This document shows, piece by piece, positions 1 through 64,000 of a stretch of DNA of 64,000 nt. The stretch covers positions 62,001 to 126,000 of the forward strand of contig NZ_JNAW01000001.1 of the NCBI RefSeq assembly GCF_000760215.1. The letters run 5' to 3'. This stretch comes from Prochlorococcus sp. MIT 0603. GTDB taxonomy: Bacteria > Cyanobacteriota > Cyanobacteriia > PCC-6307 > Cyanobiaceae. Below the pieces are notes generated by a model. It was not told the origin of the DNA, did not search any database, and saw only the letters and a list, made by a program, of their open reading frames with translations. Numbering within the stretch: position 1 is the first letter of the stretch; every line of letters starts with the position of its first letter. Position numbers and translations under genes: made by a program.

Positions 1-818
1 ATTTGGGTAATGATTTTCTTCCAGGGAAAATTTTGACTTCCAGTTTTTATATATTGGATTTTAGATTTGTATTGTTTTGCAATTGAATTCTCAGGACCAT
101 TAAAAAAGACTATTTCTTCTATATTCGTTGTTGGTGCAATAGGAATCAGCAAATTACATTCTGGAATTATTTTCTTTATATGATCTGCCATTTCAAGGAA
201 AAATGGTATTCCTATAGAAAGTTTTGCTTTTTTTGAGCCAGGTAAGATTGCTATCCATTTACCTTTTGGAAGTGGATTACTCTTGGTGGCATTTTCTGGA
301 ATATCTGCCATTAAATCCCCTACCACCACGCAACGTTTCTGTAACTTTTTGGGTAAAAGAGATTTTACTTTAGGAGACATGGCTGCAATTCGATCATTCC
401 AAAAAGGCCATCTTGCAATCCATTCCGCATACGTAATATTTTTATATTTAAGTCTTGCCGCTAGTAATACACTCCAAAATTGATCTCCTCCTAAAAACAC
501 TACGACACCTTTGGAAGGCCAAAATCCATATTTTCTAGGATTGATTAAGAGTTTCCAGAAACTCTTGGCAGTAGATACTTGTTCAAAAACTTCCCATTTT
601 TCAGCAAGTTCCTTTTCCCTTCCTGTTGAATTTGGACAGGGTACTAAAACTAATCTCAGGCTAATTAATGAGTTTTTCTTGTATGAGCTGAGACATAAAG
701 TTTCGTGTAATTTTTCTGCAAGAGGTTTCACCCATGTCGTTAACTCTCCAGGCCCATTTGAGACCATCACTACTACAAGAGCAGGATCTTTTGATGTAGT
801 TGATTTTATTGAATTCAA
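1..818 (-). CDS. LpxB-like glycosyltransferase, C-terminus cut by window edge
   Basis: I read about 272 codons on the minus strand; the 3' end lies outside the window. The translation has an N-terminal strand followed by a SNGPGEL motif, then a GGDQFWS segment and a GDLMAD segment, then ILPGSKKAK. This pattern resembles the lipid-A-disaccharide-synthase-like glycosyltransferases of cyanobacteria, but it is not canonical LpxB. The chosen start is TTG at 818, because it keeps the first beta strand (ALVVVMVSNGPG). The first in-frame ATG, at 767, would remove that strand. No ribosome binding site is visible. The gene starts only 11 bases after the tRNA-Leu gene on the same strand, so both may come from one transcript. 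The exact donor and acceptor sugars cannot be told from the sequence. Confidence 0.72.
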   Translation of the reverse strand, partial: MNSIKSTTSKDPALVVVMVSNGPGELTTWVKPLAEKLHETLCLSSYKKNSLISLRLVLVPCPNSTGREKELAEKWEVFEQVSTAKSFWKLLINPRKYGFWPSKGVVVFLGGDQFWSVLLAARLKYKNITYAEWIARWPFWNDRIAAMSPKVKSLLPKKLQKRCVVVGDLMADIPENATKSNPLPKGKWIAILPGSKKAKLSIGIPFFLEMADHIKKIIPECNLLIPIAPTTNIEEIVFFNGPENSIAKQYKSKIQYIKTGSQNFPWKKIITQ

Positions 819-829
819 TTTTTTGATTA

Positions 830-911
830 TGCGGATGGCGAGACTTGAACTCGCAAGGCCTAAGCCACACGCTCCTTAGACGTGCGTGTCTACCAATTCC
901 ACCACATCCGC
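830..911 (-). tRNA. tRNA-Leu, anticodon read as AAG
   Basis: The reverse complement folds as a class II tRNA. The acceptor arms GCGGATG and CATCCGC pair fully, followed by discriminator A at 830. The D-loop carries GGTAGA. The anticodon stem CACGT/GCGTG encloses loop CTAAGGA, the variable arm is long, and the T-arm is GCGAG/CTCGC around TTCAAGT. By register against other leucine tRNAs, positions 34-36 are AAG, an A34 anticodon reading CUU (and more if deaminated to inosine). CCA is not encoded. The identity as tRNA-Leu is firm; the anticodon depends on my manual alignment. Confidence 0.92.
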
Positions 912-1020
912 AATCGAAACAAAGTTATGAACTAAGTCAAAGATGATCATATACGGTATAGCTTTACTAAGTATGGGTCTAAGCACTGATAAAATCTTTT
1001 TATATCATTCAAAATCTTGA

Positions 1021-2367
1021 GTGTCACTAGGCAAAGTACTTATAGCTAATCGTGGCGAAATTGCCTTAAGAATACTCCGCAGTTGCAGGGAGTTAGGCAT
1101 AGCAACAGTTGCTGTTTATAGCACGACTGATCGAAATGCATTACATGTTCAACTTGCTGATGAAGCCGTATGTGTTGGTGATTCTCCTAGTAATAAAAGC
1201 TATTTGAATGTTCCCAATATTCTCGCTGCTGCAACTTCTAGGGGGGTAGATGCCATCCATCCAGGTTATGGTTTCCTTGCGGAAAATGATCGTTTTGCTG
1301 AGATTTGCTCCGATCATGGAATTGTGTTTGTAGGTCCATCTCCCCATGCGATTAGGTCGATGGGTGATAAGGCAACTGCTAAATCAACAATGGAGGCGGT
1401 CGGGGTCCCAACAGTGCCTGGTAGTAAAGGTTTATTAGCTAACTGGGAGGATGCTGCTTCTCTTGCTACTGAGATGGGCTATCCAGTCATGATCAAGGCA
1501 ACTGCAGGAGGCGGCGGAAGGGGCATGAGGCTGGTACAGGCGCCTGAATCTATTGAGGATCTTTTTAAGGCTGCTCAAGGCGAATCAGAAGCAGCTTTTG
1601 GAAATGGTGGTTTGTATATGGAGAAGTTTATCGATAAGCCTCGACATGTAGAGGTCCAGATTTTGGCAGATAGTTTTGGAAATGTTGTTCATTTAGGAGA
1701 AAGAGATTGTTCTATTCAAAGAAGACACCAGAAATTATTGGAAGAATCTCCTAGCCCAGCTTTAGATAGTGAATTGCGCGTACGTATGGGCGAGGCAGCA
1801 GTATCAGCTGCAAAAAGCATTAAATATGAAGGAGCAGGAACAGTTGAATTTCTTTTAGATCGTTCAGGGAATTTTTATTTTATGGAAATGAATACTCGCA
1901 TTCAAGTTGAACATCCTGTTACAGAAATGGTTACAGGAGTTGATTTAGTTGCTGAACAACTGCGAATAGCTGGTGGGGAATCTATTTCTTTTAAGCAAGA
2001 TGATATAAGACTTAATGGCCATGCTATTGAATGCAGGATTAATGCTGAAGATGCATCTCATAATTTTCGCCCTTCACCTGGACGAATTACAGGATGGTTG
2101 CCTCCTGGAGGACCTGGTGTAAGAGTGGATAGCCATGTTTATACGGGTTATGATATCCCACCTTTTTATGATTCTTTAATAGGAAAATTGATTGTATGGG
2201 GACAAGATCGTGAAACAGCTTTAAAACGCATGAAAAGAGCCTTAAATGAATGCGCTGTGACAGGAATACCCACAACTATTGATTTCCACTTGGAATTACT
2301 TGATCGCCATGAATTTCTTAAAGGGGACGTTCATACAAAGTTTGTAGAGCAGGAAATGCTTAATTGA
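1021..2367 (+). CDS. accC: biotin carboxylase subunit of acetyl-CoA carboxylase
   Basis: This is the ATP-dependent biotin carboxylase that loads CO2 onto the biotin carrier protein in the first step of fatty acid synthesis. The 448 residues match the usual bacterial length. The N-terminal domain opens with IANRGEIA (about 8-15) and has [10 protein letters not shown] at about 80-89. The ATP-grasp glycine-rich loop GGGGRGMR is at about 163-170, and the catalytic stretch [14 protein letters not shown] is at about 289-302. The start is GTG at 1021. No accB lies beside it. It is divergent from tRNA-Leu across a 109-base gap and is followed by a convergent YggT gene. Confidence 0.97.
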
Positions 2368-2386
2368 ATTAGGTCCAGTTTGAACT

Positions 2387-2701
2387 TCAATTTACTTGAT
2401 TTAGTAATATTTGAGAGATTATTCCTTGAGGACCAACTAATAATTCTCTACTAAGGCTAATGATGCCAAACCAGATTACAGGCGTTATATCTACGCCACC
2501 AATTGGTGCAATAAAGCGCCTTGTGTTCGCTAAAAAAATTTCGGTAGGTATGAAAAAAATAAGCCAAAAACCCTTGTGAATCTTGACTTGTGGATACCAG
2601 GTAAGCACTATTCTCATTAAGAATGCCAAAGTCCAGGCTGCTAAGAGCAAACCTGTCAAAAAATGGATTGTTGGAAGTGCTTCTATCAAGATTGGCGTCA
2701 C
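2387..2701 (-). CDS. YggT/YlmG family membrane protein
   Basis: The protein has 104 residues and two hydrophobic spans, at about 10-30 and 75-95, separated by a polar loop containing RIVLTWYPQV and TRRFIAPIGGVDITP, both typical of the YggT family. Cyanobacterial and plastid relatives (YlmG, Ycf19-like) are linked to membrane organisation, nucleoid partitioning and cytochrome b6 maturation; the specific role here is not shown by sequence. It lies between accC (convergent) and psbX (divergent), which places it among thylakoid genes. Confidence 0.85.
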   Translation of the reverse strand: MTPILIEALPTIHFLTGLLLAAWTLAFLMRIVLTWYPQVKIHKGFWLIFFIPTEIFLANTRRFIAPIGGVDITPVIWFGIISLSRELLVGPQGIISQILLNQVN

Positions 2702-2786
2702 AAAGCTCTAAGCATCTGTACATCTATCGTATAAAAATGCTTTTACTTCGTAAGATTGTAGTGCTTTTGCTTTTAAAAGAGCTGTA

Positions 2787-2963
2787 ATGGCTTTTCATTT
2801 GTCAAATCTTCTTTTTGGTGCTGCAGTTTCTAATCAAGCTGCTACCAATTCAGCTATCGGCATGATTGGGAGTTTTATTGCTGCCGCCGCTTTAATAGTT
2901 GTTCCCGCAGCCTTTGTTTTGATTTGGGTGTCACAAAAAGATGCTCTTCAACGAGGACGCTAG
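2787..2963 (+). CDS. psbX: photosystem II protein PsbX
   Basis: This is a 58-residue single-span protein. A short variable N-terminus is followed by [19 protein letters not shown] and [14 protein letters not shown], which are hallmark PsbX sequences. PsbX is a small subunit at the periphery of photosystem II near cytochrome b559 and helps quinone turnover at QB. The start is the ATG at 2787. It lies upstream of ycf66 on the same strand, a gap of 86 bases away, and divergent from the YggT gene. Confidence 0.93.
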
Positions 2964-3049
2964 GACTAGGCAATTCGTGCTTATTTCTTAGACTGATGTA
3001 AACGAGTTGGATTTCCAATCGTTTACTAGATGTTTCGTGGAGCTTTATT

Positions 3050-4021
3050 TTGGTCAATGCCAGTCTGAATTGGGCCAGCATTGTAGGTATAGCCTTAGCC
3101 ATTTGTGGTGGAGGTCTATATTTCTTGCGATCATTTAAGCCAGCTCTTGCGCGAGATTACGATGTATTTTTTGCTGCAATAGGCTTGCTTTGCGGTGGAA
3201 TACTTTTTTTTCAAGGATGGCGTCTTGACCCAATTCTTCAATTTGGTCAATTTTTACTTGCAGGAACCACAGTATTTTTTGCATATGAGAGTGTTCGATT
3301 AAGGGGTATTTCTACAGATCAAGCAAGGCGTTCTTCTTATTTCGATGATGAGTTTGATTCACCTTCTAGATCTAATCCTGGGTTTAGATCTAGAGGTGAT
3401 GATGATTTTGACCAGTTTCAAGAAGTGGAGCCTATCAGTAGAAGGTTTGCAAATAGAGAGTCTTCAGATTATGAATCAGATGACGATGATTTTTATAGAT
3501 CAAGAAGAACTTCACGAGCAGCAATTCCTGAACAAGCTGCAAGCAGGAGAATTAGAACGCGACGAGATTCTGTAAAGCCTGAATCCAGAGAATCTAGAAG
3601 AAGGGATAGGTTTAGCAATAATAATTATGAAGACGACGCTGTTAGAAGATCTAATTTCGGAGATCGACGAAATTATAGACAAGAAGAAAAGAGGGGCAGT
3701 AGGCCAAGGCCAAACTCGCAGACTTCAAGAGGAACAATAGATGGTAGAGATAAAGAAAGAAATACTAAATCTAATAATAGAACTTTTGTAGATTCTTCAG
3801 TTAGATCAGATAGATACGGTTCTCCAAAGGGCACGCCCATTTCCAATAAGGCTGAAGAAGCAGCTTTTAGGCCTTCTTCTTCATCTAAGTCAGTGAGGAG
3901 AAACGTTGACAACACAGAACCCTCTGATAGAAGAAGGTATTCAGGTGAGAACGATAGAAAACAAAGATCCCCCAGACAGAATTCAATACCTAGAGACAAT
4001 AGTTCTAGGTTTGATGATTAA
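3050..4021 (+). CDS. ycf66: Ycf66 family protein with long charged tail
   Basis: The N-terminal 85 residues hold the Ycf66 domain: VNASLNWASIVGIALAICGG begins the first of about three membrane spans, and WRLDPILQFGQ lies in the domain. Ycf66 is conserved in cyanobacteria and some plastids, but its function is unknown. After about residue 90 the chain becomes low complexity to its end at 323. It is rich in Arg, Ser, Asp and Asn with clusters such as DDEFDSPSR and YESDDDDFYRSRR, and is predicted to be disordered. The start is TTG at 3050, chosen because homologues begin MVNASLNW. The tail makes it longer than the conserved domain needs. Confidence 0.88.
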   Translation: MVNASLNWASIVGIALAICGGGLYFLRSFKPALARDYDVFFAAIGLLCGGILFFQGWRLDPILQFGQFLLAGTTVFFAYESVRLRGISTDQARRSSYFDDEFDSPSRSNPGFRSRGDDDFDQFQEVEPISRRFANRESSDYESDDDDFYRSRRTSRAAIPEQAASRRIRTRRDSVKPESRESRRRDRFSNNNYEDDAVRRSNFGDRRNYRQEEKRGSRPRPNSQTSRGTIDGRDKERNTKSNNRTFVDSSVRSDRYGSPKGTPISNKAEEAAFRPSSSSKSVRRNVDNTEPSDRRRYSGENDRKQRSPRQNSIPRDNSSRFDD

Positions 4022-4054
4022 TTAAAAGGCTTAAGAATGCTTTCTCTGTTCCTA

Positions 4055-4303
4055 TTAAGGAATTAACCCAGCCCAATGAAGGAAACCCATATGACTAAGA
4101 ACCTCTATTAGCAAAATCGCTGTAAATCCAATCATTGCAAATCTTCCATTTACTCTTTCTGCATAAGAACTCCATCCAAATGAAGGAATATCAGGAGTTG
4201 TTGCACTTGGAGTGTTATCTACTTCGCTCTTTTCATTGTTAATTTCTTGAGCGTTTTTGTTAGAGGATTCCAAGTTGGATGATTCTGGATTGTTTGAGTT
4301 CAT
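4055..4303 (-). CDS. hli: high-light-inducible (Hli) chlorophyll-binding protein
   Basis: This 82-residue protein has one transmembrane helix with the Hli chlorophyll-binding signature: ERVNGRFAMIGF at about 49-60, in which the ExxNGRxAM core supplies Glu and Asn/Arg ligands. The first 40 residues are Asn/Ser/Glu-rich and carry no recognisable domain, making this a long-N-terminus Hli. Hli proteins bind chlorophyll and carotenoid and protect photosystems under stress. It starts 9 bases downstream of the ABC transporter stop on the same strand, so the two are probably cotranscribed. It is convergent with ycf66. Confidence 0.92.
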   Translation of the reverse strand: MNSNNPESSNLESSNKNAQEINNEKSEVDNTPSATTPDIPSFGWSSYAERVNGRFAMIGFTAILLIEVLSHMGFLHWAGLIP

Positions 4304-4312
4304 GGAATCAAA

Positions 4313-6304
4313 TTAAGATTTTTTTTCAAATGCATAGCTGGAGGATGGCTGTAAACGCCATGAACCATTCCCTGTAAGTTCGAGAACAGATTCATGGAAG
4401 TCTAAAAGTGTTGGTCTATGGCCAACACTTATGACAGCTAGATCTCTTTTCTTTAACAGACTATATAAGTGCTCTTCTGTATTTATATCTAAAGCACTTG
4501 TTGCTTCATCTAAAACTGCAAATCTTGGTGAATTCAAAAGTAATCTTCCGAATGCTAATCTTTGCTGCTCTCCTAGTGAAAGGATTCGTGGCCAATCTTG
4601 TTTGATAGTTAAATCAGGATACCGATCTATAAGTGATGCAAGATTTACTTCTTTTAGGACTGATCTAAGATGGTCGTCACTAAATTTACTTTGATCTGTT
4701 GGATAACATAATTGTTCTCGAAGAGAGCCAAGGAGCATATATGGTTTTTGAGGGATAAACAATAGATCCCCTTGCTTTGGTCGATCAATATTTCCATTAC
4801 TGGGCTTCCATAAACCACTAATCATTCTTAGTAATGATGTTTTTCCGCACCCTGAAGGACCTACAACTAGCAAACTATCATTTTGATTGATGTTGAGACT
4901 TAAATCTAAGATTATTTGTTTGTCACTTCCTGGTGGATTTAGGTCTGCATTTTTTATAATTATAGAATCACTTGCTAATTCCAAATCGTTTTGATTTGGA
5001 ATGATTTGATTGCTTACTTTTTCTACTTTTGATTGGAAACCTTCTAGCCTACTAATACCAGCAGTAAATTTTGCTAACTCTTCAATTTGATTTACTACAA
5101 AAAATAATGATCCTTCCACCATTCCAAAAGCAAAACTTGCTTGAATAAATCTTCCATAATCAATCTCACCTGCAAAATATGGAATAGCCATAATTAAATA
5201 TGGAAAGAAATTACCGGCATAATTTATTGATCTTCTCATTACATCAATAATTACTCTCCAAATAATCAGGAGGTTAAAGTTATCAACTACTTCAGAAAGT
5301 CTTCTTTGTGTCTCTGCCTTTTCAGGCTTTTCTCCCGAATAGAAAGCAATGGATTCTGCATTATCTCTAATATGGACTAAACCGTATCTAAAATCAGCTT
5401 CGTATCTAAGTTGATCAAAATCAATCCGTACAAGATTCTTTCCTGCAATAAGTAATATACTGGTTGCAAACGCTGCATAAGTAAAAAGAGACAAGGTGAG
5501 TGTTTTACTTATAGTCCACAAAATAATAATATTTAATGAGAAAGTCAGTAATGCATCAAATATTCCTAAAGTAAACGATAGACTTTGTCCTGTAAAAGCT
5601 CTTGTATCATCTGTAATACGTTGGTCAGGATTGTCTACATCAGTTTCTTCTTCATCATTTGGGTTTAGAATATAATATGCTTTATTTTTCATATAATCTG
5701 AAATTAGACTTTTAGATAGCCATTCTCTCCATATCAGTCCTAGCTTATATGTGAAAAATATTTGTGAAACTCTTATTGGTAAAGCGACTATAAAACAAAA
5801 AGCATAAATCCATAATATTTTATAAAATCCAGACTCTTGTTTTTCTACTAATGCATTTGTGAGATCTCTTGCTATAAAACCAATACCAGCATTTATTCCA
5901 TTGACAGCTAAAAGCATTATTACAATAATTCCAAGGAAAGACCAGTGAATCCATTTCTTATTACGTAGCTCATGTCTATAATTAAAGAATGATATACTTC
6001 CAATTAAAAATATTCCTATAAAGAAAACTCCCCACCAACTTGACCATATTGAATCTACTATTCCAACTACACCGCCAAAATATTTTTCTAATAAAATAGG
6101 TTGTATTTTTTCAAATAATTCTATTAAACCAGTTAATAAAATAAGAACTATTCCTCCTACACAAAATAAAAGTGATATAAGAAGCCATATAAAAGTCCAA
6201 CCACTATTATGTTCGAGTGGAAGAAAAAAGGGCTGAGCTAATTTTCTTAAACTACCTAGTTGATCTTTTAGGGTTTTATGATTAGAAATGCTTTGTTCTG
6301 TCAT
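4313..6304 (-). CDS. SbmA/ABCD-type ABC transporter, fused permease and ATPase
   Basis: The protein has 663 residues. The N-terminal half holds about six hydrophobic spans and the NPDQRITDD motif that marks the ABC_membrane_2 (SbmA/BacA, YddA, peroxisomal ABCD) family. The C-terminal ATPase has Walker A GPSGCGKTS, signature LSLGEQQR (the form usual in this family rather than LSGGQ), Walker B FAVLDEATSALD and an H-loop in ISVGHRP. Such proteins act as homodimers in the cytoplasmic or thylakoid membrane. The substrate is not identifiable; related proteins move peptides, cobalamin or acyl-CoA. It heads a likely two-gene unit with the hli gene just downstream. Confidence 0.88.
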   Translation of the reverse strand: MTEQSISNHKTLKDQLGSLRKLAQPFFLPLEHNSGWTFIWLLISLLFCVGGIVLILLTGLIELFEKIQPILLEKYFGGVVGIVDSIWSSWWGVFFIGIFLIGSISFFNYRHELRNKKWIHWSFLGIIVIMLLAVNGINAGIGFIARDLTNALVEKQESGFYKILWIYAFCFIVALPIRVSQIFFTYKLGLIWREWLSKSLISDYMKNKAYYILNPNDEEETDVDNPDQRITDDTRAFTGQSLSFTLGIFDALLTFSLNIIILWTISKTLTLSLFTYAAFATSILLIAGKNLVRIDFDQLRYEADFRYGLVHIRDNAESIAFYSGEKPEKAETQRRLSEVVDNFNLLIIWRVIIDVMRRSINYAGNFFPYLIMAIPYFAGEIDYGRFIQASFAFGMVEGSLFFVVNQIEELAKFTAGISRLEGFQSKVEKVSNQIIPNQNDLELASDSIIIKNADLNPPGSDKQIILDLSLNINQNDSLLVVGPSGCGKTSLLRMISGLWKPSNGNIDRPKQGDLLFIPQKPYMLLGSLREQLCYPTDQSKFSDDHLRSVLKEVNLASLIDRYPDLTIKQDWPRILSLGEQQRLAFGRLLLNSPRFAVLDEATSALDINTEEHLYSLLKKRDLAVISVGHRPTLLDFHESVLELTGNGSWRLQPSSSYAFEKKS

Positions 6305-6522
6305 GGCAATATAAGCAATGTTTATCCTTGTAAGAACCTATTTAATCCAATTCTATTATTCATTGCTTGCGAATGTTAACTAAAAGCTTCAAATTCTCAT
6401 CAAATTTTTTTATTTAATATTGTTTGAACTTCAGAATCCATTTGTTAGAGGGTTTTTAGTCATTGTTTTCATTTTCGAAGTATCTAGAAAACTTTTATCT
6501 TGGGCTCCTTGTGTATTTGAGA

Positions 6523-6864
6523 TTATCCTGGTGGCCAATTTAATTCACGTCCTCCAATGATATGTATATGGAGGTGAAAGACTGTTTGTCCGGCTTTTTC
6601 ACCTGTGTTTATTACTGTTCTCCAATTGCTTAATCCTTCCTTTTTAGCAATTTGTGCAGATACAAGAAGTAAGTGGCCAAGTAATTCTTTATCTTCATCT
6701 TGTACTTCACGAAGACTACTGATTTTTTTTCTTGGTATTATCAGAATATGTACCGGAGCTTGTGGTTGGATATCTTTAAATCCAATACAGCTTGAATCGC
6801 TGTAAATTTGATCACATGGAATTTCTCCATTCAAAATTCTGCTAAAGATTGTTTCTTCAGTCAT
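6523..6864 (-). CDS. HIT family nucleotide hydrolase/transferase
   Basis: The 113-residue protein carries the histidine triad FHLHIHIIGGREL near the C-terminus, the nucleophile-bearing HxHxHxx motif. It also has the N-terminal TIFSRILNGEIPCD segment typical of Hint/HinT-type proteins. These enzymes hydrolyse nucleoside phosphoramidates or aminoacyl adenylates. Length and architecture match the bacterial HinT branch. A gap of 218 bases without a convincing ORF separates it from the ABC transporter downstream, and peptide deformylase lies upstream on the same strand. Confidence 0.93.
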   Translation of the reverse strand: MTEETIFSRILNGEIPCDQIYSDSSCIGFKDIQPQAPVHILIIPRKKISSLREVQDEDKELLGHLLLVSAQIAKKEGLSNWRTVINTGEKAGQTVFHLHIHIIGGRELNWPPG

Positions 6865-6994
6865 AAGAAACTTTTTTATCTAACTTTTAGATTCTATAGT
6901 TTTTAAAAAGTTTTGACTTGTTAGATTCAATTAAGAATTTATTTGTAATCAAATGTGCAATATAAAGATTTTACTTAGAAAAACTCATGCTAAA

Positions 6995-7600
6995 TTATGT
7001 TATTGCAATCACATCTTTAGCTTGGAATCCATTATCTTTTAATTCCTTTTTTAATTCAGTTTGATTGGTTACTCTATCTACAAATAATACTCCATCTAAA
7101 TGATCCATTTCATGTTGAATACACCTTGCAAGTAATCCATCAGGGCTTATTTTTTTTGGCCGCCCCATCTCATCTCTAAAATTAACTTTAATGGAAGATG
7201 GCCTAATGACATCAAGGTATACGCCTGGAATACTTAAACAACCTTCTTCATATGTATCTATAGAAGCACTAAATTCTGTAATTTCAGGGTTAATGAGAAT
7301 AATTGGGGGAGTAGTTGAATTTTCGATATCTAAATCTATTACTAAGAGCTGCTTGTGTATTCCTACTTGAGGTGCTGCCAATCCAATTCCTTTAGCAGAA
7401 TACATACTATGGAGCATTTGTTTTACTAGATCTCTAATAGACGAATCAACCTTGCTGATTCTTTGGGCTGATTGACGTAAAACCGAGTTTCCTAGAGTAT
7501 GTATCTTTAGTTCAGGAGTATCCAGTGGCTTTTTGGAAACATCATTAGATGTTCGTTGCTTTTCAGCATTAATTGCAAGCTGTGTAAAAGTGCGAGCCAA
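6995..7600 (-). CDS. def: peptide deformylase
   Basis: The protein removes the formyl group from the initiator methionine of new proteins. All three family motifs are present in 201 residues: GIGLAAPQVG (about 71-80), EEGCLSIPG with metal ligand Cys121, and QHEMDHLDG with metal ligands His163 and His167. The first 30 residues before the catalytic domain form an extension typical of cyanobacterial type 1B enzymes. It is divergent from the S9 peptidase at 7664, with the two genes sharing a 63-base spacer, so their promoters must be compact or overlapping. Confidence 0.96.
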   Translation of the reverse strand: MARTFTQLAINAEKQRTSNDVSKKPLDTPELKIHTLGNSVLRQSAQRISKVDSSIRDLVKQMLHSMYSAKGIGLAAPQVGIHKQLLVIDLDIENSTTPPIILINPEITEFSASIDTYEEGCLSIPGVYLDVIRPSSIKVNFRDEMGRPKKISPDGLLARCIQHEMDHLDGVLFVDRVTNQTELKKELKDNGFQAKDVIAIT

Positions 7601-7663
7601 GGAGCTTATTTGGAACTCATATGAATTTTACCTATTTTATGAACTAATTAGCTGATTTGTTCG

Positions 7664-9619
7664 ATGAACTTTAAGGATAGAGATTCTAATTTCTCATCAA
7701 TTCATAGTATGAAGTTAGATGCAGGAAGTGTTTTTGCCTCCAGACCCAAGCTCAAGGAGATAAAATTACGTGATGGTTTTGTTTTGTGGTTAGAGCAAAG
7801 GTCTGATGAGGGTGGTAGAACAACAGCACTTATCAGACCCTTAGGTAACAGTAATTTATCAGCTCAGGAATTAACGTCTTTTCCATGTGATGTTCGTACT
7901 CGTATTCATGGGTATGGCGGCGGCGCATTTGCATCTGCAATTTCTGAGGAGCAACTCTGGTTGGCTTGGGTGGATGACACGAATGCTTCTGTGTGGACTC
8001 AATGTTGGAAATTAAATAATTCTTCCAATCAAGAAAAGACTTATTTTAGTCCAGTTAATCAATCAATTTGTCTTTCTAGAACAGCTAATGTTTGTTTTGG
8101 AGATGGTTTGATTGATCTAAAACGAATGATATGGATAGGCATTATGGAAAAAGAAAAGAAAGATTATTTAGTCACATTTTCATTATTTGATCAATCACAA
8201 GATCCAAACATTATTTATCAAGCGAAAGATTTTATTGGATATCCAACATTATCTCCTAATTCTGAGAAATTAGCTTGGGTTGAGTGGCAAAGTCTTTCAA
8301 TGCCATGGGATCAAAGTAAGCTTTTAGTAGGCTCTTTATCCAATAGAGATAAACTAATTTCAATTAATACTTTGCTTGGTGATTCATCTGATATACCTGT
8401 TTCAGTGTTTCAACCAACTTGGTTCAATAATAATAAAATTTTGATTTCCGAAGACGAAAGTGGTTGGTGGAATCTAAAACTTATTGAACTTTGTATAACG
8501 AATAATTTAATAAAGAATAGTAAAAATATTCATAGAATAGAAGCGGAATTTGCTTTACCTCAATGGGTTGCTGGAATGTCTACTATTTCTGTTTATGATG
8601 AAAAGATTGTAGCTTTAAGTTGTAAAGATTCTATGTGGAGACTTAATATAATAACTGAGGACTCAAGTCTAAAAAATATAGATATTCCTTTTGATGATTT
8701 GTCTTACTTAGATTCAGATAATGATTATGCAGTTATGTTTGCTAGTAATTCTTATCAGGATTTCTCCATCTTAGAAGTAGATTTAAACAAAAATGTTTGG
8801 ACAAATTACTTCGATAATAGCTCTCTCCCAATACTTCAAGAAAACATTAGTGTAGGCGAAAGTTTTTGGTTTAATGGCTTTAATGATCATCTAACTCATG
8901 CCTGGTACTACCCTCCTGTTTCTGGATATTCTGCGCCTAGTCCTCTTTTAGTCAAAATCCATAGTGGACCTACTTCTATGGCATCGCGAGGTTTGAATCT
9001 TGGTATTCAATTTTGGACTTCGCGAGGTTGGAGTGTAGTGGATGTTAATTATTCTGGTTCTTCTGGTTTTGGTAGAGATTATCGTGATCGTCTTAAAAGA
9101 GCTTGGGGTCATGCCGATGTCTTTGATTGTTGCGCTGCAGCATTAAAATTGGTTGAGTTAGGCAAAGTTAATGAAGAATATATTGCTATCGAAGGATCTA
9201 GTGCAGGAGGGTTTACAGCATTAGCATGCTTATCCAGTTCGAATATTTTTAAAGTAGCGGCATGTAAGTACCCTGTAACAGATTTAATTTCTATGCAGAA
9301 GAAAACCCATCGTTTCGAAGCTAGTTATTTGGACCATTTGTTGGGGACTTTCTCTGACAATAAAAGCATCTATATTGACCGCTCACCAATTAACAATATA
9401 GATAAAATTAATACTCCAATTATATTTTTTCATGGTTTAAAAGATAATGTTGTTCATTTTGAACAGGTAAATCAATTTATTTCCAGACTTAAAAATAATT
9501 CTATTGCTGTAGAGTTAAAGACTTTTCCAAACGAAGGTCATGGCTTTCATGATATTAAGGTCAAGATTGAGGCTTTAGAACTAACTGAAAAGTTCTTTTT
9601 ATATCACTTAGGCATTTAA
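7664..9619 (+). CDS. S9 family prolyl-oligopeptidase-like serine peptidase
   Basis: The 651-residue protein has a beta-propeller-like N-terminal part and a C-terminal alpha/beta hydrolase domain. The catalytic triad is visible: Ser513 in EGSSAGG, Asp594 in HGLKDN, and His626 in NEGHGFHD. This is the dipeptidyl aminopeptidase/acylaminoacyl peptidase type, cleaving short peptides in the cytoplasm; no signal peptide is seen. An inner ATG (MKLDAGSVF, 15 codons later) is an alternative start. The stop codon overlaps the 3' end of sufS by four bases on the opposite strand. Confidence 0.92.
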   Translation: MNFKDRDSNFSSIHSMKLDAGSVFASRPKLKEIKLRDGFVLWLEQRSDEGGRTTALIRPLGNSNLSAQELTSFPCDVRTRIHGYGGGAFASAISEEQLWLAWVDDTNASVWTQCWKLNNSSNQEKTYFSPVNQSICLSRTANVCFGDGLIDLKRMIWIGIMEKEKKDYLVTFSLFDQSQDPNIIYQAKDFIGYPTLSPNSEKLAWVEWQSLSMPWDQSKLLVGSLSNRDKLISINTLLGDSSDIPVSVFQPTWFNNNKILISEDESGWWNLKLIELCITNNLIKNSKNIHRIEAEFALPQWVAGMSTISVYDEKIVALSCKDSMWRLNIITEDSSLKNIDIPFDDLSYLDSDNDYAVMFASNSYQDFSILEVDLNKNVWTNYFDNSSLPILQENISVGESFWFNGFNDHLTHAWYYPPVSGYSAPSPLLVKIHSGPTSMASRGLNLGIQFWTSRGWSVVDVNYSGSSGFGRDYRDRLKRAWGHADVFDCCAAALKLVELGKVNEEYIAIEGSSAGGFTALACLSSSNIFKVAACKYPVTDLISMQKKTHRFEASYLDHLLGTFSDNKSIYIDRSPINNIDKINTPIIFFHGLKDNVVHFEQVNQFISRLKNNSIAVELKTFPNEGHGFHDIKVKIEALELTEKFFLYHLGI

Positions 9620-10848
9620 GAGTGATCTAATAAAAACTTAATACTGGATGATAGTGATTCATAAAATTCATCTATTTCTTCTTTTGTTGAAGTAAAGCTG
9701 AGACTTGCACGTGCGGAAGAATTAATCTCATAAAATGCATGAAGTGGTTGACAACAATGATGACCACTTCTAATGCAAATATTTTTGGAATCTAATAATT
9801 CAGCTATATCATTTGAATGCACATTTTCAATGTAGAAAGTAGCCAAAGGAGCTCTTTTGGGTTGTTGTTTTGGACTTGGCCCTAAAATAACAATATTATC
9901 TAGATTACTAAGCTTATCAAAAAGATATTCTGTTAACATTCTTTCATATGAGTGTATATTTTCTAAGCCAATAGACTCTAGATACAGTATTGCTGCTCCC
10001 ATACCAATTGCTTCTCCTATCGCTGGAGTTCCAGCTTCAAACTTAAATGGTAAGTCTGCCCAGTCGCTTTCATATAAAGAGACATTGTTTATCATTTCAC
10101 CCCCACCAATAAAAGGAGGCATTATTTCTAAGATTTCCTCTCGACCCCAAAGGAATCCGCATCCAGTTGGACCACATATCTTATGGGAAGAACCTGCAAG
10201 GAAATCTATATTTAATTCATTCACATTGATAGCTTGATGTGCAAGACTTTGGCATGCGTCGATAAGAACTATGGCTCCTACGCTATGAGCTATTTCAGTT
10301 ATTGTTTTAATTGGATTACAGCTTCCTAAAGTATTACTGATATGTAATATGCTTACTATCTTAGTTTTTTCATTTACTTGCTTTCTGAAATCATTAATAT
10401 CTAATTCTCCTGTTTCAGTAATTCCTATATAACGTAGCTTGCATCCTTTGCGTTTTGCTAGAAGTTGCCAAGGGACTATATTGCTATGATGTTCCATTAG
10501 GCTAATTAAGATTTCATCTCCTTCTTTTAGCTGACTGTTACCCCATGAATACGCAACCAGGTTAATTGCTTCGGTTGCATTACGGGTAAAAATAATCTCT
10601 TTACTAGAGTTTGCTTTAATGAACTTAGAAGTTATTTCTCTAGCTTGTTCAAATGCGTATGTTGCTTTTGCACTTAATTGATGAGCACCTCTATGAACAT
10701 TTGCATTTTCATTGCTGTAATAATGAACTAGAGCTTCAATTACTTGTCTAGGTTTTTGACTAGTGGCTGCATGATCTAGATAAATTAAATTATGCTCTTT
10801 TTTAGAAAGTAAAGGAAAATCTTTTCTTGTTTTATGGGATAAATTCAT
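9616..10848 (-). CDS. sufS: cysteine desulfurase SufS
   Basis: The enzyme takes sulfur from cysteine for Fe-S cluster assembly. It is a class II desulfurase of about 410 residues. Lys223 in SSHKICGP should bind PLP. The active cysteine lies in RSGHHC near residue 365, and HHSNIVPWQ is the usual PLP-domain motif. The start is ATG at 10848, two bases after the sufD stop. A longer frame begins 45 bases upstream inside sufD, but its leader has no similarity to SufS and is rejected. This is the last gene of the sufBCDS operon and converges with the S9 peptidase. Confidence 0.95.
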   Translation of the reverse strand: MNLSHKTRKDFPLLSKKEHNLIYLDHAATSQKPRQVIEALVHYYSNENANVHRGAHQLSAKATYAFEQAREITSKFIKANSSKEIIFTRNATEAINLVAYSWGNSQLKEGDEILISLMEHHSNIVPWQLLAKRKGCKLRYIGITETGELDINDFRKQVNEKTKIVSILHISNTLGSCNPIKTITEIAHSVGAIVLIDACQSLAHQAINVNELNIDFLAGSSHKICGPTGCGFLWGREEILEIMPPFIGGGEMINNVSLYESDWADLPFKFEAGTPAIGEAIGMGAAILYLESIGLENIHSYERMLTEYLFDKLSNLDNIVILGPSPKQQPKRAPLATFYIENVHSNDIAELLDSKNICIRSGHHCCQPLHAFYEINSSARASLSFTSTKEEIDEFYESLSSSIKFLLDHS

Positions 10849-10850
10849 TA

Positions 10851-12074
10851 TTATTTTTTTAGGTAATCTAGATATCCTGATAGATGTGACCAATTAACCG
10901 CTTGCAAAGGGAGGTAAGCCAAGATATCTTTGCAAAAACCTTTCATCATTAATTGACTGGCTTTATTAGAATTAATTCCTCTACTTTGTAAGTAGAAGAG
11001 TTGCTCTTCTTCTAACTTGCTAACTGTTGCACCATGTTTACATTGAACATTATCTGCAATAATTTTTAGTTTTGGACTAGTATCAACTTTTGATTGAGGT
11101 GAAAGTAGAAGATTTTTATTTAATTGTGATGCATCAGTGTTTTGAGCAATTTTAGGCACATTAATTAATCCATTAAAGATTGAATGTGATTTATTATTGA
11201 GAATTGATTTCTGATTTTGCTCTAAGCAACCATTTGGCCCATTAAAGTTCATAATTGAAAATGTCGCTAACTCTTGATCTTCTTCACAAATCTGTAGACC
11301 ATTTATTTTAGTTACTGCATTTCCATTTAATTGAATAATGCTTTTTTCTATATGGCTAAGATTCCAACCTTCTTGAAAACAACTTAGGGAATAATTACTT
11401 TTTTCTTCCTGATTTACTACAATCTTTGCTAATAATTTTGAGTGCCCTCTTCCAATAGCAAGGACCCCATGATTGACAGTTGAATTTTCTTCAATATAAA
11501 TATCAATTACGTGACTATATGCTGTAAATTCAGAACCTTCTAGTATTTCTAAAAGATCTAACTTTGAATCTTTTTCGACTATTAATATAATCTTAGATGG
11601 AATTAATTCTTTTTCTTTACTGGATAGTATGATTTCTATTGATGTAAGTTCTTTCCCACTTACTTTAAGGCCAATTATGCTATTATTTATAGCTGAATTA
11701 AGATTTAGTATAAAATCATTTTTTGTTTGATCACTTTTAGACAAATATTGTTGAATTTCATTGTCATTCATTAACTTAATATTTTTTGGTAAATTATTAG
11801 ACTTTAATTTCTCTTTGCAATTAATAAATAGTTGATATGAACCTCCCTTCGAATGGGAAGTTGCAGCAAGATTAATTTTATTATTATTTAATTGGACAGG
11901 AAGTTTTAAGATCTCACTCAGACGATTTAAATTTGTAAAACGCCACTCTTCAATTTTCTTTGTTGGAAAACCATTTTCTATTAATAATTTCTTTGCTTGT
12001 TTCTGAGAGTTTTTCAATACACCCTCACTTATTGGTAGAGAATCTATCCATTCATGATCAAACTTATCCTTCAT
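10851..12074 (-). CDS. sufD: Fe-S assembly scaffold subunit SufD
   Basis: The 407-residue protein belongs to the SufB/SufD beta-helix family. The most conserved part is the C-terminal segment with [20 protein letters not shown] and a LQSRGI motif. It also has an EEWRFTN segment near the N-terminus. SufD forms the SufBC2D scaffold that builds Fe-S clusters. The middle part, about residues 60-180, is Asn/Lys/Ile-rich and more divergent. Its ATG overlaps the sufC stop by four bases, which indicates translational coupling. Confidence 0.94.
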
Positions 12075-12832
12075 TTATTTTTAATTCCTGCATAACCTGA
12101 TTTTTCAAGTTCTATAGCAAGGTCAATAGTCCCTGTTTTAACTATTTTCCCTTCTTCCATAATATGAACAAAATCTGGCTTTACTTCATTTAATAGTCGT
12201 TGGTAATGTGTAATTAAAATAATGGCATTTTTCTTTGAGTGAATTTTATTTATACCTGCTGCAACTATTCTTAAGGCATCTATATCTAGACCTGAATCTG
12301 TTTCATCTAAAATTGAAATTAAAGGTTCAAGTAGTGCCATTTGAAGTATCTCATTGCGTTTTTTCTCTCCTCCAGAAAACCCTTGATTCACACCCCTTTC
12401 TAGAAAACTACTTTCCATTTTTACTATGTCTAGTTTCTTTTCTACTAATTCTTGAAATTCAAATACATCAAGCTCACTTTGTTTTAATTCCTTTCTTCGA
12501 TTATTTAATGCTTCCCTAAGAAAATCTATGTTTCTTACACCTGCTATTTCTATAGGATATTGGAAACCAAGGAATATTCCTCGATTTGATCTTTCTTCTG
12601 GGTCTAGGTTGTTAATATTGATATTGTTAAATATAATTTGCCCTGATAAAATAGAATATTCAGGATGTCCTGCAATAACTTTGGATAATGTGCTTTTTCC
12701 ACTGCCATTTTGTCCCATTATCGCATGGATTTCTCCTTCTTTAATGGTCAGATTTATGCCACGCAAAATATTCTCATCTTCTATTCCAACATGAAGATCT
12801 TTGATTTCTAATATGACTTCTTCTGATTTCAT
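12071..12832 (-). CDS. sufC: Fe-S assembly ATPase SufC
   Basis: SufC is the ABC-type ATPase that drives conformational change in the SufBCD scaffold. The 253 residues show Walker [10 protein letters not shown] (about 40-48), signature FSGGEKKR and Walker [12 protein letters not shown]. The last motif has the Thr-Asp-Ser pattern of SufC rather than of transporters. It has no membrane spans. It follows sufB by 31 bases and overlaps sufD by four. Confidence 0.97.
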
Positions 12833-12863
12833 TTGTTATCTAATAGATTTAGTATAAGTTTGT

Positions 12864-14306
12864 TCACCCTACAGTTCCTTCTAATTTTAGTCCTAATAGA
12901 CTATCAGCTTCTGATGCAAATTCCATAGGTAATTTATTAAAGACATCCCGACAGAAGCCACTAACTACCATTGAAATAGCTTGTTCACTTCCTATCCCGC
13001 GACTTTGTAAATAAAATAATTGATCTTCTGAAATTTTTGATGTGCTTGCCTCATGTTCTACACTGCCATCCATTTGTTTGGAATGGATATAAGGATATGT
13101 ATTTGCTTCAGCATTATCTCCAATTAATAAAGAATCGCATTGGCTATAATTTTTTGCGCCAAATGCCTTGGCTCCCATATGAACTAGACCTCTATAGCTA
13201 TTTTTTGAGTTGCCAGCACTTATACCTTTACTAATAATAGTTGACTTTGTATTTTTACCAATATGAATCATCTTAGTGCCAGTATCTGCTATCTGTTTGT
13301 TATTAGTTAATGCAACTGAATAAAATTCCCCAGTAGAGCCTTCACCTTCTAACACACAACTTGGATATTTCCATGTTATCGACGAACCAGTTTCTACTTG
13401 AGACCAACTGATTTTGCTTTTCTTCCCTTTGCACTGACCTCTTTTAGTTACAAAATTATAAATTCCCCCCACCCCATTTTCATCTCCGGAGTACCAATTT
13501 TGCACTGTTGAATATTTTATTGAAGAATTATCTAGTGCGACTAGTTCGACAACAGCAGCATGGAGAGTATTTGTATCAAACATTGGAGCAGTACAACCTT
13601 CTAAATAGCTCACGGATGAGTTCTCTTCTGCAATAATCAACGTTCTTTCGAATTGGCCTGTATCTCCAGAATTGATTCTGAAATATGAAGATAATTCCAT
13701 AGGGCATTTTACATTTTTTGGTATATAAACAAATGACCCATCACTAAATACTGCAGAGTTTAATGCTGCAAAAAAGTTGTCATTGATAGGAACTACTTTA
13801 CCTAGATATCTTTTAATTAAATCAGGGTGATTTTTAACAGCCTCACTAATTGAGCAAAATATTACACCATCTTCAGCTAGCTTTTCCTTGAAAGTTGTTG
13901 CAATTGATACGCTGTCAAATACTGCATCTACAGCAACATTAGACAGCCTTTTTTGCTCATTTAAAGGTATTCCAAGTTTATCAAAGGTTTTTAATATTTC
14001 AGGATCTACTTCATCCAGACTTTTTTTTGTTTCAATATTTTTTGGTGCCGCATAATAAATTATGTCTTGATAATTAATATCTGAATAACCTAAATCAGCC
14101 CACTTAGGCTCTTTCATCTTTTTCCATATATTAAAAGCTTTTAACCGAAAATCTAATAGAAAATCTGGCTCATCCTTTTTCTTTGATATTAACCTAATGA
14201 TTTCTTCATTAATACCTTTAGGGATCTTTTCTGATTCAATCTCAGTAAGAAAACCGTAACGATATGATTGCTCCAAAACTTTGGAGACTGAAGTGCTCTT
14301 AGTCAT
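12864..14306 (-). CDS. sufB: Fe-S assembly scaffold subunit SufB
   Basis: The 480-residue protein is the cluster-building subunit of the SufBCD complex. Clear family stretches include [23 protein letters not shown] and [20 protein letters not shown]. The likely start is ATG at 14306 (MTKSTSV). A frame starting 90 bases upstream would add a 30-residue leader containing the divergent promoter, so it is rejected. First gene of the operon, it faces the unknown gene at 14388 across an 81-base gap that contains repeats. Confidence 0.96.
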
Positions 14307-14342
14307 GGCTCTTGAAAGCGCTACCCAGTGAGGGTAAAAATG

Positions 14343-14381
14343 ACATGTATCTACTAGGTTACATCCTATACATACATGTAT
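14343..14381. promoter_or_regulatory. candidate operator pair in the suf divergent region
   Basis: The octamer ACATGTAT occurs at 14343-14350 and again at 14374-14381, exactly 31 bases apart, about three helical turns. The second copy sits within the decamer ATACATGTAT, a perfect palindrome. A TATACA element at 14367 lies just before it and could serve as a -10 box for the rightward gene. No CAAC-N6-GTTG sites of the kind bound by cyanobacterial SufR are visible. That this is a binding site for a regulator is inference. Confidence 0.4.
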
Positions 14382-14387
14382 CCTTTT

Positions 14388-14762
14388 ATGTCTCAAGAAT
14401 CAGATGTAGATATTGATAGTCCTTTGAGCGTTGAAGAAATTGCTCTTATAGAAAACAGTGGTTTGTCTGTATCCGACAGGCATTTCCTCAAACTATTAGC
14501 GCATTGTTTGTCTTGTTTTAAAGAAATGAGTAATTTTGTAGAAAGTGGATCTTTGCCCAATGAGGCTATTCGTTTCGAATGGTTAATGATGAAATATAAG
14601 TTAAAAAGAGATCAAGCTTTTGCCTCGGTTTTGCTAGAGCAGTTTGGTTCAGCAGCATATCAATTAGAACTTTTGGCTAAACGTAACCATATCTCTCCTT
14701 TGGAATTGAAGTTAGATCACTTAATTGAATTTTTTCAGACCTCTGAGGAAGAACGAAATTAA
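14388..14762 (+). CDS. unknown 124-residue protein divergent from sufB
   Basis: I do not recognise this protein. It looks mostly helical and soluble, with an acidic N-terminus (SQESDVDID), a short CLSCF motif near residue 40, and a Lys-rich middle ([12 protein letters not shown]). No helix-turn-helix or cofactor site is clear. Two starts are possible, ATG at 14376 and ATG at 14388. I chose the latter because a palindrome covers the former and a possible -10 box abuts it. Its place opposite sufB is where sufR sits in many cyanobacteria, but the length and sequence do not fit SufR. Confidence 0.75.
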
Positions 14763-14899
14763 TGAGCTTGTTGTGTAAGGGCCACTTTCCAAAAATAAGA
14801 AATATCCTGTGATCCCAAAGAAAAGCTGAGCAAGCGTTTCCAGTAAATACTTTTTAGGCCTGATTTTGTTGGTAAAAAATCCTATTGGGAAATTGTTCT

Positions 14900-14917
14900 A
14901 AGGAATTAATTTTCCTT
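14900..14917. terminator. small hairpin in the 14763-15060 gap
   Basis: Six-base arms AAGGAA and TTCCTT enclose the loop TTAATT. There is no long T-run, so it is at best a weak terminator of the upstream gene. The rest of this 298-base gap holds no ORF I would support. It probably serves as the leader of the DUF4912 gene, with an ACGGAGG ribosome binding site about 10 bases before its GTG. Confidence 0.3.
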
Positions 14918-15060
14918 TGATATCAAGGCTTTTCCACCGATCTTCTTATTTTGATTCATTGATTGGTAGTCAGTAGATCCTGACCACAGCCACGAAAAAC
15001 TTCCAATCGGAGGAAAATCAGAACATACTGATCCCGAACAAAAACGGAGGTTCTACAAAC

Positions 15061-16173
15061 GTGGCCCAGGATAACGAATCATTGTCACGTTTAACCCTTC
15101 GCCAACTGCGGATTAAAGCTAGTGATTTCAAAATCCCTCTTTATAGCCGCAAGTCAAAAGCGTCTTTAATCAAAGAGATCTCTTTGTACGAAGCTAGGAA
15201 GAAAGAAGATAAGAACTTATTAGGTCTTTCTGCACTGAATCCATTCAAAGAAAAGGTTTCCAAGGCTTTTTCTTCTTCTATTAAAAACACGAGAGTGGTT
15301 TTTCTTCCAAGAGATCCAGAATGGGCATATGTGTTTTGGGAGATTTCAGAATCAGATAAGAAACGTGCTCAGTCTCAAGGTGCAAGCAGACTATGTTTAA
15401 GGTTGTCTGACGTTACCAATATGAAAAATGGTGATTCATGTTCAGGAACTCTTAGAGAAGTAACTGTGGATAGTCATAGCACCGAGTGGTATTTACCCAT
15501 TCCACTTGGAGATAGAGATTACAAAGTTGAGCTTGGATATAGATTTGGTGTTCAATGGATATCCCTGGCATCTTCATCTGTCGCACGAGTACCTTCTTTA
15601 CATCCAAGTGAACAAGTTCTTGATCAATTTGTTCCCTTTAGCTTGGAATCAAATATTAATAATAATGATGATGTGATTGATCAAGATAGGGGTTTTCCAT
15701 CTGATCAAAAAGACAGTGGTTTACATGAACGTTTATATCAAACAGCTACAACAAACTTCCGTAAGTCACGTATTGGATCAGAAGAATTCCAGGAAAGGGT
15801 GTCTTCAGGAGATATCTTCGAGGGTGTTAATGATTCTGGTGCTGGTTTTTGGGCCAGTGGCAGGAATGAATCTGGTATTGGCGCTTTGGAACCAAGAGAG
15901 CGTTCTTTTTGGTTGATTGCCGATGCTGAATTAATTGTTTATGGATCTACAGACCCTTCAGCAAAATTAAAAATAGGTGGTGAAGAGATACCTTTAGCTG
16001 CAGATGGAACTTTTAGATTACAAGTGCCTTTTAGAGATGGTGTTCAGAATTATCTTATTGAGGCTACTGACTCTGCTGGTGATCAGAAACGCAACATTAG
16101 TATGAAGTTCGAACGTATTACTCCTCAAGACAATACGAACCCAATAGACAAAGCGAAGTCAGAATGGTTTTAA
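15061..16173 (+). CDS. DUF4912 protein with Rho-N-like N-terminus
   Basis: The 370-residue protein shows three parts. Residues about 8-42 (LTLRQLRIKASDFKIPLYSR) look like a Rho-N/SAP-type helical module, often nucleic-acid binding. Residues about 75-200 match DUF4912, with VVFLPRDPEWAYVFWEIS and YKVELGYRF. Residues about 290-355 resemble an Ig-like beta domain, with YGSTDPSAKLKIGG and FRLQVPFRDG. No signal peptide is seen. The start is GTG with a strong upstream GGAGG. The function is unknown; a role in nucleic-acid or envelope biology would be speculation. Confidence 0.8.
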   Translation: MAQDNESLSRLTLRQLRIKASDFKIPLYSRKSKASLIKEISLYEARKKEDKNLLGLSALNPFKEKVSKAFSSSIKNTRVVFLPRDPEWAYVFWEISESDKKRAQSQGASRLCLRLSDVTNMKNGDSCSGTLREVTVDSHSTEWYLPIPLGDRDYKVELGYRFGVQWISLASSSVARVPSLHPSEQVLDQFVPFSLESNINNNDDVIDQDRGFPSDQKDSGLHERLYQTATTNFRKSRIGSEEFQERVSSGDIFEGVNDSGAGFWASGRNESGIGALEPRERSFWLIADAELIVYGSTDPSAKLKIGGEEIPLAADGTFRLQVPFRDGVQNYLIEATDSAGDQKRNISMKFERITPQDNTNPIDKAKSEWF

Positions 16174-16191
16174 CTTCTCCAACTGACTAAT

Positions 16192-16362
16192 ATGACTCGT
16201 TGGTTTGTTGCAACAACTCCTATTGCAGGTGCATTGATTTTTCCTATTTTGGTTCCTATTGTTATCAGTCGTTTAGGAATAAGTTATGGGGTTATTACTG
16301 CATTAGTTTTGAGTACCTTATGGTTTGTTGCGATGTTGAGCACTTCTGAGATGCCCCATTGA
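16192..16362 (+). CDS. 56-residue membrane protein, unknown
   Basis: The small ORF starts at ATG 16192 and ends with TGA at 16360-16362. Two hydrophobic segments (about 4-27 and 30-48) are separated by a short SRLGISYG turn, making a helical hairpin. It lies 18 bases downstream of the DUF4912 gene on the same strand, with pgm 60 bases further on. I do not recognise a family. The size, clean codon use and hairpin topology suggest a real gene. Confidence 0.6.
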   Translation: MTRWFVATTPIAGALIFPILVPIVISRLGISYGVITALVLSTLWFVAMLSTSEMPH

Positions 16363-16422
16363 ATTTATAGATGAGTACATCTTACTTTTCCATGTGTTTA
16401 TTTTTAGGATGATTTTTAACTA

Positions 16423-18084
16423 ATGCCTCTCAATGATTTCTCACCACAAGATAATGACGTAAATGTCTTGTTAAGTAAACATTTTACTGATCAAAAGCCA
16501 GGTACTTCAGGTCTTCGTAAGAGTACAAAGCATTTTCTACAACCACATTATCTGGAAAGTTTTGTAGAAGCTATTTTACAAACTTTACCTGGCATACAGG
16601 GAGGGGTTTTGATTTTAGGAGGCGATGGTCGTTTTGGTAATAGGCAGGGAATTGATGTTATTACTCGTATGGCTGCTGCTCATGGCGTACAAAAAGTAGT
16701 CACTTCCGTTGATGGGATTCTTTCTACCCCTGCGGCCTCTCATCTAATTAGATCTAGGAAGGCTGTGGGAGGAATTATTCTTTCAGCTAGTCATAATTCT
16801 GGTGGACCCAATGGGGATTTTGGGGTCAAGGTTAATGGACCTAATGGTGGGCCTGCATCAGAATCTTTAACCAATGAGATTTTTGAAAAAACAAAAACAC
16901 TTCATGGTTATCGGATAGTTAAAAAACAATCAGTTTCACTGAATAATCCTGGTGAATATTCTATTGGAGCTACAAATGTAGAAGTTATTGATGGGATTGA
17001 TGATTACATTGCATTAATGGAAAATATTTTTGATTTTGACAAAATTCGTTCTTTTCTAACTAAGGACTTTTTAATTGCTTTTGATGCTTTAAATGCTGTT
17101 ACAGGACCTTATGCAAAGAAATTATTCGAAGATATTTTAGGGGCTCCGACTGGTACGGTTCGCAATGGCATGCCCTTAGAGGATTTTGGAGGTATGCATC
17201 CTGACCCTAATTTGACTTATGCAAAAGATTTAGCTGACTTATTGCTTTCAGGAAAAGAATATTCTTTTGGCGCAGCCTGTGATGGAGATGGAGATCGGAA
17301 CATGATATTGGGCCAAGATTGTTTTGTTAATCCAAGTGATAGCCTTGCAGTATTAGTAGCTAATTCAGATTGTGTTCCTGCATATGCAAATGGTTTATTA
17401 GGCGTTGCTAGGTCAATGCCAACGAGCACAGCCGTTGATGTTGTTGCTAAAGACTTAGGGATCCCATGCTTTGAGACACCTACTGGTTGGAAATTCTTTG
17501 GAAATCTTTTGGATTCTGGTCAAATTACTTTATGTGGCGAAGAAAGTTTTGGAACAGGTAGTAATCATGTAAGGGAAAAAGATGGACTATGGGCAGTTCT
17601 TTTTTGGTTGCAAATTTTGTCTAACAAACAATGTTCTGTAAAGGAGTTAATGCAGCAGCATTGGTCTCGTTTTGGACGCCATTATTATTCTCGCCATGAT
17701 TATGAATCAATCTCTCAGGAAAAAGCTACTGATTTATATAATAGGGTGGAAATGCTTTTACCTTCTCTAACTGGTAGTTCATTTGCTGGTCATACAGTCT
17801 CTCTTGCTGATAACTTTACCTATACAGACCCTGTCGATAATTCTATTACTAGTCGTCAAGGATTGAGAATTCTTTTAGATAATGGTAGCAGGGTAGTATT
17901 GCGTTTATCAGGGACAGGAACTCAAGGTGCGACTTTAAGAGTCTATTTAGAAAGTTATGTACCATCTATGGGAGATGTAAATCAAGACCCTCAAAGTGCT
18001 CTTTCTAATCTTATAGAAGCTATAGATTCCATGGCGGAAATCACAAGTAGAACTGGATTAATGCGACCTACTGTAATTACATAA
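16423..18084 (+). CDS. pgm: phosphoglucomutase
   Basis: The enzyme interconverts glucose-1-phosphate and glucose-6-phosphate and so feeds glycogen and sugar-nucleotide synthesis. The 553 residues fit the alpha-D-phosphohexomutase family. The phosphoserine motif SASHNSGG gives Ser123. The metal loop CDGDGDRNM and the sugar-binding GEESFGTGS follow. The C-terminal phosphate-binding loop is LRLSGTGTQGAT. PGM rather than PMM activity is supported by length and the GEESF motif. Confidence 0.96.
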   Translation: MPLNDFSPQDNDVNVLLSKHFTDQKPGTSGLRKSTKHFLQPHYLESFVEAILQTLPGIQGGVLILGGDGRFGNRQGIDVITRMAAAHGVQKVVTSVDGILSTPAASHLIRSRKAVGGIILSASHNSGGPNGDFGVKVNGPNGGPASESLTNEIFEKTKTLHGYRIVKKQSVSLNNPGEYSIGATNVEVIDGIDDYIALMENIFDFDKIRSFLTKDFLIAFDALNAVTGPYAKKLFEDILGAPTGTVRNGMPLEDFGGMHPDPNLTYAKDLADLLLSGKEYSFGAACDGDGDRNMILGQDCFVNPSDSLAVLVANSDCVPAYANGLLGVARSMPTSTAVDVVAKDLGIPCFETPTGWKFFGNLLDSGQITLCGEESFGTGSNHVREKDGLWAVLFWLQILSNKQCSVKELMQQHWSRFGRHYYSRHDYESISQEKATDLYNRVEMLLPSLTGSSFAGHTVSLADNFTYTDPVDNSITSRQGLRILLDNGSRVVLRLSGTGTQGATLRVYLESYVPSMGDVNQDPQSALSNLIEAIDSMAEITSRTGLMRPTVIT

Positions 18085-18120
18085 TTGGTTATGAAGGATT
18101 TCTTTTCTAAGTAAATTATT

Positions 18121-19467
18121 TTGGATCAAGATCTATTTGCTTTCCATACAAATGAAAAACTTAGGAGACATGCACCTCTCGCTGATAGATTGCGTCCGGT
18201 TGATATAACTGAATTTGTTGGGCAACATTCAATACTTGCTGAGGGAAGACTTCTAAGAAGAGCTATAGAGGCTGATAGGGTTGGTAATACCCTCCTTCAT
18301 GGTCCTCCTGGAGTAGGTAAAACGACTTTAGCAAAAATCATTGCCGCACATGCTAGCGCACACTTTTGTTCTCTGAATGCAGTATTAGCAGGAGTTAAGG
18401 AGATTCGTAAAGAAGTTGAAGCTGCACATGAAAGGTTAGGTAAACATGGATTGAAAACGATTCTTTTTCTTGATGAGGTTCATCGTTTTAATAGTGCACA
18501 GCAAGATGCATTATTACCATGGGTGGAAAATGGTACTTTTACTTTGATAGGTGCAACTACAGAGAATCCATATTTTGAAGTCAATAAAGCTTTAGTAAGT
18601 CGTTCTAGAATCTTTCGCTTATCACCAATTGAATCCAAAGATTTGTATAAACTCCTTAATAGAGCTTTAACAGATAATGAAAGAGGCTTTGGACAGAAAA
18701 AGGTAAATCTGAGAAGTGAAGCAGCAGATCATTTAGTTGATGTTGCTAATGGAGATGCGCGAACCTTACTAAATGCCCTTGAATTAGCAGTTGAAAGTAC
18801 TTCCCCTAATGACGAAGGTTCGGTAGATATAACTCTACAAATTGCAGAAGAATCTATTCAACAAAGAGCTATTTTATATGATAAGGGAGGTGATGCTCAT
18901 TTTGACACTATTAGTGCATTTATAAAATCCCTTCGAGGTTCTGATCCAGATGCCTCTTTATTTTGGATGGCAAGGATGTTAGAAGCAGGTGAAAATCCTA
19001 GGTATATTTTTAGGAGAATGCTTATTGCAGCTTCAGAAGATATTGGTTTAGCAGATCCACAAGCAATTGTTATTGTTCAATCCTGTGCTGCGGCTTTTGA
19101 TCGAGTTGGTTTACCAGAAGGACTTTATTTTCTTTCTCAGGCGGCACTGTATTTAGCATGTACTGAAAAAAGCAATAGTGTGTTAGGCATTAATAAAGCA
19201 CAGCGTGTCGTGAGAGATTCTCAAAAGCAAGATGTTCCATTACATCTCCGTGATTCTCATCGAGATGGTATTCCTCAGGGAGAAGGTAATGATTACTTCT
19301 ATCCCCACGATTTTCCTGGGAATTGGGTTGATCAAGATTATTTACCTGCTGAACTTTCTGGACAGAGATTTTGGGAACCAGGTTTGCATGGTTGGGAAAG
19401 TATAAGGATCAGAGCTATGGAGAAAATACAATGTATGTCAGATAAAAATGATTTGTCTCAAGAATAA
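18121..19467 (+). CDS. rarA: RarA/MgsA-type AAA ATPase
   Basis: This replication-associated recombination ATPase acts at stalled replication forks. Within 448 residues, Walker A is GPPGVGKTT (about 61-69), Walker B is ILFLDEVHRF, and the sensor is GATTENP. The C-terminal part with EDIGLADPQA and QAALYLACTEKSN is the tetramerisation domain of the family. The start is TTG at 18121, giving a leader of DQDLFAFHTNEKLRR and a RLRP box. It follows pgm after 36 bases and may share its transcript. Confidence 0.93.
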   Translation: MDQDLFAFHTNEKLRRHAPLADRLRPVDITEFVGQHSILAEGRLLRRAIEADRVGNTLLHGPPGVGKTTLAKIIAAHASAHFCSLNAVLAGVKEIRKEVEAAHERLGKHGLKTILFLDEVHRFNSAQQDALLPWVENGTFTLIGATTENPYFEVNKALVSRSRIFRLSPIESKDLYKLLNRALTDNERGFGQKKVNLRSEAADHLVDVANGDARTLLNALELAVESTSPNDEGSVDITLQIAEESIQQRAILYDKGGDAHFDTISAFIKSLRGSDPDASLFWMARMLEAGENPRYIFRRMLIAASEDIGLADPQAIVIVQSCAAAFDRVGLPEGLYFLSQAALYLACTEKSNSVLGINKAQRVVRDSQKQDVPLHLRDSHRDGIPQGEGNDYFYPHDFPGNWVDQDYLPAELSGQRFWEPGLHGWESIRIRAMEKIQCMSDKNDLSQE

Positions 19468-19468
19468 C

Positions 19469-19486
19469 TAGCGATATTAATCGCTA
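19469..19486. terminator. hairpin between convergent rarA and PPTase genes
   Basis: Arms TAGCGAT and ATCGCTA pair perfectly around the loop ATTA. The hairpin starts just after the rarA stop and covers the end of the convergent gene, so it could act in both directions. No clear T-run follows on either side, so the call is tentative. Confidence 0.35.
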
Positions 19487-20118
19487 CAAATTATAAGATT
19501 TTTTCTATTTACTATTTGATTAGAAGCTATTCCAATTACCCATGACTTGTATTGTATTAGATAGACATTAACTTCAGATTCCAATTCGTCATGTTTTGCT
19601 TTTAGAGATTGATTGTCAATATTCCACTTTGTTAGATCTTTAGAAATTGTTCCTTCCTGCCATTTAATTAGCGCTTCTTTTCTCACCCAGCTTTCTAATA
19701 CTTTTAAGCGGAACTCATCTTTTTTAAAATCTTCTAGCTTTTTGTTTTCCGTTTTGGTGTAGAAACGATTTGCTATTTTTCTTGCATTAAATTGACGATC
19801 GACTCTTTCTATATCAACACCTAGCTTATTAGGTGAACATCCTATTAAAAGTGCATCATCGCAATGACTGAAACTGACATAACCTAAATTACCCCCTAAG
19901 GTTGGAGCTTCCCCAGGTAATGATTTTAATGGGATTTCTAGTGGATTGATTTTCAGAAATTCTGATAAAGCAAATCGTGTATACCCCCTGGTCAATTTGT
20001 ATTGATGAGATCGTATTCCCGATAAACAATTCGCTATTTTTTCTTCATTGTCGGAGATTTTTTTTAATGGAGAATTAGTTGGAAATAGCCAAAGAGGAAG
20101 TACGCTTGTGTTCTTCAT
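19477..20118 (-). CDS. 4'-phosphopantetheinyl transferase (Sfp/HetI type)
   Basis: The protein moves the phosphopantetheine arm from CoA onto carrier proteins such as acyl carrier protein. The 213 residues hold the Sfp-type motifs LGVDIERVDRQF with the metal-binding Asp and Glu, and ESWVRKEALIKW with the second metal-site Glu and Lys. Length and motifs match the Sfp class rather than AcpS. It shares a start-to-start gap of about 13 bases with bcp on the other strand. Confidence 0.9.
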   Translation of the reverse strand: MKNTSVLPLWLFPTNSPLKKISDNEEKIANCLSGIRSHQYKLTRGYTRFALSEFLKINPLEIPLKSLPGEAPTLGGNLGYVSFSHCDDALLIGCSPNKLGVDIERVDRQFNARKIANRFYTKTENKKLEDFKKDEFRLKVLESWVRKEALIKWQEGTISKDLTKWNIDNQSLKAKHDELESEVNVYLIQYKSWVIGIASNQIVNRKNLIICSD

Positions 20119-20131
20119 TTAAATGATTGCA

Positions 20132-20599
20132 ATGTCTCTTTTAATTGGTCAAAAAGCACCAGATTTTAGTCTCCCTGATCAAGATGGGCAATTGATTAAA
20201 CTTTCATCCTTTCAGGGTCAGAGAGTTGTTATTTACTTTTATCCGAAAGATGACACCCCAGGCTGCACAAAGGAAGCTTGTAATTTCCGAGATCGTTGGA
20301 GTGTTTTTCAAGACCATCAAATAAAATTACTTGGTATTAGTAAAGACAATGCCAAAAAGCATTCAAAGTTTATAAATAAATATCAGTTGCCTTTTAGCCT
20401 TCTTAGTGATTTGGAACCGTGTCCAGTTGCTACTGCTTATGAAAGTTATGGGTTGAAGAAATTCATGGGAAAAGAATATATGGGAATGAAGAGACAAACA
20501 TATGTTGTTGATTCTCAAGGTAACTTGGAATTAATTTATTTAAAAGTTAAAGCTGCAACAATGGCCGATCAAATTCTTGCAGATTTAAGTCTTGAGTAA
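20132..20599 (+). CDS. bcp: peroxiredoxin Q/BCP
   Basis: This thiol peroxidase reduces peroxides with electrons from thioredoxin. It has 155 residues from the ATG at 20132. The motif DDTPGCTKEACNFRD carries the peroxidatic Cys and a second Cys five positions on, the atypical 2-Cys pattern of the family. Another ATG at 20123 would add three residues; the family usually begins at MSLLIGQKAPDF, so I prefer the inner one. It is divergent from the phosphopantetheinyl transferase with almost no room for a separate promoter. Confidence 0.95.
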   Translation: MSLLIGQKAPDFSLPDQDGQLIKLSSFQGQRVVIYFYPKDDTPGCTKEACNFRDRWSVFQDHQIKLLGISKDNAKKHSKFINKYQLPFSLLSDLEPCPVATAYESYGLKKFMGKEYMGMKRQTYVVDSQGNLELIYLKVKAATMADQILADLSLE

Positions 20600-20601
20600 A
20601 T

Positions 20602-21288
20602 TTAGCAATTGATTTTAATCATTGCTTCTAGGACTAGATTAGGGTGATGGTATACGGCTACATTACGACTTTTGAGATGGTCAAAAAGTATTTTTGAATC
20701 TCCTCCACATAACCATAAAGGCATACTTGCTTCTTTTTGAGCTTCTAAAAGTGCTCCAAGTAAGGCTTGAAAACTACCTCTTAACATTGCTTCTTCAGTA
20801 GATGAAGGGAATTGTTTGGTAGGTATATTTTGGCTTTTTACTGGACTTAGTTTTTCACTTCTATTAGACATCGCGGATCTCTGTAGTTGTAAACCGGGTA
20901 TTAATTGCCCTCCTGCAAACTCTCCTTTTGCAGTAATGCGTGTCAGACTTAAAATTGTTCCTGCGTCTGCAATGAGAATTCCTTCAGAATGAAGATTTGC
21001 AGATTTTGCTTTTTGGAATGCAGCCCAGCTTGCTAACGCTCTATCAAGACCTATCCATTCAGGTAACTTTAAAAGAGGTATTTCTTCAATCTTTATACAT
21101 TTATTAGGATCTAATTGACTATTTGCTGGAACTGGTCCAACTGCACCCCATTTCCAGATAAGGTCTTTATTCTCTTTGAGTTGATTGCTGTTAGGAAAAG
21201 TATCTTCAAAAATCCATTTGGCTTGTGTTTGAAATCCCCAATGCCAGCGAGTGTTTCCAATGAAGAGGCAACATTTATTTGACGTCAC
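20602..21288 (-). CDS. coaX: type III pantothenate kinase-like CoaX
   Basis: The protein should phosphorylate pantothenate in the first step of CoA synthesis. Its ADAGTILSLT, GLDRALASWAA and GGQLIPGLQL segments fit the acetate-and-sugar-kinase fold of CoaX. The first phosphate-binding loop reads CLFIGNTRWHWG, so the usual Asp before IGN is replaced by Phe. The start is GTG at 21288; the longer ATG frame from 21330 runs deep into cysH and is less likely. The gene overlaps the 3' end of cysH by 14 bases. It is convergent with bcp. Confidence 0.82.
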   Translation of the reverse strand: MTSNKCCLFIGNTRWHWGFQTQAKWIFEDTFPNSNQLKENKDLIWKWGAVGPVPANSQLDPNKCIKIEEIPLLKLPEWIGLDRALASWAAFQKAKSANLHSEGILIADAGTILSLTRITAKGEFAGGQLIPGLQLQRSAMSNRSEKLSPVKSQNIPTKQFPSSTEEAMLRGSFQALLGALLEAQKEASMPLWLCGGDSKILFDHLKSRNVAVYHHPNLVLEAMIKINC

Positions 21289-22054
21289 TTTTTGTTTCTT
21301 CCTCGTTTGTATTTGTAATGTGAATCCCACATTCTTGTTTTAATCCTCCAAAACGTGTTTTTCTTCCTGTTATTTCATCAGTATCTGGAGCGCTAGAATG
21401 CCAATCACCGACACTCGAGAAACCTTTTTCAAATAAAGGATGTTGAGGCAGATTATTTTGCTCCATATAATAAAAGATATCTTTTTGAGACCATTCAAGT
21501 ATTGGTCTTAGTGACAGTCTTTCTCTTATTGGATCTAATGTACTCATAGCTTTTCTATTTTCGGTTTGCCCTCTTCTTACTCCACTTGCCCAGCAATCGA
21601 TTTGATATTTTTTGAAGGCGTCTTCTAGAGGTTGAACTTTTCGAATGTCGTGATATTTCTCTAAATCTTTGATGGACTGTTTTTCCCAAAGTTTCCCATA
21701 TAAAGCTTCCATTCTTGCAGGTGATAAATTGCTTTGTACTACGGTGATATCAAGTTTTAGCTGATTTGAAAGTGTCTCTGCATATTTATATGTCTCTGCT
21801 GGTAAGTATCCTGTATCCACCCAGATTATTTTTATTATATTGCTGTCATTGAGTTCATGAATCATATGAAGTAAGACTGATGATTGAATTCCAAAACTTG
21901 TTGTTATAGCTAGTTTTGACCCAAATTGTTTCACAGCCCATTCCAAACGCTTCTGAGGGGATAATTGCTCAAGATGCCTTCTGGCTTCAGTTAAAGGGAT
22001 GTTTAAGAATAGACTCTCTTTCACTTTTCCCTGATGCTTTATGTTCTTATCCAT
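21275..22054 (-). CDS. cysH: PAPS reductase
   Basis: The enzyme reduces PAPS to sulfite in sulfate assimilation. The 259 residues have the PP-loop TTSFGIQSS, the conserved SGVRRGQTENR and DIFYYMEQNNLPQHPLF, and the C-terminal ECGIH that donates the catalytic Cys. The position where APS reductases carry a CC pair reads HDIRKVQPL, so no 4Fe-4S site is present and the PAPS type is favoured. It is divergent from the NADH dehydrogenase gene at 22113, a gap of 58 bases. Confidence 0.93.
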   Translation of the reverse strand: MDKNIKHQGKVKESLFLNIPLTEARRHLEQLSPQKRLEWAVKQFGSKLAITTSFGIQSSVLLHMIHELNDSNIIKIIWVDTGYLPAETYKYAETLSNQLKLDITVVQSNLSPARMEALYGKLWEKQSIKDLEKYHDIRKVQPLEDAFKKYQIDCWASGVRRGQTENRKAMSTLDPIRERLSLRPILEWSQKDIFYYMEQNNLPQHPLFEKGFSSVGDWHSSAPDTDEITGRKTRFGGLKQECGIHITNTNEEETKSDVK

Positions 22055-22112
22055 TGTGGCTTTTAATTAGCGTATTTTTACTTTCCTTTAATCATTTCAA
22101 GTTATTGTTCAG

Positions 22113-23300
22113 ATGAAGTCTAATTCTTTAAAAAGTAATGCTGTTGTTGTAGTTGGTGGTGGTTTTGGTGGCTTGACTACAGCACTCTCTTTGAGTAGTT
22201 GTAAAGGAAGGCCCACAATTATTCTCATTGAGCCTCGTTCTAGGTTTGTCTTTCTTCCATTGCTATATGAACTTTTAAGTGGAGAAATGAAAGCATGGGA
22301 AGTAGCACCTTCTTATAGCTCTTTGCTTGCTTCAAGAGGAATTGTTTTAATCAAACAGCGAATAGCAAACATTGATTTGGAGGGTGAGGTTGTCATTACT
22401 TCTTTAGGACAGGTTATTAAATATTCTCAATTAGTTATTAGTACTGGTTCAAAAGTCGATCATTTCAGTATTCCAGGAGTAGAAGAACATTGCTTAATGT
22501 TTAATAAATACGAAGATGTAATAAAAATAAAAAAATTAGTAGAGGCTTTAAATAGGTCTACTGAATCAAAAGACAATATAGTGATTGTTGGTGGGGGGGC
22601 TACAGGAGTTGAATTGGCTTGCAAGCTTTCTGATCTCTTACATGGAAATCATACAGTTCATTTAATTGAACTTGACGAAAAAGTTTTGCCTAATGGTAAG
22701 TCTTTCAATCAAGAACAAATTCAACAAGCTTTAAATAAACGGTCCATCAAACTTCATTTAAATACTCGTGTTGTAAAGATTACTGAGCATGTTGTGGAAA
22801 TCGAAAATGCGAATGAGAACTACTCTAAACAATCAGATTCTTTAACCTATGCAGGTGTTATTTGGACTGCAGGTGTTAAAGCATCCGCTCCTGATGGCTT
22901 AGCCTCATCGTTATTAAAAGATGGAAGACTCTTAATTAATTCAAAATTACAGGTTTTGGGATATGACAATGTATTTTCTATTGGTGATGTCTCTTTTGAT
23001 ATTCGACAACCATTGATAGGGACAGCCCAAGTTGCTATGCAACAAGGTGATCATTTGGCCAAGAATTTAATTGCGTATCACCAAGGAAAAGAATTGACAT
23101 CATTTAACTTTGTAGATCGTGGAGAAATGCTGAGCATGGGTATTGGGGAAGCAACAATTACCAGTATGGGCTTCACGCTTTCAGGTCCTCTTGCGTTTCA
23201 AGTGCGACGAATGGCTTATTTATCTAAGTTTCCAAACTTGTCATTGGGTATTAGGTCTGCCGGATCTTGGTTGCTAAGTTATAGAAATAAATTCATTTAA
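22113..23300 (+). CDS. ndh: type 2 NAD(P)H dehydrogenase
   Basis: The 395-residue flavoprotein passes electrons from NAD(P)H to quinone without pumping protons. The FAD dinucleotide loop is VVVGGGFGGL near the N-terminus; the NAD(P)H loop is IVIVGGGATGVELA near 155. The C-terminal segment with FSIGDV binds FAD. It lacks clear transmembrane spans and is probably a peripheral membrane protein. Three NDH-2 enzymes are known in Synechocystis; which one this corresponds to cannot be told here. Confidence 0.9.
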   Translation: MKSNSLKSNAVVVVGGGFGGLTTALSLSSCKGRPTIILIEPRSRFVFLPLLYELLSGEMKAWEVAPSYSSLLASRGIVLIKQRIANIDLEGEVVITSLGQVIKYSQLVISTGSKVDHFSIPGVEEHCLMFNKYEDVIKIKKLVEALNRSTESKDNIVIVGGGATGVELACKLSDLLHGNHTVHLIELDEKVLPNGKSFNQEQIQQALNKRSIKLHLNTRVVKITEHVVEIENANENYSKQSDSLTYAGVIWTAGVKASAPDGLASSLLKDGRLLINSKLQVLGYDNVFSIGDVSFDIRQPLIGTAQVAMQQGDHLAKNLIAYHQGKELTSFNFVDRGEMLSMGIGEATITSMGFTLSGPLAFQVRRMAYLSKFPNLSLGIRSAGSWLLSYRNKFI

Positions 23301-23395
23301 TTGAGAGAATGTAGATGATGTACTAAAACTGGAATATGAGTTATCTATTTCAGCCAGTATTTATTGAATTATAAGAAAAATGCAAACAGAGAAAT

Positions 23396-25210
23396 ATGAA
23401 TGAACTAAGAACTGTTCTCGAGAATCCTCAGGCGCTAATTACTTTAGCTGTTTTGTTTTTAGCTGTGGTGCTATTTATAAGTGGTTTTTTAGCCCCTGAA
23501 CTTACAGGCCTATTGAGTGTAGCTTTATTAATGGCAACTGGTGTCCTTGACCCTCAAAAAGCTTTGGCAGGCTTTGGAAGTCCAGCTTTGATTACTCTGA
23601 TGGGTTTATTTGCTGTTTCTGCAGCCTTGTTTAAAAGTGGTGCTTTGGATCGTTTGCGGGAGCTAATAGCCTTTGAGAGTATTAATACACCCCGCCGTTT
23701 AATTGGAGTTTTAGGACTTGTTGTGGCTCCAATATCAGGCATTGTTCCCAATACGCCTGTCGTTGCCTCACTTTTACCTGTAATAGAAGCTTGGTGTATC
23801 AAGCGAAATCTTTCTCCATCAAGAGTTTTATTGCCTTTATCTTTTGCAACTTTGCTAGGTGGGACTCTCACTCTATTGGGAAGCTCGGTTAATTTACTAG
23901 TGAGTGATATTAGTGCTCAACTTGGATATGGCTCTTTGGAACTATTTAGTTTTACTGCAATAGGGGTTCCTATTTGGTTGATTGGAACTGCTTATTTATT
24001 ATTAGCTCCGCAAAATCTTTTACCTGATCGAGGAAGGGAAAAGAGTGATTTTGGTAGTAATCCTGATCAAACTGGCTACTTTACTGAGGTAAGCATTCCA
24101 ATTGATTCTGAACTCGTAGGTCAATCTTTGCATAATAGTAGGCTGCAACGTCGTTTTGATGTAGATGTTTTAGAGCTTCAAAGAGGAAAAGAACGATTAT
24201 TACCACCCCTTGCAGATCGTACTATTGAGCCGGGTGACAGATTGTTACTAAGAGTCACTCGCTCTGACCTCTTACGACTCCAACAAGAACATACAGTGCA
24301 ACTTGCTCAGCGCAATTTAAATGAAGACTCTTTAAATCGATTGGACTGGTTTGAGGTTGAAGGACAAAAGACTGTTGAAGTTCTTCTTCCAGCGGGCTCA
24401 ACTTTGGCTGGAGCTAGTTTACGAGAATTAAGATTTAGACAGCGTCATAACGCCACTGTTTTAGCCTTAAGGAGGGGCCAGCAAACTGTTCAAGAGCGAT
24501 TAGGCCAGGCGATTTTGCATGAAGGGGATGTGTTGCTTTTACAAGCTCCTATTGATTCAATTCGCGGTCTTCAGGCAAGTAATGATTTGCTTGTGCTGGA
24601 TCAACTTGAAAATGATCTACCAACTGTGAAGCGTAAACCAATTGCAATTGCAATTGCAATTGCAATGATTCTTTTGCCTACTTTTACTAGTTTGCCTTTA
24701 GTTTCCTCAGTTTTGATTGCTGTTGTCGCTATGGTCATGGGTGGATGTATTAGACCAGCTGAAGTCCAACGATCTATACGACTTGATGTGATTTTGCTAT
24801 TGGGATCTCTTTCAAGTTTCAGTGTTGCAATGCAATCTACTGGTCTTGCAGATGCTTTTGCTAGAGGACTTGAATATTATTTAGAGGGATTGCCTACTTA
24901 TGCGTCATTATTAGTTATTTTCTTTTCGACAACCTTATTTACGCAAGTGATAAGTAATGCCGCTTCTGTTGCTTTGCTCGCACCGGTTGCTGTACAACTT
25001 GCCCCAGGCATGAATCTACCTGCTTCAGCTCTTTTGTTGACTGTATTATTTGGTGCTAGTCAGTCATTCCTAACGCCTATGGGATATCAGACAAATTTAA
25101 TGGTCTTTGGCCCTGGACGTTATAGGTTTCTTGATGTAACACGATATGGAGCAGGTTTAACGTTGTTAATGACTTTGACTGTACCTTTACTAATTCTCTG
25201 GCAATACTAA
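23396..25210 (+). CDS. DASS/SLC13-type carrier with two TrkA-C domains
   Basis: The protein has 604 residues. The N-terminal and C-terminal parts are hydrophobic, with about ten spans, and contain the conserved SNAASVALLAPVA motif near residue 520. Between them lie two TrkA-C domains at about 225-305 and 325-400, which commonly sense nucleotides or ligands. Members are annotated as sodium-coupled sulfate or dicarboxylate carriers; the substrate is not shown by sequence. It is the first of a set with a KtrB and a KtrA gene. Residues 416-423 read (Ile-Ala)4, encoded by a perfect repeat. Confidence 0.87.
   Translation: MNELRTVLENPQALITLAVLFLAVVLFISGFLAPELTGLLSVALLMATGVLDPQKALAGFGSPALITLMGLFAVSAALFKSGALDRLRELIAFESINTPRRLIGVLGLVVAPISGIVPNTPVVASLLPVIEAWCIKRNLSPSRVLLPLSFATLLGGTLTLLGSSVNLLVSDISAQLGYGSLELFSFTAIGVPIWLIGTAYLLLAPQNLLPDRGREKSDFGSNPDQTGYFTEVSIPIDSELVGQSLHNSRLQRRFDVDVLELQRGKERLLPPLADRTIEPGDRLLLRVTRSDLLRLQQEHTVQLAQRNLNEDSLNRLDWFEVEGQKTVEVLLPAGSTLAGASLRELRFRQRHNATVLALRRGQQTVQERLGQAILHEGDVLLLQAPIDSIRGLQASNDLLVLDQLENDLPTVKRKPIAIAIAIAMILLPTFTSLPLVSSVLIAVVAMVMGGCIRPAEVQRSIRLDVILLLGSLSSFSVAMQSTGLADAFARGLEYYLEGLPTYASLLVIFFSTTLFTQVISNAASVALLAPVAVQLAPGMNLPASALLLTVLFGASQSFLTPMGYQTNLMVFGPGRYRFLDVTRYGAGLTLLMTLTVPLLILWQY
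24639..24666 (+). repeat. hexanucleotide tandem repeat inside the DASS gene
   Basis: Four perfect copies of ATTGCA run from 24641 to 24664, with partial copies at both ends. They encode Ile-Ala pairs at the start of a membrane span just after the second TrkA-C domain. Copy changes would keep the reading frame and lengthen or shorten the span by two residues each. Confidence 0.9.
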
Positions 25211-25272
25211 GGTGTTTGAATCAGACAGATAATTATGCAGATCCCACTTTAACTCTAATTTGAGATTGCTCA

Positions 25273-26676
25273 GTGTCTTTTCCTAATCCAGTAAAATTAA
25301 AAGTTGCTTGGTACCGAAGGCTATCAGTCCCTCAGTTCACTGTAATTACTGGACTTTTAGTTATTTTTGCTGGAACCATCCTTCTTTCCACTCCTTTGTG
25401 TTCTTCTAATGCTGTTGGAATGTGGGAGTCTTTTTTTACGGCTACATCTGCAGTAACAGTAACAGGATTAACGATAATTGATGTAGGAGAAGATTTAACG
25501 ATTTATGGGCAAATCTTACTCGCAATAATGCTTCTTATCGGAGGTTTGGGTTTGATGGCGATTACTACGTTTTTACAGGGTTTTGTTGTTAGTGGAACAG
25601 AATTGAGATGTCGTTTGGACCGTGGAAAAACACTTGATGAATTTGGAGTTGGAGGAGTTGGTAGAACGTTTCGAGGCATTGCTCTCACTGCCGCTGTTTT
25701 AATTATTTTTGGAGCATTAATTCTTTTTTATTATGGATTTACTGATATACCCAATTTAGGAGAACGGTGGTGGGCAGCTATATTCCACAGCGTTTCTGCA
25801 TATAACAATGCTGGTTTTGGACTTTGGTCAGAAAGTTTGCAAAATTATCGAAATAATACTGTCGTCAACATCGTTGTGATTGTTCTGATTTTATTAGGTG
25901 GTTTAGGTTGGAGAGTAACTAGTGACATTTGGGCTAATAGAAAAAATTTTCATTTTAGAAAACTAAGTTTGCATAGCCGCTTGGTAATCAGAACTTCTTT
26001 TTTGCTAGTTCTTTTAGGCACTTTTGGATTGCTTTTAACTGAGTTCATTGAACAAGGTTCTTTTTTCTTATCTATGAATTGGTCCGAGCGTTTTACAACT
26101 GCTTTTTTTGAATCTGTTAGTGCAAGGACTGCTGGCTTTACAAATATCCCTATCTCCGTAGAAAGCATTTCAGATTCAGGACTCCTTTTGTTAATGACAT
26201 TAATGTTTATAGGTGCAAGTCCTGGTGGCACAGGTGGCGGAATCAAAACAACAACTATTGCTGCTCTTATGGCAGCAACTAGATCTACTTTAAGAGGACA
26301 AGATAGTGTCGTAATTCGTCACCGACAGATTTCAGATAAAGTTGTCTTGAAAGCAGTTGGAATTACAGTTGGATCCTTATTGTTTGTTCTGATAATGGCT
26401 TTATTGATAACAATGACAAGTAATTTGGGCGATCAGCAGTCTTTTTCTTTTTTAGAAATATTATTTACTTGCATTTCAGCTTTTGCAACTGTTGGCTTTG
26501 ATCTTGGAGTGACGGAGAATCTAAGTATCTTTGGGCAATTGATTTTGGTGCTAGGTATGTTTGTGGGTAGGCTTGGGATACTCCTTCTTTTAAGTGCTGT
26601 TTGGCAGGCATTGAATAGGGAAAGAATCCAACATCAGAATCGTATTGGCTATCCACGTGAGGATCTTTATGTTTGA
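25273..26676 (+). CDS. KtrB/TrkH-type cation channel subunit
   Basis: The protein has 467 residues and about eight to ten membrane spans. Four selectivity-filter repeats are visible, each with a key Gly: TVTGL (about 58), NNAGF (about 180), RTAGF (about 285) and ATVGF (about 405). This is the classic four-fold TrkH/KtrB pore. The start is GTG at 25273. Ktr-type proteins move K+ or Na+ and need the cytoplasmic KtrA subunit, encoded next. The first filter is VTGL, which is compatible with Na+-dependent uptake, but ion selectivity is inferred only. Confidence 0.9.
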   Translation: MSFPNPVKLKVAWYRRLSVPQFTVITGLLVIFAGTILLSTPLCSSNAVGMWESFFTATSAVTVTGLTIIDVGEDLTIYGQILLAIMLLIGGLGLMAITTFLQGFVVSGTELRCRLDRGKTLDEFGVGGVGRTFRGIALTAAVLIIFGALILFYYGFTDIPNLGERWWAAIFHSVSAYNNAGFGLWSESLQNYRNNTVVNIVVIVLILLGGLGWRVTSDIWANRKNFHFRKLSLHSRLVIRTSFLLVLLGTFGLLLTEFIEQGSFFLSMNWSERFTTAFFESVSARTAGFTNIPISVESISDSGLLLLMTLMFIGASPGGTGGGIKTTTIAALMAATRSTLRGQDSVVIRHRQISDKVVLKAVGITVGSLLFVLIMALLITMTSNLGDQQSFSFLEILFTCISAFATVGFDLGVTENLSIFGQLILVLGMFVGRLGILLLLSAVWQALNRERIQHQNRIGYPREDLYV

Positions 26677-26699
26677 ATTCTTTTATTGGAGGCAATTCA

Positions 26700-27404
26700 A
26701 TGAGTGAATGGTGGCAATGGTTATCTAGACCAGACGAAGAGTCTTTAGGATTCGCAGTGGTTGGTATAGGCCGTTTTGGGACGGCTGTTTGTCGGGAATT
26801 GATTCGAAATGGAGCTGATGTTCTAGCAGTTGATTCTTCTGAGAGAGCCATTGAAGAATTACGTCAGCTTGAACCATCAATTGAAGCAAGAGTAGTTGAC
26901 TCAACAGATGAGGAATCTATAAGGGAAGCAGGCGTTCTTGAAATGGGAACAGTAGTTGTAGGGATAAGTAAGCCAATTGAAGCAAGTATCACTACGACTC
27001 TTATTGCCAAAGATAGTGAAGGTAGCCGTGTCCGACAAGTTATTGCAAGAGCGACCAGTGACCTACATGAAAGGATGCTTAAGAGAGTTGGAGCAGACCG
27101 AGTAGTTTTCCCTTCACGAATGCAAGGTGAAAGATTGGGTTTAGAGCTAGTACGTCCTAATTTAATTGAGAGATTGGAATTGGATGATCAAACTGGTATT
27201 GATGAAATTAAAGTTCCAGAAATATTTGTAGGTCGTTCTTTAAGAGATCTTAATCTTCGTAAAAATTATTTAGTGAATGTTTTGGCAGCAGGGCCTTCCG
27301 GACAGTTAACAATTAATCCTCCTGCTAAATATATTTTGAGTGAAGATCATGTTTTAGTTGTTATGGGATTAATGGAAGATTTACAAAAATTGCCTGAAGT
27401 TTGA
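26700..27404 (+). CDS. KtrA/TrkA regulatory subunit
   Basis: This 234-residue soluble protein gates the channel. Residues about 17-45 form the nucleotide-binding Rossmann loop VVGIGRFGTAVCR, and about 165-230 form the RCK C-terminal domain. The start is ATG at 26700, with a strong GGAGG nine bases upstream; a frame beginning at 26673 is rejected. It follows the channel gene by 23 bases and is fused end to start to anmK (TGA then ATG), showing one operon. Confidence 0.92.
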   Translation: MSEWWQWLSRPDEESLGFAVVGIGRFGTAVCRELIRNGADVLAVDSSERAIEELRQLEPSIEARVVDSTDEESIREAGVLEMGTVVVGISKPIEASITTTLIAKDSEGSRVRQVIARATSDLHERMLKRVGADRVVFPSRMQGERLGLELVRPNLIERLELDDQTGIDEIKVPEIFVGRSLRDLNLRKNYLVNVLAAGPSGQLTINPPAKYILSEDHVLVVMGLMEDLQKLPEV

Positions 27405-28538
27405 ATGTATGTTTTGGGTTTAATGAGTGGTACCAGTGCCGATGGGGTTGATGCCGCTTTGGTGGAGTTTAAAGGTAGATATGACAAACCCAAATGGAAA
27501 TTAATTAATTCCACATCAGTTGAATATCCTAAAAAGTTACAAGAAAAAGTTGTTGCTGCTGGACAAGGAGTGCAATTCAGTGCTGCTGAATGGTTAGAGC
27601 TTTCTGAAAGCATTACTGAGGTTTATTATTCTGCAGCAACTATTTGTGATCCTCAAGGTATTGCAAATGCTATAGGTTGTCATGGTCAAACTGTATTTCA
27701 TAGGCCTCCAAATATTTCTTCTAAAGGAGCTAGTTGTCAGATTCTTCAGGCTCCATTGTTGGCAACTCTTTTAGAAAGAACTGTTATTTATGACTTTCGT
27801 GCAAAAGATCTTGCTTTAGGAGGGCAAGGAGCTCCTTTAACACCCTTCTTAGATAGTGCATTGTTAGATAAAGGTAACGGTTGGCGAGGAGTGCTTAATC
27901 TTGGTGGCATTGCAAACCTTACTTTGATTCCGCCAAGCGTTGGACCTGACAGGAATTGTGAAGTTTTGGGATGGGATTGTGGTCCTGCAAATACTCTTAT
28001 AGATCTTGCTGTGCAAAAGATTACGAATGGTCAATTAAAATACGATTGTGATGGATTAATTGCTTTAGAGGGACACCCTGATTTTGCGGTTATTGATCAA
28101 TGGCTTAAGGAGGATTTTTTTCAAGCTCTCCCTCCGAAGTCTACCGGAAGAGAATATTTTGGAACTCAAGATTTAGAAAGGAGATTGGAGGAGATTAACT
28201 CTGACAATAATAATGATTGGATTGCAACTCTCACTTCTTTTAGTGCTTCGGTTATTTCTCAAGATATACAAAATTTAAACCATCGTTACTCTATTAGGCC
28301 TATTGAATTGTTATTAGCTGGTGGGGGGAGTAAAAACCCTTTTCTTGTTAATGAAATTAGGCGAAGATGCCGAGGGATAAGAATTTCATATATGGATGAT
28401 ATTGGAGTTCCAGTTCAAATAAGAGAAGCCATTGCATTTGCTTTATTGGCATGGTGGAATATTTGTCAAAAACCTTGTAGCAATTTAATAACTGGTGCAG
28501 AAAGACCTGTTGTTCTTGGTAGTTCTGTGAGCCCTTAA
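27405..28538 (+). CDS. anmK: anhydro-N-acetylmuramic acid kinase
   Basis: The kinase converts 1,6-anhydro-MurNAc to MurNAc-6-phosphate during cell-wall recycling. The 377 residues open with [15 protein letters not shown], and contain [32 protein letters not shown] and [10 protein letters not shown], which are the signature motifs of the family. The start codon directly follows the ktrA stop. Cell-wall recycling may be an accidental neighbour of ion transport; the NagZ-like gene at 52098 gives it a logical partner. Confidence 0.96.
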
Positions 28539-28554
28539 AGAATTATTAGGGCTT
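28529..28554. terminator. bidirectional hairpin between anmK and the RHH gene
   Basis: The arms AGCCCT (28530-28535) and AGGGCT (28548-28553) pair around a 12-base loop, followed by TCAAAAATTT. The hairpin sits across both convergent stops, so it may end transcription from both sides. Confidence 0.5.
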
Positions 28555-28845
28555 CAAAAATTTAATTCTCCTTGGTGCACCTCTTAATCTTCTAGCTTGT
28601 TGTCCTTCAAGAGATGATCTGAATTGATCTGTATTAGATGAATCAGCAAGACTTTCTGTATTGGAGAGATTCTTTGATTCCAATCGATCTACGCCCTCTT
28701 GAATAAGAACTTTTGCCATATTGCTTATTGTGCGTGATTCTTTTTCAGCCAAAACAGTTAACCGGTCACAAAGGCTTTCAGGAAGAACTACCTGAACCCT
28801 TGGCGATTTTGGCTTTCCGTTGGATGAATTTTGCCGGGTAGCCAT
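28546..28845 (-). CDS. ribbon-helix-helix (CopG-like) protein
   Basis: The 99-residue protein starts with a basic stretch. Residues about 15-52 (SPRVQVVLPESLCDRLTVLA) look like the strand of an RHH fold, and the next helices (KESRTISNMAKVLIQEGVDRL) complete it. Such proteins bind DNA as dimers. The C-terminal half is polar and ends in ARRLRGAPRRIKF. The genomic partner or target is unknown. It faces the gene at 29054 across a repeat-rich gap. Confidence 0.78.
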   Translation of the reverse strand: MATRQNSSNGKPKSPRVQVVLPESLCDRLTVLAEKESRTISNMAKVLIQEGVDRLESKNLSNTESLADSSNTDQFRSSLEGQQARRLRGAPRRIKFLKP

Positions 28846-28873
28846 GACACAGAAAATGTAACCGGTACTTAAT

Positions 28874-29018
28874 AGTGTACACTTATAGTCAAGGATAGTA
28901 TCCTGTACTATGCTTGTTTCGAGATCAAGCTCTTTCGCTTTTCAAGCAGATGATTGATCTTTTCATTGCAAGTCCTCCTTTTATGTCACCGCTTAAGTTC
29001 TTAAGTTCTTAAGTTCTT
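28874..29018. promoter_or_regulatory. divergent region with palindromes and an 8-bp tandem repeat
   Basis: Between the RHH gene and the next rightward gene lie AGTGTACACT (28874-28883, perfect palindrome), GGATAGTATCC (28893-28903, odd palindrome), and three exact copies of CTTAAGTT (28992-29015) followed by CTT. CTTAAG is itself a palindrome. RHH proteins often bind repeated sites near their own promoters, so this may be an autoregulated control region. That is inference. Confidence 0.4.
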
Positions 29019-29053
29019 CAGTTTTGGCATCTCCTCACCGCAAAGTATTTTCA

Positions 29054-29410
29054 ATGACTAAAAAACCCACACTTCCTGCATCACCTAGCCCTCAAAGATC
29101 AAGTTTAATGACTAGTAATGTCAGAACAAAGGTTCATCAGAACAAACCTAGGAGAGGGAAAGAAAATAGTGATGTATTAGTTTCAGCTGTTATAAGTTCA
29201 TATCTGTTGACACATTTGCATCATGTATTACAAAAAGAAGAAATTTTAGCTTTTAACGAAGGAAGAACTGTTCATGCCGACAACTTTGCACAATTGCGCA
29301 AAGTTCTATGCATGGATGCAAGAAGTATGAGAGATGCTTCTGCCCTAGGTAAGCAAGAGAGAGATTCAGGAAAGTTGTATGAAACAAACTTTGGGCCAAA
29401 AGTTGCTTAA
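29054..29410 (+). CDS. unknown basic protein upstream of a Nif11-like gene
   Basis: I do not recognise this protein. The first 50 residues are basic and Ser/Pro/Gln-rich, probably disordered. The second part is helical: LVSAVISSYLLTHLHHVL, then a polar segment with LRKVLCMDARSMRDASALG. Three starts compete: TTG 29024, ATG 29054, ATG 29108. The last would begin MTSNV, the same five residues as the next protein. I take 29054 as a middle choice. No ribosome binding site decides it. Confidence 0.62.
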   Translation: MTKKPTLPASPSPQRSSLMTSNVRTKVHQNKPRRGKENSDVLVSAVISSYLLTHLHHVLQKEEILAFNEGRTVHADNFAQLRKVLCMDARSMRDASALGKQERDSGKLYETNFGPKVA

Positions 29411-29443
29411 TTGAATAGGGTAAAAGCAGTTGAATATTTTCTA

Positions 29444-29674
29444 ATGACTAGTAATGTTGCAGAGCTATATCAACGGATAGAGGCTGAGCCTGCTTATAGA
29501 AGGGCCCTTTTTCGCCAAGCTCTTCAAAACCCTCAGGGTGCTTTACAGACAATCTCTGAAATTGGAGATGATCTTGGACTACCTGTTACTGCTGAAGAAG
29601 TAAAAGAATATCTGTCTCAACTTGATGATATGGAAACTAAGCAATGGCTTATAAAAGCTAGAGGCGGGCTATGA
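29444..29674 (+). CDS. Nif11-leader-like small protein
   Basis: The 76-residue protein reads like a Nif11-type domain: ELYQRIEAEPAYRRALFRQA, then NPQGAL, then LGLPVTAEEVKEYLSQL. Nif11 domains are leader peptides of some ribosomally made modified peptides, but also occur as free proteins. The chain ends in ARGGL, so a double Gly lies next to the stop and no core peptide follows. The start is ATG 29444; an upstream TTG at 29411 is possible. No lanthipeptide-type enzyme or peptidase-transporter is nearby. Confidence 0.6.
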   Translation: MTSNVAELYQRIEAEPAYRRALFRQALQNPQGALQTISEIGDDLGLPVTAEEVKEYLSQLDDMETKQWLIKARGGL

Positions 29675-29676
29675 AA

Positions 29677-29838
29677 TTATTTTTCTTCTTTTAAGATTGT
29701 TTTTTCTAACGCAGGAATTTGATCGACACCTCGTTTGTCATATCCACCACCACCAGCTAATGTCCAAAAAAACCAATAACTAGGGATCGCTAGCCCTGCG
29801 GCTAATACTAGAGCAGTGATTTGTTCCAGTCTCACCAT
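29677..29838 (-). CDS. 53-residue single-span membrane protein, unknown
   Basis: The ORF on the minus strand starts at 29838 and stops at 29677. Its N-terminal half (LEQITALVLAAGLAIPSYWF) is a membrane span, followed by a Gly-rich loop LAGGGGYDKRG and a charged end. It resembles in build the small subunits of photosynthetic complexes, but I cannot name it. It ends 3 bases after the Nif11-like stop and sits divergent to ABC-F. Confidence 0.58.
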   Translation of the reverse strand: MVRLEQITALVLAAGLAIPSYWFFWTLAGGGGYDKRGVDQIPALEKTILKEEK

Positions 29839-29925
29839 TACTTAAGATCCGGAATGTTTAAAGTTTAGTATTGCAAGTCTGCATACAAGAGCAGTTTAAT
29901 TTTATCTATATGAGGATTTGTCTTA

Positions 29926-31644
29926 GTGATCAGACTTGAACGTGTTAGCAAAATTTATCCAACTGCTGAAGTCCTTAAAGAAATCACTTGGGAAATAAGG
30001 GCTGGACAACGGATCGGATTAGTTGGCATTAATGGTGCAGGTAAATCAACCCAATTGAAGCTTATAGCGGGTTTGGAAGATCCGACGACAGGAGAAGTGA
30101 TATATGAGGGTGAGCCTCGTATAGCTTATTTGCAACAAGAATTTGATGTTGATTTAAATAGGACTGTTAGAGAGGAGTTGTTTCAAGCATTTGCTGATGC
30201 TGCAGATGTTTTAACTCAAAAAAAATCCATCGAACATGATATGGCTTCCCATAGAGCCAAATTAGACAATACTTATCTTAATAATTTAATTAAGGAATTA
30301 GGTAGCCTTCAGATTCGTTTTGAGTCACTACATGGATATGAATTAGAGGCAAAGATTGAGAAATTACTTCCCAAAATTGGTTTTAGCTCTAATGAGGGAG
30401 ATTCTTTAGTTGGGGATTTTTCTGGTGGTTGGCAAATGAGGATTGCATTAGGCAAAATTCTTCTTCAGGATCCTGATCTTTTGTTGTTAGATGAACCTAC
30501 AAACCATTTAGATTTAGATACTATTGAATGGCTAGAGAATTATTTATTAAATCAAAATTCTGCGATGGTAATAATAAGTCATGATAGAAGTTTTCTTGAT
30601 AAGATTTGCACGCATATTGTTAGTACTGAAAGAGGTATATCAAGAACTTATATAGGGAATTATAGTTATTATTTAGAACAAAAAAAACTTGAATTAGATT
30701 CTGCAAAGTCTGCTTTTGAGCGTCAGCAAAAAGAACTTTCATCCCAACAACAATATATTGACAGATTTAGAGCAAGTGCAACCAGAAGTACACAAGCAAA
30801 AAGTAGAGAAAAGTTGTTGACTAAAATAGAAAGAGTAGATTTACCAATTTCAGAGTTAAATAAGCCTATTTTTAATTTTCCAGATGCTCCTAGATCCGGC
30901 AAAAATGTAGTTAAAGTAGATGATTTATCTCATACTTATAATGAAAAAATTATTTTTTTAGGAGCTCAACTAGAAGTTGAACCAGGTAATCATATCGCAA
31001 TTTTAGGTCCTAATGGATCAGGTAAGTCAACCTTGCTTCGCTTAATAATGGGTATAGAAAAACCTGTTGATGGAATAATAGAAATAGGTTCTCATAATGT
31101 TTTTCCTAGTTATTTTGAGCAAAATCAATCTGAAGCACTTAATTTGCAGAAAACCGTTTTAGATACCTTCTTTGATTCAGCTCCAGATTGGACACAAACC
31201 AAAGCAAGATCTTTATTAGGAAGTTTTGGCTTTAGTAATGATGATGTATTTAAAACAGTTTCTGATTTAAGTGGAGGTGAAAAAGCTAGACTTGCATTGG
31301 CTTTAATTATTATTAAACCTTGTAATTTACTTCTTCTAGATGAACCAACTAATCATTTAGATATCCCCGCTAAAGAAATGCTTGAAACTGCAATAAAAGA
31401 TTTTCAGGGAGCCTTACTTGTTGTTTCACATGATCGCTATTTTATTTCAAAGGTAGCGAATACAATAGTTGAAATTAAAGATGGACAATTATATCTTTAC
31501 AGAGGTAATTATGAATATTATAAGGAGAAGAAGATTCAAGAAAAAGAAAAGACTGAGAAATTAATTGCTGAGGCTGAAAGAGAAGCAAAGAGAATAGAAA
31601 AACGAAAATTAAAGAGTAAAAATAAATCCAAGAAAAAGAAATGA
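29926..31644 (+). CDS. ABC-F family ATPase
   Basis: The 572-residue soluble protein has two ABC ATPase domains. The first has GINGAGKST, SGGWQMR and LLLLDEPTNHLD; the second has [24 protein letters not shown] and LLLLDEPTNHLD. The linker between them is long and charged. The C-terminus is a Lys/Glu-rich coil with KSKNKSKKKK. ABC-F proteins act on ribosomes (EttA, Uup types). The start is GTG at 29926. The exact subfamily is open. Confidence 0.93.
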   Translation: MIRLERVSKIYPTAEVLKEITWEIRAGQRIGLVGINGAGKSTQLKLIAGLEDPTTGEVIYEGEPRIAYLQQEFDVDLNRTVREELFQAFADAADVLTQKKSIEHDMASHRAKLDNTYLNNLIKELGSLQIRFESLHGYELEAKIEKLLPKIGFSSNEGDSLVGDFSGGWQMRIALGKILLQDPDLLLLDEPTNHLDLDTIEWLENYLLNQNSAMVIISHDRSFLDKICTHIVSTERGISRTYIGNYSYYLEQKKLELDSAKSAFERQQKELSSQQQYIDRFRASATRSTQAKSREKLLTKIERVDLPISELNKPIFNFPDAPRSGKNVVKVDDLSHTYNEKIIFLGAQLEVEPGNHIAILGPNGSGKSTLLRLIMGIEKPVDGIIEIGSHNVFPSYFEQNQSEALNLQKTVLDTFFDSAPDWTQTKARSLLGSFGFSNDDVFKTVSDLSGGEKARLALALIIIKPCNLLLLDEPTNHLDIPAKEMLETAIKDFQGALLVVSHDRYFISKVANTIVEIKDGQLYLYRGNYEYYKEKKIQEKEKTEKLIAEAEREAKRIEKRKLKSKNKSKKKK

Positions 31645-31660
31645 TAGTTTAAACTTATCA
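31642..31660. terminator. near-palindrome at the end of the ABC-F gene
   Basis: The stop codon begins the arm TGATA, followed by GTTTAAAC and the arm TATCA. No T-run follows, so as a terminator it is weak. The convergent HtrA gene ends at 31692. Confidence 0.3.
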
Positions 31661-31691
31661 GTTCTGGAGTTGCTTAAGCTGAATATTCAAA

Positions 31692-32846
31692 TTATCTTAC
31701 CCTTCTGAATTTACTAATATCTTCTGGTTTAATATTAATTTTAAGAATTCTACTTCTTCTTAAAATAGTGAACTGTATTTCTTTATTTACTCCATTATTA
31801 TTAATAAAATTAACTACATCTTGTGGGTATCTTATTTTTTCTTCATTTACACTCATTATAATATCATTTACCATAAGACCTTCTTTATCTGCAGGTCCAT
31901 TGGGGAGGATATATATAATCAGTGCACCTTGCTTTAACTGATTCTCAAAACGATTACCATCTTCATTTATATTGGCTAGATGCACACCAATCATTGGATG
32001 AATTGCTTTACCTTTTAGTACTAATTGATTGGCAATATTAATTGCTTTATTAATTGGTATTGCAAATCCTAAGCCTGCGCCTGGTCCTGACCTCACTAGT
32101 GTATTAATACCAATAACTTCTCCTTGAGCATTTAATAGGGGGCCTCCAGAATTTCCAGGGTTAATCGCAGCATCTGTTTGGATTAGGTTTAGTCGCTTAT
32201 CTGCAATTCCTAGCTGAGATACATTTCTATTTAGATTGCTGATAATACCTAGAGTTACAGTTTTTTCTAGTCCATATGGATTGCCAACAGCAATGGCCCA
32301 ATCTCCTACTTCTATTTTCTCAGAATTACCTAGGACTGCTTTTGGCCATGGACCAGGTGTGTCTAGTCGAATTACGGCTAGATCTGTAAGCATGTCTTGG
32401 CCAACCACTTTACCCGAAACTCTTTGACCATTTGACAGGCCTACAATTAGTTCATCTGTCCCTTCCACAACATGAGCATTAGTTAGGACGAGACCTTTAG
32501 TTGAAAAAATAACACCGCTGCCTTGACGTCTTTCAATACTAGATTTTGGATATTGAAAATTAGGGATTCCAAAGAATCTTTCAAAATATTCATCTATTAA
32601 AAAACCTTGAGGTAACTTGCTTCTGTTATTAGTTATAACTCTCTTTTTTGTTTCAATAGTTACTACTGCAGGGCCGCTTTTTTTTAAAGCTTCTGAAACA
32701 AATGATTTCTTAGTATAAATTGCATTACTTTTGGCCTCTATTCCCTTAAACATAGGTACTGATAGAGATGGCCTTGCAGGACTTGGTATTCCTAAAGTTA
32801 ATATGTATAGACCAATAAGATAGTGTTTATAGTCACTTTTAATCAT
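31692..32846 (-). CDS. HtrA/Deg-type serine protease
   Basis: The protein is a periplasmic or thylakoid-lumen quality-control protease. The 384 residues begin with a hydrophobic signal segment (YLIGLYILTLGI). The triad is His125 in LTNAHVVEG, Asp155 in TDLAVIRL and Ser233 in GNSGGPLL. One PDZ domain follows at about 280-375. One PDZ domain and the length fit the HhoA/HhoB/HtrA class of cyanobacteria rather than two-PDZ DegP. Confidence 0.93.
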   Translation of the reverse strand: MIKSDYKHYLIGLYILTLGIPSPARPSLSVPMFKGIEAKSNAIYTKKSFVSEALKKSGPAVVTIETKKRVITNNRSKLPQGFLIDEYFERFFGIPNFQYPKSSIERRQGSGVIFSTKGLVLTNAHVVEGTDELIVGLSNGQRVSGKVVGQDMLTDLAVIRLDTPGPWPKAVLGNSEKIEVGDWAIAVGNPYGLEKTVTLGIISNLNRNVSQLGIADKRLNLIQTDAAINPGNSGGPLLNAQGEVIGINTLVRSGPGAGLGFAIPINKAINIANQLVLKGKAIHPMIGVHLANINEDGNRFENQLKQGALIIYILPNGPADKEGLMVNDIIMSVNEEKIRYPQDVVNFINNNGVNKEIQFTILRRSRILKINIKPEDISKFRRVR

Positions 32847-33005
32847 AATTTATTTGATAAAAATTAGACTAGCTTTATATCACTATTTTGATTTAGGATG
32901 ATTCTACTGTTTCTTCTAAATCTTGTAAATTTTTCAAGCAATCTTCATAATTGGTTGAAGACCTTGCTTAGATTTATAGCTCTAAAATAATTTGATGCTT
33001 ATAAA

Positions 33006-33275
33006 ATGATGTTTGGTTCTATTTTCCCATTTTTATACGTCTTAGTTGTCATTGGGCTTTTGTGGAAAGCATTTCAAGTTATGGCAAAAGGTTTTTTTGC
33101 TTTTCAAGAGTTTGATAACCAACAAATTCCTTTAAAGAAAGATCGTACTGGTCAATTTACAATCCACCCTGAATTGCTTAATGAGCAAGGGAAAATTACA
33201 GATGAGGAACTTCTCACTGTTCGTTTTTCTAATGATTTGGATCCTCCTAAGCCAACACAACCTTCTTCTGAATAG
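33006..33275 (+). CDS. DUF2973-like single-span protein
   Basis: The 89-residue protein has one membrane span at about 4-25 (SIFPFLYVLVVIGLLW) and a soluble tail with DRTGQFTIHPELLNEQGK and EELLTVRFS. This looks like the cyanobacterial DUF2973 family, of unknown function; I am only moderately sure of the family name. It lies 54 bases before the next rightward gene. Confidence 0.68.
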   Translation: MMFGSIFPFLYVLVVIGLLWKAFQVMAKGFFAFQEFDNQQIPLKKDRTGQFTIHPELLNEQGKITDEELLTVRFSNDLDPPKPTQPSSE

Positions 33276-33329
33276 ACGATATGAGATTCTTAGTAAGGCA
33301 AGTATTTTTCGAAACTTAAGGGGGTCATT

Positions 33330-33713
33330 TTGGAGCAAAGAACACGTGTTGTCGTAGCAGTCATTAAAACTTTGAGGTTGCCTCCAAGATTTAGATTGCG
33401 ACTCTTAAAGGAAGACCCTGTCCGTCTAGAGCTCAGTCTCACTCCTGCTTATGGGAAAGATCCCATCCAAGTTGGTTTGGTTGAGTCGCTTGACTTGGTT
33501 GCTCGTAGAGATAGAGAGGGAAGGATCCCAAGAGATTTGCAAGGAACTTGGGATTGGACTGTTCGTCATGGGAAGGTCAGTACGGGTGGTTGGAATCCTT
33601 TCCTAAAAGAAGCCTTGCAAACAATGTTTGAGACTGGTCTTCCTGCAATTATTTATGAAGAGCTAACTGGAGAGGAGTATCACCCTGTTGATGGGGCAAG
33701 ACATGTTCGATGA
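33330..33713 (+). CDS. conserved cyanobacterial protein, unknown
   Basis: The 127-residue soluble protein opens with a basic segment (LRLPPRFRLRLLKEDPVR), then a beta-rich stretch, and ends with EELTGEEYHPVDGARHVR. The TTG start is supported by a GGGGG-rich site seven bases upstream. I do not recognise its family. It follows the DUF2973-like gene on the same strand and may be its operon partner. Confidence 0.7.
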   Translation: MEQRTRVVVAVIKTLRLPPRFRLRLLKEDPVRLELSLTPAYGKDPIQVGLVESLDLVARRDREGRIPRDLQGTWDWTVRHGKVSTGGWNPFLKEALQTMFETGLPAIIYEELTGEEYHPVDGARHVR

Positions 33714-33798
33714 ACTTGTTGAATTAACTTTGTTTGTGATTATGATCCCCTTTTTTCTTCTTAACTAGATACAATTTGTTTAATTTCAAAAACAGATC

Positions 33799-33948
33799 AT
33801 GGCACCTGATGATGTTGAACCTCGTTATGGATTTGTCAATTATGCTGAAATTTGGAATGGGAGGCTAGCTATGCTTGGAATAATTGTCGGGTTAAGTACC
33901 GAATTATTAACAGGGCAAGGAATTCTAGGTCAAATTGGCTTTGGTTGA
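33799..33948 (+). CDS. hli: 49-residue high-light-inducible (Hli) protein
   Basis: The small ORF starts with ATG at 33799 and holds the complete Hli motif EIWNGRLAMLGIIVGLSTE, one chlorophyll-binding helix. It has a short N-terminus (APDDVEPRYGFVNYA) and GQGILGQIGFG at the end, as in typical short cyanobacterial Hli proteins. It contrasts with the long form at 4055. xseA follows 45 bases later. Confidence 0.93.
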   Translation: MAPDDVEPRYGFVNYAEIWNGRLAMLGIIVGLSTELLTGQGILGQIGFG

Positions 33949-33993
33949 TTTCGAAATTTCAAACTTTTTGGTTGGTTTCTGATTAATTAGATT

Positions 33994-35148
33994 TTGGATA
34001 CTGAAACACTCCCAAATTTTTCTATTGCTGAGTTAAATGAAGCGATAGGAAAACTTCTATCAAGGGGCTTTGCTCCCAAATTTTTATTGCATGGTTCAGT
34101 ATCCAAGTCTCAATTGAAAAATGGTCATCTATGGCTCACTCTGACCGATGGTAAAGCAACTGTATCAGCCGTTATATGGTCTTCAATATTGAAAAACCTT
34201 GATTTTCGTCCTAATGAAAAAGATGGTGTTGAAATATTTGGCAAATTAAATTTTTGGGAGACTAGAGCAACTTTAGTTGTTCAAGTAATCAATATTAGGC
34301 CTACTCTTTCAACAGTTTTAAGACAATTTGAACTAGCCAGAAACGTTTTACTTCAAGAAGGTTTGATAGATCTTGAGAAGAGTAGACCATTGCCTAAATT
34401 CCCCAATGCCATTGCTATTTTAACAAGTGTGCCAAGCTCAGCTTATGCAGATATGATTCGAACTGCAAAAGAGCGCTGGCCCCTCACAAAGTTGTTAATT
34501 TTTCCTATACCAGTTCAAGGTGATGTATCACGGAAAATCCAATTAGTTTTAAAGCATCTGTCTTATAGATACAAGGAATTAGATTTTCAAGCACTTGTTT
34601 TAGCAAGAGGTGGAGGGAGTAGGGAGGATTTAATGGTTTTTGATGATGAGGAGTTATGTAGACAATTGGCAAAATTCCCAGTACCAGTGATAACAGGTAT
34701 TGGCCATGAAGATGATTTAACTGTTGCTGATCTTGTTGCTGATCATAGATCCTCAACTCCTACAGCATCAATAGTAGATTTATTACCTAGTAGAGAAATT
34801 GCAAAAAGCCATTGTGCGCAGATTAGACAAAGATACAAAGATTACTTTACTTGGATTATTCAAAATAAAAGTAATAATCTTTTAGAAAGAATGAGGATTT
34901 TATCTAATAATTCACCTATCAAATTGTTGAACACAAAGAGAGACCTTCTCTTGCAAAAGAAACAATTATTACAAGCATTATCACCTAAGCAGATTTTAAA
35001 TAGGGGTTTCTGTATAGTACGCAATAGTCAGAATATGACATTAAATACTATTAAGAATGTTATAGTTGGTGATTCATTAATGATTGAATTTAGCAATGGG
35101 AAGATTCAAACTATTGTAAAATCTATTTCCAATAAAATAAATCGTTAA
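33994..35148 (+). CDS. xseA: exodeoxyribonuclease VII large subunit
   Basis: The nuclease degrades single-stranded DNA. The 384 residues show an N-terminal OB-fold (LHGSVSKSQLKNGHLWLTL) and the catalytic core with ALVLARGGGSREDL, ITGIGHEDDLTVADLVADH and SSTPTAS, all family hallmarks. The start is TTG at 33994. The stop TAA overlaps the ATG of xseB, which indicates coupling. Confidence 0.95.
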   Translation: MDTETLPNFSIAELNEAIGKLLSRGFAPKFLLHGSVSKSQLKNGHLWLTLTDGKATVSAVIWSSILKNLDFRPNEKDGVEIFGKLNFWETRATLVVQVINIRPTLSTVLRQFELARNVLLQEGLIDLEKSRPLPKFPNAIAILTSVPSSAYADMIRTAKERWPLTKLLIFPIPVQGDVSRKIQLVLKHLSYRYKELDFQALVLARGGGSREDLMVFDDEELCRQLAKFPVPVITGIGHEDDLTVADLVADHRSSTPTASIVDLLPSREIAKSHCAQIRQRYKDYFTWIIQNKSNNLLERMRILSNNSPIKLLNTKRDLLLQKKQLLQALSPKQILNRGFCIVRNSQNMTLNTIKNVIVGDSLMIEFSNGKIQTIVKSISNKINR

Positions 35149-35456
35149 TGTCAAATTCAAATTCAATCAATAAAAACTCTAAATTTGTACGCTCAAAAGA
35201 TGTTAAAATATCACATAAAGAATCAAAGAAAAAAGATCTTCTTCTAAGTATATCAAAATTATCTTATGAAGACTCTTTAAAAGAATTAGATTTGATTATT
35301 AGTAAACTTCATAATCAATCTTTGCTTGTTGAAGAGTTAGAAGAAAATTATCTTCTTGCAACTCTATACCTAGAGCATTGTGAGCTTCTTTTAGATAATG
35401 TTGAACAAAAAGTGATAGAGTTTGACTCTAGTAAAATTGAATCTTATAGTGATTAA
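35148..35456 (+). CDS. xseB: exodeoxyribonuclease VII small subunit
   Basis: The 102-residue protein carries the XseB region LSYEDSLKELDLIISKLHNQ and LEENYLLATLYLEHCELLL, which forms a helical partner for XseA. The N-terminal 35 residues are Ser/Lys-rich and variable. It is coupled to xseA through TAATG. Confidence 0.92.
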   Translation: MSNSNSINKNSKFVRSKDVKISHKESKKKDLLLSISKLSYEDSLKELDLIISKLHNQSLLVEELEENYLLATLYLEHCELLLDNVEQKVIEFDSSKIESYSD

Positions 35457-35789
35457 TTATTCAGTCTCTTCTGCTGAAATATCAATAGTAGCAGAACTCG
35501 CTGGTATATTAGCCTTTGAATATTGATCTCCATTCACTGTTTCCTTTGAGCCGCATATAGGACATGATTCTGAATTAGAGAAATAAGTAGATCCGCAATT
35601 TTTACAATTGCGCATGTTAGATTTCAATTTTTTCCAACTGAACCAGGCTAGACCGCTAATTACTAACGTAGAAATTAAAAAAACTACTATTATACTGCCA
35701 GCGATATCTATAAAAAATCTTCCTATTGAAGTAGGAAATATAAAAAGAAAAATAATTAATAACCAAAATATTGTGTTATTTCTATACAT
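35457..35789 (-). CDS. membrane protein with zinc ribbon, unknown
   Basis: The 110-residue protein has two membrane spans (about 8-22 and 28-50) and then a soluble domain with NCKNCGSTYFSNSESCPICG, four cysteines as two CxxC pairs about 15 apart, a zinc ribbon. The acidic C-terminus is short. No family is recognised. It starts 3 bases after the YihY stop and so probably belongs to the same transcript. Confidence 0.75.
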   Translation of the reverse strand: MYRNNTIFWLLIIFLFIFPTSIGRFFIDIAGSIIVVFLISTLVISGLAWFSWKKLKSNMRNCKNCGSTYFSNSESCPICGSKETVNGDQYSKANIPASSATIDISAEETE

Positions 35790-35792
35790 TAT

Positions 35793-36734
35793 TTATATAG
35801 ATATATGCAGAGTTTTTGTTTTTCTATGTCTATTTACTTGATTGCTTACTAATCCAACACTCCAACATTGACCAAAATAAATAATTAAACCAACTAACCA
35901 TATCCAAAGTGTTAACACTAAAACTCCGCTAATAATTCCATATGCTTGAAATCTTGAACCTAGAGATAAAATAGTTCTGCTAACTGCTGAGTTTAATATT
36001 GTTAGTAATCCGCCAATCATTATTGCTCCTGGAATAAGAGGGCGAATAGGGACCCTTCTTCTAGGAACTAATGCTTGTAATAATAGTGCCATGATTGTAA
36101 AACCTATAAAAGGTAATATTATTTGCCCAGCTTCGATTAATGGAATTTTTGATAATGTATCTGTGAATTGAGGATTAGCATCTTGAAGTTCAGTCCATAC
36201 AGCACCTGGTATCATTTTTAAATAAGAGCTGACTTCATCAATAACCATAAATAGTCCGACTAGTAATACAACTAGGAAAGCTTCTATTCTGTTTCTAATT
36301 AATCTAAAAGCTTGCATTCGCAGAGGAATGGAGGTTGTTTTGGATGGTAAAGCATCTTCCCAAAGTCTATCGGCACCTCTTTGAAGAGTTAGATATGCAT
36401 TGCCTGCAGTGATAATTAAAAACATCGCACCTAATATTCCTGCACCGAATCCTTGATTTACAAGTTTGATGAGAGTTGTTTCTACCAGTCCAACTACAGA
36501 GGGAGGTAATACTTGTGCTGCTAAACCAATAATTTGTTGATCTAGTCCTTGTTGCTTACCTAAAAACCATGAGGCAGAAGACAAGGAGATTAATAGGATT
36601 GGAAAGAAAGACTGTAATGTGTAATAGGCAAATGCTGCACTTAGATCTACACAGTCACATCGATTCCATCTTTGAGAAGCTTGCCATAAGCTTCTAAGAA
36701 GCCAATTAAACTGACGCTTCCAATTGGTTACCAC
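35793..36734 (-). CDS. YihY/BrkB family membrane protein
   Basis: The 313-residue integral membrane protein has about six spans and the family motifs LSAAFAYYTLQSFFPILL, NAYLTLQRGADRLW and PGAIMIGGLLTI. These proteins were once called ribonuclease BN, a name now dropped; their function is unclear. The upstream gap holds a weak hairpin, ACTTCCA/TGGAAGT at 36751-36772. Confidence 0.88.
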   Translation of the reverse strand: MVTNWKRQFNWLLRSLWQASQRWNRCDCVDLSAAFAYYTLQSFFPILLISLSSASWFLGKQQGLDQQIIGLAAQVLPPSVVGLVETTLIKLVNQGFGAGILGAMFLIITAGNAYLTLQRGADRLWEDALPSKTTSIPLRMQAFRLIRNRIEAFLVVLLVGLFMVIDEVSSYLKMIPGAVWTELQDANPQFTDTLSKIPLIEAGQIILPFIGFTIMALLLQALVPRRRVPIRPLIPGAIMIGGLLTILNSAVSRTILSLGSRFQAYGIISGVLVLTLWIWLVGLIIYFGQCWSVGLVSNQVNRHRKTKTLHISI

Positions 36735-36873
36735 ACTTTTATTAGTTTAGACTTCCATATTTTAGTGGAAGTAAAGGAAATATAGTGTGAAATGGATGAT
36801 TAATTTTTTTTGGGTAGATTTCCTTATTTTGTTTGAGTAAAAATAATTTTTTAAAATTAGCTTTATTTATTAT

Positions 36874-37683
36874 CTAATTCATTAATATATTTCCCCAAGG
36901 AACAAGTCTATCTAAGTTTTGTTTGGAATTAGCTGCTATTAAAGGGAAATCAACTGAAGTAAGGTCTTTTCCTCGCTCAATATTTTCAGGGTTAAGATCT
37001 AACCACTTAATTGAACAACCAAGCTCATTTAAAATTAACCATGCTGCGGCTATATCCCATATTTTAGGAGTTGCTTCTAGTGCCCCAAATGTTTGACCTG
37101 TTGCAACACTTGTCATATTTAAACTAGAAACCCCAAGCAACCTTATCTTTCCAGGAAAACGTTCATGTGGTTGTTTTTGCAATACACTAATTGATCGACT
37201 ACAAACAGACACACAGTCACTTTGAGTTCTGATCGGTTGACTATTAATTAACTTGTTATTCATCCATACTCCTCTACCCCTAATTGCAAGAATTCTTTTT
37301 TTGAGTGCAGGGATATCAAGGAGAGCTGTTTCGGGTTGACCATCTGTAAAACGTGCTATTGAGATTGCCCAGAAAGGAATACCTGCAGCAAAGTTTGTTG
37401 TTCCATCTAGTGGATCTACTACCCAATATGAATTAGTAGAAGGTATTAACTTAGATCCTTCTTCGCTCAACACACCTTCTTGATTACCAGTAATATTTGA
37501 TATGCCCTTCACAATATGCTCATCACTCCAGCGATCACAGCTGGTGATTAATGTTCCATCTGCTTTTAACTCAGAATTAATTTGACCAAAATCTTTCAAT
37601 TGTCTTGCTGCTACCTCATTCACTAAAGTATGAAGAGCTTCAAATTGAGTTTGATCCAGCTTATCCTGCTGAGCACTATTCAT
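36874..37683 (-). CDS. inositol monophosphatase family phosphatase
   Basis: The metal-dependent phosphatase has 269 residues. Metal-site motifs are LSEEGS (about 78-83), WVVDPLDGTTNFAAGIPFW, and WDIAAAWLIL. It could act on inositol phosphate, histidinol phosphate or a related sugar phosphate; the family motif alone does not decide. It starts 9 bases after the TolC-like gene stop, on the same strand. Confidence 0.9.
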   Translation of the reverse strand: MNSAQQDKLDQTQFEALHTLVNEVAARQLKDFGQINSELKADGTLITSCDRWSDEHIVKGISNITGNQEGVLSEEGSKLIPSTNSYWVVDPLDGTTNFAAGIPFWAISIARFTDGQPETALLDIPALKKRILAIRGRGVWMNNKLINSQPIRTQSDCVSVCSRSISVLQKQPHERFPGKIRLLGVSSLNMTSVATGQTFGALEATPKIWDIAAAWLILNELGCSIKWLDLNPENIERGKDLTSVDFPLIAANSKQNLDRLVPWGNILMN

Positions 37684-37692
37684 GATTTAAAA

Positions 37693-39345
37693 CTATAAAA
37701 GTTCCATGCAGGTATCTTTATCAAATGATAATTGCTCTAGCGAATTTTTATAATTTAATTTATCAGTATTTAAAGATTTTCTTTCTATACTTATTTTGGT
37801 GCAATCATTTAAGCTTCTAAGCCCGGTCTTTCTTTCTAAACTTATTATATTTGTGTTGAAGTCAGTAATAGATTTGATGTAATTAACTTCTGCTTGAGTA
37901 AGATCTCTTTGACTAGTAATAACCTCTCGTTGGGTTGTGATACCTGCTTGTAATCTTAAGATAGACAATCTTAAAGATTCTTTAGCTGATTGTATGGCTT
38001 CAAATGAATTTTTAATATTTTTTTGTGCAATTTCTAATTTAAAGAAAGCCTCTTCAATTTCTTTTCTTATTTGTGTTTTCTTTAAATAAAATTGTGATTC
38101 TAATTCTTTAACCTTCTCCTTGCTGGCGTAGTATTTTGATTTCCCATATCCACCATCAAAGATTGGCCATTCAAATTGAATGCCAACAGTATTACTTGTA
38201 CTATTAATACTATTGTTAGTTCTTGGAGATGAAGATGCTATTTCACCTTTTGATATGGAACTGTCAAAGGTATTATAGATAGAGACTTTAGGTTGATTAG
38301 TTGACCGGGCTATTTTTGCTTTATTATTATTGATGGATACTTTCCTCTTTAATTGATCTAATTCCTTTCTATATTTATATCCAGAATCTATGCTTTCTTC
38401 TAGAGAAGGTTCCCAAATTCCAATAATTCTTGGCTCTGAATTAATTTTGGGAGATATATTTTGATCAAGGTTTAATAATTGAGCAAATTTTCTTTGATTA
38501 ATCTTCTTCATTCCTAGCTTTTCTGTTAATAACTGCTTGTCTTTATATAATTGTGTCTTTGCTTCTAAAACTTCAAGTTTAGATATTAAACCTGATTTGA
38601 ACTTAACTCGTGCTTCTTTTAATGATATTTTTGATGTTTCTATGGAATCTTTTGCAATACGTATATCTTGAAATGATTTTTGAAGATTAAAATATTGTGT
38701 ATTAGCTTCCAATAATAAATCACGTAATTTAATTGAATAAGCAATTCTGGAATTCTCAAATTGATCTCTTGCTGCTGATATTTGAGGAATCCTTGAAGGA
38801 TTAATTATATCCCATTTTAATGTAGCTTTTATGCTAGCTTTTTTTTGATCACTTGATGTATTAGTAGATAAATCATTATAGACATTACCCTTTAGATATT
38901 GAGGGAAACCATTACTAGATAAGTTTAATTTTGGATACCAAGACGCTAGTTCACTTTTCAATAAGTATCTGGCTTCATTAACTCTTGCCTCCATTATTTT
39001 AATTTCAGCGCTATTAGACTTTATTAAATTCTCTAACTCGTATCGCTTAATAATAACAGTATCTTTGTTTTTTTTATGGGCTTTAATATATCTATTTTTT
39101 ATTTCGTTCTTTATCTTTTGCGTTTTTTGATTTGTCTTTTTTAATTTAAAATCTTCCTTATTTACTTTTTCTTTCGGTGAATGATTAATTATTTTTTCCC
39201 ATAAAATTTTATCAGAAGAATAATCATTAGATGTTTTTAATTCATTGGATTGTGCGTAGTTTAATCCATCATTTCCAAGTAGAAATAAGAAAATAATATT
39301 GGCGGATATTTTTTTGATATTAGCTAAAGAGATATTCTTTCTCAT
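37693..39345 (-). CDS. TolC-type outer membrane efflux protein
   Basis: The 550-residue protein begins with a signal peptide (ISANIIFLFLLGNDGLNYA) and a Lys/Asn-rich stretch of about 75 residues. The rest is a typical outer-membrane-factor repeat: two long helical halves with heptads (EARVKFKSGLISKLEVLEA and LRLQAGITTQREVITSQRD). It should form a trimeric channel in the outer membrane for efflux or secretion. It is four bases downstream of the DUF512 radical-SAM gene. Confidence 0.9.
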   Translation of the reverse strand: MRKNISLANIKKISANIIFLFLLGNDGLNYAQSNELKTSNDYSSDKILWEKIINHSPKEKVNKEDFKLKKTNQKTQKIKNEIKNRYIKAHKKNKDTVIIKRYELENLIKSNSAEIKIMEARVNEARYLLKSELASWYPKLNLSSNGFPQYLKGNVYNDLSTNTSSDQKKASIKATLKWDIINPSRIPQISAARDQFENSRIAYSIKLRDLLLEANTQYFNLQKSFQDIRIAKDSIETSKISLKEARVKFKSGLISKLEVLEAKTQLYKDKQLLTEKLGMKKINQRKFAQLLNLDQNISPKINSEPRIIGIWEPSLEESIDSGYKYRKELDQLKRKVSINNNKAKIARSTNQPKVSIYNTFDSSISKGEIASSSPRTNNSINSTSNTVGIQFEWPIFDGGYGKSKYYASKEKVKELESQFYLKKTQIRKEIEEAFFKLEIAQKNIKNSFEAIQSAKESLRLSILRLQAGITTQREVITSQRDLTQAEVNYIKSITDFNTNIISLERKTGLRSLNDCTKISIERKSLNTDKLNYKNSLEQLSFDKDTCMELL

Positions 39346-39348
39346 TTT

Positions 39349-40716
39349 CTAACCTTCGATTACTCTCTTTACAAAGTCTTCTGGGCCAAAAACTATTTTT
39401 ATAGGTATTTTAAGATTTTCCTCTACTTCTTTAATACTTATATCATCTAGAAAAGTAGCTTCACCATGTTTCAGCATCACAGATGGCAATAAAAGGACAT
39501 CACCAAGATTTTTATTTTGTAATCCAGTTATTACATCTTGACCGGTTAGTAAGCCAGTAACTACTTCCTCTTTTCCCCAGTAAGGGCTTGTAAGGCTGAA
39601 CATGTTCAATGTAAGTCCATCAATTGCATTCATCCTTTTTGATATAGGTTCTAGTGCTTTTCCTACTAGTTTACCTACTACCCAACTACAATTGCGCTGT
39701 ACAGAGATTTTTTTTGGCAGTTTTTTAGTTGCTTTATCCATATTCTCTAGAAAATATCTAATACTACCTACCCCATTTTCTTCTTGTGGGAGATCTTCAT
39801 AAGCAACTCGATTGGGCAGCGGTATATCTGCGATTAAATACCATTCATCTGATAACCATGCAAAGCGAGTTCCAATCACAGATTGATAGGTGGCTTGTAA
39901 TTTTTCTACCAATGCAATTACTTTCATTGCGCAATTTTGGTCTACAGGTTTAAGCCCATCATTATCAGGGCGAAATCTTGTAAGACCTACTGGCACGACT
40001 GCAGTTGATAGTATTGTTGGGAATTCACCTTGGGAAAAAGCAAATAGATCATTTAGTGTATTCTCAAGATTTTCATCGTCGTTTAAACCAGGGCAGACAA
40101 CTACTTGAGCATGTAATTGTAGTTTTCGCTCTGAAAACCATTTTATTTGATTAATGATGAGACTGGCTTTTTTATTTTTTAGCAATTGTGCTCTTAAGTC
40201 CCCATTAGTTGAATGAACAGAGACAAATAGAGGAGATAAGCGTTGATTCTCAATTCTTTGCCAATCAGTTTTTGTTAGATTAGTTAGTGTTAAATAAGAA
40301 CCGTATAGAAAGCTCATGCGATAGTCATCATCTTTAAGATATAGTGTTTTACGCCTACCATGAGGTTGCTGATCAATAAAACAAAATGGACAGTGATTGT
40401 TGCATTGTTTGAGACCATCAAATAAGGCTTCTGTGAAGACTAGTCCTAATCCATCATCTTGATCTTTTTCAATATGAATCTTATGGAGTTTTTCTTCTTG
40501 ATCAATTACTTCAATTTGTAGGTCTTCTTCAGAAATTAAGTATCTGTAATCTATTAAATCTCTTGGTCTTATTCCATTAATGCTTATTAATTTATCTCCA
40601 GGTTCAAACCCAAGATCCTCACCTATTGAATCTTTTTCGACGATTTCAACAACAGCAGGATGTGGCGCATCGTTAATGGATGGAATTGCATTATTTTGAG
40701 AAGGTTCTGTCCACAC
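39349..40716 (-). CDS. DUF512 radical-SAM protein with PDZ-like N-terminus
   Basis: The protein has 455 residues. A PDZ-like N-terminal domain (FEPGDKLISINGIRPRD) is followed by a radical-SAM cysteine triad CNNHCPFC at Cys105, Cys109 and Cys112, then a DUF512 domain in the C-terminal part. This is the cyanobacterial FeS-CHP family; the reaction is unknown. The start is GTG at 40716. A gap of 275 bases without an ORF I would support separates it from the next gene. Confidence 0.9.
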   Translation of the reverse strand: MWTEPSQNNAIPSINDAPHPAVVEIVEKDSIGEDLGFEPGDKLISINGIRPRDLIDYRYLISEEDLQIEVIDQEEKLHKIHIEKDQDDGLGLVFTEALFDGLKQCNNHCPFCFIDQQPHGRRKTLYLKDDDYRMSFLYGSYLTLTNLTKTDWQRIENQRLSPLFVSVHSTNGDLRAQLLKNKKASLIINQIKWFSERKLQLHAQVVVCPGLNDDENLENTLNDLFAFSQGEFPTILSTAVVPVGLTRFRPDNDGLKPVDQNCAMKVIALVEKLQATYQSVIGTRFAWLSDEWYLIADIPLPNRVAYEDLPQEENGVGSIRYFLENMDKATKKLPKKISVQRNCSWVVGKLVGKALEPISKRMNAIDGLTLNMFSLTSPYWGKEEVVTGLLTGQDVITGLQNKNLGDVLLLPSVMLKHGEATFLDDISIKEVEENLKIPIKIVFGPEDFVKRVIEG

Positions 40717-40991
40717 GGATTAGAAAAGTGTTGATTTAGTTTGCTATCAAATTGAATGATTCTTCTAGTTAGATTAGGCAATTTTTATAAGCCCAACAAA
40801 TACAGAACCATATATTTTTTATTTTAGAACTAAGTAGGTCCTTTCAAAATAAGTAAGTGTTTAGATGCTTTACTATTGCGTTTGAATTGAGCTAGTTTGA
40901 GAAGCTTGATCTGGAGACTCTTTTCTCATCATCAAACAATTAGATAGCTTTTGCTCTGAGCCACTCTTTCACTACTAACGACTCTTCAGAA

Positions 40992-41684
40992 TTGTCGGAG
41001 GGATATTTATCTAGGCCATCAACCTTGAGATTTTGTGCTGGAGCCCTTGTGGTTTTACCAGTTTTTCTGCAAGCACCCTGGGTCCATTTTCATCCTTTAT
41101 CTGCATTATTGTTTACTTTTATTTTGGTGGGTTTAGGGATACTCTTAGCACAATTTGTTGATGATAAATGGTTTAGGATTGGTTCTCTTCTAATAGGAGT
41201 GAGTGGGAGTTGGTTAGGTGGATGTTTGTTTTGGGGTTGGTTGAGAATTCACCCTGTTTTACATTTGCCTGTAGAAGCTGTTGCTCTCCCTTTGGCTTGC
41301 GTAGGTCTTTTTTCAAAATGGAGAATTGGGGCTGCTTTTTATTTGGCTTGCTTGCTTGGCACTGCTTTTACAGATCTGATGATGGTTTTGACTGGAGTAA
41401 TGAGATTCTGGCCTGCTGTCGTTTCAGTATCTGTTGAAGAAGCTGCTCAGATATTAAGTGACACTTCTATTAATCTTTTTAGCCCCATAAAGTTGTTTTT
41501 GATTTTTTTAGCAGCTGTTTTAATTATTCTTCTCTCTAATCAAATGAATCAAAGAGGCACTCTTAATTCACCTGGTGGACGCGCTTGGTTAGTTGCTGGC
41601 GCGGCTTTAACAACAACACTTTGGGTTGATGGGTTGTTTTTGGTGACTGCGCTTCTTCAGCCAAGGTTTAGTGGATTGATATAG
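40992..41684 (+). CDS. DUF3120 membrane protein
   Basis: The 230-residue integral membrane protein has about seven spans. A segment such as CAGALVVLPVFLQAPWVHFHP near the N-terminus fits the cyanobacterial DUF3120 family. The start is TTG at 40992; no other start fits the reading frame well. The function is unknown. nadB follows 13 bases later and probably shares the transcript. Confidence 0.82.
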   Translation: MSEGYLSRPSTLRFCAGALVVLPVFLQAPWVHFHPLSALLFTFILVGLGILLAQFVDDKWFRIGSLLIGVSGSWLGGCLFWGWLRIHPVLHLPVEAVALPLACVGLFSKWRIGAAFYLACLLGTAFTDLMMVLTGVMRFWPAVVSVSVEEAAQILSDTSINLFSPIKLFLIFLAAVLIILLSNQMNQRGTLNSPGGRAWLVAGAALTTTLWVDGLFLVTALLQPRFSGLI

Positions 41685-41697
41685 CGAGATTTGATTT

Positions 41698-43371
41698 ATG
41701 GATGTCTCCTGTAATTCAACTCCTATATCTAAGGGATCATGGGATGTGATTGTCATAGGAGCAGGTGCAGCAGGATTGATGACTTGTCTCGAATTGCCTT
41801 CTCACTTGAATGTGTTGCTAGTCAATCGCAATACAAGTAAAAAGTCAGCAAGTCGATGGGCTCAAGGGGGGATTGCTTCGGTAACTAGAAAAGAAGATAG
41901 TTTCTCTAGTCATGCAGAAGATACATTTAAAGCTGGCGGAGGTTTATGCGATGGAGATGCTGTTCGAATGTTGGTGGAAAATGCACCTATATGCGTTGAC
42001 AGACTTCAAAATTTAGGCATGGAATTTGACAGAGATCTAAATGGACTATCAACTACTTTAGAGGCTGCACATAGCTATAGACGTGTGCTACATGTTCAAG
42101 ATCAAACTGGGAGAGCATTGATTGATGTCTTGAGAGATCAAGTTGAGAAAAGATCTAATATTCTTCATCGTCGAGGTGTAAGAGTTACTCAACTTTGGGT
42201 TGAAAATAATAGGTGCATTGGTGTTCAGGTTTTAGATGGACCTTTCCTTTATTGGATTCAATCTAGAGCTGTTGTTTTGGCATCTGGTGGTGGTGGTCAT
42301 TTATTTGCTAATACCACTAATCCTCCTCAGGCTTGTGGAGAAGGGTTGTCTTTGGCTTGGAAAGCAGGAGCTTCGATCGAGGACCTTGAATTTTTTCAAT
42401 TTCATCCCACAGCATTAAAAATGAAAGGTGCGCCTTGTTTTCTGATTTCTGAAGCGGTCAGAGGTGAAGGCGCGGTTTTGGTTGATCGCTATGGAAAAAG
42501 TCCCGTAGCCCATTTATCTCACCGTGATCTTTCAGTTAGAGATCAAGTGAGCAGGGCTCTGGTGAAGACCATGCAATCTCAAGGAGTTAGTTCTCTTGGC
42601 CTCAATTTAATGCGGATTCCTTATCAAAAAATTCAAGAACGTTTTCCTTCAATTCTTCAACGATGTAGAGAAATGGGAATTGACCCCTTACATAGTTTGA
42701 TTCCTATTGCACCTGCAGCGCATTATTGGATGGGCGGTGTGGCAACAAACATGCATGCTGAAACATCATTGACTGGTTTGTATGCAGTAGGGGAAGTAGC
42801 ATGCACTGGTGTTCATGGGGCCAATAGATTGGCCAGTAATTCTTTATTGGAGTGCCTTGTATTTGCTGGCCAAATGTCTAATATTCATTTAAATGATTAC
42901 CTTTATCCGAACAGAGATATTCCAAAATATTGTTTTCATGTTGATATTCTTTCTGATATAGATGAAGCTAGTAATGATGATTTTTTGAGATCATCTATTA
43001 ACGAATTAAGAGAATTATTTTGGAATGAGGTGGGAGTAAATCGATCTAAGAAGGGTATGCAACGAGCTATCAAAAATATAAGATCAGATTTCAACAATTT
43101 ATCCCAACACACTTTATTAAGTTTAGTCCAGAATCAAAATATAGATATATGCAACTACTTTGATGAAATAACAAGAAAGAAAATAAATTTACTTCTTGAT
43201 TTGAGTCATCGACAACTAACTAGTATTCTAACATTAAATGCTTGCTTATTTAGATGTGAAAGCAGGGGTGGGCATTATAGAGTCGATGCCCCTCAATCTT
43301 TGCCATACTGGAGATGTCATTCTCAACAGATAAGAGGTGAATCAATAAAAACAAGGCCTGTAAGAAATTAA
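41698..43371 (+). CDS. nadB: L-aspartate oxidase
   Basis: The flavoenzyme makes iminoaspartate for NAD synthesis. The 557 residues contain the FAD loop VIVIGAGAAGL near the N-terminus, SRWAQGGIASV, HAEDTFKAGGGLCD and the C-terminal FAD segment GVHGANRLASNSLLE. Length and motifs fit NadB rather than succinate dehydrogenase. It is convergent with the VKOR gene. Confidence 0.95.
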   Translation: MDVSCNSTPISKGSWDVIVIGAGAAGLMTCLELPSHLNVLLVNRNTSKKSASRWAQGGIASVTRKEDSFSSHAEDTFKAGGGLCDGDAVRMLVENAPICVDRLQNLGMEFDRDLNGLSTTLEAAHSYRRVLHVQDQTGRALIDVLRDQVEKRSNILHRRGVRVTQLWVENNRCIGVQVLDGPFLYWIQSRAVVLASGGGGHLFANTTNPPQACGEGLSLAWKAGASIEDLEFFQFHPTALKMKGAPCFLISEAVRGEGAVLVDRYGKSPVAHLSHRDLSVRDQVSRALVKTMQSQGVSSLGLNLMRIPYQKIQERFPSILQRCREMGIDPLHSLIPIAPAAHYWMGGVATNMHAETSLTGLYAVGEVACTGVHGANRLASNSLLECLVFAGQMSNIHLNDYLYPNRDIPKYCFHVDILSDIDEASNDDFLRSSINELRELFWNEVGVNRSKKGMQRAIKNIRSDFNNLSQHTLLSLVQNQNIDICNYFDEITRKKINLLLDLSHRQLTSILTLNACLFRCESRGGHYRVDAPQSLPYWRCHSQQIRGESIKTRPVRN

Positions 43372-43376
43372 CTCTA

Positions 43377-44318
43377 TTAGAAATCTCTAGGCCCATTATA
43401 GCCACTTATGTTAGCTAATTCATCAAGAGATTTTACACCTGATTGTATCTCTCCATTGATTTCCCATGAGGGGAAGGCTTCAATTCCTTTTCTTTTACAT
43501 AAATCTGTTTTGCTGTTGACCCCGTCAATAGCGCATTCAACTGATTTAAGATTATCTGATGCTTCATTTCCAAACATTTCCATCTGATCATGGCAATGAG
43601 AGCACCAATATGCTTTGTATAGAATTATATTTTTCTTGTTTAAATACTGTGCTAATTGAATTGAAGATTTTGAGCTTTTATTGTTGATTATAGGAGCCTC
43701 TCCTTGATTTAAAATTGGAGATTGAGCTTTACTTGGATCCACTGACGATGTCCATATTAATCCTCCTAATAAAATAACTATAGTAACAATTAAACCTCTA
43801 AAAAATAATTCTCTACGGTCTTCCCAACCTCCTCCAATTATTGTTAAGATAAAAATAAAACTGGATATTACAGCTGAAAGAATACAGAAAAAACAAAAAG
43901 CTTTTATTTTTATGATCATTATTCCCATCAATATAAAACTGAATATGGCCATAGAATTTGATATAAGAAATAATCCCCACCATGCTTTTCTAGTGACTTC
44001 TAGCTTGCTTGTAGATATCCAAGGCAGAAAAGGAATTGTCGCTAGAAGTAATACGCTTAGATAACAAATAAAACCAATAAAAGATAGTGGAATATCTGAC
44101 CCATTAATTTGAAAGACTGTACCCCAAGGGCTATTGAGAACTTTGTCGCAACCGCCTGTTCCCCCAGGACAAGAAAGAGTGCTAATCCAACCCCATCTAT
44201 GGAGAGTGATAGAACCTGTATCAATAATTCCTATGGTTGCCAAGACTCCTATAAGAGTCCGAGCAATCTTGGAGCCTGGATCCTGTCTTCTACGACTTTT
44301 TATGCGAGATGTCCCCAT
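43377..44318 (-). CDS. VKOR-thioredoxin fusion oxidoreductase
   Basis: The 313-residue membrane protein forms disulfides in exported or lumenal proteins. The VKOR part has Cys50 and Cys57 in a loop, and the redox pair FCFFC (Cys142 and Cys145) at the end of a span. A thioredoxin-like domain follows with YWCSHCHD (Cys239 and Cys242). This fused form is typical of cyanobacteria (LTO1-type in plants) and would combine the quinone-linked oxidase with its own partner. It is divergent from rimO. Confidence 0.92.
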   Translation of the reverse strand: MGTSRIKSRRRQDPGSKIARTLIGVLATIGIIDTGSITLHRWGWISTLSCPGGTGGCDKVLNSPWGTVFQINGSDIPLSFIGFICYLSVLLLATIPFLPWISTSKLEVTRKAWWGLFLISNSMAIFSFILMGIMIIKIKAFCFFCILSAVISSFIFILTIIGGGWEDRRELFFRGLIVTIVILLGGLIWTSSVDPSKAQSPILNQGEAPIINNKSSKSSIQLAQYLNKKNIILYKAYWCSHCHDQMEMFGNEASDNLKSVECAIDGVNSKTDLCKRKGIEAFPSWEINGEIQSGVKSLDELANISGYNGPRDF

Positions 44319-44455
44319 TTTGTTAGTAATTTTTGGATCTTTAGAGTTTTTCTAAGAATAGTCTTTTTATGAGTTAGAACGATCATATTATTTTTATGAT
44401 GATTGATTTTCTTTTAAGTTTCCATAATGATTGAGATAGTAAAAGGCAATAAATC

Positions 44456-45844
44456 ATAGATAAGACGAAATCATTTCCCCAACTGCATCCGTCAGTAGCT
44501 TTTGTTCACCTTGGGTGTGAAAAAAATCTTGTGGATACTGAACACATGATGGGTTTACTTGATCAAGCAGGATATGCAGTTAATTCTAATCCTTCTGATG
44601 CTTCTTTAGTAGTTGTAAATACCTGTAGTTTCATTCAAGATGCCCGCGAAGAATCCGTTCGAACATTAATAGGTTTGGCAGATCAGGGGAAAGAACTAAT
44701 TATTGCTGGATGCCTTGCGCAACATTTTCAAGATGAATTGATGCAGTCAATCCCAGAAGCAAAAGCAATTATTGGTACTGGAGATTATCAGCACATCTTA
44801 AAGGTCTTGAAAAGAATTGAGAAGGGAGAAAGAGTTAACCAAGTTTCTCAGATACCTAAATTTGTTGGGGATGAAAAGTTACCTCGTTTTAGAGCTAAAG
44901 GTCAGGCCATTGCTTATTTAAAAATTGCTGAAGGATGCGATTATCGTTGTGCTTTTTGCATTATTCCAAAATTAAGAGGAAATCAACGAAGCCGTTCAAT
45001 TGAATCAATTGTCTTTGAAGCGAATGAATTAGCCAAAAATGGTGTAAAAGAATTAATTTTAATTAGCCAAATTTCTACTAATTATGGAATTGATATTTAT
45101 GGATTTCCTGCTCTAGGTAATTTATTAAGAGCTCTTGGAGAGGTTGATATCCCTTGGATTCGAGTTCACTATGCATACCCTACAGGGATCACATCTGAAT
45201 TGATCCAGGTTTTTAAAGAAGTACCTAACTTACTGCCCTATCTTGATTTGCCTTTGCAACATAGCCATCCAGATGTACTCAGAGCAATGAATCGACCGTG
45301 GCAGGCTGATCTTAATTCTTCTTTATTAGATAGCATTAGAGACCAATTGCCTGATGCTGTATTTAGAACATCTTTTATTGTGGGCTTCCCTGGCGAGACG
45401 GAATCTGAATTTGATCATCTTGTTTCTTTTGTTGAAAATCAGGAATTTGATCATGTTGGTGTCTTTACATTTTCCTTGGAGGAGGGAACGAAGGCTTCAT
45501 CTTTAGATAATCAAGTTCCTTTGGACGTTGCGCAATCACGCAAAGATAAAATAATTTCCATTCAGCAACCTATTGCGGCTCGAAAAAATCGAAATTCCAT
45601 TGGAAGGACTCTGGATGTATTAATTGAGAAAGAAGATTTAGAAACAGGAGAAATATTGGGTAGATGTTATCGCTTTGCTCCAGAAGTTGATGGATCAGTG
45701 AGATTGCAAGGAGATAGTTCCGACAAGAGTTTCATTCCTGGAAGCATGGTTCCAGCATTAATTACTGGTTCTGATTTATATGATTTGACAGGAAGAGTTA
45801 TTGGAGCTAAGGAAATGGTTTTGTCTGCAAGAACTAAACTTTAG
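44456..45844 (+). CDS. rimO: ribosomal protein S12 methylthiotransferase RimO
   Basis: RimO adds a methylthio group to Asp88 of ribosomal protein S12. The radical-SAM triad CDYRCAFC and the cluster cysteines in NTCSF and AGCLAQ are clear, as is a C-terminal TRAM-like domain. The frame is open upstream to a TAA at 44450, and [12 protein letters not shown] carries the first cluster cysteine at 44516. The first ordinary start in frame is GTG 44531, after that cysteine. The upstream region has no ATG, GTG or TTG, only ATC 44453 and ATA 44456 behind an AAGG. I therefore extend it to 44456 and treat the start as open. Confidence 0.85.
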
Positions 45845-45936
45845 ATAAATAAAAAGAATATTCCTTTTATTTTCCCTCAATATATTTTGTAGCAACTTAT
45901 CTTTGCATTGAATTTCAATTGGCTTTTTAAAGATAA

Positions 45937-46029
45937 TTAGATTAGCTTTATTGCTTTTAAGACTTTATTGATACCAAACGCTGCACCAAGACCGATTCCA
46001 ACTAGCGCAAAATAAAATAAAACTCCCAT
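45937..46029 (-). CDS. petL: cytochrome b6f subunit PetL candidate
   Basis: The tiny ORF encodes 30 residues from ATG at 46029 to TAA at 45937. It has a single span (LFYFALVGIGLGAAFGI) and ends in KAIKLI. Known cyanobacterial PetL chains are about 30-32 residues, start with a FY motif near the N-terminus and end in IKLI, so the match in size and ends is good. PetL stabilises the cytochrome b6f dimer. The protein is so short that chance cannot be excluded. Confidence 0.58.
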   Translation of the reverse strand: MGVLFYFALVGIGLGAAFGINKVLKAIKLI

Positions 46030-46103
46030 TAGCAAAAATCAATTTGTACTTATTAGAACAGATCTAGGTCCCTTTTGTGCCAAAACTATTTAGCTTTTGA
46101 AAT

Positions 46104-46505
46104 TTAATCTTGTATGTAAGGCTTCCCATGGATTAGGCAATACTCAGCCTTTTGTAGTTCTCTGCCAAGATAAAGAGCATGATCAAGCTTGGAAAGTGGT
46201 AATGGTCCCTCCCCTTCAGTTATTTTAATTCCCAGTTCTTTTGCGGTTTTCCCTTTAAATATTTGAACAGGGTATCTTTCGTTCCCATTACTGCAGCTAA
46301 TTACTTTTCCAGTTGTGGGGTCTGTTGCTCTTCCTGTGTCATCAATATTATTGCTGAAATGCTTAACTACTAATTCCTTTGTTTTTTCGTCTACGATGAT
46401 TAAAAAATACCCATTTGGATCGAGTGCAATATTCCTTCCAGAATATTTTTCGTCGATATCTTTGATCAGTTTTTCTGTATTTGTTTTGGAAAACTTTGTG
46501 CCCAT
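46104..46505 (-). CDS. DUF4346-like protein
   Basis: The 133-residue soluble protein has IALDPNGYFLIIVD near residue 28, then KELVVKHFSNN and DHALYLGRELQKAEYCLIHG at the end. I place it in the DUF4346 family with moderate confidence; that domain is of unknown function. It lies upstream of petL on the same strand, with 74 bases in between. Confidence 0.72.
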   Translation of the reverse strand: MGTKFSKTNTEKLIKDIDEKYSGRNIALDPNGYFLIIVDEKTKELVVKHFSNNIDDTGRATDPTTGKVISCSNGNERYPVQIFKGKTAKELGIKITEGEGPLPLSKLDHALYLGRELQKAEYCLIHGKPYIQD

Positions 46506-46707
46506 ATCTTTAAATTACAAATTAGGTCATATTTATACAAGTAAAGCTATCAAAAAGAAATAATTTGATTAAAGCTTATAGGAGGTTAAATATTATTAAG
46601 TATATCTATCAAGATCTTGAAAAATTATTGGCATACGGAATTGTAGAATTGAAGGAAATTAATACTGTCTTTTCATATAAGAACTTATTTTTATTGCAAA
46701 ATCAATC

Positions 46708-46842
46708 ATGAAATTTATAGGCCATTGTCCGAAATGTATTAACTGGTTTTCAATTCAAACTTTTTTACCTTTTATCACTATTAATCCTAAAGAACAATTT
46801 TGTAAATACTGTGGATCAAAGCTTGAGTTGAAAAGATGGTAG
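46708..46842 (+). CDS. 44-residue zinc-ribbon protein
   Basis: The ORF encodes a protein with CPKC near the N-terminus and CKYCGSKLE near the C-terminus, separated by a hydrophobic segment. Two CxxC pairs suggest one zinc site. It has a basic end. Start ATG 46708, stop TAG 46840-46842. No family is recognised; a gap of about 200 bases lies upstream. Confidence 0.5.
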   Translation: MKFIGHCPKCINWFSIQTFLPFITINPKEQFCKYCGSKLELKRW

Positions 46843-46850
46843 GGAAAGAT

Positions 46851-47066
46851 CTATCTTGAAATTATATTTTTAAGAAATATTAGCAAAAGAAAATTTATAA
46901 TAATAAATGAAATGTAAACAATTCTTGGGTTTTTTAACCCTTTTGGAGCTGTAAGTTCAATTCCAAATATACTAAATAATGTTTGCTTATCATCGTTATC
47001 GTAAGATAATAGACCTTTCGTTGAATCGTCTTCTTTTATCTTATCTTGAGTTTTATTATCTTCCAT
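46851..47066 (-). CDS. 71-residue single-span protein, unknown
   Basis: The N-terminal half is acidic and polar; FSIFGIELTAPKGLKNPR then leads into one C-terminal membrane span (IVYISFIIINFLLLIFL). The start is ATG 47066; a frame starting at 47135 overlaps the FemAB-like gene and is not favoured. I do not recognise the family. It follows the FemAB-like gene by 34 bases on the same strand. Confidence 0.62.
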   Translation of the reverse strand: MEDNKTQDKIKEDDSTKGLLSYDNDDKQTLFSIFGIELTAPKGLKNPRIVYISFIIINFLLLIFLKNIISR

Positions 47067-47100
47067 AGACTTGATATTTTTAACATTATAAATCCAACTA

Positions 47101-48261
47101 TTAATGCTTAAAGGGAAGTTCATTATTTGATGCAATTATTGATTCTTTCATTAGTTGATTGGCTTCTGGTAATAATGAGTTCATTATACTATCTAATCTT
47201 TTGTCATACCACCTATGTAGACTAAATCTTTGAGAAGCCTGGAAACCTCTCCTGAATTTATGATTCCCTCCTGCGCCTGGATCAAATCTTTTGATACCTT
47301 TTTCTATTGCCCATGAAATAGGAGAGTAGTAGCAAAGCTCAAAATGAAGATTCTGAATCTCTTCTTTGCATCCCCAATACCTTCCCCATAATATTGTCCA
47401 ATCAGTTATACATAGAGACATTGCAATAGGCTTCTTAGGATCATCTTTATAAGCATTGAATAATACTACTTTGCTTTTTAAATCGTTATCGGATAATTCT
47501 TCAAAGAATTTGCTTGTTAAATATTTACTTCCCCATTCCCCCCACTTTAAACAATGATTCGCGTAAAAGTTGTGCATAATCCTCATCGTTTTTAAATCAA
47601 TTTCTTTCCCATTCAAAACGGATATTTTAATATTATTATTTTTTATCGATTTTCTTTCTCTCTTAATATTTCTTCTTTGGTTGGAGTTGAACCTGGCTAG
47701 GTAATCATCAAAACTTTTTTCTCCTATTGATTTCCACTCGGTTTGAGTATTTATCCAACAAGACCACTCTGCTACTTCCCCATACTCCATCCATCGTTGG
47801 TCTACATATAGAAAGTTGCAGCTTAAGATTCCGTTTTTCTCTGCAAATTTATCTATATTTTCCATAATGATTTTAGTGATTTCTTTTTTATCTTTGTCAT
47901 CTGCAATGAAAAATCTATAACCTTCTATAGGACTTAATGGGCTCATACCTATTAGCTTGGGATAATATTTCAAGCCAAGTTGGGCCGATAACCTTACAAT
48001 CGACTGGTCAAAAATAAATTCTCCATAGCTGTGATTTTTTAAATAAAGGGGTGCTAAAGCTATTAATTTACCTTTTTCCCAGAGTGTTAAATGTAATGGA
48101 ATCCACCCATATTTTGCTGAGATGCTATCAGATTTTTCTAATGCATGAAGCCATTTCCATTGATAAAAAGGAATTATGTCTTTACCTAAAATACCATCCC
48201 ATTGTTGTTCTGAAACTTCTTCAATTGAGTGATGCCAGGATGGAGTTATTAGTGATTTCAA
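47101..48261 (-). CDS. FemAB-like acyltransferase (GNAT fold)
   Basis: The 386-residue protein has the COG3146/DUF482 build: a GNAT-like core with YLARFNSNQRRNIKRERK, RYWGCKEEIQNLHFELCYY and FDPGAGGNHKFRRGF. The family is related to FemAB peptidoglycan amino-acid transferases, but the substrate is not known. The start overlaps the RibD-like gene end by four bases, so both are probably translated together. Confidence 0.85.
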   Translation of the reverse strand: MKSLITPSWHHSIEEVSEQQWDGILGKDIIPFYQWKWLHALEKSDSISAKYGWIPLHLTLWEKGKLIALAPLYLKNHSYGEFIFDQSIVRLSAQLGLKYYPKLIGMSPLSPIEGYRFFIADDKDKKEITKIIMENIDKFAEKNGILSCNFLYVDQRWMEYGEVAEWSCWINTQTEWKSIGEKSFDDYLARFNSNQRRNIKRERKSIKNNNIKISVLNGKEIDLKTMRIMHNFYANHCLKWGEWGSKYLTSKFFEELSDNDLKSKVVLFNAYKDDPKKPIAMSLCITDWTILWGRYWGCKEEIQNLHFELCYYSPISWAIEKGIKRFDPGAGGNHKFRRGFQASQRFSLHRWYDKRLDSIMNSLLPEANQLMKESIIASNNELPFKH

Positions 48262-48929
48262 AATCTATTTCTTATGTATGAAAGCATGACTTCATTTGCT
48301 CCTAGATCCTTTATGTCTTTTAATTTCCATGCTTCAGCTTGTGTTAATTGCACAGGTAAGTTATTTATTGCTGTATGGGTCCATGTGTATTTACCAGCAA
48401 GAATTTTAGGTGAAAATGTTAGCTGTAATTCATCAATCCTATCCTCTAATAATAAAGATGAAATTAGTTTCATTCCACCTAGTAAAACTATTTTTGAAAT
48501 ACCTTCATTATAGATTTTATTCAAAGTTTGCGTCCACTTTTCTTCCATAATTAAATGCCGATCAAAACCTGATTGTATTAATCTGTGATTTTTGTTGGGA
48601 GTTAATATCCATTTGGATATTGGTTGTTTAAAGAAAGCCCAATCTTCAGAAAATGCTGCTTTTTGGCTGACTATTATAGAAATTGGTTGCGAAGAACGTT
48701 TCTCATGACCCCTTTGATTGATTAATTTTTGATTGTGAATCAAGCATGTACTTTCATGTGCGTTTAGGGTCCCACTTCCCATTAACGTCGCATCACTCCA
48801 GCTTAAGGCCTTTTCTAAAGCTTCTCTATCCCCCTTGCCTCCTATATTGGCTTTGCCGCCTGAGGAAAGAGCAATCCTTCCGTCTAAGCTCATTGCTAGT
48901 ACTAGACGAACTGTAGGCAAGTAGAGCAA
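48258..48929 (-). CDS. RibD-C (dihydrofolate-reductase-like) reductase
   Basis: The 223-residue protein has the RibD C-terminal fold: VRLVLAMSLDGRIA at the start, then a GSGTLNAH segment and KIVLLGGMKLISSLL. It lacks the deaminase half of bacterial RibD. Such stand-alone reductases may act in riboflavin or another pterin-like pathway. It lies between the PTPS-like gene upstream and the FemAB-like gene downstream. Confidence 0.85.
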   Translation of the reverse strand: MLYLPTVRLVLAMSLDGRIALSSGGKANIGGKGDREALEKALSWSDATLMGSGTLNAHESTCLIHNQKLINQRGHEKRSSQPISIIVSQKAAFSEDWAFFKQPISKWILTPNKNHRLIQSGFDRHLIMEEKWTQTLNKIYNEGISKIVLLGGMKLISSLLLEDRIDELQLTFSPKILAGKYTWTHTAINNLPVQLTQAEAWKLKDIKDLGANEVMLSYIRNRF

Positions 48930-48932
48930 TCT

Positions 48933-49835
48933 TTAAATAGAAGTATCTTTCTTAATCAAGTTACTTGAGTCAGAATAAATCTCTGCAGCATTGTTCGGGC
49001 TTTCTTGTAGACGAACTTTATGAAGGCTTGCACCGATTTCTTGAATTGGATATTTTAATTTATCTGATATATGAAGAGCAATATTTTCTGCTGTAGGAAC
49101 ACAATTGGAGAAGTGTTTGATGTCTTTATTTAAGAAAGTATGATCAAAAGGCTCTACAACTAAATCTTCAACTAATTGTTGAAGTGATCCAAGATCACAA
49201 ATCATTCCTGTTCTAGAATTAATATTTCCTTTTACAGTTATTTCAACAAGATAGTTATGACCATGACCATTGGTTCTCGCACATTTCCCATATATTGCTT
49301 CATTTTCCGCTTGAGATAGCTCTTCCCTTGCCAATCTATGGGCTGCCGCAAAGTGACTTTTAATTGTTATGTAAGCTTCCATATTATTGCCTAAATAATC
49401 GGCCCAGAGATTTTGATTTTCATATAATCTTAGCGATTTTAGTGGTATGTCAGATTCTAACCTGGACCATATCACACGTGTTAAAGCCTCTGTTGTAGGT
49501 AGGCAGCCGTTAGCTTTGGATATGTCAAATTCTGGCCATGTTTCATTAAGGAATCGAAAGTCCAGTTGATTAGTGACTTTCTCTTTAATTGCGTGCTTTA
49601 TTTCTGAAAGATTTAAAACCATTCCATCTGCATTTAATGTTCCTTCCATTGAGACAATTAATTCGTAATTGTGACCATGGCCAGGAGCGATTGCACATGC
49701 ACCAAAGTGTTTTGAATTATCATCAGTTGATAACTCTGGCAGCCAATATCGATGACTTGCACTAAATAATGCTCGCCTTGTGATCACACAGGTCCGTCCT
49801 TGCCCGTGTTTGTGCTCAGATGTGATTGTATTCAT
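48933..49835 (-). CDS. tandem 6-pyruvoyl-tetrahydropterin synthase/QueD protein
   Basis: The chain (about 300 residues) holds two PTPS/QueD domains. Domain one has SASHRYW, HFGACAIAPGHGHNYEL and YENQN; domain two has AAAHRLA, YGKCARTNGHGHNYLVEI and LQESPNN. Both keep the zinc histidines (AHR/SHR and GHGHN), a Cys a few residues before, and the C-terminal Glu. The product could be a pterin or a queuosine intermediate. The start is ATG 49835 (MNTITSEHK); an upstream ATG at 49859 is possible. It is divergent from aroK and heads a four-gene minus run. Confidence 0.9.
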   Translation of the reverse strand: MNTITSEHKHGQGRTCVITRRALFSASHRYWLPELSTDDNSKHFGACAIAPGHGHNYELIVSMEGTLNADGMVLNLSEIKHAIKEKVTNQLDFRFLNETWPEFDISKANGCLPTTEALTRVIWSRLESDIPLKSLRLYENQNLWADYLGNNMEAYITIKSHFAAAHRLAREELSQAENEAIYGKCARTNGHGHNYLVEITVKGNINSRTGMICDLGSLQQLVEDLVVEPFDHTFLNKDIKHFSNCVPTAENIALHISDKLKYPIQEIGASLHKVRLQESPNNAAEIYSDSSNLIKKDTSI

Positions 49836-49888
49836 AGTATTTTCAATCACTGGCACCATTTTAATTTGTTCTACGTTTTTTTGTTTGT

Positions 49889-50467
49889 ATGACCAATTTG
49901 AACACTGTGAACTCGTTACGCAACATATTAGGAGGTCGTAATCTTTATCTTGTAGGAATTATGGGTTCAGGCAAGTCCAGCACAGGTCCACATCTTGCAA
50001 AAGCTCTGGAATATAAATTTGTTGATCAGGATAAATTGATTGAGGAAGTTGCAAAATTATCTATTCCTGAAATTTTTGATCAAGACGGTGAAAGTGGTTT
50101 TAGAGAGCTTGAAGCTCAAGTTTTAAAAGAAATTGGCAAGAGACATTCATTAGTTGTTGCCACAGGAGGAGGGGTCGTTTTACGAAGTCACAATTGGGGT
50201 ATTCTTCATCAAGGGATAGTTATTTGGATCTCTCCATCACGGGATCGTCTTATTGCAAGGTTGGAATCTGATCAAACCAAGCGACCTTTGCTTACAAATA
50301 GAGATCCTATAGCTGCGCTTGACTCGTTAATAAAGGAACGCCAACCTTTTTATGCTGAATCTGATTTGTACATATCCGTAGCCAACGAAACCGCTGAAGA
50401 AGTTGCTTTGGATATTTGTAATAAGTTACCTGCAATACTTACTAGCCCGGAGGAGTTAGACGTATAG
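49889..50467 (+). CDS. aroK: shikimate kinase
   Basis: The kinase adds phosphate to shikimate in aromatic amino acid synthesis. The 192 residues have Walker A GIMGSGKSS (about 23-31), the shikimate-site DQDKLIEE and ATGGGVVLR, and the lid RDRLIARL. The stop overlaps the end of the convergent crr7 gene by 26 bases. Confidence 0.95.
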   Translation: MTNLNTVNSLRNILGGRNLYLVGIMGSGKSSTGPHLAKALEYKFVDQDKLIEEVAKLSIPEIFDQDGESGFRELEAQVLKEIGKRHSLVVATGGGVVLRSHNWGILHQGIVIWISPSRDRLIARLESDQTKRPLLTNRDPIAALDSLIKERQPFYAESDLYISVANETAEEVALDICNKLPAILTSPEELDV

Positions 50468-50702
50468 CAAACCATTGCACAGTAAATCCAGGCTTAATTT
50501 CCAGATCACATGCAGTATCTAATAATCTTTTGGCAGCTTCTTGCTTAGATGCTTCATTCAGTAAATCTTTTGGTATTGCTTCTAATTTGTTAAGCCAATT
50601 CTCTAGCCATTTTAGTGTTTCTTCGGATGTTAAATATTGCTCATCTTTGTTTGGTTCCATAACTACATAATTTTCATTATCACGTATTAGGGGATTAGAC
50701 AT
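50442..50702 (-). CDS. crr7: chlororespiratory reduction 7 (CRR7) family protein
   Basis: The 86-residue protein has ENYVVMEPNKDEQYLTSEE near the start and LLDTACDLEIKPG and QWFAIRL at the end, matching the CRR7 family. Plant CRR7 is needed for NDH complex accumulation; in cyanobacteria the role is less clear but fits NDH-1 assembly. The 3' end overlaps aroK by 26 bases. The GST gene lies 12 bases upstream, so a shared transcript is likely. Confidence 0.85.
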   Translation of the reverse strand: MSNPLIRDNENYVVMEPNKDEQYLTSEETLKWLENWLNKLEAIPKDLLNEASKQEAAKRLLDTACDLEIKPGFTVQWFAIRLTPPG

Positions 50703-50714
50703 ATTTTCAGTGGT

Positions 50715-51440
50715 TTATAAAGTCGCAGGATCTGTTGCCATAAGCATATCTTCTAGTTGGTCTCTCCACTCAAATAACGTTTCTAATTTTGGATTGTCAT
50801 TGAAACCTGGACAACCTTTGCCATGAAGCTGCTCACCTGATGAGACTGGGAAGCGAAGTAAGGATAATTGAGCGCCTACTGCTATATCAGCAATGCTTAG
50901 GGAATCTCCAATTAACCATTTATTAGATGAAACTAAATTTGATAATTGCTCAAGGTTGTTTAGCAGTTCCTTGCTTTCATCTTGATTGATTACTTCTGCC
51001 ACCCCACTGATTAACTCACAAGGAAGTTTGTTTACAAACTCTTTAAATGGTTTTGGAAAATCTTCAGGTAAAAGGGCTACTCGAAGAGATGAGTCTAATG
51101 CAGCTGCTTTGATTAATTCTCTTCGTACAGATTTGGCCAACCTAGTATCTGCCCAATCTTCAATTAGATGAGACATCGCCAATTCTTCAGTGTGAGAAGG
51201 TAATAGTTGAGGATCCTTTGTGATAGTTTCTAGATATTTAATAATTGCACTAGAGTCAGAAAGAATTGTTTCACCATCTTTTAAAACTGGAACTTGCCTT
51301 TGTCCAGAAACTTTGAAAACATCCACTTGTCCTATGCCTGGAGAGATTTCAACGGTTCTGTAGCTTAGTTGCTTGGCATTTAGAACCATTCGCACTTTCA
51401 GGCAAAAGGGGGAATGCTGAAACTGATAGAGTTCTAACAT
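50715..51440 (-). CDS. glutathione S-transferase-like protein
   Basis: The 241-residue protein has a thioredoxin-like N-terminal domain (LYQFQHSPFCLKVRMVL, GQRQVPVL, DSSAIIKYLE) and a helical C-terminal domain with LIGDSLSIADIAVGAQLS. The HSPFC motif suggests a Ser or Cys as catalytic residue. The substrate is not known. It is divergent from the DUF751 gene at 51500. Confidence 0.9.
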   Translation of the reverse strand: MLELYQFQHSPFCLKVRMVLNAKQLSYRTVEISPGIGQVDVFKVSGQRQVPVLKDGETILSDSSAIIKYLETITKDPQLLPSHTEELAMSHLIEDWADTRLAKSVRRELIKAAALDSSLRVALLPEDFPKPFKEFVNKLPCELISGVAEVINQDESKELLNNLEQLSNLVSSNKWLIGDSLSIADIAVGAQLSLLRFPVSSGEQLHGKGCPGFNDNPKLETLFEWRDQLEDMLMATDPATL

Positions 51441-51499
51441 GAAGATTTAGAGTCAAAGATGGTAAGACTGGCTATTAAGGATATGAAAGAGTAATAGCA

Positions 51500-51706
51500 A
51501 TGGGCGAGTTTTTTTCGAATGTTTCTAGATATCCCAAATATCTCATAACAATTGTTCTTGGTGTCTTTGCTGCTTCTTTTGGTCCATTAGTTAGTAGGAG
51601 CAAGAACCCTATTACAGCGGTAGCTCTTATAGGGGCTTTAATCAGTGGTTTGCTTACTTTGTCTTTTATTGTCAGGGGTATGGTGCTTCCGTCATCTTTA
51701 CATTAG
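51500..51706 (+). CDS. DUF751 small membrane protein
   Basis: The 68-residue protein has two membrane spans: [18 protein letters not shown], then [20 protein letters not shown]. Short N-terminal [11 protein letters not shown] matches DUF751 of cyanobacteria and plastids. The function is unknown. rbfA starts two bases after its stop, so both are on one transcript. Confidence 0.82.
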
Positions 51707-51708
51707 TT

Positions 51709-52101
51709 ATGGCTCAAAGTCGACGAGTTGAGAAAGTGGCTGCACTCATTCGAAAGGAGATGAGTCAGCTTTTACTAAATGGACTAAGAGATCAGAGAGT
51801 ACACTCCACAATGATTACTATTACTGATGTTGAGGTCTCGGGAGACCTCCAACATTGCAAGATTTTTGTAAGCATTTTTGGTGACCCAGGCAAAATAGAT
51901 GCAGTCTTTTCTGCCTTAGAGGCATCTCAAGTCTTTTTAAAGGGTGAATTGGGCCGAAGATTAGAAATGAGACGAGCTCCTGAAATTATTTTCAAATTAG
52001 ACCGTGGAATGGAAAAAGGTAATTCTGTTCTTGATCTCTTAGGTAAATTAGACGAAGAAAGAAAAACAAAAAATCAGAATATGGTTGAATTTCAAGATTG
52101 A
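51709..52101 (+). CDS. rbfA: ribosome-binding factor A
   Basis: The protein helps mature the 30S subunit. The 130 residues match the KH-type RbfA fold: [18 protein letters not shown] at the start, then [19 protein letters not shown] and [18 protein letters not shown]. The TGA stop overlaps the next gene's TTG start by four bases. Confidence 0.95.
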
Positions 52102-53744
52102 TTGTGCCTTCTAATGAATTTGTAAAGCTTCGAGAAAAGGTTGCTGAGATTTTTGTTGTTAGGGCAAGTGGTTATCTCCTGGATTCACAGAGACAGTATC
52201 CAGCATGGGAATTATCTAATAGCAAATTGAAAACACTTTTAGAAAATGGGCTTGGAGGTGTCATTTTGTACGGAGGTACTGTTAACGAAATCAAAGAAAG
52301 ATCAAGAAATATACAAAATTGGTCTAAGCACCCAATTTTGATTTCTGCTGATGTGGAAGAAGGGGTAGGTCAGCGTTTTGAGGGAGGATCATTTCTCCCA
52401 CCTCCAATGACCCTTGGCCTGAATTATTTAGAAGACTCTGAAGAATCGCTTCTACTGGCGGAGGAATATGGAAAATGTATAGGTACGCAAGCGCGACGTT
52501 GCGGATTGAATTGGGTATTAGCTCCTGTTTGTGATGTTAATAGTAATCCTTTAAATCCTGTAATCAATATGAGAGCTTGGGGGACAGATCCTTTAACAGT
52601 TGCTGCTCTTGTATGTGCTTTTAACAAAGGTTTAAGCTCCCAAGGGGTAATGGGTTGTGCAAAACATTTTCCAGGCCATGGGGATACCAAAGTCGATTCA
52701 CACCTGGAATTACCCCTGCTTGATCACGACTTTTCACGTTTGGAGGAAATAGAACTCGTTCCTTTTAAGGCGTTGATAGATCAAGGGATTAATAGCGTAA
52801 TGACTGCACATGTTTTGTTCAGAAATATAGATCCCACGAATTTGGCAACTTTTTCAAAAATGATTGTCACTAATCTACTCAGGCAAAAACTTGGGTTTAA
52901 TGGTTTGATTGTTACCGACGCTTTGATTATGAGAGCAATTAGTGAGAGCGTTAGCTGCGCCGAGTCAGCAGTCATGGCTTTTGAAGCAGGCGCTGATTTA
53001 ATCCTTATGCCTGAAGATCCTTTTCAAGCAATTGACTCAATCGTTGAGTCAATAATGGATGGGAAAGTACCCATTTCAAGGCTTGAAGAATCATTACAGC
53101 GGAGAAGAAGAGCTATGTCTAACTTAACAACAAACTTTGCCTCGTCTGAGAAGGAAGCGGAATGCAATGACGTACTAATATTTGAGCAGCCAGAGGATCA
53201 TTCCTTAGTGAAGAGACTAATTGATATTTCTGTACAGATTAACAAACCTTCCCATATGCAAATTTCTGGAGATTTGATAAACCTAATTACCGTGGATACT
53301 GTATTGCCTTGCCCATATTTCAATAACTCGTCTCCCGCCTTGTTGATTCCTCAGGAATATGGTTGTAAAACTATTCTCTGTCATCCCTTTGGCGTGTCCC
53401 CATGGCAGGATAATGATTTGGAGCCATTGGCTTTAGAGCGTTTGGGGCAAGGTCCTTTTCTTCTTCAATTATTTGTACGAGGGAATCCTTTCAGAGGTAA
53501 TCAAGATATAAATGAACGATGGATCGCCGCTGTCGAACAATTGCAACGTAATGAGTTGCTTTCAGCAGTTGTAGTTTATGGAAGCTTTTACTTTTGGAAA
53601 GAGTTACATCAAGTTCTAACCCCTTCGATACCTCTTGCTTATAGTCCTGGACAGATGCGACAAGCACAATTGAAGATTCTTCAGTCTCTCTTTAAAACTT
53701 CTGGGCATGACCTTATAGATAAAAATGTAGAGTTCACTAATTAA
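52098..53744 (+). CDS. nagZ: family 3 glycoside hydrolase (NagZ-like)
   Basis: The 548-residue protein has the NagZ signature [14 protein letters not shown] near residue 200, with the His acting as acid/base, and the nucleophile segment [11 protein letters not shown] with Asp. NagZ removes GlcNAc from anhydro-muropeptides in the cytoplasm. The C-terminal domain is longer than in E. coli NagZ. No signal peptide is seen. Its TTG start overlaps rbfA. The anmK gene at 27405 would use its product. Confidence 0.87.
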
Positions 53745-53779
53745 ATCAGACTCAAATGAAGCTATCTTTTTGACAAGCT

Positions 53780-54583
53780 ATGATTTCCGAGCTCAGTTTC
53801 CCTTTAAGTGGAAAAACTATTGTTTTGACACGCTCTCAGAACCAGCAAGCTGAAGCTCGAACTTTGTTTGAGAGTAGAGGTGCTAAGGTCTTAGACCTGC
53901 CAGCTTTAGTAATTGGTCCTCCAGACAAATGGGAACCTTTAGATCATGCTTTGTTAGAAATAGAAGGATTTCATTGGATAATTTTTTCAAGTATTAATGG
54001 TGTGAAAGGAGTAGAGCAAAGATTGAAATTGATTGGTAAGTCTCTTTCAAGCGTGTCAAAAGGTTTGAAGATAGCCGTTATTGGAAAGAAGACTGCTCAG
54101 TATCTAAAAACTTTTGGTGTTATTCCTGATTTTGTACCGCCACAATTTGTAGCGGATAGTTTAATTGATCATTTCCCTGTTTCAGTAGAGGGATTAAGGA
54201 TTTTGATACCAAGAGTTCAAAGTGGAGGTAGAAATATTTTGGCAGAAGCTCTGTGTAAATTAGGGGGACTTGTTGTTCAAGTTCCAGCATATGAATCTAA
54301 GTGTCCAAAAGATATTCCTAGTGAAACTGTTATAGCATTAGAAAATGCAAAAGTTGATGCAATTGTATTTACCAGTGCTAAAACAGCTATTAATACCTCG
54401 AAATTGTTGCTTAGTATTTTTGGAGATCAATGGAAGAAAATAATTTTAGATGTGAATATTATTTCTATAGGTCCTCAGACAACTATTAGCTGTAAAAAAG
54501 AGTTTGATAAGGTAGATCAGCAAGCAAAGCAATATGACTTAGATGGCTTGATCGAGGCTTGTATTGAATCTTTCAATATATAA
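53780..54583 (+). CDS. hemD: uroporphyrinogen-III synthase
   Basis: The enzyme closes the tetrapyrrole ring for haem and chlorophyll. The 267 residues begin with the usual GKTIVLTRSQNQ and contain IIFSSINGVKGVEQ and IVFTSAKTAINT. The family is poorly conserved, but both domain halves and length fit. It follows the NagZ-like gene by 35 bases. Confidence 0.92.
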   Translation: MISELSFPLSGKTIVLTRSQNQQAEARTLFESRGAKVLDLPALVIGPPDKWEPLDHALLEIEGFHWIIFSSINGVKGVEQRLKLIGKSLSSVSKGLKIAVIGKKTAQYLKTFGVIPDFVPPQFVADSLIDHFPVSVEGLRILIPRVQSGGRNILAEALCKLGGLVVQVPAYESKCPKDIPSETVIALENAKVDAIVFTSAKTAINTSKLLLSIFGDQWKKIILDVNIISIGPQTTISCKKEFDKVDQQAKQYDLDGLIEACIESFNI

Positions 54584-54609
54584 TTTCAATAATATAAGGG
54601 ACCTTACTG

Positions 54610-55068
54610 TTAATTACCATAACCACTTTCAACAAGCTTTGTAAAATTGTTCAGGTTATTTTGAAGTTCATTTGTGACTAACTTTCCAAGAATATCTTCT
54701 TTCATAAATCTAGCCAGACCCTTAGGTAATTCGTATGAGATTTTTAAGTTAACAATTGTACAACTTTGATTTTCTTCGAAAAATGTAACACAACCTTTTG
54801 TAGGTAAGCCTCCAATTGATGACCATTTAAGTCTTTCTTTTTCAACTCTTTCATTGATTTGTGCTTTCCATTTAAAGCGAAAGCCATTTGCAGCTAATGT
54901 CCATTCTGTAAGATCTGGGAGAGTTTTTGTCTCGTCATCAATTGTTTTAACTGATTCTATCCATGTCATCCATAAAGGCATTGCATCTAGGTCACTCCAA
55001 ACGTTCCATACCTTTTCGACAGGAGCATTGATTGTGCTAATTACTTTATGTTCAAGCCATTGACCCAT
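54610..55068 (-). CDS. SRPBCC (polyketide cyclase/START-like) protein
   Basis: The 152-residue protein has a START-like fold: APVEKVWNVWSDLDAMPLWM, then KTLPDLTEWTL, and KISYELPKGLARFM. Such proteins bind lipids or other hydrophobic ligands. It begins two bases after the crtQ stop, so it is translated from the same mRNA. It may help carotenoid handling, but that is inferred only from position. Confidence 0.85.
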   Translation of the reverse strand: MGQWLEHKVISTINAPVEKVWNVWSDLDAMPLWMTWIESVKTIDDETKTLPDLTEWTLAANGFRFKWKAQINERVEKERLKWSSIGGLPTKGCVTFFEENQSCTIVNLKISYELPKGLARFMKEDILGKLVTNELQNNLNNFTKLVESGYGN

Positions 55069-55070
55069 AT

Positions 55071-56531
55071 TTAAGAAACTGATGAATTTTTTTCTAATTT
55101 TATTGATTTACCAAGTATTGCTGCGGCTGCTAAATGCCCACTCATTGTTGCACCTTCCATTGAATCTATATAATCTTGGCGCGTATAACTACCCGCTAAG
55201 AAAAAGTTTGGTATTGGTGTTGACTGTTTAGGTCTAAAAGGCTCCATCCCTGGTTCTTCTCTATATAAAGATTCAGTTAATTTTACAACGTTACTCCAAA
55301 TTAACTTTAGATTTTTAGCGGAAGGGAAAAGCTCTCTTACCTGAGCATCTGTATGCTCAACTATTTGTGTTTTCGATTTTGGAATCCATGGATCTCCTGG
55401 GGTTAGAACGCATTGTAGAAGAGATCCAAGTCCTTCTTTGCGATAATCTTCAGGACTTGTCAGTGCTAAATCAGCAAAACAACTGAAATCAGCATCAGCA
55501 CTATATAAGAGATTATCAAGCCCTGATGGTGTTTTGAGATTCATTTGTGCTGAGTTATTTTTTAATTCAGTCACCCATCCATCATATCTAAGTTGAACTG
55601 TCGCTACTGGAACTGCCTCTAAGTTATCGATAGCTGCAAATTGCGGGTATATTTTCCATTCCTGTGGGATTATTTTTTTAATGCCTGGAACATCACAGGC
55701 TGCAAGATATTTATCAGCTTGAATTTCTATTTCTCCATTAGGCGTATTCAGAATTATTCCAGTAACCGTAGGTGCTTTGGAGTTTTTATAACGAATTTCT
55801 TTGACTCTGTTTCGAAGGTGTAGTTTTGCACCTTTAGCTTCAAGATATTTGAGAATGGGTTTTGTTAGCCATTTGTGAGGAGAGCCTTTGAGGAGATTTA
55901 ATTTAGAGGCTTCTGTTTTTGCTGCAAACATCATAAATATTGTCAGCATGCATCTGGCTGACATTGCTTCACAATCAATAAACCCAAGAGCGTAAGCAAT
56001 GGGGTTCCACATCCTTTTAATGCTATTCAGACTTCCACCATGACTTAAAAACCAATCTTGAAAACTGATGCTATCCAACGCTCTAATCGTTTTCATTGCA
56101 CTTTCGTAATCAATAAGACCTTGCACAATTGGGCTAGTTCCTAGAGCAAGCGCATTCCTTAGTTTATCGATCCAGTTTAGTTGTGAAGTCGTGAAGAAGG
56201 CTTTAAGACCATTGAATGGTGCACCCAGTACAAAACGAAAATCTAGTGGTTTTACTTCTCCTCCTTTATTTACAAATAAATGCATATGCTCTTTGGGTAA
56301 CAAATTTTCTAATGCCCCCACTTTTTTCATCAGGGCAAAAAGATTTGCATAATTAAAGAAAAAAACATGGAGACCCATTTCTATATGGTTTCCGTCTTTA
56401 TCTTCCCAACTCCCTACTTTCCCACCTAAGAAGGGCCTGGCTTCATAAAGATCAACTTCATGGCCTTCATCTACAAGGTCTACTGCTGCAGAAAGGCCAG
56501 CTAGGCCAGCGCCAACTATGGCCACTTTCAT
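55071..56531 (-). CDS. crtQ: zeta-carotene desaturase
   Basis: The flavoenzyme converts zeta-carotene to lycopene via neurosporene. The 486 residues start with the FAD loop [17 protein letters not shown], and contain [14 protein letters not shown] and the C-terminal [21 protein letters not shown]. The family is plant-type CrtQ/ZDS rather than CrtI. It is divergent from the IscA-type gene at 56642. Confidence 0.94.
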
Positions 56532-56641
56532 GGATTTATTTGTAGGAACTTGCTAACGCTAATAACAATAGTTGAAATGTTGTATAAGACAAAATGGAAT
56601 GTTTATTAATAGACTGAGATTAGGGTATATGAAAAACACTG

Positions 56642-57037
56642 ATGAGTATTTCTCCTTTATCAAGTAATGAGACCCATAGCGCACAAAATGGCAAAGGAAT
56701 CTTAATTACTCAAATGGCGATGGAGCAATTGGCGAGACTTTGCAAGGAGAAAGGGGATGATCAATTATTGCGTGTAGGGGTTCGTTCAGGTGGATGCAGT
56801 GGCATGAGTTACACAATGGATTTTGTAACTGCAGTTTCTATAGAGAAAAATGATGAAGTTTATGAATATGTCACTAGTGATGGAATAGCTTTTAGAGTGG
56901 TTTGTGATCCCAAAAGCCTTTTATATATCTATGGCATGCAATTAGATTTCAGTAATGAACTAATAGGTGGTGGCTTTAATTTTACAAATCCAAATGCCAC
57001 ACAAACCTGTGGTTGTGGAAGTTCATTTGCTGTTTGA
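56642..57037 (+). CDS. IscA/SufA-type Fe-S carrier
   Basis: The 131-residue protein has the A-type carrier motifs GGCSGMSYTMDF and the C-terminal CGCGSSF, providing three cysteines for an Fe-S cluster. It delivers clusters from the SUF machinery to targets. Residues 1-25 are a Ser/Asn-rich leader. The suf operon is 42 kb away, but the functions should link. Confidence 0.93.
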   Translation: MSISPLSSNETHSAQNGKGILITQMAMEQLARLCKEKGDDQLLRVGVRSGGCSGMSYTMDFVTAVSIEKNDEVYEYVTSDGIAFRVVCDPKSLLYIYGMQLDFSNELIGGGFNFTNPNATQTCGCGSSFAV

Positions 57038-57083
57038 AAATTAACCGTATCTTTTATTCAATTCACCCATAACTTGTCATCTA

Positions 57084-57503
57084 ATGGATCTTAATAACGA
57101 GAGTCTCTTTGACAATGCTATGTCTAGATATCAATCTGGCGAAGAGGCAAGTGAGTTAATTAGAGACTTTGAAGAGATTACGAATTCTTCTCCTAATCAA
57201 TCAGCAGGTTGGACGTGCTTGTCTTGGTTGCAATTGCTCTGCAATAAGCACCGAGATGCTCTCAAGTCAGCTCGAATTGCAGTTAAATTAAACCCTCAAG
57301 ACCCTCAATCAAGAATTAATCTGAGTATTGCCTTGCTAGAAACCAATTCCAAAGGAGTTAGAGAACATATTGATTTTGTTAAAAGAGCTGTATTGATAGT
57401 TCCAGAACTTGAGAAAGAATTGAAAGATTCAATAAACGATGGACTTAGTCGTAAGCCTGATTGGGACTCGTTGAAAAAGATTCAAACCTGGCTGGACTTC
57501 TGA
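57084..57503 (+). CDS. TPR-like helical protein, unknown
   Basis: The 139-residue protein has TPR-like helical pairs: FDNAMSRYQSGEEASELIRD, WTCLSWLQLLCNKHRDALKS and AVKLNPQDPQSRINLSIALL. TPR proteins bind partner proteins. The partner is not known. It lies 46 bases after the IscA-type gene and runs directly into the next gene. Confidence 0.8.
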   Translation: MDLNNESLFDNAMSRYQSGEEASELIRDFEEITNSSPNQSAGWTCLSWLQLLCNKHRDALKSARIAVKLNPQDPQSRINLSIALLETNSKGVREHIDFVKRAVLIVPELEKELKDSINDGLSRKPDWDSLKKIQTWLDF

Positions 57504-57504
57504 T

Positions 57505-58719
57505 TTGACTAAATTACTTTTAATTAGTAATGGTCATGGAGAGGATCTCTCAGGTTCGATATTAGGAAATGAGCTGAAAAAACAAGGTCATGAGGTTGCT
57601 GCATTCCCTTTGGTTGGCAAGGGTAATGCTTATACCAAATCAGATATAAAAACGCATGGTATGCGGAAAGAATTTAGTACTGGGGGTCTAGGTTATACAA
57701 GTTTGATAGGAAGGTTAACTGAGTTGGTGCAAGGGCAACTATTTTATTTGATTTGGACTTTTTTGCGTTTATTACAAATAGCAAGGAGTTACGACTTCCT
57801 TATTGTTGTTGGAGATGTTGTGCCAATTTTGGCTGCATGGTTAAGCCATCGAAAGATGGTTGTTTATTTGGTTGCATATTCAAGTCATTATGAAGGTAAA
57901 TTGCGTTTACCCTGGCCTGCTGCAAGTTGTTTGAAAAGCAAGCGTTGTTTAGAGATTTTTACTAGGGATGACTTGACTGCTAAAGATTTAACATTGCAAT
58001 TGAAGCGTTCGGTTCTTTTCTTAGGCAATCCATTTATGGATATTGTTTTAAAGCCTAAGAAGCCTTTACCTCAAAGATTGTTTCGTTTGGGGTTATTGCC
58101 AGGTAGTCGTCGACCTGAACTAGATCAAAACTTGTTGATAATTTTAAGAGTATTGCAGTCTTTACCTCAATCTATTCTGACTAACTCAGAGTTTAGTTTT
58201 GATATGGCATTGGTAAATGCTTTAAATGATAGAGCTTTGTGGAAATTAATTAGTAAAGATGGATGGCAAATAATTGCAAATTCGGAAGCGAATAGTTTTT
58301 CACATATCTTGAATCATGGTTTTTGCTCAGTGAAAGTGCATAGGAACTCTTTTGCACAGGTTTTGCAAAGCAGTGATGTTCTTTTATGTATGGCTGGCAC
58401 TGCAGTTGAGCAAGCTGTTGGTTTGGGAAAACCAGTAATTCAAATTCCTGGTAAAGGCCCCCAATTTACATCTGCTTTTGCTGAAGCTCAGAGAAGATTA
58501 CTTGGTAAAACAGTTTTTTGTGCAGAAGGCAATGTTGTTAAGGGAAGCAATATATTTTTAAGTACAGCTGATTTAATTGTAGATATATTTAATCGAGTTC
58601 ACAGAGATATTGAACTCAAAGAAAATTGTAGGAAAGAGGCTTCTATGAGACTTGGCACAGATGGAGGAACACAACGTATCGCAGAATCTATTAAAAACTT
58701 GATTTTTTATAATGTATAA
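57505..58719 (+). CDS. lipid-A-disaccharide-synthase-related glycosyltransferase
   Basis: The 404-residue protein opens with LLLISNGHGEDLSGS and has LPGSRRPELDQ, CMAGTAVEQAVGLGKP and IPGKGPQFT, all of the LpxB-related cyanobacterial family. It is not classic LpxB; the acceptor is unknown. The start is TTG at 57505, one base after the TPR gene stop. The window's first gene is a distant relative. Confidence 0.85.
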   Translation: MTKLLLISNGHGEDLSGSILGNELKKQGHEVAAFPLVGKGNAYTKSDIKTHGMRKEFSTGGLGYTSLIGRLTELVQGQLFYLIWTFLRLLQIARSYDFLIVVGDVVPILAAWLSHRKMVVYLVAYSSHYEGKLRLPWPAASCLKSKRCLEIFTRDDLTAKDLTLQLKRSVLFLGNPFMDIVLKPKKPLPQRLFRLGLLPGSRRPELDQNLLIILRVLQSLPQSILTNSEFSFDMALVNALNDRALWKLISKDGWQIIANSEANSFSHILNHGFCSVKVHRNSFAQVLQSSDVLLCMAGTAVEQAVGLGKPVIQIPGKGPQFTSAFAEAQRRLLGKTVFCAEGNVVKGSNIFLSTADLIVDIFNRVHRDIELKENCRKEASMRLGTDGGTQRIAESIKNLIFYNV

Positions 58720-58744
58720 AACCCAAAAAGAATATTGTAGGTTG

Positions 58745-59680
58745 TCATGAGGCGATTGTAATTGCCGAGAGTGCTTCGTTAAGCATAGGGTAAGTAAATT
58801 TAAAAGCTACTGTTGAGAGGCGTTCTGAATCAACCCTCTGTCCTTCAAGAACTACTTTTGCCCCATCGCCTAATAAAAGTTTCAGAATTAATTCTGGAAC
58901 TGGTAAAAGTGTTGGTCTATTAAGAGTTTTGCCCAAAGTCTCGCAGAATTTAGACATCGTTACAGGGTTTGGACTTACACCATTGAAAACCCCTTCCCAA
59001 TTGCGATTGATTAGTGCATTCTCAATCATATTGCATAAATCACTTCTATGAATCCAGCTCATCCATTGCTCTCCATTTCCAATCGGTCCTCCAAAACCTG
59101 CTTTGAAAATCGGTAGCATTTTACCTAATGCGCCCCCATCTTTTTCAAGTACTATTCCTGTTCTAATTATTACCAATCTTGTTTGCATAGGTTTCTTCAA
59201 AGAATTATCTTCCCATTCGGCACATAGTTCAGCAAGAAAGTCTGTACCTGCCCTGCTTCTTTCAGTGAAGATTGAGTCTGAGCTTGTACCATAAAACCCT
59301 ATTGCTGAGCCATTTACTAATATTTGTGGAGGCGTTTTTAGTTTTGACATTGCATGTATTAAATAGGAAGTTGTTTTTAACCGACTGCTTTTTATGGCTT
59401 GGCAATTTTTTTTGGACCAACGTTTGTTTGCAATAGGTTCACCAGCAAGATTGATTACACCTTCAGCATTTATTAGGGCATCCATGAGAGCACCTTTCTC
59501 CCAACTCGAATGCAAAGTTGGGTTACTCTTTATGAAAGTACTTTCATTATTTGCACAATAAAACTTTAATTTTTCTTTCTCCTTTCGACTAACTATTGTT
59601 AGTTGATGACCGGACTTTAGAAGTTTAGGGACTAATTCAGAGCCAATAAAACCTGAACATCCAAGTAGTAGTAAACGCAT
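58745..59680 (-). CDS. TIGR01777-type SDR epimerase
   Basis: The 311-residue protein has an N-terminal NAD(P)-binding loop LLLGCSGFIGSELV, the GEPIANKRW motif, YGTSSDSIFTE, and a C-terminal DUF1731 domain with LPVPELILKLLLGDGA. The reaction is unknown; plant relatives act in chloroplast division. It is convergent with the LpxB-related gene and divergent from ndhO. Confidence 0.9.
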   Translation of the reverse strand: MRLLLLGCSGFIGSELVPKLLKSGHQLTIVSRKEKEKLKFYCANNESTFIKSNPTLHSSWEKGALMDALINAEGVINLAGEPIANKRWSKKNCQAIKSSRLKTTSYLIHAMSKLKTPPQILVNGSAIGFYGTSSDSIFTERSRAGTDFLAELCAEWEDNSLKKPMQTRLVIIRTGIVLEKDGGALGKMLPIFKAGFGGPIGNGEQWMSWIHRSDLCNMIENALINRNWEGVFNGVSPNPVTMSKFCETLGKTLNRPTLLPVPELILKLLLGDGAKVVLEGQRVDSERLSTVAFKFTYPMLNEALSAITIAS

Positions 59681-59759
59681 AAAACCTCATGACATTGATG
59701 GAATGAGCATTGGTGTTAAATAATTAAATGCTTATCATTTGAGTAGAATAAACTCTTTT

Positions 59760-60008
59760 ATGACTGAACAACCCTCTTCAGTTAAAGTTCCTAGGCCTTT
59801 TCGCAAGGGATCCTTAGTTCGTGTGAATGCAGAAGCCTATAAAAATAGTGTTGAATCTTTAGCGAGTGACACATCTCTTCCGGATTATATTTTTGAAGGT
59901 CCAGGAGAGCTGCTGCTTGTTCAGGGTGATTATGCTCAAGTTCGTTGGCGCAGGCCTGTTCCTGATATTTGGTTCCGGCTTGATCAATTAGAGACATGGA
60001 CTGCTTGA
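59760..60008 (+). CDS. ndhO: NDH-1 subunit O
   Basis: The 82-residue protein is a soluble subunit of the thylakoid NDH-1 complex, used in respiration and cyclic electron flow. It has RPFRKGSLVRVNAEAY, FEGPGELLLVQGDYAQVRWR and VPDIWFRLDQLE, which match NdhO. The start is ATG 59760; a frame from 59739 would add seven residues without support. It is convergent with a DnaJ gene. Confidence 0.92.
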   Translation: MTEQPSSVKVPRPFRKGSLVRVNAEAYKNSVESLASDTSLPDYIFEGPGELLLVQGDYAQVRWRRPVPDIWFRLDQLETWTA

Positions 60009-60015
60009 TGGGTTG

Positions 60016-60672
60016 TTAGCAAGCTGTTAAGTGCTTTCTTTCTTTCTTTAGCTTCAGTCGCATTTTTGATGCTTGACGTAGCATTTCGTTACCATCATGT
60101 AGATAATTTTCTACATAACCTGATGTATATCTTTCCCATTCATTAATACCATCTTGTATTTCTGAAAAACATTGATAAAGGCTGAGACTAAAGTAATTTG
60201 CTTCAACAGGAGTTGGATGAGACTGATAAATATCTTTTGCTTGGTTTATTTTTCTTTGACTGCTAGTAATATATTTACAGAAACATCCCATCAACATATC
60301 GTCGTAAGGATCAGCTGATAGCTCTTTTAATTTTACAGGAAATTGATTGAGGATTTCACCCATTAATCTATCTATTGGAGAATAAACAATTTTTATCCAT
60401 AGACCTATTGCATGGTCAGTGACATGACCTTTCTTCTTGGGAACTTGATATTCCTCATGATTTCTTTTGGAATTTTCCTGTACTGGGCTATTCCGCCCAT
60501 TGGTTTTATCATTTCTTAGTTTTTCCCACGCTGCATTTATAGCAAGAATTTTATTTTGATCGCCTCCAGTATCAGGATGGTATTTTTTTGCCAGCTTTCT
60601 GTATGCGGCTTTGATTTCCTTCAGTTCTGAGTTGTGCGAAATGCCTAGAACTTTGTAGGGATCTTGTTTCAT
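60016..60672 (-). CDS. J-domain protein, unknown partner
   Basis: The 218-residue protein starts with a J-domain (YKVLGISHNSELKEIKAAYR) that includes the HPD motif in YHPDTGG. The rest is helical and polar with no zinc-finger or C-terminal DnaJ domain, so it is a type III J-protein that stimulates an Hsp70. The client is unknown. It lies downstream of cysK on the same strand with a 24-base gap. Confidence 0.9.
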   Translation of the reverse strand: MKQDPYKVLGISHNSELKEIKAAYRKLAKKYHPDTGGDQNKILAINAAWEKLRNDKTNGRNSPVQENSKRNHEEYQVPKKKGHVTDHAIGLWIKIVYSPIDRLMGEILNQFPVKLKELSADPYDDMLMGCFCKYITSSQRKINQAKDIYQSHPTPVEANYFSLSLYQCFSEIQDGINEWERYTSGYVENYLHDGNEMLRQASKMRLKLKKERKHLTAC

Positions 60673-60696
60673 TTTAATTATTTTCGAATGAATCTT

Positions 60697-61665
60697 TTAA
60701 ATGCATCCATCGATTTTTGGCTGAAATGATGAAACATTGTTGAACATAGGTGTAGATAAATATCTTTCTCCAAAACTGGGTAAAACAACAACCAACCTTT
60801 TATTGCTCATATTAGATGTACATCCTATTTTAAGAGCCGCAGCAACAGCCGCTCCACTACTGATTCCACTAAGGAGTCCCTCTTGACGAGCAAGTTGTCT
60901 GCCGGTTTCCATTGCTTCATCATCGCTAATTTTTAAAACTTCATCAATTAATGAAGTGTCTAGTACTTTGGGGATAAAACCAGCACCTATACCTTGAATA
61001 ATATGTGCACCAGGTTGTCCCCCAGACAGTACAGCACTATTTGCAGGCTCTACTCCAAAAACTTTGATGTTTGGGTTTTTTTTCTTAAGAACTCTTGCGC
61101 ATCCAGTGATTGTCCCACCAGTACCAATCCCTGCAACTAAGCCATCAATATCTCCTTCACAATCTAACCAAATCTCTTCTGCTGTAGTTGTCTCATGGAT
61201 TTTTGGATTTGCAAGATTATCAAATTGCTGTAATAAATATGAGTTTGGAATTTGATTGACTAATTCTTTAGCAAGGTTAATAGCTCCTTGTATCCCTTCA
61301 TTCCCAGGAGTTAGTTGGATTTCAGCGCCATAAGCACGAAGCATGGCCCTTCTTTCAGTACTCATTGAATCAGGCATTGTAAGAATTAATCGATACCCTT
61401 TTGCGGCTGCAACCATTGCTAGTGCTATCCCTGTATTACCGCTTGTTGGCTCTATAAGAACTGTTTTTGTTGGACTGATGGTACCTTTTTGTTCAGCTTC
61501 TACGACCATTGCGCCAGCAATACGATCTTTGACAGATGATGTTGGATTAAAGCTTTCGAGCTTTGCTAATAAATGAGCATTGCATCCATATATTTGAGGA
61601 AGACGATTTAGTCTCACTAGGGGTGTTCGCCCTACTAACTGTGTTATGTCGGTTGCTATTGGCAT
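60697..61665 (-). CDS. cysK: cysteine synthase (O-acetylserine sulfhydrylase)
   Basis: The PLP enzyme makes cysteine from O-acetylserine and sulfide. From ATG 61665 it has 322 residues, the usual CysK length. Lys46 in [11 protein letters not shown] binds [14 protein letters not shown] binds substrate and GTGGTITG the phosphate. An upstream ATG at 61713 would add 16 residues; I prefer 61665 because AAAGGAAG lies just before it. cysH and sufS in this window handle earlier and later sulfur steps. Confidence 0.94.
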
Positions 61666-61774
61666 TACTTCCTTTAATAATTTGCCTGAGTAAGATGTAT
61701 AAGTTGAATTCATTTCTATATTATTTTCAATTAGGAGTGAAAATCAATAAAATCAATAAGTTTGAGAAATCACC

Positions 61775-62035
61775 GTGTATTTAATTGAGCTTGCTCTGAA
61801 ATTGAGCCCATTTCCATTGTCTGTACAACGTAAGGATTTAAAAGAAGCTAAGGCGCTTTATAACTCCTTAAAAGAAGCGATGAAGAATGGTGATCCAAAA
61901 CTGTTGGAAATTAATTGTGAGCAAGTAGAAGACAAGCAGATAGCCGTATTACTCAGTGAAGTTTTAGCTGTGCAGATGTATGAAAAAACCGCTGGACCAA
62001 GTGGAAGTAGACGCCCTGGATTTACTTTTGATTAA
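61775..62035 (+). CDS. 86-residue soluble protein, unknown
   Basis: The protein has two helical segments (KEAKALYNSLKEAMKNGDPK and IAVLLSEVLAVQMYEKTAG) and a tail GPSGSRRPGFTFD. I do not recognise the family. The start is GTG at 61775. The next gene, an ABC ATPase, begins 9 bases later. Confidence 0.65.
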   Translation: MYLIELALKLSPFPLSVQRKDLKEAKALYNSLKEAMKNGDPKLLEINCEQVEDKQIAVLLSEVLAVQMYEKTAGPSGSRRPGFTFD

Positions 62036-62043
62036 TAAGTGAA

Positions 62044-62742
62044 ATGGTAGAACCATTAAAGCAATTTTCTAACAGGCAGAATCCTTCCAAAGAGATGATT
62101 TTGAAGGATGTTTCTTATTCTTGGAAACCTGGAACGAATGCTTTAAGAAATTGCACTTTGTCTATTCCATTCCCTGGTTTGTGGATGCTTGTTGGAGGGA
62201 ATGGTAGTGGGAAAAGTACTTTATTTCGCTTAATAAGTGGTTTGATTACTCCACAGCAGGGCCAATTTTTTTGTTCATTTAAACCTTCATTGCTTTTGCA
62301 AAACCCAGATCACCAGTTGCTTTTACCGACTTGTGCTAGTGATTTGTTGTTAAGTCTTCCTTCTAACTTGAATGCTAAAGAAAGAAATGAACGTATTCAA
62401 CATGTTTTAAATCAAGTTGGATTAGAGGAGATGACCGACAGACCTATTCATACACTTAGTGGAGGTCAGAAGCAGCGATTAGCTCTTGCTGGGGCTTTAT
62501 TAAGTCAAGCTGATTTGCTTTTGCTTGATGAACCAACTGCCTTGTTAGATCCTAAGAGTCAAAAATCTATCTTGGAAATAGTCAGAAACATTGCAAGTAA
62601 TACTAATAAACATCCAATAACAGCCCTTTGGATTACGCATCGTCTTGAAGAGCTCACATATTGTGATGGTGCTGCAATTATGGAACAAGGGAGTTTAGGA
62701 CAATGGTTTCCTGGTTCTGAAGTAATTACCAAATTAACTTGA
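62044..62742 (+). CDS. CbiO-like ABC ATPase
   Basis: The 232-residue ATPase has Walker [23 protein letters not shown] (the Q-loop form QNPDxQ of energy-coupling-factor ATPases), LSGGQKQRLALAGALL and LLLDEPTALLD. This is typical of ECF-type vitamin or metal importers. No permease lies next to it; the partner must be elsewhere. It is followed by the tRNA-Asn gene after 43 bases. Confidence 0.88.
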   Translation: MVEPLKQFSNRQNPSKEMILKDVSYSWKPGTNALRNCTLSIPFPGLWMLVGGNGSGKSTLFRLISGLITPQQGQFFCSFKPSLLLQNPDHQLLLPTCASDLLLSLPSNLNAKERNERIQHVLNQVGLEEMTDRPIHTLSGGQKQRLALAGALLSQADLLLLDEPTALLDPKSQKSILEIVRNIASNTNKHPITALWITHRLEELTYCDGAAIMEQGSLGQWFPGSEVITKLT

Positions 62743-62785
62743 CTTGCGATACGAGGGGTATCAAGGCTAGGTTCTGTTTGTTTAA

Positions 62786-62857
62786 TCCTCGGTAGCTCAG
62801 CGGTAGAGCGATCGGCTGTTAACCGATTGGTCGCAGGTTCGAATCCCGCCCGGGGAG
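62786..62857 (+). tRNA. tRNA-Asn(GTT)
   Basis: The 72-base gene folds with acceptor TCCTCGG/CCGGGGA and discriminator G. The anticodon loop is CTGTTAA with anticodon GTT, and the T-arm GTTCGAATC is normal. CCA is not encoded. Confidence 0.97.
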
Positions 62858-62874
62858 TTTGATTTACCTCTACT

Positions 62875-62908
62875 AAGACCCCTTGATGATTTAGGGGTCT
62901 TATTTTTT
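62875..62908 (+). terminator. intrinsic terminator after tRNA-Asn
   Basis: Nine-base arms AAGACCCCT and AGGGGTCTT enclose a nine-base loop and are followed by ATTTTTTG. Strong stem and T-run make this the clearest terminator of the window. It isolates the tRNA from rpaA. The stretch to 63143 holds no ORF and is probably the rpaA promoter and leader, with TTGACA at 63076 as a possible -35 box but no clear matching -10. Confidence 0.85.
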
Positions 62909-63143
62909 GTAATTATTTGGTGATTTTTGATGCATATTCATTGAATTTAGAAAAATCCTATAGGTTAAATTACTGAGTTGGACCTTTGAAAGGTTACAAT
63001 TCCTTTTAACAAACTTTTCCAAACAATTTTTGTAGGTTTTATTTGAGCTCTTGATTCTTAATTAAATAAGACATCTTGACAGAATCGTACAAATCTTGAT
63101 CAAGTAGTAATTTCTACTTGTTTTTATAACTCACCAGGATCTA

Positions 63144-63941
63144 ATGAAACCTTGCGTTTTACTTATAGAAGATGATAAGGATATGCGCGAATTAGTTGCA
63201 GGTCATTTAACACATACAGGTTTCGATGTTCAGCTTGCGGAAGATGGGATCAAAGGCCAAGCTTTAGCGCTGCAATATACCCCTGATTTAGTCCTTCTAG
63301 ATTTAATGCTGCCTAATGTTGATGGACTTACTCTTTGCCAGCGTTTGAGAAGAGACGAGCGGACTGCTTCCATTCCTATTCTTATGATTACAGCTTTGGG
63401 TGCAACAAAAGATAAAGTGACAGGTTTCAATTCTGGTGCTGATGATTACTTAACAAAGCCATTCGATCTTGAAGAATTACATGTTCGTATTAAAGCTCTT
63501 CTAAGGAGAACAAATCGTGCTCCCTTGGGGAGCACTGGGCAACCGGAAATTCTTAATTATGGACCTTTAACTTTAGTTCCCGAAAGATTTGAAGCCATTT
63601 GGTTTGAGAGTCCTGTTCGCTTAACTCATCTAGAGTTTGAATTGTTACATTGCTTGCTTCAAAGGCATGGTCAAACCGTTGCTCCATCATTAATTTTGAA
63701 AGAAGTTTGGGGTTATGAACCTGATGATGATATTGAAACAATTCGAGTACATGTTCGTCATTTGAGAACAAAGCTAGAACCGGAGCCTAGAAAACCTAGA
63801 TTTATTAAAACAGTCTATGGTGCTGGTTATTGTTTGGAATTGCCTAAAGGTAATCAGATTGAGGAAGTTAAAGAACTTATATTTAATAAAATGACTAAAG
63901 GACAATCGTCTAATCAAGAAAATGATACTAGTAATCAGTAA
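63144..63941 (+). CDS. rpaA: OmpR-type response regulator RpaA
   Basis: The 265-residue protein has a receiver domain (phospho-acceptor Asp53 in LLDLMLP, acid pocket EDD at 9-11, Lys105 in LTKPFD) and a winged-helix domain ([18 protein letters not shown] and [16 protein letters not shown]). The close match to marine RpaA sequences, as I remember them, supports the name. RpaA is the master output regulator of the circadian clock, phosphorylated by SasA. The C-terminal tail is polar. A confusion with RpaB is unlikely, since that starts differently. Confidence 0.85.
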
Positions 63942-63945
63942 TTAT

Positions 63946-64000
63946 TTATTTTACATAGGATAGTTCTATTAAAGTAACTTCCCATGCTATTCGAGAATTA
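63946..64000 (-). CDS. 3' end of a minus-strand gene, possibly holB
   Basis: The open minus-strand frame that enters from the right edge reads NSRIAWEVTLIELSYVK and stops at 63946, four bases after the rpaA stop. The WEV-x-LIEL pattern resembles the C-terminus of the DNA polymerase III delta' subunit, which follows rpaA in picocyanobacteria as I remember. Only 17 residues are visible, so this is tentative. Confidence 0.38.
   Translation of the reverse strand, partial: NSRIAWEVTLIELSYVK

Follow-up and report, generated by a model that had tools for sequence, protein, structure and literature searches.

A Prochlorococcus dual-domain PTPS-II with one complete active-site set and a degenerate N-terminal domain

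A 'dual domain' PTPS-II was reportedly described by Kong et al. in 2006 (FEBS Lett 580:4900) as the enzyme of Synechococcus PCC 7942. According to PMC5041015, the PTPS-II of this organism has PTPS activity in vitro and its PTPS-I is dispensable for biopterin; the same paper assigns the signature CxxxxxHGH to PTPS-II (biopterin), CxxxHGH to PTPS-I (QueD) and ExxHGH to PTPS-III. PTPS assembles as a dimer of trimers whose pterin sites are common to three monomers (PMC4790348), and the title of Burgisser 1995, as listed among the references of PMC2229834, terms its catalytic triad 'intersubunit'. Bimodular QueF resembles the protein described here in its tandem T-folds, with the catalytic Cys retained by the C-terminal module alone, but it catalyzes another reaction and its site lies between two modules that belong to a single chain (PMC5372742).

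We analyzed a stretch of 64,000 nucleotides from Prochlorococcus sp. MIT 0603 (the window), which belongs to an assembly of 1.75 Mb in 7 contigs. The gene of interest was delimited from its open reading frame, Pfam matches, orthologue starts and residue positions, and its parts are as follows.

48933..49859, minus strand: bimodular PTPS-II (bPTPS-II) gene.
49392..49799, minus strand (Pfam match C1:111392-111784): N-terminal PTPS domain, residues 21-156, degenerate, with zinc His and Cys kept and the catalytic His replaced by Phe101.
48975..49385, minus strand (Pfam match C1:110975-111373): C-terminal PTPS domain, residues 159-295, with all tested catalytic residues present.
49557..49562, minus strand: D100-F101 codons, in the place of the catalytic Asp-His pair by alignment to solved PTPS.
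49140..49145, minus strand: codons of the intact Asp239-His240 pair, positioned by alignment.

The open reading frame encodes 308 amino acids in a single frame. Its whole protein matches PF01242 with 203.2 bits, and the two PF01242 stretches scored apart reach 118.8 and 88.2 bits against a cut-off of 22.4 bits, far beyond chance. The tandem PTPS protein proposed in a preliminary description of this DNA is thus upheld. Translation probably starts at Met9 (49833-49835), close to where three fully aligned orthologues (L005, L007 and L012) begin; the gene would then span 48933-49835 and encode 300 amino acids.

A search of the phylum covered 292 genomes, of which 139 are in the window's class, and the fused gene was found in 128 of the 139. 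Proteins from 126 of these 128 genomes were read (117 bimodular and 9 trimodular, the trimodular ones of G064 and G245 being left out), and the domains of all the cyanobacterial fused proteins retrieved were aligned to solved mammalian PTPS for residue counts. There is nearly no linker between the domains, as 27 residues separate the C-terminal Glu of domain 1 from the first zinc His of domain 2 in 114 of the 117 bimodular proteins.

Both window domains carry the PTPS-II signature CxxxxxHGH (C55...H61/H63 and C193...H199/H201). The QueD signature CxxxHGH is in neither of them, five residues lying between Cys and the zinc HGH, and neither has the PTPS-III signature ExxHGH, with Ala58 and Thr196 at the Glu position. 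Cys-x5 precedes the zinc HGH in 117/117 bimodular second domains. The PF01242 score above the curated cut-off and the full set of zinc His, Cys, Asp-His and Glu in domain 2 are likewise those of PTPS-II. The NCBIfam QueD model TIGR03367 gives 123.7 bits against a cut-off of 89.25 over the whole protein, a score that adds up two domains. The solved structures nearest to domain 2 are human and C. elegans PTPS and 1b66/1gtq; it aligns end to end with the animal enzymes (3i2b, human; 2g64, C. elegans) at 34-38% identity and shares their catalytic residues, although these enzymes are single-domain hexamers and window domain 1 lacks the catalytic His. By its sequence, the gene is a conserved cyanobacterial dual-domain PTPS-II, an enzyme already known. 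It shares with the bPTPS-II of Synechococcus PCC 7942 the two PTPS domains, the PTPS-II type, the cyanobacterial host and a second PTPS homologue in the genome, and no tested feature separates the two. As the two-domain enzyme is known and widespread, the degenerate domain is the interesting part.

Domain 2 has the full set of H174, C193, H199, H201, D239, H240, E258 and E286. Domain 1 keeps H36, C55, H61, H63, D100, E124 and E147, and has Phe101 where the catalytic His is expected. These roles were assigned by alignment to solved mammalian PTPS, and also by what we take to be the PTPS numbering. The zinc histidines (H36/H61/H63 and H174/H199/H201), the Cys (C55 and C193) and the C-terminal Glu (E147 and E286) are present in both domains, as had been claimed. 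The further claim of two complete active sites fails at the catalytic Asp-His pair, which is D239-H240 in domain 2 and D100-F101 in domain 1. Because Phe101 replaces the catalytic His, the window protein is read as having one complete active-site set, not two.

The same loss was found in 126/126 fused cyanobacterial proteins, as the first domain retains the catalytic His in 0/117 bimodular and 0/9 trimodular proteins. The residue at its place in the bimodular proteins is F (78), Y (31), N (4), G (3) or C (1). Other residues of these 117 first domains are kept to varying extents. The PT(T/A)E motif Glu is present in all 117; 114 have the full trio of zinc His, 114 retain the C-terminal Glu, 101 have the Asp and 79 the Cys. 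In the trimodular first domains the Cys is gone in 7/9. The second domain retains each of the eight positions in 117/117. At the level of residues, the degenerate first domain is clade-wide, occurring in every cyanobacterial fused protein read. No mention of the N-domain His loss was found in the literature searched, which did not extend to the full text of Kong 2006.

From domain content, residue loss and conservation, gene context and co-occurrence, we regard it as likely that the protein is a dual-domain PTPS-II with catalysis on the C-terminal domain and a degenerate N-terminal partner. It would act after FolE and convert dihydroneopterin triphosphate to 6-pyruvoyl-tetrahydropterin, in line with the activity reported for the Synechococcus PCC 7942 enzyme. 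The product would feed tetrahydrobiopterin-type pterins, which are glycosylated in the cyanobacteria studied. Catalysis would be carried out by the C-terminal zinc, Cys193 and Asp239-His240, across a domain-domain interface. The N-terminal domain, which would be unable to supply the catalytic His, may complete the ring as a degenerate partner and may bind zinc or pterin.

However, zinc histidines kept in 114/117 bimodular N domains exceed what a dead spacer would need. The N domain could instead run a reaction of its own that is independent of the His, such as side-chain isomerization or hydroxymethylpterin formation. The retained C-terminal Glu (114/117) and PT(T/A)E Glu (117/117) are consistent with such a reaction, as is the 6-hydroxymethylpterin carried by cyanopterin (PMC3546692). 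We nevertheless hold it to be improbable, as the Cys is gone in 38/117 bimodular N domains, the zinc set is broken in 9/9 trimodular ones, and the Glu of PTPS-III (ExxHGH) is absent from the window protein.

The arrangement of the domains was considered with an AlphaFold model of one chain (pLDDT 91.2, pTM 0.85). Over domain 2 the model matches single PTPS chains, with Z of 19.6 to 3i2b. Over both domains it matches urate oxidases (Z up to 12.8, 222 residues, rmsd 4.2) and GTP cyclohydrolase IB (Z 11.9), tandem T-folds with domains side by side as in the predicted model, although their sequence identity is 4-12% and their chemistry differs. Because of the match across both domains, the N domain is predicted to lie beside the C domain, as in urate oxidase. 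This predicted placement poorly fits a ring made of C domains alone, which counts against catalysis confined to the C-terminal domain.

N and C domains could thus alternate in a heterotypic ring as in urate oxidase, with a composite site that takes the zinc and Cys from N and the Asp-His from C, so that both domains would be needed. Besides the structural alignments, this arrangement would agree with the Cys and all zinc His kept in the window N domain, with the zinc His of 114/117 bimodular N domains, and with four acidobacterial gene pairs (L161, L165, L167 and L171) whose losses are complementary. On the other hand, the N-domain Cys is gone in 38/117 bimodular and 7/9 trimodular proteins and the zinc set is broken in 3/117 and 9/9, and bimodular proteins with either loss would be left with no complete site. 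In an alternating ring, a complete triad arises only where N gives Cys, in at most 79/117 proteins. Moreover, the single-chain model may mimic a subunit contact. We therefore consider the heterotypic ring possible but rather unlikely. Because the residue losses across the clade leave a C-domain ring fitting 117/117 proteins, C-C contacts are favored, and we lean weakly toward the C-domain ring. A literature search on the residue names for the assembly returned no match.

The gene context was compared next to the PTPS gene and elsewhere in the genome.

48258..48929, minus strand: RibD_C-like reductase (PF01872), 3 bases after the PTPS gene.
G000:C2:152999-153706 (= L141:4503-5210, plus strand): PRK07454-type SDR of the window genome, candidate pyruvoyl-pterin or sepiapterin reductase.

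A RibD-like reductase had been noted directly downstream, and a PF01872 protein does lie there after a 3-base gap; it is probably co-transcribed with PTPS. The hint drawn from it toward a pterin pathway is weak, since the gene is conserved no more than unrelated neighbors and is kept without PTPS. It adjoins PTPS in 36/36 loci of the window's family, where shikimate kinase (36 loci) and FemAB (37) are equally conserved. Outside the family it is within the retrieved stretch in 1/94 loci (L083, 2.2 kb downstream); in G157 it is 3.8 kb downstream of PTPS by coordinates. When matches of at least 50 bits are counted as present, 121 class genomes have both genes, 7 PTPS only, 8 the RibD-like gene only and 3 neither (p 0.03, kinship ignored), and 8/11 class genomes without PTPS keep the RibD-like gene. 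As a candidate for the pathway reductase it is disfavored, as its co-occurrence (p 0.03, versus 7e-8 for the SDR) is not PTPS-specific. Other neighbors of PTPS in parts of the class, among them a gene that we take to be DnaJ-like (23 loci), gave no pathway clue. Elsewhere in the window, 43377-44318 on the minus strand encodes a membrane protein that ends in a CxxC-type redox stretch, presumably resembling a VKOR-thioredoxin fusion.

The SDR supports a pterin role better than the RibD-like neighbor does. PRK07454 scores above its cut-off in 126/292 phylum genomes, all within the window's class. Among the 139 class genomes, 123 have both SDR and PTPS, 5 PTPS only (G033, G045, G135, G051 and G159), 3 SDR only (G024, G195 and G211) and 8 neither (Fisher p 7e-8, kinship ignored). 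The eight double losses are spread over five families (f4, f6, f7, f14 and f29), and f4, f6 and f7 also have relatives with both genes. In 82 of the 90 SDR-bearing genomes outside the window's family, the gene immediately downstream of the SDR is folE; for the remaining 8, folE is not adjacent in 4 and its row is not listed for 4. Of two loci read within the family, SDR and folE are adjacent in L139 and not adjacent in the window's own genome, which has FolE and where the SDR (L141) stands beside what we assume to be an accA-like gene. An SDR also comes immediately after split PTPS genes in L054 and L055. The best NCBIfam match of these two is PRK07454, with 219.4 and 208.8 bits against a cut-off of 234, making them the best sub-cut-off matches to the model. 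A run of PTPS-PTPS-folE-SDR on one strand is seen in L154. With PTPS-II motifs in both domains and a folE-linked SDR tracking the PTPS gene, the pterin-pathway proposal gains support. Side-chain reduction, the next step, would most likely be carried out by the PRK07454-type SDR rather than the RibD-like neighbor, although SDR families are broad and the SDRs linked to split PTPS genes score below the PRK07454 cut-off.

The preliminary description had also proposed two specificities, pterin and queuosine, and a check for other QueD/PTPS genes. The check found a solo PTPS-like gene in the window genome.

L003:1459-1932 (G000:C2), plus strand: solo PTPS-like gene L003, with Cys-x3-HGY in place of HGH.

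The nearest NCBIfam family of L003 is QueD, at 42.4 bits against a cut-off of 89.25, and its best PHROGs family is the phage QueD-like PHROG 2389, which the fused protein matches too. Three PTPS matches and QueC are found in each of the 34 genomes of the window's family with a completeness of 90% or more. Because of these QueD-nearest matches and the family-wide counts, L003 appears the likelier QueD of the window genome, if uncertainly. The PTPS gene does not cluster with queC/queE in the window genome, where QueC and QueE are side by side on another contig (L134) and QueF is also present. Two specificities in the fused protein are not borne out, given the missing catalytic His of domain 1, the lack of QueD spacing in either domain, and a separate solo PTPS-like gene that accompanies QueE, QueC and QueF.

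Even so, the complete site could also serve queuosine, by yielding 6-carboxy-tetrahydropterin or letting others make it. QueE, QueC and QueF in the window genome would accommodate this side role. In f7, full QueC was found in 31/31 genomes, yet 9/17 bimodular and 1/11 trimodular genomes have no PTPS beyond the fused one (the 3 without a fused gene each have one solo PTPS); fused PTPS with QueC and no other PTPS in 10/28 f7 genomes makes a second job in queuosine possible, against a purely pterin enzyme. The middle domain of trimodular proteins has the QueD-type Cys-x3-HGH in 9/9, and the whole-protein score lies above the QueD cut-off, though by adding two domains. Against these points stand the Cys-x5 spacing of both window domains, the separate candidate in the window genome with the three PTPS matches and QueC in the 34 family genomes, and the solo PTPS also kept in 10/11 trimodular genomes. 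We judge a queuosine side role unlikely and retain PTPS-II catalysis on the C-terminal domain as the main function. For f7 genomes without other PTPS, either a QueD has gone unrecognized or the fused enzyme helps. Full QueC and a fused PTPS with no other PTPS match occur in G030, G042, G068, G091, G125, G174, G199, G251, G284 and G278.

The fused gene also has variants. Eleven f7 genomes encode a three-domain PTPS of about 430-440 amino acids. In the nine proteins read (L059-L064 and L131-L133), none of the eight residues is missing from domains 2 and 3, and domain 1 lacks the catalytic His in 9/9 and at least one zinc His in 9/9. The middle domain has lost two residues to give Cys-x3-HGH, and domain 3 has Cys-x5-HGH in 9/9. 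Three f2 genomes (G002, G066 and G207) have, besides the fused gene, an extra solo C-type PTPS (e.g. L067:3393-3893, plus strand) 1.4 kb from a PF01227 (folE) match. In two f34 genomes (G041, a Sericytochromatia MAG with the L144 contig, which is the same contig as L055; and G021), the halves are separate adjacent genes, of which the first already has D-F and the second is complete, followed by an SDR.

When named genomes were scanned with the f34 first genes, 54 loci were obtained from many phyla, with FolE-like ORFs in 26 and SDR-like ORFs in 10. At least two PTPS domains are present in 33/54. Leaving out L191, whose first match looks spurious, and L188, whose first domain is cut by a contig end, 31 pairs were counted: 15 with two complete members, 12 with one complete and one degenerate (L187 and L144 being cyanobacterial or Sericytochromatia), and the 4 acidobacterial ones, in which the catalytic Cys is lost in one gene and the His in the other. 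Nitrospira-type fused PTPS (L166, L179 and L192) have a degenerate second domain, the mirror of cyanobacteria, although the second domains of L179 and L192 are partial. A degenerate N domain is not phylum-wide, since two fused proteins of Vampirovibrio-like MAGs (L159 and L189) have both sites intact.

A FastTree tree of the domains had weak support. AU tests allow the cyanobacterial N and C domains to group together, as expected for local duplication (p-AU 0.52). They also allow the N domain to join its Sericytochromatia counterpart (0.88), the C domain to do likewise (0.78), and the N domain to group with all the first genes (0.79). Tentatively, and with a little less than even confidence, we propose that PTPS-II in pairs, whether as adjacent genes or fused, is a general bacterial design. 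Half of the intersubunit triad would be lost repeatedly from one partner, so that rings would contain live and dead interfaces. Cyanobacteria would have fixed a degenerate N domain, some f7 members would have added a QueD-spaced middle domain, and the partner SDR would be the cyanobacterial pyruvoyl-pterin or sepiapterin reductase.

How the QueD step is supplied is a question posed by the QueC-bearing genomes in which the fused protein is the sole PTPS match. For the division of labor in tandem T-fold enzymes, the loss of one catalytic half throughout the clade offers a clean, testable case.
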